Shown: positions 1-45,044, numbered from the stretch's first letter. The stretch is DNA of 45,044 bases from an uncultured Oscillospiraceae bacterium (GCA_904395905.1 CAJFNZ010000022.1:1-45044), one strand, 5' to 3'. Notes: generated by a model from the letters alone, not told the origin. Numbers and translations: made by a program.

Positions 1-659
1 AAGATGAAGTTGCCGGGGGTGATTTCGTTGCGGAAGCTCTTGCCAATCTGGCCGATGCCGAAGGGCAGCTTCCGCCGGGTGGTCCGCTGGACGCTGACGA
101 AGTTCGTGAAGATGCCCTGGGCCGTCTCGGGGCGCAGGTAGACGGTGTTTTTGGCGTCCTCCGTCACGCCCTGGAAGGTCTTGAACATCAGGTTGAACTG
201 CCGGATGTCGGTGAAATTGTGCTTGCCGCAGGTGGGGCAGGGGATGTTGTGCTCCTCGACGAAGGCCTTCATCTCCGGCTGCGTGAAGGCGTCGATGGGC
301 TTTTCCAGGGTGACGCCGTTCTCGGCGCACCAGTCCTCGATGAGCTTGTCGGCGCGGAAGCGCTCGTGACACTCGCGGCAGTCCATCAGCGGGTCGGAGA
401 AGCCGGCCAGATGGCCCGAGGCCACCCACGTCTGGGGGTTCATCAGGATGGCCGCGTCCAGGCCCACGTTGTAGGGGCTCTCCTGGACGAATTTCTTCCA
501 CCACGCCCGCTTGACGTTGTTCTTCAGCTCGACGCCCAGGGGGCCGTAGTCCCAGGTGTTGGCCAGGCCGCCGTAGATCTCCGAGCCGGGGAAGACAAAT
601 CCGCGCCCCTTGCAGAGGGCGACAATCTTGTCCATGGTTTTTTCGGTGTTTTTCAGCAT
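1..659 (-). CDS. glyS: Glycine--tRNA ligase, N-terminal part (runs off the left edge)
   Basis: Cytoplasmic class II aminoacyl-tRNA synthetase that charges tRNA-Gly; this is the single-chain type found in Firmicutes, archaea and eukaryotes. Reverse translation from the ATG reads [13 protein letters not shown], then [22 protein letters not shown], a hallmark of class II glycyl-tRNA synthetase. A zinc-binding-like insertion follows (CRECHERF, later CPTCGKHNF), then the motif 2 region [11 protein letters not shown] and [11 protein letters not shown] at the edge. About 219 of roughly 460 residues are present. The gene has its own promoter 40 nt upstream with perfect consensus hexamers. The reading frame is missing from the ORF track because it has no stop inside the window. 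Confidence 0.95.
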
Positions 660-698
660 AATAACGCCTCCGTGCATCGCCGTCGTATTCTCCCTTCA

Positions 699-726
699 AT
701 TATAGCGAAAAGCCCCCGCTTGTCAA
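699..726 (-). promoter_or_regulatory. Promoter of glyS
   Basis: On the minus strand TTGACA (726-721) and TATAAT (704-699) are separated by 16 nt, both perfect sigma-A hexamers. The start codon of glyS lies 40 nt downstream. No T-box leader fits in this short gap. Confidence 0.85.
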
Positions 727-814
727 CCAAAGGAAGGGAAACGCGCCGGTTTTTTCAGGCCGCAGCCCCGCCTCCGCCGATTTCCCTTCCGTTTTCGGGA
801 AATCCGTGGTATAT

Positions 815-843
815 TTGTTCACACGTTTGTGGTAAAGTATCCT
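815..843 (+). promoter_or_regulatory. Candidate promoter of the DUF3810 gene
   Basis: TTGTTC (815-820) and TATCCT (838-843) are spaced by 17 nt, 50 nt upstream of the ATG. Both hexamers are moderate matches to sigma-A consensus. Confidence 0.45.
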
Positions 844-892
844 AGGCCCGCCCGTCCGGGCAATCTGTACGCTGCGCAAAGGAGCCCCGCCC

Positions 893-1966
893 ATGAAAAC
901 CATTTCCCGCGCCATCCTCTCCGCCATCCTCCTGGTGCTGACCGGCCTGCTGGTGGCCGCCGCCAAGGCCATGCCGGAGGCGATTTTTACGGAGTTCTAT
1001 CCGGAATTCTCCAACGGCGTCCTGTCGTTTTTGGCCGCTGTCACCTCCCCGCTGCCCTTCGCCCTGTGGGAGGTGCTGGCGCTGCTGCTGATTCTCTGGG
1101 CCGTCTACACGCTGATTCGCTGCTTCCGGCGGGGGCGGGGGTTCGTCTGCTGGCTGGCGGGGCTGCTGCTGGCCTTCAGCGCCGGTCTCCTGGCCTTTGT
1201 GGCCCTCTGGGGCCTGGGGCACTTCGGCCCCACCGTGGGGGAGCGCATGGGCCTGGAGACGCGGCCCTACTCGACCGAGGAGCTGTACGCCGCCGCCGTC
1301 CACTACACCGACCAGGCCAACCTCTACGCCGCCCAGGTGGAGCGGGACGCGGACGGCGTGGCCGTCTTCCCGTCCTTCTCCCAGCTGGCCCGGGAGGCCC
1401 CCGAGGCCTGCGCCGCGCTGCCGGCCCTGTGGGGTTCGGACCTGGAGGTCTCCGACGCCCGGGTCAAGCGGCTGACGGCCTGGCCCCTCTACTCCTACGC
1501 CGGCGTCACGGGCATCTTCGTCCCCCTCACCGGCGAGAGCAGCGTCAATCCCGACACCTTCGCCGCCTCGCTGCCCTTCACGATGTGCCACGAGGTGGCC
1601 CACCGCCTGGGCTTCCCGGCCGAGGACGACGCCAACTTCTGCGCGTACCTGGCCTGTTCGTCCAGCGACTCCCTGGCCTTCCGGTACTCCGGGGCCTATT
1701 CGGCGTTCATCTACTGCTACAACGCCCTGCACGAGACGAACCGCGACCTGGCGGCGGAGATCTGGGCCCTGGCCTCGGAGGAGCTGAAGGCCGACTGCAA
1801 TGCCGCCAACGCCCACTACGCCCAGTACGAGGGCGCCGTCCAGGACGCGGCCCAGCAGGTCAACGACGCCTATCTGAAGGCCTTCGACCAGGAGGACGGC
1901 GTCCAGTCCTACGGGGCCGTGGCCGACTACCTGATTGCCTGGTACCTGTCCGGCCGGGCCGTGTAA
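893..1966 (+). CDS. DUF3810 membrane protein with an HExxH metallopeptidase motif
   Basis: Membrane-anchored protein of the DUF3810 family; its substrate is unknown. Three hydrophobic segments fill roughly residues 6-25, 58-78 and 84-108, followed by a soluble domain with MCHEVAHRLGF. H233 and H237 form an HExxH zinc site, and downstream acidic residues (EDDANFCAY) could supply the third ligand, as in gluzincin-like peptidases. The 357-residue length is typical. The ATG follows AAAGGAG by 8 nt. It is monocistronic, ending at a strong hairpin shared with the convergent leuD. Peptidase activity is inferred from the motif only. Confidence 0.8.
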   Translation: MKTISRAILSAILLVLTGLLVAAAKAMPEAIFTEFYPEFSNGVLSFLAAVTSPLPFALWEVLALLLILWAVYTLIRCFRRGRGFVCWLAGLLLAFSAGLLAFVALWGLGHFGPTVGERMGLETRPYSTEELYAAAVHYTDQANLYAAQVERDADGVAVFPSFSQLAREAPEACAALPALWGSDLEVSDARVKRLTAWPLYSYAGVTGIFVPLTGESSVNPDTFAASLPFTMCHEVAHRLGFPAEDDANFCAYLACSSSDSLAFRYSGAYSAFIYCYNALHETNRDLAAEIWALASEELKADCNAANAHYAQYEGAVQDAAQQVNDAYLKAFDQEDGVQSYGAVADYLIAWYLSGRAV

Positions 1967-1982
1967 TCCCAAATACAGCAAC

Positions 1983-2016
1983 AAGGGGAGCCCCGCGGGG
2001 CTCCCCTTTGTTTGTT
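1983..2016. terminator. Bidirectional terminator between DUF3810 gene and leuD
   Basis: A perfect 26-nt palindrome (AAGGGGAGCCCCG and its complement) is followed by TGTTTGTTT on the plus strand. It separates two convergent genes, so it probably serves both. Confidence 0.85.
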
Positions 2017-2519
2017 TACTTCTGCGCCCGGCGCTGGCGGAACAGCGGCTTGATGCCGCCGGCCTCCAGAATCGAGAGGGCGTAGTCGCCGATGGGCTCC
2101 CCCTGGAGGACGAGCCCCTTGGCCGGGCACGCCACCCGCCCCGTGGCGATGTCCACCTCCAGCACGTCGCCGGTCTCCGTCTGCCGGCTGAGCCCCGGGC
2201 AGACCAGCAGCGGCAGGCCCAGGTTGATGCAGTTGCGGTAGAAGATCCGCGCGAAGCTGTCGGCCACCACCACCGACGCCCCCATGTTCAAAAGGGCAAT
2301 CGCGGCGTGCTCCCGCGAGGAGCCGCAGCCGAAGTTCGTGCCGCCCACCACGATGCCGCCCTTGGGAAAGCGCGCGGCGATGTCCTCGCTGACGCCCGCC
2401 AGGCAGCGGGCGCCGATTTCCGCCGGGTCCACCAGCTCCAGGAAGCGCCCGGGGTAGATCTGGTCCGTGTCGATGTTGTTGCCCAGCACCAGGGCCGGGC
2501 CGGTCAGGTTCGTTTTCAT
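2016..2519 (-). CDS. leuD: 3-isopropylmalate dehydratase small subunit
   Basis: Small (swivel-domain) subunit of isopropylmalate isomerase, which converts 2- to 3-isopropylmalate in leucine synthesis. The 167-residue length fits the short bacterial/archaeal-type LeuD. It shows [13 protein letters not shown] near the N terminus, the conserved [10 protein letters not shown] motif and the family-typical [18 protein letters not shown]. Its ATG lies one base after the leuC stop, so the two are translationally coupled. A related homoaconitase or dimethylmalate dehydratase small subunit cannot be excluded by sequence alone, since no other leu genes are in the window. Confidence 0.92.
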
Positions 2520-2520
2520 C

Positions 2521-3783
2521 TCACTCCGCCTCCTCCCAGAATTCGCAGGGGCTCGTCAGGTAGCCCGTCAGGGCGCTGGCCGCCACGGTGGCCGGGCTGG
2601 CCAGATAGAGCTTGGATCCCCGGTGCCCCATCCGCCCGGGGAAGTTGCGGTTCGAGGCCGTGACGCAGACCTCCCCCTCGGCCAGCACGCCCTCGTGGGC
2701 GCTGAGGCAGGGGCCGCAGCCGGGGGTGGAGACGGTCGCCCCGGCGTCCAGGAGCGTCGCCAGGACGCCGCTGTCCATACACGCCCGCAATACCTCCGAC
2801 GAGGCCGGTATCACCAGGAGCCGGACGCCGGGGGCTATTTTTTTGCCCCGGAGGATCCGCGCCGCCGCCTGGAAGTCCTCCAGCCGCCCGCCGGTGCAGG
2901 TGCCAATCAGGCACTGGTTGACCGCCACGGTCCCGGCCTCGGCCAGGGGGATGACGTTGTCCACGCTGCTGGGCGCGGCCACCTGGGGCTCGAGGCCCTC
3001 CACGTCGAAGTGGTAGCTGGCCTTGTAGACGTACCCCGGGTCGGTGTACTGCACCTGGTACGGCCGGGCGGCCCGCCGCTCGATGTAGGCCAGCACCTCG
3101 TCGTTGGGCTGGATGTAGGCCGTCTTGGCCCCCATCTCCACGGCCATGTTGCACAGGACCATCCGCCCGGCGACGCCGAGCTGCTCGACGTAGCTGCCGG
3201 TGAAGTCCACCGCCTGGTAGACCGCGCCGTCGGCGCGCATCTTGCCCAGGACGAAGAGGATGACGTCCTTGGGCAGCACGCCCGGCCGCGGCGTGCCGTC
3301 GATGCGCAGCTCGACAATCTCCGGCACGCGGAACCACAGCTCGCCGCTGATGAGGAGCGTCGCCATGTCCGTCGCGCCCACGCCGGTGCCCATCGCGCCG
3401 AAGGCGCCGTGGGTGGTGGTATGGGAGTCGGTGGCCACCAGGATGTCGCCGGGACAGACGAGGCCGTTTTCCGCCAGCACCTGGTGGCAGACGCCGGCGT
3501 TGACGTCGAAGTGGTACCGGAGCTGCTGCTCCCGGACGAATTCCCGCATCTCCTTGTGGATCTGGGCGGAGCGGATGGTGGGGGCCGGCGCGTAGTGGTC
3601 GAAGACGAAGGCCACCCGCTCCCGGTCCCAGACCCGCTCGCCGTCCATCTCCCGGAAGGAGACGAGGGTCTGGAGGTACAGGTCGTTGATTTCGGCAAAG
3701 TCCACCCGGGCCGTGACAATCTCGCCGGCCTGGACCGACGGCCGGCCGCAGTGCCCGGCCAGGATTTTTTCAATCGCGTGCAT
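2521..3783 (-). CDS. leuC: 3-isopropylmalate dehydratase large subunit
   Basis: Large, [4Fe-4S]-binding subunit of the aconitase superfamily partner of LeuD. The iron-sulfur ligands are visible as C296 (IGTCTGGR), C356 and C359 (GCGPCLS). [24 protein letters not shown] is the substrate-binding signature. At 420 residues it is the short LeuC2/HACN type, which often has homoaconitase relatives. The ATG at 3783 follows GAGAGGTGG. The operon leuC-leuD has its own promoter 30-60 nt upstream and ends at the palindrome next to the DUF3810 gene. Confidence 0.94.
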
Positions 3784-3814
3784 GGCGCGCCACCTCTCTC
3801 GTTAGGGTAGGTCC

Positions 3815-3843
3815 ATCATACCGCCGGAAGCCAGCGGCGTCAA
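3815..3843 (-). promoter_or_regulatory. Promoter of leuCD
   Basis: Minus strand TTGACG (3843-3838), 17-nt spacer, TATGAT (3820-3815), a good sigma-A match 32 nt upstream of the leuC ATG. Confidence 0.8.
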
Positions 3844-3880
3844 TGGGAGAATCAAAACGGGAAAATTCAGAAGTCAAACC

Positions 3881-3946
3881 CAATGGAAAACACAAAAAAC
3901 GCGCTTTGAAAATCCATTGAGGCCCCAAAGCGGCCGATGCTATAAT
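3881..3946 (+). promoter_or_regulatory. Promoter of the yesL-like/ABC operon with a flanking inverted repeat
   Basis: TTGAGG (3917-3922), 18-nt spacer and a perfect TATAAT (3941-3946) precede the yesL-like gene. The inverted repeat CAATGGA (3881-3887) / TCCATTG (3913-3919) runs into the -35 and could be an operator. The repeat function is inferred. Confidence 0.65.
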
Positions 3947-3992
3947 GGGGCAACGCTTCCAGGCGGGGCTTCCGCCGGAGGGGAGGTGCGGC

Positions 3993-4652
3993 GTGTTTCA
4001 GCAGTTTTTCCGGCCGGACGGGAAATTTTTCGTCCTGGGCTCCAAGGCGGGCGACCTCATCGCGGCCAGCGTGCTGTGGCTGGTGACGAGCCTGCCGCTC
4101 ATCACCGTCGGGCCGGCCACGACGGCCCTGTACTACGTGGTGCTCCACTCGGTCCGGGAGGACCGGGAGGGCGTCTGGCGGGCCTACTTCCGGATGTTCC
4201 GGCGGGAGTTCCGCCAGAGCATGGCGCTGATGCTCCTCTACACGGCCTGGGCCGCGGCGTGCTTCCTGGCCGGCCACCTCTACCAGAGCGCCGGCGGGGA
4301 CCCCGACTCCCTGGCCGCCTGGCTGCTGCGGGCGTTGCTGCTGCCGGCGCTGCTGTCCATGCCCTATGGCTTCGCCATGATTGCCCGGTTTGAAAACTCC
4401 CTCGGGCGCTGCGTCCTGCTGTCGCTGTATCTGGCCTTCCGGCACCCGGCCGCCTCGCTGGCGCTGGCGGCGCTGCTGGCCGCCGGCGCGTTCCTGGTCT
4501 ATTTGCAGCTGACCCTGGCGGTGTTCCTGCCGGGCGCCGTGTGCCTGGCCATGTCCTTTCTCCTGGAGCGTGTGTTCCGGCAGCATATGCCGGATCCGCC
4601 GGCGCTGGGGGAAACGCCGGAATCTTCAATGGAAAATGGGGGATTGAGATGA
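3993..4652 (+). CDS. YesL-like DUF624 membrane protein
   Basis: Integral membrane protein of the DUF624/YesL family, usually encoded beside carbohydrate ABC importers; its precise role is not established. The chosen GTG start lies 6 nt after GGAGG; the upstream extension in the ORF track lacks a ribosome-binding site. The 219-residue product has hydrophobic segments around residues 20-45, 85-105, 120-140 and 155-190, and begins FFRPDGKFFVLGSKAGDLI, typical of the family. Its TGA overlaps the ATG of the sugar permease (ATGA), so the two are coupled and the protein likely supports that transporter. Confidence 0.88.
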   Translation: MFQQFFRPDGKFFVLGSKAGDLIAASVLWLVTSLPLITVGPATTALYYVVLHSVREDREGVWRAYFRMFRREFRQSMALMLLYTAWAAACFLAGHLYQSAGGDPDSLAAWLLRALLLPALLSMPYGFAMIARFENSLGRCVLLSLYLAFRHPAASLALAALLAAGAFLVYLQLTLAVFLPGAVCLAMSFLLERVFRQHMPDPPALGETPESSMENGGLR

Positions 4653-5610
4653 CCAAACGACCGTCCAACAAGAATCTGACCACCAAGCCCTACTCCTACT
4701 GGCTCATGACGCCGGGGCTGGCGATTTACATCGTCATCTTCGCGATTCCCACCCTGGCGTCGTTCTACTTCGCGCTGACCCGGTGGGACCTCATCAACGC
4801 CGAGTTCATCGGCCTGGAGAACTTCAAGACCTTCTTCACCCAGCGCAACACCAGCATTGCCCTGGGGCACACCTTCATCTATGCCTTCGGCACGAGCCTC
4901 TCCAAGGTGGTCTTCGCGCTGCTGATTGCCGTGGGCCTGAGCAGCAAGTACGTCCGCAGCCGCACGTACCTCAAGAGCCTGGTCTACTTCCCGACGATGC
5001 TCAGCGCCGTGGCCGTGGGCATCACCTTCACGGCCCTGATGCACCCGACCACCGGCCTCTTCAACCAGGTGCTGCGCCTGTTCGGCTCCGACGGCGTCAA
5101 GTGGCTCACCGACAGCGACATCGCCCTCTACTCCGTGATGTTCGTGGACTTCTGGAAGGGCGTCGGCACCTCCACGGTCATCTATCTGGCCGGCCTGGGC
5201 GCCATCCCCAAGGACTACTATGAGGCGGCCGACCTGGACGGCGCCGGGCCGATTCAGCGGTTCTTCCGCGTGACGCTGCCGCTGATGGTGCCCTCCATCA
5301 ACTCCGTGCTGACCCTCTCCCTCATCGGCGGCCTGAAGAGCTACGAGCTGCTCTGGACCATGACCGAGGGCGGCCCCGGCTACTCCACGGAGATCCTCGG
5401 CACCGTCACCTACAAGCTCTTCGCCCACGGCAACTATTTCACGGCCCCGCCGCTCTCCACCTTCGCAGCGGCGGCGGACGAGGCAAAAGGAGGATGCAAA
5501 CACCCGCAGGGCCTGCGGTGCGGCAGTGTGGAGACCTGCCGTAAGGCGGACGGCCGTCCGGCCGCCGCGAGGCCGGCGAACGCGGAGGCGCGCCGGTCAG
5601 GGCCGATGCT

Positions 5611-5629
<19 letters not shown>
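4649..5629 (+). pseudogene. Sugar ABC transporter permease (MalF/UgpA type), C terminus lost
   Basis: First permease of a CUT1 carbohydrate importer. Family sequence runs from MTKRPSNKN through the EAA loop (YYEAADLDGAGPIQRFFRVTLPLM, about residues 190-213) to KLFAHGNY near residue 264. It then changes abruptly into FTAPPLSTFAAAADEAKGG and a low-complexity tail with no family character. The last transmembrane helix is therefore missing. The second permease and the solute-binding protein, expected next to it, are absent. The simplest reading is a deletion whose left end is near 5440. A functional importer from this locus is unlikely unless the missing parts are encoded elsewhere. Confidence 0.82.
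5446..5610 (+). other. Unexplained junction segment between permease remnant and ATPase
   Basis: The 165 nt hold a good ribosome-binding sequence (AAAAGGAGG at about 5486) that is not placed in front of the ATPase ATG, which lies more than 110 nt further on. Between them are GC-rich inverted repeats, for example CGGCAG/CTGCCG and GGACGGCCGTCC. It reads as if a natural RBS-to-ATG spacing was split by an inserted or rearranged segment. No protein homology is recognisable. Confidence 0.45.
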
Positions 5630-6822
<1,193 letters not shown>

Positions 6823-6862
6823 GCAGCCCCGTCGGCCGGCCTCCTCGGACTGCGCCCGAAAA

Positions 6863-6905
6863 AACGCTGCGGAACCCCGTCATTTCGGCGGGTTTCCGCA
6901 GCGTT
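6863..6905. terminator. Hairpin after the ABC operon
   Basis: AACGCTGCGGAA pairs with TTCCGCAGCGTT around an inner GC stem. The U-tract lies on the minus side (GTTTTTTC), and none follows on the plus strand, so termination of the plus-strand operon here is plausible but not certain. Confidence 0.55.
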
Positions 6906-7029
6906 CGCTCTGCGCCCACGGGCGCCGCCCGGGGGCGGGGCGCCGCTGCCCGCAGCGTATCCCCGCTCCCGGGGCATATCCGCGCCGCCGCGGCCATAGC
7001 CTGTACAAAACGGCTTGGGAGGCATGCGT

Positions 7030-9633
7030 ATGGACATTCTCACAACGGCGCCGGGGCGGCCGGGGCTCAGCCGCAGCGAGGTGGAGGCCTCCCGGCGGCA
7101 GCACGGCGCCAACCGCTTCACCGGGCGCCGCCGCCGGGGCTTCTGGCGGCAGTATCTCGACAGCTTCGCCGACCCCATCATCCGCATCCTGCTGGCCGCC
7201 CTGGTGCTGAACGTCCTGGTCTCCCTCCGGGAGGGCACCTGGGTGGAGCCCCTGGGCATCGCCGCGGCGGTGTTCCTCTCCACCTTCGTCTCCACCCTCT
7301 CGGAGTACGGCAGCGAGCGGGCCTTTGCCCGCCTCCAGCAGGAGGCCGACGCGCTCACCTGCCGGGTCCGCCGGCGGGAGGGGATCCGGGTGCTGCCCAT
7401 CGGCGAAGTGGTCGTGGGGGACCTGGTGCTGCTCCAGGCCGGGGAGAAAATCCCGGCCGACGGGCTGCTGATTTCCGGGAGCCTCCACGTGGACCAGTCG
7501 CCCCTGAACGGCGAGAGCGCCGAGGTGGAAAAGCGCCCGGCCGGCACGGCCGACCCGGTCCGCTGGTCGCCGGAGGGCCGGAACCTGCTCCTCCGCGGGG
7601 CCGTGGTCACCGGCGGCCAGGGGGTGCTGCTGGTCCGGCGGGTGGGCGACACCACCCTCTACGGCTCCCTGGCTCGGGAGCTCCAGGGCGGGTCCGTGGA
7701 GAGCCCCCTGAAAACCCGCCTGGCCGGCCTGGCCCGGTTCATCTCCCGCATGGGCTACACAGCCGCCGGGCTCATCGCCCTGGCCGACCTCTTCAACGCC
7801 CTGGTGCTGGACAACAACTTCCAGTGGGCCGCCATCCTCCAGCAGCTGCAGGATCCGGCGGCCCTGGCCCGGTGCGTGTTCCACGCGGTGCTGCTGGCCG
7901 TGGCCGTCGTGGTGGTGGCCGTGCCCGAGGGGCTGCCGATGATGATTACCGTGGTCCTCTCCTCCAACATGGCCCGGATGAAGCGGGACCGGGTGATGGT
8001 CCGCAAGATGGTGGGCATTGAGACGGCCGGGAGCCTCAACATCCTCTTCACCGACAAGACCGGCACCCTGACCACCGGGGCCATGGCGGCCGAGCAGCTG
8101 GCGCTGGCCGACGGCAGCACCTGCGCCCGGCTGGAGGAGGTGCGCTGCGACCTGCTCCGGCGGCGGCTGGCCCAGGTCTGCCGGGGCTGCAACGAGGCCG
8201 CCGAGGCCGGCGGCAACGCGACGGACCGGGCGGTCCTGGCCTTTGCCGGGAAGGAGGCCGGGGCCGTCCGCGCCGAGATGGTCCTGCCCTTTGACAGCGC
8301 CCGGAAGTTCGCCTGCGCCCGGCTGCCCGGCGAGGGGCTCCTGCTCTGCAAGGGCGCGCCGGAGGTGCTGCTGCCCCGCTGCACGGCGTATCTGGACGCC
8401 GCGGGCCGCCGCCGCGCCGGCGTGCCGGCGGCCGTGCGCCGGCAGCTGAAGGCCATGACCGGACGGGCGATGCGGGTGCTGCTGCTGGCCGCGGGCACCG
8501 GCGACCCGGAGACGGGGCCGCTGACGTTCCTGGGCCTGCTGGGGCTGCGGGACGGCCTGCGGCCCGGCGTCTCCGAGGCCGTGGCCCAGGTCCGGGGGGC
8601 CGGGATCCAAGTGGTGATGATAACCGGCGACAACCGGGAGACGGCCGTCGCCGTGGCCCGGGAGGCCGGCATCGTGACCGAAGCGGCGGACCTGGTGCTC
8701 ACCAGCGAGGAGCTGGGCCGCCTGTCCGACGCCCAGCTCCAGCGGCAGCTGCCGCAGCTGCGGGTGGTGGCCCGCGCCCTGCCGTCCGACAAGAGCCGCC
8801 TGATTCGCGCCGCCCAGGCGCAGAACCTGGTGGCCGGCATGACCGGCGACGGCGTCAACGACGCCCCGGCCCTGAAACAGGCCGACGTGGGCTTCGCCAT
8901 GGGCAGCGGCACGGAGGTGGCCAAGGAGGCCGGCGACATCGTCATCCTCGACGACAACTTCGCCTCCATCGCCCGGGCCGTCCGGTACGGGCGGACCATC
9001 TTCCAGAGCATCCGCAAATTCCTGATTTTCCAGCTGACCATGAACCTCTGCGCCGTGGGCGTGTCGCTGATTGCGCCGTTCATCGGCATCGACACGCCGG
9101 TGACCGTCACCCAGATGCTGTGGATCAACCTCATCATGGACACCCTGGGCGGCCTGGCCTTCGCCGGGGAGCCGCCGCTGGCCCGGTACATGGAGGAGCC
9201 GCCCAAGCGCCGCGACGAGCCGATTCTCACCCGCTCCATGGTGGGGCGGATCCTGGGGACCGGCGGATACACGGTCCTGCTCTGCACGGCCTTCCTGCGC
9301 CTGCCGTGGTTCCGGGACCGGTTCGGGTATCTGGACAACTACGTGGCGTACATGACGGCCTTTTTCACGCTGTTCATCTTCTGCGGCATCTGCAACGCCT
9401 TCAACGCCAGGACCCGGCGGCGGAACCTGCTGGCCAACCTGGGGCGGAATCCGGCCTTTGTGGGCATCTTCGCCGCGGTGTCGGCCATCCAGCTGCTGCT
9501 CGTCTTCTACGGCGGCGCGGTCTTCCGCACGACGCCGCTGCCCTGGCGGGACCTGCTCACCGTGCTGCTGCTGGCGGCCACGGTCATCCCCTTCGATTTG
9601 CTGCGCAAGGAGCTGCTCCGCCGCCGGGCGTAG
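7030..9633 (+). CDS. Calcium-translocating P-type ATPase (PMCA-like)
   Basis: Plasma-membrane cation pump of the P2 subfamily, predicted to export Ca2+. PLNGESAEVEK marks the actuator domain, VPEGLP at 298-303 the ion site in M4, D342KTGTLT the phosphorylated aspartate, MITGDN at about 530 and MTGDGVNDAPALKQADVG from 604 the hinge. M6 reads NLIMDTLGGLAFAGEPP, closest to PMCA pumps that carry one Ca2+ per cycle. The ATG at 7030 is preferred over the TTG at 7015 because GGGAGG lies 7 nt before it. About 867 residues, full length. It is monocistronic; a perfect 19-bp palindrome follows. Confidence 0.92.
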   Translation: MDILTTAPGRPGLSRSEVEASRRQHGANRFTGRRRRGFWRQYLDSFADPIIRILLAALVLNVLVSLREGTWVEPLGIAAAVFLSTFVSTLSEYGSERAFARLQQEADALTCRVRRREGIRVLPIGEVVVGDLVLLQAGEKIPADGLLISGSLHVDQSPLNGESAEVEKRPAGTADPVRWSPEGRNLLLRGAVVTGGQGVLLVRRVGDTTLYGSLARELQGGSVESPLKTRLAGLARFISRMGYTAAGLIALADLFNALVLDNNFQWAAILQQLQDPAALARCVFHAVLLAVAVVVVAVPEGLPMMITVVLSSNMARMKRDRVMVRKMVGIETAGSLNILFTDKTGTLTTGAMAAEQLALADGSTCARLEEVRCDLLRRRLAQVCRGCNEAAEAGGNATDRAVLAFAGKEAGAVRAEMVLPFDSARKFACARLPGEGLLLCKGAPEVLLPRCTAYLDAAGRRRAGVPAAVRRQLKAMTGRAMRVLLLAAGTGDPETGPLTFLGLLGLRDGLRPGVSEAVAQVRGAGIQVVMITGDNRETAVAVAREAGIVTEAADLVLTSEELGRLSDAQLQRQLPQLRVVARALPSDKSRLIRAAQAQNLVAGMTGDGVNDAPALKQADVGFAMGSGTEVAKEAGDIVILDDNFASIARAVRYGRTIFQSIRKFLIFQLTMNLCAVGVSLIAPFIGIDTPVTVTQMLWINLIMDTLGGLAFAGEPPLARYMEEPPKRRDEPILTRSMVGRILGTGGYTVLLCTAFLRLPWFRDRFGYLDNYVAYMTAFFTLFIFCGICNAFNARTRRRNLLANLGRNPAFVGIFAAVSAIQLLLVFYGGAVFRTTPLPWRDLLTVLLLAATVIPFDLLRKELLRRRA

Positions 9634-9651
9634 CGCACCCGGAAACCAATC

Positions 9652-9691
9652 CGGCGCCGGCCGCGGGTATCCATACCCGCGGCCGGCGCCG
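9652..9691. terminator. Perfect 19-bp inverted repeat between Ca2+-ATPase and ogt
   Basis: Arms 9652-9670 and 9673-9691 are exactly complementary with a 2-nt spacer and sit between convergent genes. There is no clear U-tract on the plus side and a weak one on the minus side. It is probably a shared terminator or transcript-end stabiliser. Confidence 0.7.
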
Positions 9692-9703
9692 CACACGCTG
9701 TTG

Positions 9704-10180
9704 TCACACGGCCCGCCGCTCCAGCTCCAGCAGGAACTGTTTGCGCGCCAGGCCGCCGGCGTAGCCGGTCAGCGCGCCGCCGCTGCCGACCACCCGATGG
9801 CAGGGAATCAGGATGGAGATGGGGTTGCGCCCCACCGCGCCGCCGACGGCCCGGGGCGAGGAGCCCAGCCGGGCAGCCAGGGCCGCGTACGTCGTCGTGG
9901 CGCCGTAGGGGATCTCTCCCAGCAGCGCCCAGACCTGCCTGCGGAACGGCGTCCCCTCCGGCGCCAGGGGCCAGCTGAAGGCCTCCGGCCGGCCGCCGGC
10001 AAAGTACGCCCGCAGCCAGTCCGCCAGGTCCCGCAGCACCGGGTCGGCTCCGGCAGCGACCGGCTGGCCTTCCGGCTGCCCGGCATACCGCTGCCCGTCC
10101 ATCCAGAGGGCGCGCAGGGCCCGGCCGTCGCTGACGGCCGTCAGCGGGCCGAGGGGGGAGTCCAGCAGCGCATAGACCAT
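9704..10180 (-). CDS. ogt: Methylated-DNA--[protein]-cysteine S-methyltransferase
   Basis: Suicide DNA-repair protein that moves the methyl group from O6-methylguanine onto its own cysteine. The acceptor is C127 in the ILIPCHRVVGSGG motif. Upstream residues GTPFRRQVWALLGEIPYGATTTYAALAARLG form the DNA-binding helix-turn-helix with its arginine finger, and YAGGLARKQFLLELE closes the domain. The 158-residue length fits stand-alone Ogt/MGMT. The ATG at 10180 lies 8 nt after AGGAGG; the in-frame GTG at 10189 would overlap that site. Confidence 0.94.
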   Translation of the reverse strand: MVYALLDSPLGPLTAVSDGRALRALWMDGQRYAGQPEGQPVAAGADPVLRDLADWLRAYFAGGRPEAFSWPLAPEGTPFRRQVWALLGEIPYGATTTYAALAARLGSSPRAVGGAVGRNPISILIPCHRVVGSGGALTGYAGGLARKQFLLELERRAV

Positions 10181-10203
10181 ATCCAGCACCTCCTACAACG
10201 GCA

Positions 10204-10237
10204 CAGGCCGGCGCAGAGCACGCTCTGCGCCGGCCTG
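10204..10237 (-). terminator. Hairpin after the rubrerythrin gene
   Basis: A 16-bp perfect stem (CAGGCCGGCGCAGAGC and its complement) with a 2-nt loop starts 17 nt after the rubrerythrin stop. The U-tract is poor. Confidence 0.65.
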
Positions 10238-10253
10238 CTGACAAGTTCGGGAA

Positions 10254-10787
10254 TCAGTAATTCTCGGCCTTCAGCTGGAAGTACGCCTGGGGATGGGCGC
10301 AGACGGGACAGACCTGCGGGGCCTGCTTGCCGATGACGATGTGGCCGCAGTTGGCGCACTGCCAGATGGCGTCGCCGTCGCGGCTGAAGACCAGGCCGCC
10401 CTCGACGTTGGCCAGCAGCTTGCGGTAGCGCTCCTCGTGGGACTTCTCGATGGCGGCCACGCCCTCGAAGAGCTCGGCGATGTGGTCGAAGCCCTCCTCG
10501 CGGGCCTCCTTGGCGAAGGTGGCGTACATATCGGTCCACTCGTAGTTCTCGCCCTGGGCGGCGTCCAGGAGGTTCTCGGCCGTGGTGCCCACGCCGTGGA
10601 ACAGCTTGAACCACATCTTGGCGTGTTCCTTCTCGTTGTTGGCGGTCTCCTCAAAGAGGTTGGCAATCTGGACGTAGCCGTCCTTCCGGGCCTGGGAGGC
10701 GTAGTAGGTGTACTTATTCCGGGCTTGCGACTCGCCGGCGAAGGCGGTCATCAGGTTCTTCTCGGTCTTGGACCCTTTCAGTTCCAT
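10254..10787 (-). CDS. rbr: Rubrerythrin
   Basis: Cytoplasmic non-haem iron peroxidase that reduces H2O2 in anaerobes. An N-terminal four-helix ferritin-like domain carries the diiron ligands ([29 protein letters not shown]). The C-terminal rubredoxin-like domain has CANCG and CPVC for the Fe(Cys)4 centre. The 177-residue length is close to the usual 190. The ATG is preceded by AAAAGGAG. It lies 54 nt downstream of queH on the same strand and may be partly co-transcribed, but a small GC hairpin lies between them. Confidence 0.95.
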
Positions 10788-10841
10788 GGGTATCGACTCC
10801 TTTTTTTGAAATTTGCACGCGCGCCGGAGGGCGCGGGGGCG

Positions 10842-11387
10842 TCACGGGAGAATCTTGGCGGGCTTCAGGTACCGCTCCTGCTCGGAGAAGACACAGCCGC
10901 AGTACTTCTGCATATAGAAGCCGTGGTCCCGGGCAAACTGCTGGCCCTCTCGGAACAGCGGGCGGAAATCCCGGTAAAAGAACGTCACGCCGAACTGGGC
11001 CGCGGCCCGGGCGGCCACGTCGGCCATCCGCTCGTGCTGCTGGTAGGGGCTGATGAAGAGGCTGGAGGTGAAGGCGTCGAAGCCCGCCTCTGCGGCCTTC
11101 CGGGCCGTCTCAAAGAGGCGCATCTCATAGCACTTCCCGCAGCGGCCGTCGATGTCCGCCGCCACGGCCCGCACGAACGGCCGCAGGCCGTAGTCGTCCC
11201 GCTCCAGCAGCGGCAGGCCGATTTCCGCGGCGTACTCCCGCAGGCAGTTGCGCCGGGCCCGGTATTCGGTGAAGGGGTGGATGTTGGGATTGTACCAGTA
11301 GCCGGTCACCTGATGGCCCTGGTCCAGCAGCTGCGCCACGGGCCGGTTGGCGCAGGGGGCGCAGCAGATGTGCATCAGAATGTTCAA
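10842..11387 (-). CDS. queH: Epoxyqueuosine reductase QueH
   Basis: Catalyses the last step of queuosine synthesis, reducing epoxyqueuosine to queuosine in tRNA; it replaces QueG in many bacteria (DUF208 family). Iron ligands appear as MHICCAPCANRP, GRCGKCYEMRL and KYCGCVFSE, with the family-typical FTSSLFISPYQ. The start is uncertain. TTG at 11387 follows AAGGAG by 10 nt and is chosen; in-frame ATG codons lie 12 nt inside and upstream. The ribosome-binding site sits in the loop of an 11-bp hairpin (annotated separately), so translation may be controlled. Confidence 0.9.
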   Translation of the reverse strand: MNILMHICCAPCANRPVAQLLDQGHQVTGYWYNPNIHPFTEYRARRNCLREYAAEIGLPLLERDDYGLRPFVRAVAADIDGRCGKCYEMRLFETARKAAEAGFDAFTSSLFISPYQQHERMADVAARAAAQFGVTFFYRDFRPLFREGQQFARDHGFYMQKYCGCVFSEQERYLKPAKILP

Positions 11388-11420
11388 TGGGGGTACGCTC
11401 CTTCCGGTTCGTACCCCCAT
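11385..11420 (-). promoter_or_regulatory. Hairpin presenting the queH ribosome-binding site
   Basis: ATGGGGGTACG (minus strand 11420-11410) pairs perfectly with CGTACCCCCAT (11397-11387). The 12-nt loop contains GGAAGGAG, and the TTG start begins at the last stem base. The layout suggests control of initiation, or that the true start is the ATG at the stem base. Regulation is inferred. Confidence 0.5.
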
Positions 11421-11469
11421 CATACCATATTTCACGAAAATAGCAAGGCATCCCGCCGGGAAAAACCGT

Positions 11470-11787
11470 TCAGCCCGGCGTCTCCAGATTCAAGACCCCC
11501 TGCATCGGCGAGGTGATGAACGGCGCGCACCGCTCCCGGTGGGCCAGGTGCAGCGGATGGTCCCGGAAGCGCTCCAGGGCCGCCATGTCCGCCAGCTCGA
11601 TGTAGCAGACGACGTCGTACGGCCCGCCGGCCAGGTTCCGCCCCAGCTCCGCCCGGCAGAGGCCCTCAATCCCCTGGAGCGTCTGGAGCGACGCCTGCAT
11701 GACCTGCACCGCCTGGTCGGCCTGGCCGCTCTCCCGGATGTCCTCCCGCAGCTTCCAGAATGAGATGTTCAGCACCATGGAACCCAT
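11470..11787 (-). CDS. Dabb (stress-responsive A/B barrel) family protein
   Basis: Small dimeric alpha/beta barrel protein of the Dabb family, whose members act in varied stress or metabolic roles; none can be assigned here. The core MVLNISFWKLREDI, LRAELGRNLAGGPYDVVCYIELADMAALERFRDHPLHL and CAPFITS is typical. About 105 residues. The start with AAAGGA 5 nt upstream (MGSMVL) is preferred over the longer ORF. It stands alone between queH and the GNAT gene on the same strand. Confidence 0.8.
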   Translation of the reverse strand: MGSMVLNISFWKLREDIRESGQADQAVQVMQASLQTLQGIEGLCRAELGRNLAGGPYDVVCYIELADMAALERFRDHPLHLAHRERCAPFITSPMQGVLNLETPG

Positions 11788-11913
11788 ACCGTCCTTTCGC
11801 TCCGGGCCTCCGGCCCGGGTCTGGAACACTCTCCCTATACCATACTCGTTTTTTCGTGAAAAATAAAGTCTTTCAGTCCAAAAACTTCATGGGCCGTTCC
11901 GGCGCGCAGTCCG

Positions 11914-12735
11914 CTAGTCCAGGGCGATGCCCAGATAGGGCGCCGGCAGGCCCTCCGGCGCGCCGCCGAGCCAGCGGGCCATGGCAAACGGCTCGCTGCC
12001 GCCGGGCGTCCGGACGAGGAGCTCCTCGCCGCCCGCCATCCCCGCCGCCAGGGAGCCCCCCTCCGCCAGGTCCCCCGGCCAGAGCAGCTCATAGAGGATT
12101 GCCCGGCCTTGGCCGTCCCGGGCCACGCAGGCGCAGCCCTCCAGGCCGTCCTTCTCCAGGCGCAGCAGGCCGCCGCCGTAGAGCCGCGCCGCGGCCTCCT
12201 GGAACGCCAGCACCGGCACGGGGCAGGAGACGTAGGCGCCGTCCTCCAGCAGCCGCTCCCGGAGCGCGCCGTACACCGGCGGCGGCACCGTCTCCGCCGA
12301 CCCGGTGACCGGGACGGCCCGCAGCGTCTCTTGCCGGACGGTGGAGAAGTCCCGGTAGCCGTGGCGGGCATAAAACTGCCGCAGAGACGCCGACCCCGGC
12401 ACCAGCAGCAGCGCCCGGACGCCCCGGGCCGCAAGATAGCCGGCGGCATAGGCCAGCAGCCGGCCGCAGTGGCCGCGGCCCCGGGCGGCCTCGTCGGTGG
12501 CCACGGCGTAGAGGTAGGCGGCCGGCCAGCCGCGGCGCTGCCAGCAGACGGTCTCCGGCAGCCAGCAGGCCATGGCGGCCACCCGCCCCGCCTCCCGGCA
12601 GACGAAGACCTGCTCGGGACGGTAGAGCGTCTGGAAGAAGGCGTCAATCAGGGCGTCGTCGTCGCCGAAGGCCTGCTTCCACAGGGCTTTGAGCTGCGGG
12701 ACCTCCTCCGGGCGGGAGAGGCCGGGGCCTCTCAC
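11914..12735 (-). CDS. GNAT family N-acetyltransferase
   Basis: Predicted acyltransferase using acetyl-CoA; the substrate is unknown. The acetyl-CoA loop is visible as VATDEAARGRGHCGRLLAYAA (about residues 78-98), a Q/R-x-x-G-x-G/A variant, followed by the motif B region LRQFYARHGYRDF. At 273 residues it is longer than a single GNAT domain; the C-terminal part resembles the extended Eis-like arrangement but cannot be named. The GTG start overlaps the stop of the upstream DUF2156 gene (GTGA), with GGAGGAG 6 nt before it, so the two are coupled. Confidence 0.82.
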   Translation of the reverse strand: MRGPGLSRPEEVPQLKALWKQAFGDDDALIDAFFQTLYRPEQVFVCREAGRVAAMACWLPETVCWQRRGWPAAYLYAVATDEAARGRGHCGRLLAYAAGYLAARGVRALLLVPGSASLRQFYARHGYRDFSTVRQETLRAVPVTGSAETVPPPVYGALRERLLEDGAYVSCPVPVLAFQEAAARLYGGGLLRLEKDGLEGCACVARDGQGRAILYELLWPGDLAEGGSLAAGMAGGEELLVRTPGGSEPFAMARWLGGAPEGLPAPYLGIALD

Positions 12736-13646
12736 AGGGACTCCTCCAGCTCGGCCGTGGCCTTGCACAGGAGGATGTCCGGGTGGTACGACTCCTTGGC
12801 CTTCCGCAGGCCGGGCAGGCCCATGTCGTCCTCCCGGTTCAGGTAGACCACCTCGGGGTACTTCTGGCGGATATACCGGGCGAACTCCCGGTTGATGGTC
12901 GGATAGGCGCCCTGGACCGAGGCGAAGGCCTTCTCAAAGTTCACGTCGAAGGTGTCCGCCTGGATCCGGTTGCCCATGGTGAAGGCGACGATCCGGTCCT
13001 CGGCCCTGAGCAGCAGCCCCTCCAGGCCCAGGGCCTCGTAGTCGTCGAACGCCCGCTGGAGGGCGATTTTTTCGATGCGGAAATCGTGCTCCTCCGAGGT
13101 CTCGCCGTCGTACTGCTCGAACCAGGCGTCGGCCATGTCCCGCGCCAGCCGGAGGTTCTCCGCCGTCAGCGGCTCCACGGACCAGTCGGGATAGAGCTGC
13201 TGGAACTTGTTGCAGTGGTTCCGCTTGGCCTGGAGCTTTTTGCCGCCCAAATCGGCCAGGCGGTTGACGTCGTAGAGGTAGTCGAACGAGGCGCGGTTCT
13301 CCGTGAAGCGGAAGCGGCCGGGATAGAGGGCGTCCAGCTCCTCCTTGCGGTTGCACGTGACGCCCAGCAGGCGCATCGGGTGGCCGTAGGCCTTCGCGTC
13401 GTCAATCAGCTGGTCGATGACGTAGCGCAGGTCCCCGCTGCCGGCGGGATAGGCGTAGTACTTGGTGTCGTTGTACTTGATAAACTGGACCATGTAGTCG
13501 CCCACCTTGGCAATCTGGCCGTAGCCGCGGCCCCAGAGGTAGAGGTTGACGAAGCTACATTCGCTGCCGCGGCAGCCGCTCTTGTGGTACAGCTCGGTAA
13601 TCCAGCCCCGGTCCTCCAGGGTCGGATGGCGAAATTCGATGCTCAA
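12732..13646 (-). CDS. DUF2156 protein (lysyl-phosphatidylglycerol synthase C-terminal-like)
   Basis: Soluble protein with the double-GNAT fold found at the C terminus of MprF aminoacyl-phosphatidylglycerol synthases, but without the membrane flippase part. Typical are SFVNLYLWGRGYG, YDVNRLADLGGKKLQAKRNHCNKFQQLYP and VNREFARYIRQKYPEVVYLNREDDMGLPGLRKAKESYHP. The 304-residue length is usual for the stand-alone family. The function is unknown, possibly aminoacyl transfer from charged tRNA. The TTG start lies 7 nt after AAAGGAG. It heads a two-gene operon with the GNAT gene. Confidence 0.85.
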   Translation of the reverse strand: MSIEFRHPTLEDRGWITELYHKSGCRGSECSFVNLYLWGRGYGQIAKVGDYMVQFIKYNDTKYYAYPAGSGDLRYVIDQLIDDAKAYGHPMRLLGVTCNRKEELDALYPGRFRFTENRASFDYLYDVNRLADLGGKKLQAKRNHCNKFQQLYPDWSVEPLTAENLRLARDMADAWFEQYDGETSEEHDFRIEKIALQRAFDDYEALGLEGLLLRAEDRIVAFTMGNRIQADTFDVNFEKAFASVQGAYPTINREFARYIRQKYPEVVYLNREDDMGLPGLRKAKESYHPDILLCKATAELEESL

Positions 13647-13696
13647 GGCAATTCTCCTTTTGTATTGGTTTTCCGGTTGGCAAAATTTTCGAAGAT

Positions 13697-13725
13697 ATCA
13701 TAGCACACCAATGGGAATTTTGCAA
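13697..13725 (-). promoter_or_regulatory. Promoter of the DUF2156-GNAT operon
   Basis: Minus strand TTGCAA (13725-13720), 17-nt spacer, TATGAT (13702-13697), about 50 nt upstream of the TTG start. Confidence 0.7.
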
Positions 13726-13783
13726 CCGTTCCGGATGCCGGATCCTTATCGTCTGCAAAAGGGGGCCGCGCCATACAGGAGCG

Positions 13784-13818
13784 CGCCCGGCGCGCCGGGA
13801 AATCCGACGCGCCGGGCG
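13784..13818 (-). terminator. Hairpin after the ABC exporter operon
   Basis: An 11-bp perfect stem CGCCCGGCGCG/CGCGCCGGGCG with a 13-nt loop begins 5 nt after the exporter stop; no U-tract follows. Confidence 0.55.
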
Positions 13819-13822
13819 GTCT

Positions 13823-15670
13823 TCAGGAGAGCTCCGTCATGCCGTGGTAGAGCTGGTAATACTCGCCGTGGAGGTCGAGCAGCGCGTCGTGGTCGCCGCG
13901 CTCGACGATGCGGCCGTGCTCCAGGACGATGATGGCGTTGGCGTTGCGGACGGTGCTGAGCCGGTGGGCGATGACGAAGACCGTCCGCCCCTCCATCAGC
14001 TGGTCCATGCCGGTCTCGATGAGCCGCTCGGTGCGGGTATCGATGTTGGACGTGGCCTCGTCGAGAATCAGCACCGGCGGGTCGGCGATGGCCGCCCGGG
14101 CGATGGCCAGCAGCTGCCGCTGGCCCTGGGAGAGGTTCGCGCCGTCGCCGGTAATCAGCGTGTCGTAGCCCTGGGGCAGCCGGCGGATGAAGGAGTCGGC
14201 GTTGGCGATTTTCGCCGCCGCCACCACCTCGTCGTCGCTTGCGTCCAGCTTGCCGAAGCGGATGTTCTCGGCGATGGTGCCGGTGAACAGGTGCGTGTCC
14301 TGGAGGACGATGCCCAAAGAGCGGCGCAAATCGTCCTTGCGGATTGCCCGGACGTCGATGCCGTCGTAGGTGATGGCGCCGCCCTCGACGTCGTAAAAGC
14401 GGTTGATGAGGTTCGTGATGGTCGTCTTCCCGGCGCCGGTGGAGCCGACGAAGGCGATTTTCTGCCCGGGCTTGGCGTAGAGGCTGATGTCCCGGAGAAT
14501 CGGGTGGCCCGGCACGTAGCCGAAGTCCACGTTCCGGAAGCGCACGTCGCCCCGCAGGAGCGTCAGCGTCCCGTCGGGGGCCTGCCAGGCCCAGCGGCCG
14601 GTCTTCTCGCCGCAGGGGACGAGCGCCCCGTCCCGCTCCTGGACGTGGACCAGCCGGATGCTCCCCTCGTCCACCTCGGGCGGCTCCTCCATCACCCGGA
14701 AGATCCGCTCCGCGCCGGCCAGCGCCGCCAGCAGCAGGCCGCTCTGCTGGGTGAACTGGTTGATGGGCAGGGCCGCCTGGCGGACGAAGACCAGATAGCT
14801 GGCCAGGCTGCCCACGTCAATTTGGCCCCGCAGGGCCATGATGCCGCCCAGCACGGCCACCAGCGCGTAGTTGACGTAGGAGATGCTGACCACGGCCGGA
14901 ATCATCGTGGCCGCGTACTGCTGGGCGCCGGTGCCGGCGTGGCGCAGCCGCTCGTTCTTCTCGTGGAAGACCCGGAGGTTCTCCCGCTCGTGGTTGAAGA
15001 CCTTGACGACCTTCTGGCCGCTGACCATCTCCTCGATGTAGCCGTCCAAATCGCCCAGGCACGCCTGCTGCCGGCCGAAGTACATACGGCTGCGCTTGCC
15101 GGAGTACTGGATGTACGCGAACATGGCCACGTAGCACACGGTCACCACCAGGGAGAGCCGCCAGTTGAGGATGTAGAGAATCACCAGCAGCCCCACCACC
15201 TGGATGAAGCTCTGGATGACCATGGCGAAGGAGTTGTTCAGCGCGTCGGCGACGGTGTCCACGTCGTTGGTGAAATAGCTCATCGTGTCGCCGTGGCGCT
15301 GGCTGTCGAAGAACCGCAGGGGCAGGGTCTGGAGATGGCGGAACAGGTCCCGCCGGATGTCGTAGAGGACGCGCTGGGCCGCCCGGACCATCGCCTGGGT
15401 GTAGCCCAGGGAGGCCAGGACGCCGGCGCCGTAGATGGCGGCCGTCACCAGGACGCCCCGAATCAGCGCCGTCCAGTCGCCGCCGGCCAGGCTGTTGACC
15501 ACGGGGCGAATCATGTACGTGCCCAGGAGGTTCGCCAGCGCGCTCACGGCCGCCAGGACGCCCACCACGCCAATCATCAGGGAATGGCGGCCCAGATACG
15601 AGAACAGCGCCCGGAGCGTGAACCCCAGGTTCTGCGGCCGGCGGCCGCCGGTTTCCGATTTCTTAGCCAT
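13823..15670 (-). CDS. ABC exporter half-transporter, canonical ATPase subunit
   Basis: Membrane-embedded half of a heterodimeric multidrug-type exporter. An N-terminal six-helix transmembrane domain spans about residues 20-330, then a nucleotide-binding domain with Walker A GSTGAGKTT, signature LSQGQRQLLAIARA and Walker B LILDEATSNIDTRTE. The catalytic glutamate is present. At 615 residues it is full length. It overlaps the upstream partner gene by 8 nt. The substrate cannot be read from sequence; control by the upstream MarR regulator suggests a toxic compound. Confidence 0.92.
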   Translation of the reverse strand: MAKKSETGGRRPQNLGFTLRALFSYLGRHSLMIGVVGVLAAVSALANLLGTYMIRPVVNSLAGGDWTALIRGVLVTAAIYGAGVLASLGYTQAMVRAAQRVLYDIRRDLFRHLQTLPLRFFDSQRHGDTMSYFTNDVDTVADALNNSFAMVIQSFIQVVGLLVILYILNWRLSLVVTVCYVAMFAYIQYSGKRSRMYFGRQQACLGDLDGYIEEMVSGQKVVKVFNHERENLRVFHEKNERLRHAGTGAQQYAATMIPAVVSISYVNYALVAVLGGIMALRGQIDVGSLASYLVFVRQAALPINQFTQQSGLLLAALAGAERIFRVMEEPPEVDEGSIRLVHVQERDGALVPCGEKTGRWAWQAPDGTLTLLRGDVRFRNVDFGYVPGHPILRDISLYAKPGQKIAFVGSTGAGKTTITNLINRFYDVEGGAITYDGIDVRAIRKDDLRRSLGIVLQDTHLFTGTIAENIRFGKLDASDDEVVAAAKIANADSFIRRLPQGYDTLITGDGANLSQGQRQLLAIARAAIADPPVLILDEATSNIDTRTERLIETGMDQLMEGRTVFVIAHRLSTVRNANAIIVLEHGRIVERGDHDALLDLHGEYYQLYHGMTELS

Positions 15671-17399
15671 GCGCCTCGTCCCCCTTCATCTGCGTGTGAT
15701 AGATCTCCTGGTAGATGGGGTCGCCCGCCAGCAGTTCCCGGTGGGTGCCGACGGCGTGGATGCGGCCGTCGTCCAGGATGACAATCTGGTCGGCGCCCAT
15801 GACCGACGTGACCCGCTGGGCGATGATCAGCTTCGTCACGTCGGTGCGCCGGGCCAGGGCCTTGCGGATGCGGCCCTCGGTGGCGGTGTCCACGGCGGAG
15901 GTGGAGTCGTCAAAAATCAGGATCTTCGGGTTTTTCAGCAGGGCCCGGGCGATGCACAGCCGCTGCTTCTGGCCGCCGGAGACGTTGACGCCGCCCTGGC
16001 CCAGGTCGCTGTCCAGGCCGCCGGGCATCCGCTCGAGGAACTCGTCGGCGCAGGCGGCGCGGCAGGCCTCCCAGAGCTGCTCGTCGGTGGCCTTCTGGTT
16101 GCCCCAGCAGAGGTTCTCCCGGACGGTGCCCGAGAAGAGGACGTTCTTTTGCAGCACGATGCCCACGGCGTCCCGGAGGGCCTGGAGGTCGTACTCGCGC
16201 ACGTCGTGGCCGCCGACCAGCAGCCGCCCGGCGGTGACGTCGTAGAGCCGCGGGATGAGCTGCACCAGGGTCGTCTTGGCCGCGCCCGTGCCGCCGAGGA
16301 TCCCCACCGTCTGGCCCGAGGCGATGTGGAGCGTCACGTGGGACAGCGCGTCGTTCTGGGCGTCGGCCCGGTAGCGGAAGCTGACGTCCTCGAAGTCGAT
16401 GGAGCCGTCGGGCACCTCGGTCCGGGCGTCCTCCGGGCTGGTCAGGGCCACCGGCTCGTCGAGGACCTCGAGGATCCGCCGGACGCTGGCCAGGGAGCGG
16501 GTCAGTAGCAGGAAGACGTTGGAAATCAGCATCAGGGAATTGAGGACCTGCATCACGTAGCTGAGGAAGCCCGTCAGCTGCCCGACGGCCAGGGAGCCGC
16601 CGAGAATCATGCTGCCGCCGAACCACATGATGAGGACCGTGGCGGTGTACATGGTCAGCTGGAAGGCCGGCAGGTTCAGCACCGCCGTGCGGAAGGTCCG
16701 GCGGCTGGTCTCCGAGAGGGCGTCGTTGGCCTCCTGGAAGCGCCGCTCCTCCCAGTCCCCGCGGACGAAGGCCTTGACGGCCCGGATGGCCGTCAGGTTC
16801 TCCTGGACCACGTTGTTCAGGTGGTCCACAGCCTTCTGGAGGCGGCCGTACATCGGCGCCACCCGCCGGATGACCAGCACGAGGACCAGCGCCAGCACCG
16901 GCGCGCAGACGAAGAACACCAGCGCCAGCCGGGCGTTCATGTAGAAGGACAGGCCGATGCCCATCAGGAACATCACCGGGCTGCGGACCAGCGGGCGGAA
17001 GCCGCCGTTGAGGGCGTTCTGGATGACCGTCACGTCGGTGGTCATCCGGGTCACCAGGGAGGAGGTGCGGAAGCGGTCCAGATTGGCAAAGGAGAACCGC
17101 TGCACCGCCTCGTACTCCGCCGAGCGGATGTGCGCGCCGAGGCCGTACGTGGCGCGGGCGGCGTACCGGGCGTACAGCAGGCCGCTGAGCAGGGAAATCA
17201 GCGCGCAGATGCCCATCCACACGCCCTGGTGGAAGATGAAGCCCAGGTCCCGGTTGGCCACGCCCACGTCGATGATGTCGGCCATCAGCACCGGGATGAC
17301 CAGCTCAAAGCCCGTCTCCACCAGCACCAGCAGCGCCCCAAGGAACAGATCCCGGCGGTACGGGCCCAGGTATCCCGCCAGGCGGCGCAGCTCCCTCAT
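15663..17399 (-). CDS. ABC exporter half-transporter, degenerate ATPase subunit
   Basis: Partner half of the heterodimeric exporter. Six transmembrane helices are followed by a nucleotide-binding domain with Walker A GGTGAAKTT and signature VSGGQKQRLCIARA. Walker B reads ILIFDDSTSAVDT, with aspartate where the catalytic glutamate normally stands. This is the pattern of the non-hydrolysing site in heterodimers such as BmrCD or TM287/288. 578 residues. Its ATG overlaps the marR stop by 4 nt and it overlaps the next gene by 8 nt, so the three genes form one tight operon. Confidence 0.92.
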   Translation of the reverse strand: MRELRRLAGYLGPYRRDLFLGALLVLVETGFELVIPVLMADIIDVGVANRDLGFIFHQGVWMGICALISLLSGLLYARYAARATYGLGAHIRSAEYEAVQRFSFANLDRFRTSSLVTRMTTDVTVIQNALNGGFRPLVRSPVMFLMGIGLSFYMNARLALVFFVCAPVLALVLVLVIRRVAPMYGRLQKAVDHLNNVVQENLTAIRAVKAFVRGDWEERRFQEANDALSETSRRTFRTAVLNLPAFQLTMYTATVLIMWFGGSMILGGSLAVGQLTGFLSYVMQVLNSLMLISNVFLLLTRSLASVRRILEVLDEPVALTSPEDARTEVPDGSIDFEDVSFRYRADAQNDALSHVTLHIASGQTVGILGGTGAAKTTLVQLIPRLYDVTAGRLLVGGHDVREYDLQALRDAVGIVLQKNVLFSGTVRENLCWGNQKATDEQLWEACRAACADEFLERMPGGLDSDLGQGGVNVSGGQKQRLCIARALLKNPKILIFDDSTSAVDTATEGRIRKALARRTDVTKLIIAQRVTSVMGADQIVILDDGRIHAVGTHRELLAGDPIYQEIYHTQMKGDEAHG

Positions 17400-17836
17400 T
17401 GGTCCGCCTCCCGGTTCAGCGCCGTGCGCAGATTCCGGTAGGCCCGGCTCAGATAGTCGGCCAGCTGCGCCCGCTCCTCCTCGGAGAAGCCCTCGAGCAT
17501 CGTCTGCTCCATGGCCTGCCGCCGGTGCTGCCAGGACTCGTGAGCCCGCCGGCCCAACTCGGTCAGGTGAATCAGGCCCGTCTTCCGCCCGGCGCGGGAC
17601 GTGCCCCGCTGGATGAAGCCGTTGCGGTCCAGGCTGTCGAGCATCCGGCAGACGGCCGCGGGGTCGATTTCAAAGTATTCGGCCATGTCCTTCTGGAGAC
17701 ACGGGCCGTTCGTGGCCAGGAACGACAGCAGCTTCGGCTGCCCCGCCCCCAGCCCCATGCCGGCAAGGCCGGCGCGCATATATGCCCGCTGCGCATGGTA
17801 CGCCCGATACAGCAGCATCTGGTACGTCTTTTCCAT
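17396..17836 (-). CDS. MarR family transcriptional regulator
   Basis: Winged-helix dimeric repressor, 146 residues. The DNA-binding domain includes LLSFLATNGPCLQKDMAEYFEIDPAAVCRMLDSLDRNGFIQRGTSRAGRKTGLIHLTELGRRA, the recognition helix plus wing. It is the first gene of the operon with the two exporter halves and probably represses it until a ligand binds. A TTGAT-N2-ATCAA palindrome touches the -10 region of the operon promoter and is a natural operator candidate. ATG follows GAGGAGGG. Confidence 0.9.
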   Translation of the reverse strand: MEKTYQMLLYRAYHAQRAYMRAGLAGMGLGAGQPKLLSFLATNGPCLQKDMAEYFEIDPAAVCRMLDSLDRNGFIQRGTSRAGRKTGLIHLTELGRRAHESWQHRRQAMEQTMLEGFSEEERAQLADYLSRAYRNLRTALNREADQ

Positions 17837-17879
17837 GGGGTGCCCTCCTCTGTTCTCTCCGTAAATTCCATGTTAAGCG

Positions 17880-17918
17880 TTGATACATCAATCATACGAG
17901 GATTTCTGGCTTTGTCAA
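17880..17918 (-). promoter_or_regulatory. Promoter and probable MarR operator of the exporter operon
   Basis: Minus strand TTGACA (17918-17913), 16-nt spacer, TATGAT (17896-17891). The palindrome TTGATACATCAA (17880-17891) abuts and overlaps the -10, where a bound dimer would block transcription. Hexamers are seen; the operator role is inferred. Confidence 0.75.
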
Positions 17919-17939
17919 GAGGGAAAACGCGCTTTCCGG

Positions 17940-17968
17940 TTGCGGCGGGCGCGAGAAGCGGGTATACT
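17940..17968 (+). promoter_or_regulatory. Promoter of the two-component operon
   Basis: TTGCGG (17940-17945), 17-nt spacer, TATACT (17963-17968), 41 nt upstream of the response regulator GTG. It is divergent from the MarR promoter and separated from it by about 20 nt. Confidence 0.65.
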
Positions 17969-18008
17969 AGGGGACGGACAACCGGAGTACAGGGAAGGGG
18001 GGATTGCC

Positions 18009-18677
18009 GTGACAACGGTGCTGCTGGTGGACGACGAGCGGACGATTGTGGAGAGCCTGGGCGCGTACCTGCGTCAGGAGGGCTTCCGGGTGGAGGCGGC
18101 CGGTTCCGTGGCCGGGGCCCTGGCCTTGTCCGGGCCGTGGGACCTGGCGCTGCTGGATGTGACGCTGCCCGACGGCAGCGGTCTGGACATCTGCCGCTGC
18201 CTGCGGCAGCGGGGGGACACGCCGGTGATTTTCCTGACGGCCTCGGACGACGAGGCCAGCGTCGTCCGGGGGTTCGAGGCCGGGGCCGACGACTACGTCT
18301 CCAAGCCCTTCCGCCCCCGGGAGCTGATTTCCCGGATGCGCAGCGTGCTGCGCCGGGCCGGCAAGGCGGGCCTCCTCACCTGCGGCCCGCTGACGGCCGA
18401 CCCGGCCCGGGGCACCGTCTCCCGGGACGGCCGGGAGCTGACCCTGTCGGCCCTGGAGTACCGGCTGCTGCTGGTGCTGCTCCACAACCAGGGAGCCGTG
18501 CTGCGCCGGGAGCGGCTGCTGGAGGAGATCTGGGACGTCGGCGGCGGCTTCGTCAACGACAACACGCTGACCGTCTACATCAAGCGCCTGCGGGAGAAAA
18601 TCGAGGACGACCCCCAGCACCCGGCGCTCCTGCGGACGGTCCGGGGCCTGGGCTACCGGATGGGAGGGACGCCGTGA
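18009..18677 (+). CDS. OmpR/PhoB-type response regulator
   Basis: Cytoplasmic DNA-binding response regulator, 222 residues. The receiver domain has DDE near residue 8, the phospho-acceptor aspartate in ALLDVTLPDGSG, the conserved threonine in IFLTAS and lysine in YVSKPF. The C-terminal winged helix (ELTLSALEYRLLLVLLHNQG, NTLTVYIKRLREKI, VRGLGYRM) is of the OmpR class. The GTG start at 18009 follows AAGGGGGG by 6 nt; the ORF track extends it upstream without support. Its stop overlaps the kinase start (GTGA). The stimulus is unknown, and it may act on the adjacent exporter genes. Confidence 0.93.
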   Translation: MTTVLLVDDERTIVESLGAYLRQEGFRVEAAGSVAGALALSGPWDLALLDVTLPDGSGLDICRCLRQRGDTPVIFLTASDDEASVVRGFEAGADDYVSKPFRPRELISRMRSVLRRAGKAGLLTCGPLTADPARGTVSRDGRELTLSALEYRLLLVLLHNQGAVLRRERLLEEIWDVGGGFVNDNTLTVYIKRLREKIEDDPQHPALLRTVRGLGYRMGGTP

Positions 18678-19681
18678 AGCTGCTGCGCAACCCGGAGGTC
18701 CGCCGCGGGCTGCTCCTCTGGGCGGCGGCCGCGGCGCTCCTGGCCGCGGGGGCCGCTTGGACGGCCGGCCCGGCCGCCGCCGGGTGGGTCCTGGCCGCCG
18801 CCTGCGGGCTGGCGGCGCTTCACCTCGCGGAGACGCGCCGCCGCTACCGGCAGCTGGCCCGGCTGGCCGGGGAGCTGGAGGAGATGCTCCACGGCGCGGA
18901 GGGCTCCCTGGAGCGGTACCGGGAGGGGGAGCTGGCCATCCTCCAGAACCAGCTGGCCAAAATGGTCCCCCGCCTCCGGGAGCAGGCCGAGGCCCTGGGC
19001 CGGGACAAGCGGTTCCTGGCCGACGCCATGGCCGACCTCTCCCACCAGCTGCGCACGCCGCTGACCTCCCTGGAGCTGACGGCGGCGCTGCTGGCCCGGG
19101 AGCCGCTGGAGGAGGGCCGCCGCCGTCAGCTGACGGGCGAGCTGCGCCGCCTTCTCCAGCGGGTGGACTGGCTGGTGGAGACGATGCTCAAGCTCTCCCG
19201 CCTGGACGCCGGCACGGTGACCATGGCCCGGGAGCCGGTGGACGCGGCGGAGCTGGTGGCCCAGGCGGCCGCGCCCCTGGCCGTCCCTCTGGATCTGCGG
19301 GACATCACCCTGACCGTGGAGGCCGCCGGCGGCGAGACCTTCACCGGCGACATGGCCTGGTCGGTGGAGGCCCTGGGCAACATCCTGAAAAACTGCATGG
19401 AGCACACGCCGCCCGGCGGGGCCATCCGCGTGCAGGTCCGCCAGACGCCCATTTTCACCGAGATTGCCGTGGCCGACACCGGCCCGGGCATCGCGCCGGA
19501 GGACCTGCCGCGCCTGTTCGAGCGGTTCTACCGGGGCCGGCACGCCGGGGACGGCAGCGTCGGCATCGGCCTGGCCCTGGCCCGGCAGATTGTGGCCATG
19601 GAGAACGGCACCATCCAGGCGGCCAACGGCCGCGGCGGCGGGGCGGTCTTCACCCTGCGCTTCTACCACGGGACTGTGTAA
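18674..19681 (+). CDS. Sensor histidine kinase
   Basis: Membrane sensor kinase pairing with the upstream regulator, 335 residues. Two hydrophobic helices at about residues 12-31 and 35-50 leave almost no extracellular loop, so it probably senses within the membrane, as intramembrane-sensing kinases do. The phospho-accepting histidine lies in DLSHQLRTPLTSLELT (about residues 124-139). The ATPase domain has NILKNCMEHTPPGG, DTGPGIAPEDLPRLFERFYRG and GIGLALARQIV. GTG start at 18674, translationally coupled to the regulator. The longer ORF 17399-19681 is only an in-frame extension through non-coding frames. Confidence 0.92.
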   Translation: MKLLRNPEVRRGLLLWAAAAALLAAGAAWTAGPAAAGWVLAAACGLAALHLAETRRRYRQLARLAGELEEMLHGAEGSLERYREGELAILQNQLAKMVPRLREQAEALGRDKRFLADAMADLSHQLRTPLTSLELTAALLAREPLEEGRRRQLTGELRRLLQRVDWLVETMLKLSRLDAGTVTMAREPVDAAELVAQAAAPLAVPLDLRDITLTVEAAGGETFTGDMAWSVEALGNILKNCMEHTPPGGAIRVQVRQTPIFTEIAVADTGPGIAPEDLPRLFERFYRGRHAGDGSVGIGLALARQIVAMENGTIQAANGRGGGAVFTLRFYHGTV

Positions 19682-19723
19682 CCCCCGGACGGGACGCTTT
19701 TGGACGTCCCTTCCGGGGGTTTC
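19681..19723. terminator. Terminator between histidine kinase and FGGY kinase genes
   Basis: ACCCCCGGA pairs with TCCGGGGGT around a second stem GGGACG/CGTCCC, followed by TTTCGG. It sits between convergent genes. Confidence 0.75.
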
Positions 19724-19744
19724 GGCAGCACGGGCCATCCCTAT

Positions 19745-21340
19745 TTATTTCCCCGGGAGGCAGGCCACGGCGGCCTCCTCCGCCGGCAGGGCGGCGCGGT
19801 AGCGCTCCATGAACCGGGCGAAGCCCCGGACGTCCGCCTCGTCGGGCGCGACGGTCGCCACCGCCTTGCCGGCGAAGACGCGGTCCGCCAGGTAGGCCCG
19901 GAGGGACTCCCCGGCGGCGCGGCGGGCGGCGTAGGCCGCCAGCAGGGCCATGCCCCACGGGCCGCCCTCCCCGGCCGTCTCCAGGACCGACACCGGCGTC
20001 CCGGCAACCGCCGCCAGGATCCGCTGGCCGGCCTCGGGCGTCTTGAAGAAGCCGCCGTGACCCATGAGCCGGTCCACCGCGACCTGCTCCCGCGCCAGCA
20101 GGTCCAGCCCCGCCTTGAGGCTGGCCACCGCCCCGTAGAGCTGGGCGCGCATCAGCGCCGGGAAGGAGAAGTCGCTCTCCGGCCCCCGGACCAGCAGGGG
20201 CCGGCCCTCGGCCAGGCCCATCAGCGGCTCGCCGGCCAGGTAGTTGTAGAGCACCAGCCCGCCGCCGTCGGCCGGGCCCCGGAGGGCCGTCCGGAACATG
20301 GCGGTGAAGATGGCGTCCATGTCCGGCGTCTGCCCCAGCGCCTCCAGGAAGCCGGCGTACATCCCGGCCCAGGCGTTGAGTTCGTTGGTGCAGTTGTTGC
20401 CGTGGACCATGGCCACCGGCGCGCCGTCGGGCGTCGTCACCAGGTCAATCTCCGGATAGGGCCGGCGCAGCGGCCGCTCCAGGACGAGCATCGCGAAAAT
20501 CGACGTGCCGGCCGACACGTTGCCTGTCCGCGGCGCCACGGAGTCGGTGGCCGCCATGCCGGTGCCGGCGTCGCCCTCGGGCGGGCACAGCGGGACGCCC
20601 GGCAGCAGGTCCCCGTCCGGGTCCAGGAGCCGCGCCCCCTCGGCGGTCAGGGCGCCGGCGTCCTCGCCGGCCGGGAGGACCTGGGGCAGGATCTCCCGCA
20701 GGCCGCGCCGGAATCCCCGGGCGGCGGCCAGGGTGTCGAAGCTGTCGGCCATGGCCCCGTCGTAGTCCCCGGCGGCGCTGTCGATGGGGAACATACCGCT
20801 GGCGTCGCCGACGCCCAGGACCCGCCGCCCCGTCAGCCGCCAGTGGACGTAGCCGGAGAGCGTCGTCAGGAACTCGATGCGGCCCACGTGGTCCTCGCCG
20901 TCCAGCAGCGCCTGGTACAGGTGGGCCGCGCTCCACCGCTGGGGGATGTGGAAGCCGAAGCAGCCGCTCAGGGCCTCGGCCGCGGCGGCGGCCGTGGTGT
21001 TCCGCCAGGTGCGGAAGGGCGAGAGCAGCCGTCCGTCCCGGTCCAGCGGCAGATAGCCGTGCATCATGGCCGAGACGCCCATGGCCGCCAGGCGCGTCAA
21101 CGTCACGCCGCAGCGGCGGGCCACGTCGGCTTTCAAATCGGCATAGGCCGCCCGGAGGCCGGTCCAGACGTCGTCCAGGTGGTACGTCCAGTAGCCGCCC
21201 TCATAGCGGTTTTCCCAGGCGTAGCTGCCCGAGGCCAGGACCTCGTGCTCTGGGCCGATGAGGACCGCCTTGATGCGGGTCGAGCCCAGTTCCAGGCCGA
21301 GGATTGCCTGGCCGCCGGTGAGAATCGTGCGGGTGTCCAT
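19745..21340 (-). CDS. FGGY-family carbohydrate kinase
   Basis: Sugar or polyol kinase of the FGGY/actin-ATPase superfamily, 531 residues. The N-terminal phosphate loop reads AILGLELGSTRIKAVLIG, then MGVSAMMHGYLPLDRDGRLLSPFRTWRNT, GDASGMFPID and the C-terminal domain GNVSAGTSIFAMLVLE and LMGHGGFFKTPEAGQRILAAVAGTPVSVLETAGEGGPWGMALLAAYAA. It resembles the xylulokinase/ribulokinase branch, but the exact substrate cannot be assigned. It is monocistronic with a strong promoter lying in the 3' end of the adjacent hydrolase gene. Confidence 0.85.
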   Translation of the reverse strand: MDTRTILTGGQAILGLELGSTRIKAVLIGPEHEVLASGSYAWENRYEGGYWTYHLDDVWTGLRAAYADLKADVARRCGVTLTRLAAMGVSAMMHGYLPLDRDGRLLSPFRTWRNTTAAAAAEALSGCFGFHIPQRWSAAHLYQALLDGEDHVGRIEFLTTLSGYVHWRLTGRRVLGVGDASGMFPIDSAAGDYDGAMADSFDTLAAARGFRRGLREILPQVLPAGEDAGALTAEGARLLDPDGDLLPGVPLCPPEGDAGTGMAATDSVAPRTGNVSAGTSIFAMLVLERPLRRPYPEIDLVTTPDGAPVAMVHGNNCTNELNAWAGMYAGFLEALGQTPDMDAIFTAMFRTALRGPADGGGLVLYNYLAGEPLMGLAEGRPLLVRGPESDFSFPALMRAQLYGAVASLKAGLDLLAREQVAVDRLMGHGGFFKTPEAGQRILAAVAGTPVSVLETAGEGGPWGMALLAAYAARRAAGESLRAYLADRVFAGKAVATVAPDEADVRGFARFMERYRAALPAEEAAVACLPGK

Positions 21341-21384
21341 GGGAACTCCTCCTTTGCGGCCGCCGGGGGCCGGTTGTTGCCTCC

Positions 21385-21413
21385 AGTATACGCGGCCGGC
21401 CGGAAAAGGTCAA
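21385..21413 (-). promoter_or_regulatory. Promoter of the FGGY kinase gene
   Basis: Minus strand TTGACC (21413-21408), 17-nt spacer, TATACT (21390-21385). It overlaps the stop codon of the upstream hydrolase gene, so the kinase can be expressed independently. Confidence 0.75.
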
Positions 21414-22471
21414 GGCGTCACCCAGCGGGGCGGCACGCCGCCGGTGCGCCGGACGAAGGCGGGCCGCCCGCCCAGCGGGAACTGCACCGGCGCGTCCCGC
21501 TCCAGCAGCTGCGGGAGCTCGGCGTAGGCAATCTGCTGGTTGTCGTAGGTGGTCCAGTAGCAGCGGCCCGACTCGGCGCAGAGCACGGCGGTGTAGAGGG
21601 TGTGGTCGTAGGCCGGCGTCCCGCCGCCGTCCAGGCGGACCATCCCCAGGGGGAAGGCGGCGTTCTGGAGCAGCCGGAACATCCGGGCCACGCCGGTCTC
21701 CTCGTCGCGGCCCGGCACGGCGTACCGCCGCAGGAAGGCCAGGCGGACGAAGCGGGACGGACTGCTCCAGTCGCCAGGGAGCCCCTGGGCGCCGCTGCCG
21801 GTGAAGCAGGGGGCCGGCCCGCCGGCCAGGTCCGGCCCGGGGCGCTCGGCGTCCCGGACGGCGGCGTAGTTGAGCAGGTTCAGCCGGTGCCAGTCGTAGC
21901 CCGGGCTGTTGGTCATCACGCCCAGGGACGCCCGGTGGAGCCGGATGCCGGCCTCGTCGGGCTCGGCCACCAGGGTCTCGCCGGTGCGGTCGCGGAAGCA
22001 CCAGTGGAGCGGCGGCACCTCCCCCAGCAGGGGCCGGCCGACCAGTGTCGCCTCCCGGCACAGGGCCTGGGCGGCCTCGGCCACCGTGGCGCACTGGGCC
22101 AGCAGATGGTACACCGCCATGGGCGGCTGCAGCGGAAGCGTGCCGGGCCGGGCGTCGTCCCGGTACCGGGCGAAGCCCCGGTAGTAGAGCTGGCCGCCCA
22201 TGAGCCCGCGCTCGTTGACGCCCTCGTAGAGCAGCGGCATGTCCGGCCCGAGCAGCAGGCCCACGCCCAGGGCGGCGTACCGGGACCGGCAGCTGTCGCC
22301 GCTTCCGGCGCAGGAAGCATACGCCGTGCCCCGGGGCAGATACGTGACGGCGGTGCCGTCGGCCAGGGCGTGGAAATCCAGGTTGCGGCCCCAGAGATGG
22401 CGGCTGTCGCCGGTGTCCCAGGCCAGGGCGCTGCACCCGGCCGCTAGGGCGGCGTTTGATGTCTCGTTCAT
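21410..22471 (-). CDS. Choloylglycine hydrolase / penicillin V acylase family (Ntn-hydrolase)
   Basis: Linear amide C-N hydrolase of the Ntn superfamily, which uses an N-terminal cysteine to cleave amides such as conjugated bile salts or acyl-amino acids. Matching features are CSALAW...HLWGRNLDFH (nucleophile then arginine/aspartate), YEGVNERGLMGGQLYYRGFA, GVMTNSPGYDWHRLNLLNY and DHTLYTAVLCAESGRCYWTTYDNQQ. The start with GGAGGA 6 nt upstream gives MNETSNAALAAG before the cysteine, so the nucleophile would be C13 and a 12-residue propeptide must be removed. 353 residues. Bile-salt versus acyl-amino-acid specificity cannot be decided. Confidence 0.85.
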   Translation of the reverse strand: MNETSNAALAAGCSALAWDTGDSRHLWGRNLDFHALADGTAVTYLPRGTAYASCAGSGDSCRSRYAALGVGLLLGPDMPLLYEGVNERGLMGGQLYYRGFARYRDDARPGTLPLQPPMAVYHLLAQCATVAEAAQALCREATLVGRPLLGEVPPLHWCFRDRTGETLVAEPDEAGIRLHRASLGVMTNSPGYDWHRLNLLNYAAVRDAERPGPDLAGGPAPCFTGSGAQGLPGDWSSPSRFVRLAFLRRYAVPGRDEETGVARMFRLLQNAAFPLGMVRLDGGGTPAYDHTLYTAVLCAESGRCYWTTYDNQQIAYAELPQLLERDAPVQFPLGGRPAFVRRTGGVPPRWVTP

Positions 22472-22649
22472 CCAATTCCTCCAATCCCCGGCAGCGGCGG
22501 AAGCTCCTGCCGCGCCGGTGTCTTCGACCCTAGATTGCCCGGCGCGGCGCCGATTCAACCGCCCGCGGCCCTGCGGGCGCGTTTGCATAATTCCCCACAA
22601 AATGCAGACAATAGGGAGGCCAAATGAACGAGGTAAGGAGTCAGGATAG

Positions 22650-23192
22650 ATGAAAGCTACGGGAATTGTACGCCGCATCGACGACCTGGGCAGGGTCGTT
22701 ATTCCAAAGGAAATCCGCCGCACGCTGCACATCCGCGAGGGCGACCCCCTGGAGATCTACACGGAGAAGGACGGGGAGGTCATCTTCAAGAAGTATTCCC
22801 CGCTGGGGGACCTGTCGGAGTTCGCCGCCCAGATCTGCGAATCCATCGGGAAGAACACCGGGCGCATCGCGGCCATCTCCGACCGGGACGCCATCATCGC
22901 CCTGTCCGGCGCGCCCCGGCGGGAGCTGCTGGACAAGCGCAACTCCCCCGACCTGGAGCAGCTGATGGAACAGCGCAAGCCGTACCGCTACGCGGCCGGC
23001 GGCCCGCGGATCCGGGCCAGCGAGGCCTCCGAGAAGTATTTCCTCGGCGTGGCCGCGCCCATCCTCTCCGAGGGGGACCTGATGGGCTGCGTGCTGCTGC
23101 TGTCCGAGGAGCAGGACGAGCCCATGGGCGAAGGAGACCAGAAGCTGGCCCAGACCATCGCCTCCTTCCTGGGCCGCCAGATGGAGAGCTGA
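22650..23192 (+). CDS. spoVT: Stage V sporulation protein T
   Basis: Transcription factor that adjusts sigma-G-dependent gene expression in the forespore. The N-terminal AbrB swapped-hairpin DNA-binding domain is MKATGIVRRIDDLGRVVIPKEIRRTLHIREGDPLEIYTEKDGEVIFKKYSPLGDLSEFA (residues 1-59). A C-terminal GAF-like domain runs from about 60 to 180 and ends in LAQTIASFLGRQMES. The 180-residue length and sequence match SpoVT rather than short AbrB. ATG follows AAGGAG with about 10 nt. Upstream TGCATAA followed by ACAATAG is only a weak sigma-G-like pair. Strong evidence that the host forms spores. Confidence 0.94.
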   Translation: MKATGIVRRIDDLGRVVIPKEIRRTLHIREGDPLEIYTEKDGEVIFKKYSPLGDLSEFAAQICESIGKNTGRIAAISDRDAIIALSGAPRRELLDKRNSPDLEQLMEQRKPYRYAAGGPRIRASEASEKYFLGVAAPILSEGDLMGCVLLLSEEQDEPMGEGDQKLAQTIASFLGRQMES

Positions 23193-23197
23193 GACGC

Positions 23198-23234
23198 GCC
23201 CCCGCGCCGACAATGAAACGGCGCGGGGGCTTTA
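23198..23234 (+). terminator. Terminator after spoVT
   Basis: GCCCCCGCGCC pairs perfectly with GGCGCGGGGGC across an 11-nt loop, followed by TTTA. Confidence 0.8.
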
Positions 23235-23295
23235 CAGCGGTGATATACTGGAATTAGATAGCAAATAGGCTCCCGCGAAGAAAGGATGGTACATC

Positions 23296-23904
23296 ATGCA
23301 AGTTCTCCTGGTCAACGGCAGCCCCCACGAGAAGGGCTGCACCTACACGGCGCTGATGGAGGTGGCCTCGGCCCTGGAGGCGGAGGGCGTCCAGTGGAAG
23401 CTGTTCCAGCTGGGAAAGAAGCCCGTCCGGGGCTGCGTGGCCTGCGGCGGCTGCAGCCGCAACAGCCGCTGCGTCTTCACCGACGACGGATGTAACGCGC
23501 TCATCGACGACATGCTGGCGGCCGACGGCCTGATTGTCGGCTCGCCGGTCTACTACGCCGGCCCCAACGGCGCGCTGTGCGCCGTGCTGGACCGGGCCTT
23601 CTACGCCACCGGCGGCGCCATGGCCCACAAGCCGGGGGCGGCCGTGGTCTCCTGCCGCCGGGGCGGCGCCAGCGCCACCTTCGACCGGCTGAACAAGTAC
23701 TTCACCATCAACGAGATGCCCGTGGTGTCCTCCCAGTACTGGAACTCCGTCCACGGCAAGACGCCCGACGAGGTGCGCCAGGACCTGGAGGGCCTCCAGA
23801 CGATGCGCACCCTGGGCCGCAACATGGCGTGGGTGCTGCGGGGCCTGGCCGGCTCCGCGCCCGCGGCCCCGGAGGCCCGGGTCTGGACCAACTTCATCCG
23901 GTAA
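23296..23904 (+). CDS. Iron-sulfur flavoprotein / NADPH-dependent FMN reductase family
   Basis: Cytoplasmic flavodoxin-fold electron carrier, 202 residues. The FMN phosphate loop is VNGSPHEKGCTYTAL at residues 6-20. A compact C-x2-C-x2-C-x4-C cluster (CVACGGCSRNSRC, about residues 47-59) is the ligand set for [4Fe-4S] in archaeal and clostridial iron-sulfur flavoproteins. GSPVYYAGPNGALCAVLDRAF forms the second FMN contact. Redox partners are unknown. ATG follows AAAGGATGG. It is convergent with the SirTM operon, sharing a strong hairpin terminator. Confidence 0.88.
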   Translation: MQVLLVNGSPHEKGCTYTALMEVASALEAEGVQWKLFQLGKKPVRGCVACGGCSRNSRCVFTDDGCNALIDDMLAADGLIVGSPVYYAGPNGALCAVLDRAFYATGGAMAHKPGAAVVSCRRGGASATFDRLNKYFTINEMPVVSSQYWNSVHGKTPDEVRQDLEGLQTMRTLGRNMAWVLRGLAGSAPAAPEARVWTNFIR

Positions 23905-23913
23905 GCGCTCAGC

Positions 23914-23958
23914 CAACAGCGCCCGCCGCGGAACCTCGGTTCCGGGCGGGCGCTGTTG
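23914..23958. terminator. Bidirectional terminator between iron-sulfur flavoprotein and sirTM
   Basis: CAACAGCGCCCGCC pairs with GGCGGGCGCTGTTG, with an inner CGGAACC/GGTTCCG stem, giving an almost perfect long hairpin between convergent genes. Confidence 0.85.
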
Positions 23959-23970
23959 TTCGACTGCGGC

Positions 23971-24861
23971 TCAGGCCGTCTCCGCCGGCGGGCCGGCCAG
24001 GGCTGCCAGAACCTCGCCGATGTCCCCGTCGATGCAGATGGAGCGCTCCGCAATCTCGGCCGGCGCGGCCGCGTCCCCGCGGTTGACACAGGCGTAGACG
24101 GCCTCCGGGTTCCGCTGTGTCATCTGCCAGAAGGGGTATTTGATGATGACCGGAGTGTTGTACCCGACGCCCAGCTCCAGGTAGAGCACCCGGCCGCGGC
24201 GGTGGCGGCGGAGGAACTCGGCGTACCGGCCGGCGGCCGCGTGCCAGCCGGCGTCCTCCACGAAGCGGTCGTCGGCCCGGAGATTCACCGCCAGCGGCCG
24301 GCCGCAGCGGGGGCAGCGGGGGATTAGTTCCGCGGGCACCAGCAGGTCCCGCTGGGCCGCCGCCATGGCGCGGACCTGGGCCTCGTTGTCCCAGGTCTCC
24401 TGGCAGCAGGGCCCGGTACACTGGAACAGGCCGTAGTCCCCCTGGGTGTAGAACAGCCGGCGCTTGTCAAAGCCGGCCTTCTGGAAGCAGTGGTCCACGT
24501 TGGTGGTCAGCACGAAGTAGTCCCGCCCCTCCAGCAGCCGCAGCAGCCAATCGTACACCGGCCGCGGCGGGTCCTGGTAGCGGTTGACGTAGATGAACCG
24601 GCTCCAGTAGGCCCAGTAGGCCTCCGGCGAGGCAAAGGGGTAGAAGCCGCCGGTGTACATATCCCGGAAGCCGTACCGCTGCGCGAAGTCCGAAAAGTAC
24701 CGCCGGAACCGCTCGCCGTCATAGGTAAAGCCGGCCGAGGCCGAGAGGCCCGCGCCCGCGCCCACCAGGACGGCATCAGCGGCCTCCAGGCTGCGCCGCA
24801 GCCGCGCCAGGTCCTCCGAGCAGCGCCCGGTAGCAGTCCGCGTCCACGTCTTTGAAGACAT
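23971..24861 (-). CDS. sirTM: Class M sirtuin (SirTM-type protein ADP-ribosyltransferase)
   Basis: NAD-dependent sirtuin of the macrodomain-linked class, which in Streptococcus and Staphylococcus ADP-ribosylates a lipoylated carrier protein. The NAD loop is VGAGAGLSASAGFTYDG (about residues 33-49). TTN121VD is followed by TQ140GDYGLFQC: glutamine stands where deacetylating sirtuins carry the catalytic histidine. The 19-residue Asn-Gln spacing equals that of the key N118/Q137 pair in S. pyogenes SirTM. Zinc cysteines are CTGPC and CPRC. The ATG at 24861 lies 7 nt after GGAGGTG and gives 296 residues, overlapping the macrodomain gene by 86 nt; the track's longer ORF is not supported. Confidence 0.9.
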   Translation of the reverse strand: MSSKTWTRTATGRCSEDLARLRRSLEAADAVLVGAGAGLSASAGFTYDGERFRRYFSDFAQRYGFRDMYTGGFYPFASPEAYWAYWSRFIYVNRYQDPPRPVYDWLLRLLEGRDYFVLTTNVDHCFQKAGFDKRRLFYTQGDYGLFQCTGPCCQETWDNEAQVRAMAAAQRDLLVPAELIPRCPRCGRPLAVNLRADDRFVEDAGWHAAAGRYAEFLRRHRRGRVLYLELGVGYNTPVIIKYPFWQMTQRNPEAVYACVNRGDAAAPAEIAERSICIDGDIGEVLAALAGPPAETA

Positions 24862-25579
24862 TGAAAAGCACCTCCAATCGTTCTCTGCCCGGGAAGGCCG
24901 TGACGGTCTCCACGGCAATCTCCGCCGCCCGGCGGTTGGGGAAGTGGAACTCCCCAGTGGAAATGCAGCAGAAGGCCACGCTCCGCAGCCCCTGCTCCAG
25001 GGCCAGCGCCAGGCAAGCGCGGTAGCAGGCGGCCAGCTGCGCCTCGTCGGCCGCCGTGAGCGGACCGCGGACGATGGGGCCCACCGTGTGCAGCACATAG
25101 CGGCAGGGCAGGTTGAAGGCCGGGGTCAGCTTCGCGCCGCCGGCCGCCTCCTCGTGGCCCTGGCGTTCCATGAGCCGGCGGCAGGCCAGGCGCAGCTGCA
25201 CGCCAGCGTAGGTGTGAATGGCGTTGTCGATGCAGCCGTGGTTGGGGGCGAAGCAGCCCAGCAGCTGGCTGTTGGCGGCGTTGACGATGGCATCGCACCG
25301 CAGCGTCGTGATGTCCCCCTGCCACAGGTAGAGCCCCGGCCGGACGGGCCTCAGGTCCGCCAGGTCGGTGACGCCCTTGCGCCGGGTCTCCTCCCGGAGG
25401 TAGGCGTCCTGGACCTCCAGGAACGCCGCCGGGGCCGGGACGGGCGGGCGCACGTTGAAGAGGGCCCGCAGCAGCCGGCGCTGCCCGGCCTCGTCGGCGG
25501 GCACCGGCACGGCCGCGCCGTCGGGGCGCTCGGCCAGGAGGGCCTCCAGCAGCCAGCGCCGCCGTTCGCTCTGGGTCAC
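24776..25579 (-). CDS. SirTM-linked zinc-type macrodomain (ADP-ribosyl hydrolase)
   Basis: Predicted hydrolase that removes the ADP-ribose added by SirTM. The macrodomain begins near residue 82 with GLYLWQGDITTLRCDAIVNAANSQLLG. It then has C109-x4-H114-x-C116 (GCFAPNHGC), the insertion known from the zinc-dependent SirTM-associated macrodomains, followed by IDNAIHTYAG and CISTGEFHFPNRRAA. An 80-residue N-terminal extension (about RRRWLLEALLAERPDG) is also typical of this subgroup. GTG start at 25579 overlaps the stop of the PPOX-ferredoxin gene, with AGGGAGG 7 nt before it. 267 residues. Confidence 0.92.
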   Translation of the reverse strand: MTQSERRRWLLEALLAERPDGAAVPVPADEAGQRRLLRALFNVRPPVPAPAAFLEVQDAYLREETRRKGVTDLADLRPVRPGLYLWQGDITTLRCDAIVNAANSQLLGCFAPNHGCIDNAIHTYAGVQLRLACRRLMERQGHEEAAGGAKLTPAFNLPCRYVLHTVGPIVRGPLTAADEAQLAACYRACLALALEQGLRSVAFCCISTGEFHFPNRRAAEIAVETVTAFPGRERLEVLFNVFKDVDADCYRALLGGPGAAAAQPGGR

Positions 25580-26199
25580 GAGACCGCCTCCCTTCTCCGG
25601 ACGGCGGAGACGGGGCAGTGGGCCAGGCAGTTTCCGCAGTGGAGGCAGTGCTCCTGGGCGATGACGTAGGGCTGCCCCGGCGCGATGCAGTGCTGGGGGC
25701 AGTGTTCGGCGCAGATCCCGCAGCCGATGCACTCCTCCCCGATGACAAACCCCCTGGGGGCCGCCTCGCCGCCGCCCAGGGCGTAGGTCTCCCGGAAAAT
25801 CGGCCGCACCCCCAGGTGGAAATACTCGATTACCGCCCGGCGGATGGCAAAGACGACGCCGATTTCCCGGGTGTCCCCGGGGTAGACGTTGGCCAGGTAC
25901 GGCTGTTCGCCGAAGATGACGTCCCGCCAGCGGGCCTGCTGGTCCTCGGGGACCGGCTCGGCCCGGCCGGAGAGGCGAATCATCTCCTTGAAGCGGGTGT
26001 AGCCGAGGATCTGCACCCGGCCGTCGTCGAGCAGCTGGCGGCAGAAGTCCTTGCCCCGGGCCGTGAAGAAGTACAGGGCCTCGGGCTCGTAGTGGATGGC
26101 GCTGATGCTGCGCACCTGGGGCGCGCCGTCCCGGTCCACCGTGGCAAAGGCCAGGACGCCCACCAGCTGCAATTTTTTCAGGCACGTTTGCCCGTCCAT
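25576..26199 (-). CDS. PPOX-class flavin-binding protein fused to 2x[4Fe-4S] ferredoxin
   Basis: Predicted cytoplasmic flavin/iron-sulfur electron carrier, 207 residues. The N-terminal split-barrel of the pyridoxamine-phosphate-oxidase type spans about residues 1-135 (KLQLVGVLAFATVDRDGAPQVRSISAIHYE, FFTARGKDF). The C-terminal bacterial ferredoxin domain has CIGCGICAEHCP and CLHCGNCLAHCP. ATG at 26199 follows GGGAGG by 9 nt; the longer ORF start is in the nitroreductase gene. It lies between the nitroreductase (1-nt gap) and the macrodomain gene (4-nt overlap), so all are co-transcribed. It could pass electrons between ferredoxin/flavodoxin and the nitroreductase; this is inferred. Confidence 0.88.
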   Translation of the reverse strand: MDGQTCLKKLQLVGVLAFATVDRDGAPQVRSISAIHYEPEALYFFTARGKDFCRQLLDDGRVQILGYTRFKEMIRLSGRAEPVPEDQQARWRDVIFGEQPYLANVYPGDTREIGVVFAIRRAVIEYFHLGVRPIFRETYALGGGEAAPRGFVIGEECIGCGICAEHCPQHCIAPGQPYVIAQEHCLHCGNCLAHCPVSAVRRREAVS

Positions 26200-26200
26200 G

Positions 26201-26824
26201 TCAGACCACCTCCCAAGGTTTTGCATCCTGCTCCGTCAGCCGCAGGACCCGCCCGGCCCGGCGGGGCTTCGCCGTCGGGTGGGCGTCGCCGGGCCTCGGA
26301 TAGCCCAGCAGCAGCTGCGCCACCGCATAGTAGTCCGGCCGGATGCCCCAGCGGCGGAGCAGCGCCTGGCCGTAGGGGTCGGCGAACGCCGTCCAGCCCT
26401 GGCCGATGTAGCAGGAGCCGACGCCCAGGGCGTCCGCCGCCAGCATCATGTTCTCGGCCGCGGCGGCGCAGTCCTCGGCCGCAAACAGGAAGTTCTTCGG
26501 CCCGAACAGGGTGACGACCGTGGGGGCGTCGTAGAAGGCGTTCGTCAGCTTCGGGTCGTCGGCGATGCTGGGCTGTTCCCGGGAGACGTAGCGGTCGCCC
26601 GAGGCCATCCGCGGCCGGGAGTTGGCCCGCTTGCACTTCCCCAGCCGCTCGTTGCACGCCCGGTCCTGGCAGACGGCCAGCAGCGGCCCCTGCCGCCCGC
26701 CGGCGCTGGGGGCGTACAGGCCGGCCCGGAGGATTTCCTCCAGGGCCGCCGGTTCCACCTGCCGCGCGTCAAACCGCCGGATGGAGCGCCGGTGGAGAAT
26801 GGTCTCCAGAACGGTCCGGTCCAT
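26201..26824 (-). CDS. Nitroreductase family protein
   Basis: FMN-dependent NAD(P)H oxidoreductase, 207 residues. RRSIRRFDARQVEPAALEEILRAGLYAPSAGGRQ is the classical FMN-binding start; AADALGVGSCYIGQGW is the conserved middle, and a C-terminal LLLGYPRPGDAHPTAKPRR closes the domain. Numerous cysteines (C53, C57, C64 region) are unusual for a simple nitroreductase. It is directly downstream of a radical-SAM remnant (stop and start touch) and upstream of the PPOX-ferredoxin gene. The substrate is unknown. Confidence 0.9.
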   Translation of the reverse strand: MDRTVLETILHRRSIRRFDARQVEPAALEEILRAGLYAPSAGGRQGPLLAVCQDRACNERLGKCKRANSRPRMASGDRYVSREQPSIADDPKLTNAFYDAPTVVTLFGPKNFLFAAEDCAAAAENMMLAADALGVGSCYIGQGWTAFADPYGQALLRRWGIRPDYYAVAQLLLGYPRPGDAHPTAKPRRAGRVLRLTEQDAKPWEVV

Positions 26825-27568
26825 TCAGCCCACCTCCTTCCAGCACTGGGGGTCGGCGGCGTAGAAGTCGCCGTCCCGTCCGCTGGCCACGGCCGGGCAG
26901 CCGCGGCAGTAGGCCAGCAGCTCGCACCGGGCGCACTTGGCAAATCGGCCGTAGTCGCGGTAGCGCTCCATCTCGCCAATCCACACATCGGCCAGCCGCT
27001 CCTCGAACACGTTGCCCACCCGGCTGTTCTGCACCCGGCGGCAGGCGTAGACGTCGCCGGTCGGGAGAATCGTCAGGTGGCAGTTGCCGCAGTTGCAGCC
27101 GCCGTATATCATCCCCGGCTCGGCGCCGGCCGGGAGCTGGAATGCCCCGGTCTCATATTCGTACAGAGTCCACAGGTGGTCCTTCCGGTTGAAGTAGGTC
27201 CGGCAGCCGGCCGCCTGGTACGCCCGGAACTTCGCGTCGCAGTCGGCCAGCAGCTGCCGGTAGCGCAGGGGCTCGATGCCCACGTCCTTCTCCCCGCTGG
27301 TGGGGCAGTAGCGGGCAAAGGCGAAGACGTCGGCGCCGGCCTCGACGACGGCGTCGAGAATCCCCGGCACCTGGTCGATGTTGGTCCCGGAGACCGTGGT
27401 CATGATGACGCTGCGGATCCCCGCCCGCCGGAGGCAGCCGAGCTTCTCCAGGGTGCAGTCGTAGCTGCCGGGCTTGCGGAACCAAATGTCAGGCGGCGCC
27501 GCTCCGGGCGCTCTCCCGCCTGCAACGGTATTGTAGCCCGGTTGCCGGCCGAAAACCAGTACGCACAA
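26825..27568 (-). pseudogene. Radical SAM/SPASM protein, N-terminal part lost
   Basis: C-terminal two thirds of a radical-SAM enzyme with a SPASM domain. Recognisable are the barrel part DIWFRKPGSYDCTLEKLGCLRRAGIRSVIMTTVSGTNI, the auxiliary-cluster region CNCGNCHLTILPTGDVYACRRVQNS and CARCELLAYCRGCPAVASG. The defining CxxxCxxC SAM-cluster motif and first strands are absent. Homology stops near 27500; upstream is an unrelated stretch (GYNTVAGGRAPGAAPP). A TTG at 27568 could still start translation, but the product could not bind the SAM cluster. Its stop abuts the nitroreductase start. SPASM proteins often modify peptides or other proteins. Confidence 0.85.
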
Positions 27569-27602
27569 ATTGATTACTTGGTCACCTCCGGGTAACCGCC
27601 CC

Positions 27603-27631
27603 TTGCGCCGTCCGGCGCGTTCCCGTATAAT
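27603..27631 (+). promoter_or_regulatory. Promoter of the hxlR gene with palindromic spacer
   Basis: TTGCGC (27603-27608), 17-nt spacer, perfect TATAAT (27626-27631). The palindrome GCGCCGTCCGGCGC fills the -35 to spacer region and may be the binding site of HxlR itself. The operator role is inferred. Confidence 0.75.
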
Positions 27632-27679
27632 GCTGGCATAACCGTGCGGCTCCGCGCGGCTCGGAAAGGAGGCGGCCCT

Positions 27680-28006
27680 GTGCTGACAAAGGAAGAACTG
27701 CCCGCCTGCCCGGTGGCGACCACCGTGCAGCTGATTGGGAGCAAATGGAAACTGCTGATTCTGCGCAACCTCATCCAGCGCCCGTGGCGCTTCAACGAGC
27801 TCCGGCGGGACCTGGAGGGCATCAGCCAGAAGGTCCTCAGCGACAGCCTGCGGGCGCTGGAGGAGGACGGCATCGTCACCCGGACGGTCTACGCCGAGGT
27901 GCCGCCCCGGGTCGAGTACGCCCTCTCCCCCCTGGGGGAGTCGATGCGGCCCATCCTGGACGCCATGGAGCAGTGGGGCCGCGCCTACAAAGAGCGGCTG
28001 CCCTGA
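27680..28006 (+). CDS. HxlR family winged-helix regulator
   Basis: Small MarR/HxlR-type DNA-binding protein, 108 residues, which often responds to redox or aldehyde stress. CPVATTVQLIGSKWKLLILRNLIQRPWRFNELRRDLEGISQKVLSDSLRALEEDGIVTRTVYAEVPPRVEYALSPLGESM is the complete HTH-wing. GTG start at 27680 is preferred, 7 nt after AAAGGAGG. It is divergent from the radical-SAM/nitroreductase/macro/SirTM operon and is its likely regulator, since HxlR genes commonly flank nitroreductases. Confidence 0.9.
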   Translation: MLTKEELPACPVATTVQLIGSKWKLLILRNLIQRPWRFNELRRDLEGISQKVLSDSLRALEEDGIVTRTVYAEVPPRVEYALSPLGESMRPILDAMEQWGRAYKERLP

Positions 28007-28043
28007 GGCCGGCCGGCTTCCGGGCGCAAGCCGGAACATCCTC

Positions 28044-28115
28044 TTGACGCCGGCCGCCGGATGTGGTATGATGCAGGCATCTAATTAGCAATACTAAATA
28101 GCGATACAAAGCAGA
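28044..28115 (+). promoter_or_regulatory. Promoter of the PadR operon with a direct-repeat operator candidate
   Basis: TTGACG (28044-28049), 17-nt spacer, TATGAT (28067-28072). Downstream the A/T-rich direct repeat TAGCAATAC / TAGCGATAC lies before the ribosome-binding site and could bind the autoregulatory PadR protein. Confidence 0.75.
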
Positions 28116-28124
28116 GGCGACCCT

Positions 28125-28484
28125 ATGGACGACAGATACGTGCAGCAATTCAAGAAAGGTTCGCTGGAGATGATTCTTCTGTGCCTCATCGGGCGCGGGG
28201 AAACCTACGGCTACGAACTCATCACCGAGTTGAACCGCAGCGCCGCCGTTTTGGGCTACGCAAAAGAGGGAACCGTCTATCCCATTTTGTACCGCTTGCA
28301 GCGGGCGGAGCTCATCCGGTGCCGGCTGGCGCCCGCCGCGGCCAACGGCGGGTCCAAGAAGTACTATGCCCTGACCGAGAAGGGCCGGGACGTGCTGCAC
28401 GAGCTGCTCCAATTTTGGGAGCGCTATGCGCACTGCGTCAACGGCTTTATCGCCGGGTATCGGCAAACGGAGGCGTCGGAATGA
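28125..28484 (+). CDS. PadR family transcriptional regulator
   Basis: Winged-helix repressor of about 119 residues. LEMILLCLIGRGETYGYELITELNR, KEGTVYPILYRLQRAELI and SKKYYALTEKGRDVLHELL are the PadR HTH and wing; a C-terminal helix serves dimerisation. Its stop overlaps the start of the HAAS-domain gene (ATGA), giving the common PadR-HAAS pair. It probably represses its own operon. Confidence 0.92.
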   Translation: MDDRYVQQFKKGSLEMILLCLIGRGETYGYELITELNRSAAVLGYAKEGTVYPILYRLQRAELIRCRLAPAAANGGSKKYYALTEKGRDVLHELLQFWERYAHCVNGFIAGYRQTEASE

Positions 28485-28945
28485 AGGAACGGTATATTCA
28501 GCGGGTGCGGGCGGCGCTGTCCGCGCCCCGCAGCGTGAAGCGAGAGATTGTGCGGGACCTGGAGGAGGCCTTTGCCTCCGCGGCGGAGCACGGCGAGACG
28601 GAGCAGCAGGTCATCCGGCGGCTGGGTGCGCCGGAGGAATTTGCGGCCAGCGCCGCGGAGTCCTTTGGCGTCGGCCAGGGGGACGCCCGGCGGCGGACCG
28701 GGCTCCGTTCCGCACTCCTTGCCGCCGTCGTTGCCGTTGCCGCCTTTTCCCTCTATGCCGCCGTGCGGCCGGGCGGCGTGCCGGAGGGCGCCATCGGGCA
28801 GGCCGACGCCGCGACGCAGATTCAGGTGACCGGCGGCTGGGGCGGCGACCTGCTGTACGGCATTTTGGCCGTCGGGATTGCGGCCGCGCTGCTCGCGGTG
28901 TTCCAGGTTGTCCGGGCCATCCGCAAAGCGGGGAATCCGCGATGA
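28481..28945 (+). CDS. HAAS-domain membrane protein
   Basis: 154-residue membrane protein. Residues 1-60 (RYIQRVRAALSAPRSVKREIVRDLEEAFASAAEHGETEQQVIRRLGAPEEFAASAAESFG) form the helical HAAS domain found next to PadR regulators. Two transmembrane helices follow at about residues 73-90 and 126-146, with a short loop between them. The molecular function is unknown; such proteins are thought to act in envelope-stress signalling with PadR. It starts inside the padR stop and overlaps the lipoprotein gene by 4 nt. Confidence 0.82.
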   Translation: MKERYIQRVRAALSAPRSVKREIVRDLEEAFASAAEHGETEQQVIRRLGAPEEFAASAAESFGVGQGDARRRTGLRSALLAAVVAVAAFSLYAAVRPGGVPEGAIGQADAATQIQVTGGWGGDLLYGILAVGIAAALLAVFQVVRAIRKAGNPR

Positions 28946-29352
28946 AGCGGCGCGCCGTCGTGTGTGCCGTGCTGCTCGCGCTTGCCGTGTCGGCGTGTGC
29001 GCGGCAGGAGCCGCCGTCCGATTCCATCACCGCGCTCGACGCGGGGGCGTGGCCGGACAATGAATACACGGAGGGGCTTCCCGTCCCGCCCGGCGCCGTT
29101 GCGTGGGCGATGCTCGACACGGAGCGCCAATATTGCAGCGTCCACCTCACGAACGTCAGCGAGAGCGACTGCGCGGCGTACATGGAAGCCGTGCAGGAGG
29201 CGGGGTTTTCCGTGGTGGAGCACGCTGCGGAGGAGCTTGAGGGGGCGCGCTATGAATCGGCGGGGACGCTTTTGTCGGATGGCGCGCGGTGGATGAGCAT
29301 CAGCCGCCTCCCGGACAGCCTGACCCTCTATCTCTCCCCCGGCGCATCGTAA
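28942..29352 (+). CDS. Small putative lipoprotein
   Basis: 136-residue exported protein of unknown function. The N terminus MKRRAVVCAVLLALAVSAC has a positive end, hydrophobic core and lipobox VSAC, so C19 should be lipidated. The mature part is small and globular (GLPVPPGAVAWAMLDTERQYCSVHLTNVSESDCAAYMEAVQEAGF), with two cysteines. It overlaps the HAAS gene by 4 nt, completing a PadR-HAAS-lipoprotein operon that ends at a strong terminator. Confidence 0.75.
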   Translation: MKRRAVVCAVLLALAVSACARQEPPSDSITALDAGAWPDNEYTEGLPVPPGAVAWAMLDTERQYCSVHLTNVSESDCAAYMEAVQEAGFSVVEHAAEELEGARYESAGTLLSDGARWMSISRLPDSLTLYLSPGAS

Positions 29353-29405
29353 CCCGCCCCCGCGGTGCGCAGCCAATGCGGCACGGAGGCGGCAATCCGT
29401 CTCAA

Positions 29406-29442
29406 AACAAGGCCCGCGGATTTTGCATCCGCGGGCCTTGTT
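29406..29442. terminator. Bidirectional terminator between the PadR operon and the exported flavodoxin
   Basis: AACAAGGCCCGCGGA pairs perfectly with TCCGCGGGCCTTGTT over a 7-nt loop, between convergent operons. TTTTG follows on the minus strand. Confidence 0.85.
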
Positions 29443-29507
29443 CCGTGTAGAATACCGCATACCCGTCGCCCAGGCGGCGGCTGCGGCGCACCGGGCCGCA
29501 GCCCGGC

Positions 29508-30644
29508 TTACAGCCCCAGGGGCTCCACCCAGGCGGCCACGTCCTGCTCCGCGGCGCCGCTCGGGAACCGTTGGCCCTCCTGCCAGTCGCCGGTGCCGGC
29601 CAGCGCCGCCAGACGCTGCCCGCTCTCGCCCAGGCCGGAGCTGGAGGAGGTGCAGAAGGGTATGACCGTCTTACCCGTAAAATCGTTCCCTTCCACGAAG
29701 CCCTCCACCGGCCAGGCGGCGTCGTACCACCAGATGGGATAGCCCAAGAACACCACGTCGTAGGCCTCCCAGTCCTCCGGTGTGTATGCGGCGAGCTCGG
29801 TGTCCCGGGCCTCGGGGTGCTCGTACTCGTAGACCACCCGGCTGCCTGCGTCGTTCCAGTCCAGATCTTCGGCCGTGTAGGGGGCGGCAGGGGTAATCTC
29901 AAACACATCGCCGCCGGTGGCCTCCGCAATGGCATTTGCCACCCGCTCCGTGTTGCCGGTCGCAGAGAAGTAGGCCGCCAGGACGCGGCCGCCCTCCGCC
30001 GGGGCCTCCGGCTGCGCGGGCGTTTCCGGGGCCAGATAGTTCCGCAGAATCGTGGCAACCTGGGCGCGGGTGGCGCTGTTCCCGGGCAGGAACCGATTGC
30101 CCGACACGCCGGTGACAATCCCGTTTGCCCGGGCCCACTCCACCGCCGGAAGGGCATAGGCGGAGATGTCCGCCGCATCGGCAAAGTCCTCCCCGGCCTC
30201 CGCCGCCGGGCTGCCGGCGTACCGCCAGAGGAGGGCGGCAATCTGTTCCCGGGTCACCGGGTCGTCGGGTCCGAAGCGCTCGCCGGAATAGCCGCTGACC
30301 ACGCCGGTCAGCCGGGCCCAGTAGACCCCGTCGGCATACCAGGCGTCCCCGGGCACATCGGCGTAGGGATAGCCCAGGTTCTTGTTTTCCAGAGACGGCG
30401 CGCCGGCCAGGCGGTACAGCGTCGTCACAAGCATCCCGCGGGTCATCGTCCCCTCGGGGTCAAACGCGGTGTCCGAGGTGCCGCCCATCAGGCCGTTGTC
30501 CCGGACGTATGCCACCGCATCGGCGTACCAGGCGTCCGCCGCCACGTCGGAGAAGCCCGTATCCGCTGCCGCGGCCGTCACACCCAGGCTGAGCGTCACG
30601 GCCAGGGCCGCCAGAGCAGCCCCCATTCGTTTCCAAATCCGCAT
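29508..30644 (-). CDS. Exported SLH-domain protein with a C-terminal flavodoxin domain
   Basis: Predicted cell-wall-bound flavodoxin, 378 residues. A signal peptide (MRIWKRMGAALAALAVTLSLGVTAAAA) is followed by three S-layer homology repeats (FSDVAADAWYADAVAYV near 31-75, YADVPGDAWYADGVYWA near 95-140, FADAADISAYALPAVEWA near 150-195). These normally anchor proteins to pyruvylated wall polymer. From about residue 222 the flavodoxin fold runs AAYFSATGNTERVANAIAE, VFLGYPIWWYDAAWPV and VIPFCTSSSSGLGESG. The start at 30644 follows GAAGGAGGG. It is the last gene of the operon beginning with the truncated alcohol dehydrogenase. Flavodoxins are normally cytoplasmic, so an exported one suggests extracellular electron transfer; its partners are unknown. 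Confidence 0.88.
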   Translation of the reverse strand: MRIWKRMGAALAALAVTLSLGVTAAAADTGFSDVAADAWYADAVAYVRDNGLMGGTSDTAFDPEGTMTRGMLVTTLYRLAGAPSLENKNLGYPYADVPGDAWYADGVYWARLTGVVSGYSGERFGPDDPVTREQIAALLWRYAGSPAAEAGEDFADAADISAYALPAVEWARANGIVTGVSGNRFLPGNSATRAQVATILRNYLAPETPAQPEAPAEGGRVLAAYFSATGNTERVANAIAEATGGDVFEITPAAPYTAEDLDWNDAGSRVVYEYEHPEARDTELAAYTPEDWEAYDVVFLGYPIWWYDAAWPVEGFVEGNDFTGKTVIPFCTSSSSGLGESGQRLAALAGTGDWQEGQRFPSGAAEQDVAAWVEPLGL

Positions 30645-30657
30645 GGTTATCCCTCCT

Positions 30658-30987
30658 TCACACATTCTCCCGGCCGTAGACCTCCTTGGCCATCCGCAGC
30701 GCCGCCCAGGCCTTGGGCCAGCCTGCGTAAAAGGCCAGCTGCGTCAGGGCTTCCGCCATCTCCACGGCGGTGACGCCGTTGGCCTTGGCCCGCTCGATGT
30801 GATGCAGCAAGGACGTGTCCAGGATGCCGCTGGCCATCAGGGCGGAGACGGTGATGAGGCTCCGGTCCCGGGGCGAGAGCCGGTCCTCCCGGGCCCAGAC
30901 CTCGCCGAACAGCACGTCGTCGTTGAGCTCGGCAAACTTGGGGGCGAATTCGTTCATGGCATCTCTGCCGGCTGTTACAGGTTTCAT
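30658..30987 (-). CDS. Carboxymuconolactone decarboxylase family protein
   Basis: Small helical protein of the CMD/AhpD superfamily, 109 residues. RLSPRDRSLITVSALMASGILDTSLLHHIERAKANGVTAVEMAEALTQLAFYAGWPKAWAAL is the core. The CxxC/CxxH redox cysteines of AhpD are absent, so it is of the gamma-CMD type and not an alkylhydroperoxidase. It lies 13 nt upstream of the exported flavodoxin and 28 nt downstream of an aldo/keto reductase, a grouping common in gut Clostridia. The reaction is unknown. Confidence 0.87.
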   Translation of the reverse strand: MKPVTAGRDAMNEFAPKFAELNDDVLFGEVWAREDRLSPRDRSLITVSALMASGILDTSLLHHIERAKANGVTAVEMAEALTQLAFYAGWPKAWAALRMAKEVYGRENV

Positions 30988-31015
30988 GACATAGCCACCT
31001 TTCCGTTCCACGCGT

Positions 31016-31861
31016 TTACTTCTGATCCTCCACCGGCGGAACCATCTCCGCGTACTTTTTCAGCAGCTCGGGGGTGCTGTGGTAATACCGCTTCTGCCGG
31101 TCCATGGCGGCGATTTTCGCCATCTCCCCATCGGTGAGGGAGAAGTCGAACAGGTCCAAATTGGCCCTGATGTGCTCCGGGTTCTTGGAGCCGGGAATCA
31201 CGATGTCGCCCGCCTGAATGTGCCAGCGGAGAATCACCTGGGCATTGCTCTTGCCGTACTTCTTGGCCAGCTCGGTGAACAGCGGCTCCTCCCGCAGCGC
31301 CCTGTCCCCGTGGCCCAGGGGGTACCAGGCCTGCATCACCATGCCCTCCCCGCTGAGGAACTTCTTCAGCTCCTTCTCCTGGGAGTAAGGGTGGACCTCC
31401 GTCTGGAGAACGGCGGGCTTCACCGTGCAGACGTCCAGGATTTCCCAGATCTGGTCCTGGGTGAAGTTGGACAGGCCGATGGCCCAAACCTTGCCCGCCC
31501 GGCAGGCCTCCTCCATCCGCCGGTAGCCGGCCATGTAGTTGCCGGCGGGCTGGTGCAGCAGCAGCAAATCGATGTAATCGGTGTCCAGCCGCGCCAGGGT
31601 CTTGTCCACGGCGTCGGCCTGCTCATAAAAGCTGGGCCACAGCTTGGTCTCCAGGAAGATGGCCTCCCTGGGCACGCCGGACTTCCGGATGGCGCGGCCC
31701 ACGGCCTTTTCGTTCAGATAGGCGTTGGCAGTGTCGATGAGGCAGCCGCCGCACGCGAGGGCGCCGAGGACCGAGGCTTCCGCCTCGTCGGGGCTCAGCA
31801 GGAAGGTACCGATGCCCACCATGGGCATTTTCACGCCGTTTTGCAACGTTGCAAATTCCAT
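31016..31861 (-). CDS. Aldo/keto reductase
   Basis: NADPH-dependent carbonyl reductase, 281 residues, single TIM barrel. The catalytic tetrad is visible: D and Y in LIDTANAYLNEKAVG, K in ETKLWP and H in LLLLHQP. The NADPH-binding end reads ILRWHIQAGDIVIPGSKNPEHIRANLDLFDF. The chosen ATG (MEFATLQNGVKMPMVGIGTF) lies 9 nt after AAAGG; the first in-frame ATG touches that site. It is intact and sits in the operon controlled by LysR box A. Confidence 0.92.
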   Translation of the reverse strand: MEFATLQNGVKMPMVGIGTFLLSPDEAEASVLGALACGGCLIDTANAYLNEKAVGRAIRKSGVPREAIFLETKLWPSFYEQADAVDKTLARLDTDYIDLLLLHQPAGNYMAGYRRMEEACRAGKVWAIGLSNFTQDQIWEILDVCTVKPAVLQTEVHPYSQEKELKKFLSGEGMVMQAWYPLGHGDRALREEPLFTELAKKYGKSNAQVILRWHIQAGDIVIPGSKNPEHIRANLDLFDFSLTDGEMAKIAAMDRQKRYYHSTPELLKKYAEMVPPVEDQK

Positions 31862-31882
31862 TTCCAGCATCCTTTCCGAGTT

Positions 31883-32386
31883 TCAAATGCAGTCGTTATA
31901 GATAATCGGCTTAATCAGGCTCCGGTCATGGTGCAAAAACAACTCCATGGCCGCCGGGATCCTGGCCAGGTTCATGTCTGCGTCCCGGATGTAATAGGTC
32001 TCCACAAAGGAGCCGCCCCGGTCCGGGTAGTCCACCCCGGCGTACAGATTGTCCTGGTGCCGCTTGGCCCGGCCGTCCTGGGCCTCCAGGCTCCGCCACA
32101 CCGGCATCACCGAACAGACGATGACCCGGTCGCCCACCCGGAAATCCCGGACCTCCGGCCCCACCTCGACAATCTCGCCGCACATTTCGTGGCCCACCGC
32201 TTTGCCCAGAAGATAGGGCAGGGATGCGCACCCGGTGGCGCACAGATGGGCGTCGCTGGTACAGGGGGACCAGATGAGCGGCCGAATCAGCGCCCCGGTG
32301 GGGCAGATCTCCTCCGGCAGAGGGCACCGGTCGCGGACGGCCAGGGTATTTTGCCCGGTGATGACAACCCCTTTCATGTACTTCAT
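31883..32386 (-). pseudogene. Zinc-dependent alcohol dehydrogenase, only the N-terminal domain
   Basis: N-terminal GroES-like half of a medium-chain dehydrogenase. MKGVVITGQNTLAVRDRCPLP, the zinc-ligand region WSPCTSDAHLCATGC, GHEMCGEIVEVGPEVRDFRVGDRVIV and the proton-shuttle part are present, but the protein ends at 167 residues after NLARIPAAMELFLHHDRSLIK. The Rossmann NAD(P)-binding domain is missing; normal length is about 350. It is the first gene after LysR-box promoter A and 21 nt before the aldo/keto reductase gene. It is unlikely to be an active dehydrogenase. Confidence 0.85.
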
Positions 32387-32456
32387 TCGCAAACAGCTCC
32401 TTTCCAAAATCCGGCCCGGCCGGCGCTCGCCGCCGCGGTCCACGAAGGCCAGTTTG

Positions 32457-32512
32457 ATTGTAGTCCCGGCGCCCTTGCAGGAGAAGTCCCGAAAAGTTTT
32501 GCAGTAGATACC
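32457..32512 (-). promoter_or_regulatory. LysR-type box A and -10 of the truncated ADH operon
   Basis: Minus strand GGTATCTACTGC then AACTTTTCGGGACTTC (box 32512-32483), then 20 nt to TACAAT (32462-32457). There is no good -35; its place is taken by the end of the box (TTCTCC), as expected of an activator-dependent promoter. It is one of four matching sites. The box is seen; LysR binding is inferred. Confidence 0.75.
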
Positions 32513-32525
32513 CTTCGGTTGAAGC

Positions 32526-33356
32526 TCATGCGGAGCCGCCCGCAGACGGCCCGGCAGGCAGATGCCGGAAGGTGGCGCGGTACATACCGAAGGAGACGGG
32601 CAGCATGATAATCTCCACCACCAGCTGTGTCCATATCATACCATAAAGCCCCACCATGTGGTTCATGAAAATCAGCAGCGGCACATTCAGTATGCCCTGG
32701 CGGCAGGCGGTCAGGACGGCGGACTGCACCCCTTTGCCCATGGCCTGGAGCGTGTAGCTGATGAGGAAGTTCACCGCCGTCAGCGGCACCGCCAGGCAGG
32801 CAATGCGCAGAAACTGCGCACCCAGGGCGCTGGTCTCCGCCTCCGGGATGAAGAGATGCAAAATCTGCGGGGCAAACGCAAAGAAGCAGGCCACGAAGCC
32901 GGCGGATAACACCAGGGCGGTTTTCCAGGAGAAGTAGGACACCGACCGCATCCGCCGGTAGTTTCCCGCCGCGAAGTTGTAGCCCACCAGGGGCATAAAG
33001 CCTTGACACAATCCCATCGACACGTTCAGGGGGAACTGGTCGATGCGCTTGACGATGCCGTAGGCCGCCACCGGGATGTCCCCATAGCCGGCGGCCAGAT
33101 GGACCATGGTCATATTGGAGATATTCCCCAGCGTGGTGGCCAAGGCGGAGGCAATTCCCACCGAAAAGATGGGCCGCAGGAACCGGAACGTAATATGCTT
33201 CGGCCGGAAGGAGACGGCGGTCCGCCCCCGCAGCCGCCAGTATGCCGCCGCAAACCATCCAATCGGGGCCGTGTTGGAGAATGCCGTTGCGATGGCCGCC
33301 CCGGGCACCGGCCGCTGCTCAAACAGATACCGCTTTTCGTCCGGAAAGCCGCTCAT
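32526..33356 (-). pseudogene. MATE family efflux protein, N-terminal half lost
   Basis: C-terminal half of a MATE Na+/drug antiporter, 276 residues against about 450. From GAAIATAFSNTAPIGWFAAAYW on, the protein follows the family (RPIFSVGIASALATTLGNISN, FPLNVSMGLCQGFMPLVGYNFAAGNYRRM, NFLISYTLQAMGKGVQSAVLTACRQG, YGMIWTQLVVEIIMLPVSF). The first residues MSGFPDEKRYLFEQRPVP do not. The six N-terminal helices are absent, so transport is unlikely. A RibD-like gene truncated at its 3' end lies 43 nt upstream, suggesting one deletion removed both missing parts. Confidence 0.82.
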
Positions 33357-33398
33357 CGCCCGGCCTCCCGTCCTCCGCGCCGGCCGCGCCCCGCGCCC

Positions 33399-33773
33399 TT
33401 ACCCATTCCGGTCGTGCTTGCCGCGCAGATTGTATTCATGGCAGAACTGTTCCGCATAGTCCGAGCTGAACCACACTTCGCAGATGCCCAGCGGCACCCT
33501 GGGGTCGATGGAAATCAGAAATTGGTCCGTTTCGCACGCCGGCAGATAGTCCGCTCTGGGATAGCGCTCGGCGCTGGGTTCCAGGTCTTCCACGGTCCCG
33601 TAGGACTCCGTCATCGTCTTTGTGCCGTACAGGATTGCGCCGCAGTCGTAAAAATCGCGGGCGGCGGCGTTGGCTCTGCGGGCGGCGTCCGCCTCCGGCA
33701 GCTGATAGAATCGCCCGCTGCACTTGCCGTTGATTGTGGACGTCATCAGGCAGATGACGTACGGTCTGTTCAT
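33399..33773 (-). pseudogene. RibD C-terminal/dihydrofolate reductase-like protein, truncated
   Basis: N-terminal half of a protein of the RibD-C/DHFR-like family, which binds NADPH. RPYVICLMTSTINGKCSGRFYQLPEADAARRANAAARDFYDCGAILYGTKTMTESYG is typical, but the product ends at 124 residues where about 220-250 are expected, finishing in an unrelated tail (NLRGKHDRNG). Together with the MATE remnant it marks a deletion junction around 33330-33400. A ribosome-binding-like GGGTGG precedes the ATG. Confidence 0.75.
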
Positions 33774-33820
33774 GACATTCCCACCCTTTTCGTCGTTGTA
33801 GGGGCATCCCCGCTTTGCAA

Positions 33821-33851
33821 AGAAGGGGCGCAGCGGAACTGCGCCCCTTCT
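33821..33851 (-). terminator. Terminator after the UROD-M20 chimera
   Basis: AGAAGGGGCGCAG pairs with CTGCGCCCCTTCT across a 5-nt loop, 10 nt after the chimera's stop on the minus strand; TTTGC follows. Confidence 0.8.
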
Positions 33852-33860
33852 GCCGATGGG

Positions 33861-34781
33861 TCAGAGGATGTGGGGATGCTCCGGAATATGCTGCGCGTGG
33901 AACGCCTCCCAGCATTTTTTCACAATCTCCGGGTCGGTCAGCGCGTCGTAGCCGGTCTGCGCCAGGATGGCATAGCCGTACAGGCCCGCCCGCATACCGA
34001 TGCCGTTGGAGGAGGCAAAGGTCGTCGTCCAGTGGTGGCCGGCCGTCCCCACCACCTTGCCGAGCCCCCAGATCTGGATGGCCGGGCAGTAGTAGGACAT
34101 ATCCGCACAGTCGGAGGTGGAGCAGTAATCCGTCGGCTCGCCTTTGAAGGGGATAATCTCCGTCGGAATCAGGTGCGCCCGGTCCGGAATCGGCTCGCCG
34201 GGGTGCAGATGCGCATAGAGCGCCTCCGCCTTCTGGTAGTCCTCGTCCGTGTACGTGAGCGGCGGCACCTTCTGGGCGGCTTCGTTGACGTAGTAGGACA
34301 GCGGGATGTTCAGGTAGAAATTAGGGACTACGGACTCAATCTTGTACGCCATTTTCGTGTCCGTCATCATGGCCGCGCCCTGCGCAACGCGGATGCCGCG
34401 CTGGACCGCGTCGTAGCAGACGTCGTAGTCCTTGTCCGCCCGGAACATATATTTGGCCGCCGCGTAGCAGATGTCCACGGCGCTGAGGTTCTCGTCGTTG
34501 GTGACGCTCTGGCCGCCGACTGCGTCGCTGAGGAGCAGCGGCATCCGCAGGCCGATGTTGCGGCAGGCGTCCACCGGATACGTCCGGAAGAAGCGGGTGA
34601 TACATTCCTCCATCATCTCGTAGTTCCGGGACGCCACCGCCGGGGTGTAGCCGGCGTCGTAGAACTGCCACGTCTGGAGCGCCACTTCATACGGCGTCCG
34701 TTCCGGTTTCCGGAACGCGTGGGCATCCCGGTACAGTTTACAGCGATATTGCAGCATCTCTGCTGGCGTTTTTCGTTCCAT
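33861..34781 (-). pseudogene. In-frame chimera: UROD-like N terminus joined to an M20 (AbgB-like) C terminus
   Basis: Residues 1 to about 95 (TPAEMLQYRCKLYRDAHAFRKPERTPYEV, MMEECITRFFRTYPVDACRNIG) look like the start of uroporphyrinogen-decarboxylase-related methyltransferases found in corrinoid operons. From about residue 105 the sequence follows the M20 amidohydrolase/AbgB family: MFRADKDYDVCYDAVQRGIRVAQGAAMMTDT (lid domain), TSDCADMSYYCPAIQIWGLGKVVGTAGHHWTTTFASSNGIGM and a final LTDPEIVKKCWEAF. The peptidase metal ligands of the N-terminal half are missing, and so is the UROD barrel. The open frame has its own AAGGAGG and could be translated, but neither activity is expected. A deletion fusion is the likely origin. 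Confidence 0.72.
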
Positions 34782-34802
34782 CGCCTTGGATGACCTCCTT
34801 CG

Positions 34803-35282
34803 TCATTGCTCGTTTCCCGTGCGCGTGCGGCTTCCGGCCTGAGGCCCCGCCGCTTCCTTCTGGTCCGGCGCGATTTCCGTGCAGAGCATATTCCGCGCGC
34901 TGTTGTTGATGTTGTTGAGCCACTTGGTGAACGACAGCGTGATGGTCAGCACGACGGTCAGGACCGCCACATTGGGGGTGAAGTACGTATAGCCGGTCCA
35001 AATCAGCAGGAAGTTCAGGACCACCAGAATCATATTGGCCTTCCGGTAGCGCCCCATCTTGCCGGGCTTGAAGGTCTGAATCACAAAGCCCGTGATGGTG
35101 GCCAGCACCAGGGCGCCGATGCTGCTGATGCTGGTGATGACGCCCACGTTTCCCAGCGGCAGCTTCATGATGTCCGTCAGAATATAGGTCAGATAGTAGC
35201 CGTGGAAGGTTCCGGCCATGGTAAACAGCATGAAGCCGATGCCAAAGAACCATTTGATTGTTTTGGTTAATGGCTTTTTCAA
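34803..35282 (-). pseudogene. MFS transporter, C-terminal two thirds lost
   Basis: Start of a major-facilitator transporter, 159 residues against about 420-450. MKKPLTKTIKWFFGIGFMLFTMAGTFHGYYLTYILTDIMKLPLGNVGVITSISSIGALVLATITGFVIQ gives the first helices, then LNFLLIWTGYTYF and LTVVLTITLSFTKWLNNINNSARNMLCTEIAPDQ. A short charged tail (GSRTRTGNEQ) replaces the rest. It would have taken up the methylated substrate of the neighbouring corrinoid system, judging by position, but cannot transport in this form. Confidence 0.8.
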
Positions 35283-35330
35283 ATGAATTCCTCCTCTTCA
35301 GGTCGTTCCACCTCTCCCGGCGGCCGGGCG

Positions 35331-35974
35331 TCACAGGGCCGCCGCCCACTCCTTGCAGACCTGCACCGTGGTCTGCGGGTTGTGCGCCCACGCATCCGCG
35401 CCGGTCAGCTTGCAGTACCCTTCGCTGACGGGGGCGCCGCCGATGATGATTTTCACCTGGTCCCGGAGGCCGGCATCCCGGAAGGCATCCACCGTTTTCT
35501 TCATGGAATCGATGGCCAGCGTCAGCACGCCGCTCAGGCCGATGATGTGGACATCGTTCTCCCGGGCCTTCTCCACAATGGTTTCCGGCGCCACGTCAAT
35601 GCCGAGGTCCAGCACGTCGAACCCGGCCGCTTCCAGCATGGAGCGCACGATGTTCTTGCCGATGTCGTGCAAATCGTCCTTGACCGTGCAGAGAATCATC
35701 TTGGTTTTTTCCCGCCGCCGCTCTCGCCGGAGACGAGGCTGTCTTTCAGAATCTCGACGGCCTCGGTCATCAGTTCGCCGGCAAAAATCAAATCGCCGAC
35801 GAAGTACTCGCCGCTCTCAAACCGGTCGCCGATGATGTCCATGCCCTTCTGGCAGGCGTCCAGCGCCTTCTGCGCCTCTGCGCCGCCCTCGTCCATCACC
35901 TGCTTGAGAAGGCCCAGGACGACCTCCTCGTCCAGGTCTCCCATGGCGGCTGCCAGCTTTTCAAAGTCAATCAT
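35331..35974 (-). pseudogene. Corrinoid (B12-binding) protein of a methyltransferase system, frameshifted
   Basis: Methyl carrier of the MtaC/MtbC/MtgC type. Frame 1 (35974-35696) gives the helical cap MIDFEKLAAAMGDLDEEVVLGLLKQVMDEG...DRFESGEYFVGDLIFAGELMTEAVEILK and then stops after GGGKKPR. Frame 2 (to 35331) gives the cobalamin domain MILCTVKDDLHDIGKNIVRSMLEAAGFDVLDLG, where DxHDxG supplies the cobalt-ligating histidine, plus IIGLSGVLTLAIDSMK and IIIGGAPVSEGYCKLTGADAWA. The switch falls at GGGAAAAAACC near 35703; a -1 slip (or a one-base insertion) restores one 214-residue protein. The ATG follows AAGGAGG. It lies directly downstream of MeTr. Confidence 0.85.
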
Positions 35975-36000
35975 TCCGGTAGTCCTCCTTTGTACGGATG

Positions 36001-36810
36001 TTACGGTTTTTTCGCGCCGACTTTGCCGGCGCGGTACGCACGGTTGTACTTGCGGCCGCCCTTGTCCCGCATACACAGGGCCTCACAGGCGTAAATGGTG
36101 CTCCGCAGGTCCACGCTGCACGGGTCCACGATGGCGGAATCCAGCCCGGCCTGGATGGCATAGGCCATGCAGCCGCAGTTGACGTACTTCCTGGCCGGCA
36201 TATCGAAGCTGATGTTGGAGATGGCCCCGGTCACTTTGACCTCCGGCGCATAGGCGTGGATCTCCGCAATCGCGCGCGCAAAGTCCGCCATGGAGGAGGG
36301 CATCGTCGCCAGCGCCATGACGCAGGGGTCGATGTGCAGGTGGGGGAGCTTCACGCCGTAGCGGTCCGCTTTGTCGATTATCCGCTTGGCAATATCGACC
36401 TTTTTCCCGACGTCCGCCGGGATCCCGTCCTGGTCGCAGGTCAGGCCCACCACGTTCCAGTCCGTCCCGGCAATCACCGGGAAAATGGTCTCGCACTTGT
36501 CCCCTTCCTCGTTCACCGAGTTCACCATGCCCGGGCGCGCCACGCGGCCTTCCTCCAGGATCCTGCGCAGCAGGCGGGCGTTGGGACTGTCGATGCAGAC
36601 GGGCGTCTGGGTCACGGCCTGGATCTGTTCGAGCAACCATACCATGGCCTCATACTCCACATCGGTGGCCGTGCTGGGCGCGCAGTCCAGGAAGTCGGCG
36701 CCCGCTTCCGCCTGGGCGAGCGCGCGCTGCCGAATCGCCTCCGCGTCCCGGTTGGCGATGGCCTCCCGGACGGCCGGGATGGCGCCGTTGATTTTCTCCC
36801 CGATAATCAT
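36001..36810 (-). CDS. Methyltetrahydrofolate:corrinoid methyltransferase (MeTr/AcsE-like)
   Basis: TIM-barrel enzyme that exchanges a methyl group between a corrinoid protein and tetrahydrofolate, 269 residues. Family features are MIIGEKINGAIPAVREAI, GADFLDCAPST (pterin aspartate region), TPVCIDSPNARLLRRIL, VNSVNEEGDKCETIFPVI, HIDPCVMALATM and GAISNISFDMPARKYVNCGCMAYAIQAGLDSAIVDP. The chosen ATG at 36810 has AAGGAGG 12 nt upstream. It is the first gene behind LysR-box promoter B and precedes the corrinoid protein by 26 nt, so the pair would feed methyl groups from a demethylated substrate into one-carbon metabolism. The substrate-specific methyltransferase is not intact here. Confidence 0.9.
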   Translation of the reverse strand: MIIGEKINGAIPAVREAIANRDAEAIRQRALAQAEAGADFLDCAPSTATDVEYEAMVWLLEQIQAVTQTPVCIDSPNARLLRRILEEGRVARPGMVNSVNEEGDKCETIFPVIAGTDWNVVGLTCDQDGIPADVGKKVDIAKRIIDKADRYGVKLPHLHIDPCVMALATMPSSMADFARAIAEIHAYAPEVKVTGAISNISFDMPARKYVNCGCMAYAIQAGLDSAIVDPCSVDLRSTIYACEALCMRDKGGRKYNRAYRAGKVGAKKP

Positions 36811-36867
36811 CAAGTGGGGGTTCCTCCTTCCAACGGATATTTGATACAATCGAACGCTTACGATTTT

Positions 36868-36922
36868 AGTTTACTCCCCCGGGGGAGAAACGGAAGTCTC
36901 GATAAGTTGCCGGGCGTAAACC
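36868..36922 (-). promoter_or_regulatory. LysR-type box B and -10 of the MeTr/corrinoid operon
   Basis: Minus strand GGTTTACGCCCG then AACTTATCGAGACTTC (box 36922-36893), 19 nt, TAAACT (36873-36868). Overlapping it upstream is an extra inverted repeat (CGGGCG...AAACC/GGTTT...CGCCCG, 36911-36937). It is the most divergent of the four boxes in its left half. Confidence 0.68.
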
Positions 36923-36963
36923 TGAGGTTTCCGCCCGAAGGTTGTACCTTTTTGCCAAAGCAG

Positions 36964-37004
36964 AAAAAGCGGCCGCCCCGGAACCAAAATTCCGGAGCGG
37001 CCGC
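36964..37004 (-). terminator. Terminator of the first lysR gene
   Basis: GCGGCCGCTCCGGAA pairs with TTCCGGGGCGGCCGC (one mismatch) and is followed by TTTTT on the minus strand, 11 nt after the stop. Confidence 0.85.
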
Positions 37005-37014
37005 GCCGCCGTTT

Positions 37015-37920
37015 CTATCCGGCTTTGTCCGCTTTGGGCCAAGCCTTCTTGATGGTTTGCAGAAACCGATAGACCATGGGGGACGTCTCTGCGGCGTACC
37101 GCAGGCCGAACGGGACCGTGTAGGTCCAGTCCACCGGCAGGAGCTTGATGCCGGGATGGTAGTCCCGCCACAGGGGCACCGCAAACAGGATGTCTTCGCT
37201 GTTCGCGCACTGGTTGAAGACATCCTCGTTGATATAGGAGAAATCCTTCAGACGGATCCCCGGGTACCGCGCCTGGATGTCGTTGCGGAATTGGTCGATG
37301 AAGCTGTTGAAGCCGTGGCAGAAGCAGAGCAGCCGGTATCCGGACAGGTCCTGGACGGTCAGCCTGGATTTCTGCGCCAGGGGATGGCGCAGGGATACGG
37401 CGCACTGTACCGGCTCATACGTCAGATGCAGCGTGTTGAGGCTGCTGACTCGCATGGGGTCATACATCAGCAGCAGGAGGTCGATGTCCCTGCCCAGGCG
37501 GGAGAGGGTCTCCCGGTACAGTTCCGGCCGCATTGCAAAGCTGACCAGCTGATACTGGAGGCGGGGGAGCTCCTGCTGCGCCAGGCGGAGGACCTCCCGC
37601 AGCAGCTTCCGGGAGGTCATAAAGCCGACGCCGATGCACATCACATCCCCCGTCTTCTGCTGCTGGATGGTCCGCAGCCGCTCGAGGGTCTGTCTCGACT
37701 CGGCGATGCACTTCTTGGCCTCCTGATAGAACAGCACGCCGACGTCCGACAGCGTCGTGCCCCGGGACGTCCGGTCCAGCAGCTGCAGGCCGAGCCGCTC
37801 CTCCAGCGCGTTGATCTGCTTGATGACCGCCGTCGTGCTGATGTAGAGCGACTGGCCGGCCTTGGCGAAGCTCCCGCTCTCCACCACCGCCACAAAGGTG
37901 TCCAGCTGTGGATGATACAC
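37015..37920 (-). CDS. LysR family regulator 1
   Basis: LysR-type transcriptional regulator, 301 residues. The N-terminal winged helix is VYHPQLDTFVAVVESGSFAKAGQSLYISTTAVIKQINALEERLGLQLLDRTSRG; the rest is a periplasmic-binding-like effector domain ending in TSPMVYRFLQTIKKAW. The GTG start at 37920 follows AAGGGGG; the track's 521-residue ORF runs back into the upstream flavoprotein gene. It is clearly paralogous to the second LysR (shared VDW-Y-P-GL, FNQC-NSEDIL, YNPQLETF/YHPQLDTF). It lies amid four promoters carrying a common box and is a good candidate activator. Confidence 0.92.
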   Translation of the reverse strand: MYHPQLDTFVAVVESGSFAKAGQSLYISTTAVIKQINALEERLGLQLLDRTSRGTTLSDVGVLFYQEAKKCIAESRQTLERLRTIQQQKTGDVMCIGVGFMTSRKLLREVLRLAQQELPRLQYQLVSFAMRPELYRETLSRLGRDIDLLLLMYDPMRVSSLNTLHLTYEPVQCAVSLRHPLAQKSRLTVQDLSGYRLLCFCHGFNSFIDQFRNDIQARYPGIRLKDFSYINEDVFNQCANSEDILFAVPLWRDYHPGIKLLPVDWTYTVPFGLRYAAETSPMVYRFLQTIKKAWPKADKAG

Positions 37921-37954
37921 GCAATCCCCCCTTTCCCCCGATGCGCGCAGGGTT

Positions 37955-38489
37955 TTACACGGTTTTTCCCGCCTGGTACGCCTGATGCGCGGCCGGGGTC
38001 TCCAGAACCTCGCCCTTCTGATACACGCCGGAGCCGTAAATGCGCGCCCGGACCCGGGCGCCCGGCAGGCAGTCGGTGAACCCCGCCAGCGCCTCCATGG
38101 TGCGCTCCATGGCGCCCTTGCCCGCAGCGGCGGTGGCGATGAAGCAGACCTCCTTGTCCCGGATCTCCGTGTACCGGGGCAGGGTGCGGTCGATGAGGGT
38201 CTTGAGCCGGCCGTCCATGGAGTAGAAGTACACCGGCGTGGCCAGCACCAGCACGTCGGCCTCCACCATCTTGTCCAGGATGGCGGCCATGTCGTCCTTC
38301 TGGACGCACACACCGGTGCCCCGGCAGCCGTAACAGGCCCGGCAGGGGGCAATCCTCTGCTCCAATACGCGGAGCTTCTCCACCCGGTGGCCGGCCTCCT
38401 TCGCGCCCATGGCAAACTGGTCGCACAGCAGGTCCGAATTGCCCCCCCTTGCGGGGGCTGGCAGACAGAATCAATATCTTTTTGGCCAT
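37955..38489 (-). pseudogene. Iron-sulfur flavoprotein/NADPH-dependent FMN reductase, frameshifted at G7
   Basis: Flavodoxin-fold protein with the start MAKKILILSASPRKGG in one frame and NSDLLCDQFAMGAKEAGHRVEKLRVLEQRIAPCRACYGCRGTGVCVQKDDMAAILDKMVEADVLVLATPVYFYSMDGRLKTLIDR in another. The break is a run of seven G (38443-38449 region); six G would give the standard FMN loop SASPRKGGNSDLL. C-x2-C-x2-C-x4-C (CRACYGCRGTGVC) is the iron-sulfur site. Whole-protein length would be about 177 residues. The internal ATG at 38410 gives a fragment without the FMN loop. It could be a sequencing error, a true mutation or a slippage-prone switch. It is downstream of the flavodoxin lipoprotein gene. Confidence 0.82.
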
Positions 38490-38536
38490 TCCATTCCCGT
38501 TCCTTTCCGGCGGCGGGGACGCCGCCGCTCCGTATC

Positions 38537-39265
38537 CTATTGCGCGGACAGCCCCAGGCCGCGCACCCAGTCCGCCACATCGCTCTCGTCGGCGCCGGAG
38601 CGGAACCGCCGGCCCTCCTGCCAGTCGCCGGTGCCGGCCAGCTCCGCCAGCAGCTCGCCGCTGCTGCCCAGGCCGGAGGAAGAGGAGGTGCAGAAGGGGA
38701 TTACCGTCTTGCCGGTAAAGTCGTTGGCCGCCACAAAGGTGCTGACCGGCCAGGCCGCCTCGCCCCACCAGATGGGATAGCCCAGAAACACCGTGTCGTA
38801 GTCCTCCCAGTTGGGGACCTCCGTGGCGGTCAGGGCCACCGTCTGGGCGTCGGGATTGTCGTGCTCATAGACGACCCGGCTGCTTTCGTCCCGCCAGTTC
38901 AGGTCGGCCTCGGTGTAGGGGTCCGAGGGGGTGATGCAGAAGGTGTCGGCGCCGGTGGCCTCCACGATGTAGCCCGCCACGGCCTCGGTGTTCCCGGTGG
39001 CGGAGTAGTACACCACCAGCACGCCGCCGGGTTCCGCCGCGTCCCCCTCGCCGGCGGGCGCGGCGTCCGCCTCCGCGCCGCCCGTGGTCTCCACCCCGGC
39101 GGATTCCGGAACGGCGGCGTCCGCCTCCGGTTCCGCAGCGGTCTGCTCCTGATTCTGACTGTCGCTCTGCCCGTCCGCGGCGCCGTCGCGGCCGCTGCAG
39201 GCGGCCAGGGACAGGAGCATCGCGCCCGCCAGCAGGCAGCTGAATATCCGTTTCCAAGGTTTCAT
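38537..39265 (-). CDS. Flavodoxin lipoprotein
   Basis: Exported, membrane-anchored flavodoxin, 242 residues. The signal peptide MKPWKRIFSCLLAGAMLLSLAAC carries lipobox LAAC, so C23 is lipidated. An acidic, low-complexity linker (about residues 25-78) leads to the flavodoxin domain: VVYYSATGNTEAVAGYIVEATGADTFCITP, VFLGYPIWWGEAAWPVSTFV and VIPFCTSSSSGLGSSGELLAELAGTGDWQEGRRF. The domain is very similar to that of the SLH-anchored protein at 29.5-30.6 kb, so the two are paralogues with different anchors. It follows the truncated aldo/keto reductase by 28 nt in the operon behind LysR-box D. Confidence 0.9.
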   Translation of the reverse strand: MKPWKRIFSCLLAGAMLLSLAACSGRDGAADGQSDSQNQEQTAAEPEADAAVPESAGVETTGGAEADAAPAGEGDAAEPGGVLVVYYSATGNTEAVAGYIVEATGADTFCITPSDPYTEADLNWRDESSRVVYEHDNPDAQTVALTATEVPNWEDYDTVFLGYPIWWGEAAWPVSTFVAANDFTGKTVIPFCTSSSSGLGSSGELLAELAGTGDWQEGRRFRSGADESDVADWVRGLGLSAQ

Positions 39266-39293
39266 AAAAGGTTCCTCCTGTCCGGGCCTCGGT

Positions 39294-39704
39294 TTACTCC
39301 GTTACAGTCTCCTGGATCCAGGCCTCGATGTGGTCGGTCCCCAGCCGCCGGAGCGAGCCCTCCACCGAGGCCCGGATGCTCTCCGGTCTCGCGTCCGGAA
39401 TCAGCGGCTTGTTGACCGCCGTGCTGGTCTCGTCAAAGCGGATGCCGAACTTGGTGGCAGTCTGCACCCGGTTCCGGACCGCCTTCAGCGCCTCGCCCAC
39501 CAGCGTTTCGTTCTCGTGGGGGTCGGCCGCGGTGCCGTAGGTCTCGGCGGTGTCGAACAGCGTATAGCCCAAATCCAGCGCAGCCCGGATGGCCCGGACG
39601 GCTTCGCTCCGCCCGGTGGGCGCCCCGTAGGCATGGCTGAAGCCCATGCACCCCAGGCCCACGGCGGAGACGGACAGGTCTGTGCCCAGAGTCCGTGTTT
39701 TCAT
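39294..39704 (-). pseudogene. Aldo/keto reductase, truncated after about 120 residues
   Basis: N-terminal third of an AKR of the Tas/YakC type: MKTRTLGTDLSVSAVGLGCMGFSHAYGAPTGRSEAVRAIRAALDLGYTLFDTAETYG, ENETLVGEALKAVRNRVQTATKFG, SIRASVEGSLRRLGTDHIE. D and Y of the tetrad (FDTAETYG) and K (ATKFG) are present, but the histidine strand (normally LYYQHR after DHI/DYI) is replaced by AWIQETVTE and a stop at 136 residues. The normal length is about 330. An internal deletion joining to the gene's own last codons is possible. It is the first gene behind promoter D. Confidence 0.82.
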
Positions 39705-39736
39705 GGTTGTGTTTCCTCCGTTTCTGGTCTGCCCCT

Positions 39737-39792
39737 ATGATAGGCGACATTCCCGCCGCGCAGAAGTTCCGATTCGTTTCGCGGTATCTACC
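39737..39792 (-). promoter_or_regulatory. LysR-type box D and -10 of the AKR-flavodoxin lipoprotein operon
   Basis: Minus strand GGTAGATACCGC then AACGAATCGGAACTTC (box 39792-39763), 20 nt, TATCAT (39742-39737). The start codon is 33 nt downstream of the -10. Confidence 0.7.
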
Positions 39793-39823
39793 AAAAGGTT
39801 TTCCCGGGCGCTGCGGTGCGCCG

Positions 39824-40921
39824 TCAGCGCCGCCGGACGGCCGCGGCGGCGTTGGCGCGACGGGGCCGTCCGGCCGCCCCCTCGTCCGCGCACGCGCCCT
39901 CTGCGGGAAAGCCCAGGCCCCGCAGGAACGCCGCGCAGGCGTCGGCGCCGGCCTGCGCCAGTTCCGCCGCCGGCCTGCCGGTGATGCCCCACACCCGTTC
40001 CGCCAGCCGGGCCATCCGCGCCGGCTGTTCCCGGCAGGCAGTGCGGATGGCGGACAGCAGACACACCGCCAGGCAGTCCGTAACGTCCCGCCCGGTCTGT
40101 CCGGCCAGGGCCAGGGCGGCCCGGCGGCAGGCGTGGTCACAGCGCTTGCCCGCCTGGAACACGGCGTTCCCCACCAGGGCGCCGGCCCACATCAGGTCGG
40201 CCCGGCCCTCGTCGGTCTGATACGCCTCGCCCCACAGGACCGACGCCACGTTTTCCATCAGCGCCTCCAGCAGGCTGTCCGTGACGGCGGCGCCCGTCGC
40301 CGGCGGCGCCAGATACAGCTCCACGGCCCGGCTGAAAATCCGGAAGCCGTCGGACAGCATCTGCTGCCGGGACAGCGTCCGGGTATAGGCCGGGTCGAAG
40401 AGCACGAACTGCGGGGAACACTGGGGATAGCTCCGGGCCACCCGGACGCCCTGCCGGACCAGCACCGCCGCGCCGTTGAGCTCGCCGGTGCCCAGCGTGG
40501 TGGGGACACCCCCCACCGGCAGCGGCTGGAAGTCCACCACCCCCGGCTTGGCCCAGAAGTTCTCCCAGAGATCCCCGCGGGTGACGGCCGCCATGGCGAT
40601 GGCCTTGCAGCAGTCCGTCACCGAGCCGCCGCCCACGCCCACAACCAGGTCCACCTGCTGCTCCCGGGCAATCCGGGCGCCCCTTTGGACCGATTCGTAG
40701 TCCGGCCCCGGCAGAACGCCGGAGAGCTCCACGACCTGTTTCCCCGCGGCGGTCAGGCTGCGGAGCACTTCGTCGTAAGCGCCGGTTTCCCGACTGGAGC
40801 GCACGCCGCTGACCAGCAGCGTGTTGGGGCCGTACCGGCGGGCAAACCCGGCCAGGTACTCCCGGACGCAGCCGCCGCCGAATATAATCTTCCCGCTGGG
40901 CTCCAAAAGAAAGTTCTTCAT
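39824..40921 (-). CDS. Iron-containing alcohol dehydrogenase-like protein lacking metal ligands
   Basis: 365-residue member of the iron-ADH/dehydroquinate-synthase-like superfamily. The N-terminal NAD(P) domain is intact: IIFGGGCVREYL, DLVVGVGGGSVTDCCKAIA and GGVPTTLGTGEL. In the helical domain the usual D-A-x-x-H-A-x-E-x-Y reads R194-IFS-R198-AVELY, so the aspartate and first histidine ligands are both arginine. The later H-G ligand is replaced by TD, and only CDHAC keeps a histidine. Metal-dependent alcohol oxidation is therefore doubtful. Possible roles are metal-free reduction, regulation or loss of function. It has its own promoter, box C, and is followed by promoter D. Confidence 0.82.
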   Translation of the reverse strand: MKNFLLEPSGKIIFGGGCVREYLAGFARRYGPNTLLVSGVRSSRETGAYDEVLRSLTAAGKQVVELSGVLPGPDYESVQRGARIAREQQVDLVVGVGGGSVTDCCKAIAMAAVTRGDLWENFWAKPGVVDFQPLPVGGVPTTLGTGELNGAAVLVRQGVRVARSYPQCSPQFVLFDPAYTRTLSRQQMLSDGFRIFSRAVELYLAPPATGAAVTDSLLEALMENVASVLWGEAYQTDEGRADLMWAGALVGNAVFQAGKRCDHACRRAALALAGQTGRDVTDCLAVCLLSAIRTACREQPARMARLAERVWGITGRPAAELAQAGADACAAFLRGLGFPAEGACADEGAAGRPRRANAAAAVRRR

Positions 40922-40971
40922 GGTGTGTCTGCCTCACTCCTTGCAGCGCCGCTCCGCGCCGCGTTTTTTAC

Positions 40972-41027
40972 AGTATAAAAAAAACGAGACTTCCGCAGAA
41001 GTCTCGAAAAGTTACGCAGTATGAACC
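40972..41027 (-). promoter_or_regulatory. LysR-type box C and -10 of the iron-ADH-like gene
   Basis: Minus strand GGTTCATACTGC then AACTTTTCGAGACTTC (box 41027-40998), 20 nt, TATACT (40977-40972). The right half of the box is also the left arm of the terminator of the upstream lysR gene. Confidence 0.75.
40977..41006 (-). terminator. Terminator of the second lysR gene, overlapping promoter C
   Basis: CGAGACTTC-TGCG-GAAGTCTCG followed by eight T on the minus strand, a textbook intrinsic terminator 47 nt after the lysR stop. Confidence 0.85.
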
Positions 41028-41052
41028 TTTCCGTAATGTCCCCGGCGCGGCG

Positions 41053-41946
41053 TCACAGGGCCAGTACAGATTTCACCGCTTGCAGGAAGCGCTCCACCGT
41101 GGGCGAGGGATTGGGCGCGTGCAGCAGGCCGTAGGGGATGGTATAGTCCCAGTCCACCGGGATGGTCTTGAGCAGCGGGTGGACCTGCTGCCAGTTGTCG
41201 ATGGTCATGAGAATATCCTCCGAGTTTTCACACTGGTTGAACACCTGGATGTTGAACATCTCAAAATCCACAATATGGATTTGGGGATGGTCCCGCCACA
41301 GGTCGTCCCGCATCCGGTCCAGATAGTGGTTCCATCCCCGGCGGATGAGCAGGAAGTTTTCCTCGTGGAGATCCTCCACCGAAAGGCGCTCCTTGGCCGC
41401 CAGCGGGTGATAGATGGACACCGCGCAGCGGATGGGCTCGCGGCTGAGTTCCAGCGCGGCGCACTGCCGGGCCTGCAAAAACTTCTGGTCGAAGAGGCCC
41501 GCCACAATATCGATGTTCTGGCCCAGGTTCCGCAGAATCTCCACGGAGTTTTCCGGGGTATTTTCATAGGGAACCATTTGAAACTTGATGTCCGGGCAAT
41601 GCGTTTTGATGCCCGGCCACAGCTCCAGCAGAAACCGCCCCGGCGTCATAGGCGACACGCCGATGCGGATGACCCGGTCTCCCTCTTCCGCGGCGTTTTT
41701 CGCCCGCATCACCGAGTCCTTGCAGTACTGGATGACGTACTGGGCGTCCCGGTACAGCGACTTGCCCGCCTCGGTGAGCTTCAGCCCCCGGGGGCTGCGG
41801 AGGAAGAGTTTCAAATCCAGGTTGGACTCCAGGGAGGTAATCTGCTTCATCACCGCCGGCGGGGTGATGAACAGCTCTTCCGCCGCCTTGTTGAAGCTCC
41901 CTGCATCCGCTACCCGGAGGAACGTCTCTAATTGTGGATTATACAT
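41053..41946 (-). CDS. LysR family regulator 2
   Basis: LysR-type regulator, 297 residues, paralogue of the one at 37-38 kb. The winged helix is MYNPQLETFLRVADAGSFNKAAEELFITPPAVMKQITSLESNLDLKLFLRSPRGLKLTEAG. The effector domain has FNQCENSEDILMTIDNW and ends in IPVDWDYTIPYGLLHAPNPSPTVERFLQAVKSV. The ATG at 41946 follows AAAGGTGG. It precedes promoter C and the iron-ADH-like gene and is the second candidate regulator of the four-box set. Confidence 0.92.
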   Translation of the reverse strand: MYNPQLETFLRVADAGSFNKAAEELFITPPAVMKQITSLESNLDLKLFLRSPRGLKLTEAGKSLYRDAQYVIQYCKDSVMRAKNAAEEGDRVIRIGVSPMTPGRFLLELWPGIKTHCPDIKFQMVPYENTPENSVEILRNLGQNIDIVAGLFDQKFLQARQCAALELSREPIRCAVSIYHPLAAKERLSVEDLHEENFLLIRRGWNHYLDRMRDDLWRDHPQIHIVDFEMFNIQVFNQCENSEDILMTIDNWQQVHPLLKTIPVDWDYTIPYGLLHAPNPSPTVERFLQAVKSVLAL

Positions 41947-42339
41947 GGGTACCACCTTTCCGGGGGGTGTACGATACGTTATCAGGCATATTTTACCGTT
42001 TTCTCAGCCGGAAAGCAAGACAAATCACGGGCAGGGAAATCCCTGCCCGTGAACGGTCACGCGCCATCGTGTTTGCTGCCTGCGGCGGCGCGTCGTCCCG
42101 CGGCCCCAACGCCGTCCCCCTCCGCCGTCAAGAGGCCGGCCTCTCCTGCGCAAACAGCCAGCCCATAATCGCCGGGTCCTCGGCGAACAGGGCCCCTCCC
42201 CCGGGCGGGCGGCGGCCGCCACTTTGCACTTCCCGCCCGGCATCCGCTTGCGCAACCAAACGCAACGCTTTTTGTATGCCGCAGTTGGTGGAACTTCCGG
42301 AAAGCTGCGGGTATAATGGCCGCAGGAGGTGTGAAAAGT
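41947..42339. other. Intergenic region between lysR 2 and the XRE-AbrB regulator
   Basis: It holds a perfect hairpin ACGGGCAGGGA/TCCCTGCCCGT (42027-42050) with a T-rich minus-strand flank, looking like a minus-strand terminator. On the minus strand the frame ending at 42128 closes with LFAEDPAIMGWLFAQERPAS, which could be the tail of a lost gene whose terminator this was; that is speculative. A -10 TATAAT (42312-42317) for the next gene lies at its right end. Confidence 0.45.
42312..42317 (+). promoter_or_regulatory. -10 element of the XRE-AbrB/ABC-2 operon
   Basis: A perfect TATAAT 22 nt before the ATG. No consensus -35 is at the right distance (TTGGTG is 21 nt away). The palindrome CTTCCGGAAAG lies between and could be an operator for the encoded regulator. 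Confidence 0.5.
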
Positions 42340-42819
42340 ATGAAATTGCAGAAACAGAACATCGCCCGCAATTTGACGACGCTGCGGCAGCTGAATCAAT
42401 ACTCCCAGGAGGAGGTGGCGGAGCGCATCGGCGTCTCCCGGCAGGCCGTGGCCAAATGGGAGGCCGGACAATCCGTGCCCGACATTCTGAACTGCGACGC
42501 GCTGGCAAAGCTGTATGACGTGGCGCTCCACGACCTGATTCACTACGACCAGGAGCAGTCCGGGAACAGTATCCCGCCCAGGGGCAAGCACGTCTTCGGC
42601 GCGGTGCGCGTGGGCGAGCGCGGCCAGATTGTGCTCCCCAAGCAGGCCAGGGACGTATTCCAAATCAACCCCGGAGACCTGTTGGTCGTTTTGGGGGACG
42701 AGGCGCCGGACCATCCGGGCATCGCCCTCATGAAGGAAGAATTTTTCCTGGGGATTGCCCGGCTGTTCAAAACGGCTTTGAACATGGCGGATGCGCCCGA
42801 CGGAACGGAGGAAACCTAG
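42340..42819 (+). CDS. XRE helix-turn-helix regulator fused to an AbrB/SpoVT-like domain
   Basis: 159-residue DNA-binding protein with two different DNA-binding folds. Residues 1-62 are a Cro/CI-type HTH (NIARNLTTLRQLNQYSQEEVAERIGVSRQAVAKWEAGQSVPDILNCDALAKLYDV). Residues about 83-125 form an AbrB swapped hairpin (FGAVRVGERGQIVLPKQARDVFQINPGDLLVVLGDE). The ATG at 42340 lies 10 nt after AGGAGG. The stop overlaps the start of the ABC ATPase gene, so it most likely controls the ABC-2 exporter downstream. Confidence 0.9.
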   Translation: MKLQKQNIARNLTTLRQLNQYSQEEVAERIGVSRQAVAKWEAGQSVPDILNCDALAKLYDVALHDLIHYDQEQSGNSIPPRGKHVFGAVRVGERGQIVLPKQARDVFQINPGDLLVVLGDEAPDHPGIALMKEEFFLGIARLFKTALNMADAPDGTEET

Positions 42820-43580
42820 TGGAGACCGTATTGCGCGTCCAGGGCATCCATAAGCGCTATCCCGGATTCGCTCTGGAAAACGTCAGCTTTTCGCTCGCGC
42901 CCAACCGCATCATGGGGCTGATTGGCAAAAACGGGGCGGGAAAGAGCACGACGCTGAAGAGTATCCTCCACATGGTATCGCCGGACAGCGGGCGCGTCGA
43001 GCTCTTCCAGCAGGATTTTTACCGATGCGAAAAGGCGTGCAAACAGCGAATCGGCGTCGTGTTCGGCGGCATCGCGTTTTACCCGCTCAAGCCGCTGTCG
43101 TCCATCACAGCCGTGACCCGGACGTTCTACAAGGACTGGGATCCGGCGCAGTACCGGCGGTATATCGAGCGGTTTGCCCTGGACGAGCGGAAGAAATTCA
43201 AAGAGCTCTCGAACGGTATGCAGGTCAAATACCTGCTGGCCCTGGCGCTTTCACACCACGCCGAGCTGCTGATTCTGGACGAGCCGACTTCCGGCCTGGA
43301 CCCCGTGTCCCGCGAGGAGCTGCTGCACATCTTCCGGCATCTTGTGGCGCACGAAAACTGCTCCATTCTGTTCTCCACGCACATCACCTCCGACCTGGAC
43401 AGGTGTGCAGACGACATCACCTATATCCAGAACGGCCGCATCCTGCAAAGCGCGGACCGGCAAACGTTTCTGCGCGCGTTCGACCATCTGAAGACGCCGG
43501 AGGACACCGGCCCGCTCACCCTGGAGGAAATCATGCTGCGGACGGAACGGGAGGCGTGGAATGACGACATTGCTGTATAA
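42819..43580 (+). CDS. ABC-2 type exporter ATP-binding protein
   Basis: Cytoplasmic ATPase of a BcrA/YtrB-like exporter, 253 residues. Walker A GKNGAGKST, Q-loop VVFGGIAFYPLKPLSS, signature LSNGMQVKYLLALALSH (SNGM variant common in this group), Walker B LLILDEPTSGLDPVSREE and H-loop STHITSDLDRCAD. The C terminus QSADRQTFLRAF is typical. GTG start at 42819 follows GGAGG by 7 nt and overlaps the regulator's stop; the gene overlaps the permease gene by 20 nt. The substrate is unknown, possibly a peptide antibiotic. Confidence 0.9.
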   Translation: METVLRVQGIHKRYPGFALENVSFSLAPNRIMGLIGKNGAGKSTTLKSILHMVSPDSGRVELFQQDFYRCEKACKQRIGVVFGGIAFYPLKPLSSITAVTRTFYKDWDPAQYRRYIERFALDERKKFKELSNGMQVKYLLALALSHHAELLILDEPTSGLDPVSREELLHIFRHLVAHENCSILFSTHITSDLDRCADDITYIQNGRILQSADRQTFLRAFDHLKTPEDTGPLTLEEIMLRTEREAWNDDIAV

Positions 43581-44202
43581 GGAGCTGCGGCTTGCAGCCC
43601 ATCCCACCTCGATGGTCTTCGCCTTTTTGGGTTGCCTTGTCCTGGTGCCGGCCTATCCCTACAGTGTGATTTTTATGTTCGGCTGTTTAGCGCCTTACCT
43701 CACTTTTTTGAATATGCGGGAGACAAACGACGCCTGGTACACAGCCATTTTGCCGGTAACCAAGCGGGAAAGCGTTCTGGGGAAGTGCCTGCTCGTCGTC
43801 GTCTTTCAGCTATTTCAGCTGGCCTTCTCCCTTCCATTCGCCCTGTTGCGAAATGCCCTGCATATCGCAAATAACCCCGTAGGCTTGGACGCAACTGTTG
43901 CATGGTACGGTTTTGGATTCCTCTTATTTGCGGTATTCGATGCGGTATTTCTCACGTCATTCTATAGGACCGGCTACAAGGTTGGAACGTCATTTCTCCT
44001 GGCAGCAGTTCCCATGGCGCTTCTCATGGCGGCGATAGAGGCCACCGCCTACATCCCGGCACTCGCTTGGCTGGACAGCTGCCGGCCGGAGCATCTGCGG
44101 ATGCAGCTGCCGATTTTCATCGTCGGGATTGCCTGCTACGGCGCTTTGGTTCCATCTGCATATCGGATTGCCGCAAACCGCTTTGAACAGGTTGATTTGT
44201 AA
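43561..44202 (+). CDS. ABC-2 type permease
   Basis: Membrane subunit of the exporter, 213 residues with six hydrophobic segments (about 15-50, 82-100, 116-138, 146-165 and 178-200, the first a long pair). MTTLLYKELRLAAHPTSMVFAFLG, TFLNMRETNDAWYTAILPVTKRESVLGKCLL is typical of the ABC2_membrane_5 group paired with BcrA-like ATPases. The codon usage and GC content fall visibly in its second half compared with the rest of the window, hinting at acquisition by transfer. It is the last gene of the operon; a hairpin terminator follows at 44340. Confidence 0.86.
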   Translation: MTTLLYKELRLAAHPTSMVFAFLGCLVLVPAYPYSVIFMFGCLAPYLTFLNMRETNDAWYTAILPVTKRESVLGKCLLVVVFQLFQLAFSLPFALLRNALHIANNPVGLDATVAWYGFGFLLFAVFDAVFLTSFYRTGYKVGTSFLLAAVPMALLMAAIEATAYIPALAWLDSCRPEHLRMQLPIFIVGIACYGALVPSAYRIAANRFEQVDL

Positions 44203-44339
44203 CATCCGCACGGCCCTCATGATACACGGATTGGCGCCGTCTGCATCTCCGACTTGCAGCCGTCGGAAACGCTTTGCGCGTGGGTTGAACGAAATCTTTG
44301 CAGCCGCACTGCCTGCATACTACAAAACCATAGAAAAAG

Positions 44340-44392
44340 AGCCGTCCGTATGATATCATTATTTTGTATCATACCGAGGCTCTTTTCTTATT
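44340..44392 (+). terminator. Terminator after the ABC-2 exporter operon
   Basis: CGTATGATA pairs with TATCATACCG, extended by AGCC/GGCT, then CTTTTCTTA on the plus strand. Confidence 0.7.
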
Positions 44393-44634
44393 CAGAAGGC
44401 AAGCGTACAAGCGCCGCAGCAGCAAAAACGCAGCCTTCACAGCGGCGCGGCCAACGCAGAGCTGGACGAACTGTGCACCTATTCGCCGGGCCCCTTTTTT
44501 ACTACTCCATTTACTACGTTTGCCGGGGAAACCGCGCGAATTTACACCAGAATATTCCAGATAAGTGGGTGGGAAGCAAGCGGGAAACAAGGCGAGAACC
44601 TCGGAATATCAACACGTTCAAGGAGTTTTGACAG

Positions 44635-44697
44635 GTGATTAAAATACTGTTCGTGTGTCATGGCAGGAACAGGACGGAAAACCGGAACCCCCTGTGA
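44635..44697 (+). pseudogene. 20-codon stub resembling the N terminus of a low-molecular-weight phosphatase
   Basis: GTG with AAGGAG 10 nt upstream reads VIKILFVCHG, the exact start of LMW protein-tyrosine phosphatases up to the P-loop cysteine, and then diverges to RNRTENRNPL and a stop. The normal CHGNICRS P-loop is not completed. It may be chance or a scar of a deleted gene. Confidence 0.3.
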
Positions 44698-44775
44698 TTT
44701 CAGCACTTTTCAAGTCTGGGCCCTCCTGATTTACACCACACTTACACCAAAATCAACCACACGGAGCCCTGACAA

Positions 44776-44825
44776 AAGCCCCAGGTCGGCCGGTACCGCT
44801 GGTCAGACCTGGGGCTTCCTTTCGC
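44776..44825. terminator. Terminator hairpin upstream of the last gene
   Basis: AAGCCCCAGGTC pairs perfectly with GACCTGGGGCTT around an 18-nt loop, followed by CCTTTCG. Its own upstream gene is not recognisable. Confidence 0.7.
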
Positions 44826-44893
44826 CTTGTGGCCATTGGCGTATTTATCAAGTGAAGTGTACAGGCTCATGGTAGAACGCCCGCAAATTACTC

Positions 44894-44922
44894 TTGACTG
44901 GATCTTGCTTTTCAGTTATAAT
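44894..44922 (+). promoter_or_regulatory. Promoter of the last gene
   Basis: TTGACT (44894-44899), 17-nt spacer, perfect TATAAT (44917-44922), 31 nt before the ATG. Confidence 0.8.
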
Positions 44923-44953
44923 TTATACATCAGTTAATTTGATGGGTGTATAT

Positions 44954-45044
44954 ATGACTTTTTCTGTTTGCATGATTGCGGAGCAGGTGGAGGCCCGGTT
45001 CTCCGACTGTTACCGCCATTTCAAAGAATTCCAGGAGTCCCCAG
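44954..45044 (+). CDS. Unidentified protein, N-terminal fragment at the right edge
   Basis: Starts MTFSVCMIAEQVEARFSDCYRHFKEFQESP and runs off the window after 30 codons. An in-frame ATG 12 nt upstream is an alternative start; neither has a strong ribosome-binding site (GGGTG precedes the chosen one). A strong sigma-A promoter upstream supports a real gene. The fragment is too short to assign a family. Confidence 0.5.
   Translation, partial: MTFSVCMIAEQVEARFSDCYRHFKEFQESP

Follow-up and report, generated by a model that had tools for sequence, protein, structure and literature searches.

We identified four related boxes on the minus strand of a 45,044-nt stretch of DNA from an uncultured Oscillospiraceae bacterium (GCA_904395905.1 CAJFNZ010000022.1:1-45044; this whole stretch is referred to here as the window). 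The boxes are genuine, lie far above chance, and are very probably operator-promoter modules of a LysR-type protein, LysR1, that would activate a set of carbonyl/flavin redox, esterase, and efflux genes, with binding, activation, the class of inducer, and termination being predicted from sequence.

The first-pass annotation had placed 30-nt boxes at 32483-32512, 36893-36922, 39763-39792, and 40998-41027, ahead of a truncated ADH gene, methyltransferase (MeTr)/corrinoid genes, aldo-keto reductase (AKR)-flavodoxin genes, and an iron-containing ADH (Fe-ADH) gene, respectively. These coordinates, the box sequences, and the downstream genes were all confirmed, as were the gaps of 20, 19, 20, and 20 nt between the end of ACTTC and the -10 hexamers TACAAT, TAAACT, TATCAT, and TATACT. 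The length of 30 nt, however, was an underestimate, as ACC begins 7 nt further upstream and the true extent is 37 nt. Site A (40998-41034; ACGGAAAGGT...GAGACTTC) is located between LysR1 and the Fe-ADH gene, with its -10 at 40972-40977; site B (39763-39799; ACCTTTTGGT...GGAACTTC) precedes the AKR-flavodoxin genes, with its -10 at 39737-39742; and site D (32483-32519; ACCGAAGGGT...GGGACTTC) precedes the genes for a truncated Zn-type ADH, an AKR, a carboxymuconolactone-decarboxylase-family (CMD) protein, and an S-layer homology (SLH)-flavodoxin, with its -10 at 32457-32462. Site C (36893-36929; AACCTCAGGT...GAGACTTC; -10 at 36868-36873), which lies downstream of the gene for a second LysR protein, LysR2, and ahead of the MeTr/corrinoid genes, is the weakest; its inner bases deviate, and its spacer measures 19 nt compared with 20 nt in sites A, B, and D. 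When a matrix trained on sites of other genera (49 in total) was run over both strands of the window, only the four boxes scored positively (49.0, 42.6, 40.0, and 27.6 bits), and 25 dinucleotide shuffles of the window gave no positive match; the comparison is mildly circular, as the training sites were collected with a box-derived pattern, but the -10 and several flanking positions lie outside that pattern.

Throughout the 2.33-Mb assembly, the gapless pattern GGTNNNNACNGCNNAACNNNTCGNNACTTC had four exact matches, three of them boxes of the window and one on contig C127 (3691-3720), and a reversed control pattern had none. The box at 36893 differs from the pattern by three mismatches, and no further place in the assembly matched with three mismatches or fewer. 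A 66-position profile based on sequence alone, for which the same 49 sites were used, detected the four window sites, the one on contig C127, and a weak reverse match on the hairpin of site A. The first-pass annotation had proposed that a random spread of boxes of equal quality across the genome would count against it, and a single additional site was all that the assembly contained. This fifth site, which no -10 follows, could be a relic or mark a junction. With 201 contigs and a completeness of 80%, the assembly may lack further sites.

Comparison of homologues defined the full site as ACC-N4-GGT-N4-AC-N5-AAC-N5-G-N2-ACTTC (37 nt), followed after 20 nt by TATAAT, and 69 non-redundant sites yielded the consensus TA-ACC-N4-GGT-W-N3-AC-Y-G-N3-AAC-N-AA-T-C-G-R-R-ACTTC-Y, 20 nt, TATAAT. 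Positions that had no part in the collection of the sites are also conserved, namely an A at position 0 (53 of 69 sites), AA at positions 26-27 (55 and 58 of 69), and a pyrimidine immediately after ACTTC (69 of 69). Across the 69 sites, similarity to TATAAT peaks sharply at 20 nt (a mean of 4.8 of 6 bases versus 1.3-2.8 at other spacings), which is the best -10 offset in 60 of them. A consensus -35 is missing, as the first-pass annotation had held, but all 69 sites have a degenerate one (TTC plus T or C), separated from the -10 by 17 nt. With the transcription start assumed to lie 7 nt downstream of the -10, the centre of ACC-N4-GGT falls near -64.5, and the AAC...ACTTC stretch ends at approximately -33, where it reaches the degenerate -35 (TTCYnn). 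T at position -1 is found in 44 of the 69 sites, A at position 11 in 40, and both in 29. According to a 2021 paper, the RBS of LysR-type regulators (LTTRs) is a T-N11-A motif around -65, and their ABS is located at -35/-10 (PMC8407307). The predicted recognition site, ACC-N4-GGT within a T-N11-A frame, fits this standard: on the assumed start, the dyad is near -65, and the putative activation site lies next to the -35 at a fixed distance from the -10. Some sites also contain ACTT repeats at 10-bp spacing in the ABS part. Conservation is stronger on the ABS side than on the RBS side, which is unusual for an LTTR.

The likely activator, judging by its adjacency to and co-occurrence with the sites, is LysR1 (41053-41955, minus strand), which has an N-terminal LysR HTH (HTH_1, PF00126, 4e-21) and a substrate-binding domain (LysR_substrate, PF03466, 8e-14). 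No characterized LTTR is close to LysR1 (the best PDB match is weak, with an E value of 3e-11), and none of the NCBIfam LysR equivalogs matches it above cut-off. A search of genomes with the LysR1 protein returned 30 loci from Oscillospiraceae, Lachnospiraceae, and other Clostridia, and these contain near-perfect copies of the box, mostly directly after the LysR gene. For 27 orthologues found by protein sequence alone (approximately 61% identity or more, with at least 250 nt available downstream), 21 have a site between -14 and +44 of the LysR stop with a score of at least 21.7 bits, and 4 of the remaining 6 carry a site elsewhere in the locus. Shuffled regions scored -9.8 at most, and none of seven LysRs that are 36-42% identical to LysR1 has a site after its stop. 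Among 391 genomes of the same class, 10 have both LysR1 and the site, 4 only LysR1, 2 only the site, and 375 neither (Fisher p 3e-15, or 6e-14 at genus level, with shared ancestry ignored), and eight families or more are represented among the co-occurring genomes. Three of the four LysR1-only genomes, in which no site was detected, belong to one genus, and in one site-only genome, a LysR fragment (44% identical) lies directly beside the site. Within the family (201 genomes), a site with at most one mismatch is present in 5 of the 6 genomes with a LysR1 orthologue compared with 2 of the 195 without (p 5e-8, ignoring common descent), and the sites of the sixth (G026) have two mismatches. The LysR-like reading of the boxes in the first-pass annotation is strongly supported by the dyad geometry, the adjacency to LysR1 orthologues in many genera, and the co-occurrence over 391 genomes. 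LysR1 is co-directional with its targets; a divergent layout of regulator and target is common in LTTR systems but does not define them.

The right half of site A pairs with the spacer and is predicted to form the 5' arm of a hairpin that would be the intrinsic terminator of LysR1 (40977-41006, minus strand; CGAGACTTC(TGCG)GAAGTCTCG followed by 8 T; -14.8 kcal/mol, z -4.8), and the last T of the U-tract is the first base of the -10 of site A. An unbroken stem of at least 8 pairs runs through the box in 18 of the 23 LysR-adjacent sites, with 3 more having a single mismatch, and in about a third of the other 46 sites, some of which follow a LysR gene or fragment too. At one locus (L036), both arms of the stem are changed jointly (GGGTCTTC/GAAGACCC), breaking the ACTTC box; because these paired changes preserve the stem, the hairpin is kept for itself. 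The overlap between terminator and operator was absent from the first-pass annotation. It is our impression that the hairpin is missing where a member of the regulon lies upstream and present where the regulator gene or an outsider does.

The genes that follow the sites support a regulon of carbonyl/flavin redox, esterase, and efflux genes. At 92 sites, the gene that comes first downstream encodes an AKR in 24 cases, an alpha/beta-hydrolase (mostly with a lipoprotein-like signal) in 24, an Fe-ADH in 14, and a flavodoxin in 6, and is unlabelled in 11, with Zn-ADH, flavin or FMN reductase, RibD_C reductase, SDR, and DUF362 genes among the others; these counts are descriptive, as the labels come partly from site-linked genes and many loci were fetched for containing LysR1. 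MATE and CMD genes occur inside site-led operons. In the window, all on the minus strand, the set comprises the Fe-ADH (39824-40921; best NCBIfam match PRK15138, alcohol dehydrogenase, YqhD model, below cut-off), a truncated AKR (39294-39704; 136 aa, compared with 334 aa in the sister genome, L015), a Flavodoxin_4 protein with a lipoprotein-like N terminus (38537-39265), an NADPH-dependent FMN reductase-like ORF (37955-38410), the truncated Zn-type ADH (31883-32443; ADH_N only), a second AKR (31016-31870; best NCBIfam match DkgA, below cut-off), the CMD protein (30658-31011), and a Flavodoxin_4 protein with SLH domains (29508-30665). The YqhD and DkgA best matches, together with the gene set, therefore suggest that the regulon serves to reduce reactive carbonyls or phenolics or to protect the cell from them. 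Independent support for the regulon is provided by genome G455, in which three sites on contigs apart from the LysR contig head hydrolase-FeADH-flavodoxin, AKR-AKR-flavin reductase-RibD_C, and AKR-flavodoxin genes; the near-closed genome G497 has six sites in approximately 35 kb around two copies of LysR1. Searches of the open-access literature, including work on overlapping terminators, found no description of this LysR regulon (subscription papers may differ), which is apparently new.

The first-pass annotation had proposed one regulon joining redox and methyl-transfer genes, and, whereas the redox part is borne out by the genes at the 92 sites, the methyl-transfer part depends on the divergent site C and is only weakly upheld. 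Site C is conserved at the same promoter in the sister genome, and the site was not seen ahead of MeTr/corrinoid genes outside this genus; a link to methyl transfer is thus plausible for this genus only. The genes after site C (minus strand) encode a methyltetrahydrofolate:corrinoid methyltransferase (MeTr, 36001-36849; PRK07535, above cut-off) and a B12-binding (corrinoid) protein (35331-36076), which is split over two overlapping ORFs by stops in a single frame. Pfam, PDB, and NCBIfam comparisons identified no substrate methyltransferase near them. We considered the ORF at 33861-34781, a chimera, as a UroD-type methyltransferase and rejected this reading: nothing in Pfam and nothing useful in the PDB matched the ORF, and the C-terminal two thirds of it correspond to an M20-peptidase ORF.

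The two LysR paralogues reported in the first-pass annotation are indeed present and approximately 40% identical, and it is possible, though we doubt it, that LysR2 (37015-37926, minus strand) rather than LysR1 controls site C and perhaps all four sites, with the methyltransferase operon as its own target. LysR2 lies directly upstream of site C, that site deviates from the other three in its inner bases and has a 19-nt spacer, the pair of LysR2 and site C is conserved in the sister genome, and the recognition-helix region of LysR2 falls within the variation seen among box-linked LysRs. However, a close orthologue of LysR2 (91%) was found only in the sister genome, and sites A, B, and D, like the sites of most other genomes, occur without one, which makes LysR2 unlikely as the regulator of all sites, although it may serve site C. 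LysR1, rather than both proteins, is the likely main regulator.

We regard it as improbable that LysR1 is a mere neighbor in the same gene cassette and that another regulator (AraC, MarR, or a response regulator) binds the box. Although many sites sit in the LysR1 cluster and the 10-bp-spaced ACTT repeats would also suit such proteins, no other regulator recurs beside the sites, the dyad is of the LTTR type and correctly placed, and off-contig sites occur in LysR1-bearing genomes and almost never in genomes lacking LysR1. It is very improbable that the element is conserved chiefly as a terminator or hairpin: a strong hairpin with a U-tract does cover the right half of site A and of most LysR-adjacent sites, but the box is kept without a hairpin at sites B, C, and D and at roughly two in three of the 46 sites that did not score as LysR-adjacent, the hairpin does not include the left half (ACC-N4-GGT), and L036 retains the stem at the expense of the box. 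Chance similarity among GC-rich promoter regions has next to no probability, being refuted by the genome-wide uniqueness of the boxes, the shuffles, and their recurrence across genera.

Under control by LysR1, we propose that a LysR1 tetramer would anchor on ACC-N4-GGT (T-N11-A), centred near -65, and contact the AAC...ACTTC stretch (approximately -48 to -33), which runs into the degenerate -35 (TTCY). LysR1 would respond to an inducer, for which a reactive carbonyl, quinone, or phenolic is the most likely candidate, and the induced protein would help sigma-A polymerase to open the TATAAT promoter 20 nt downstream. The right half would double as the 5' arm of the intrinsic terminator of the upstream gene in modules that follow the LysR gene and also at some other sites.

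These modules share with known LTTR promoters a protein with HTH_1 and LysR_substrate domains, a T-N11-A-type dyad near -64.5, an ABS abutting the -35, and a weak -35 with a good -10, but differ in that the regulator is upstream of its target and co-directional with it, the ABS is more conserved than the RBS, the site is long (37 nt) with little drift across families, and the terminator of the LysR gene is embedded. In Escherichia coli, the AraC-family regulator YqhC controls yqhD and dkgA. The set described here resembles the YqhC regulon in its iron-type ADH and DkgA-like AKR targets (PRK15138 and DkgA being best matches below the equivalog cut-offs) and its likely role in aldehyde protection, but its regulator is of the LysR type rather than the AraC family, and it also includes flavodoxins, esterases, MATE, and CMD proteins; it would work like the YqhC regulon without being a member. 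The MeTr (PRK07535) and B12-binding protein after site C recall the corrinoid O-demethylase/methyltransferase operons of acetogens, except that the corrinoid protein is split in this assembly and the link to the box is, as far as seen, confined to this genus.

We speculate, with little confidence, that gut-type Clostridia share a widespread regulon whose 37-bp operator has two functions, activating a carbonyl/phenolic-detoxification promoter and providing the terminator stem for the regulator gene upstream. Occupancy by LysR and termination of the LysR transcript could then affect one another on a single stretch of DNA. In this genus, the regulon would have recruited the corrinoid methyltransferase operon, linking O-demethylation to aldehyde reduction. 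The overlap of terminator and operator is a compact arrangement. Few transcription factor sites are known in such anaerobes, and the modules provide an operator of defined sequence together with its probable regulator and a coherent set of targets (aldehyde/ketone reductases, secreted flavodoxins, esterases, and MATE efflux). The motif can be used to scan any Clostridia genome and predicts which redox and esterase genes of poor annotation work jointly, their substrates plausibly being electrophiles from the diet, plants, or drugs.

The predicted intrinsic terminator of LysR1, the likely activator gene, lies at window positions 40977-41006, where the hairpin's 5' arm coincides with part of the LysR site, and the U-tract overlaps the -10 of the next promoter. 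We found the same overlap of terminator and LysR site in many genera and noted that, at the compared locus L036, the stem of the overlapping terminator shows paired changes. Elsewhere, secreted proteins of ~1300 aa are encoded downstream of regulon sites (L200:11656-15570 and L203:582-4505), the former combining carboxymuconolactone decarboxylase, Cu_amine_oxidN1, cupin and carboxylesterase domains in a single chain.

The fifth LysR site of the genome (L136:3684-3720, i.e. G000:C127:3684-3720) has a perfect box with no -10 behind it and only a membrane protein-like ORF downstream, and is possibly a deletion junction. Within window 31883-39704, several regulon genes are shortened, split or fused compared with their relatives: the MATE gene lacks its N terminus, the Zn-ADH lacks its C terminus, and the B12-binding protein is spread over two ORFs. 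The aldo-keto reductase in the window retains 136 of 334 aa, with ~1.7 kb absent relative to the sister-genome locus L015. Comparison with the M20 peptidase family ORF L121:1-1173 revealed ORF 33861-34781 to be a chimera, in which residues 93-303 match the C-terminal portion of the L121 ORF at 63% identity and the first ~90 residues have no counterpart in it. The altered regulon genes in 31883-39704 reflect either real decay through deletions or assembly chimeras.
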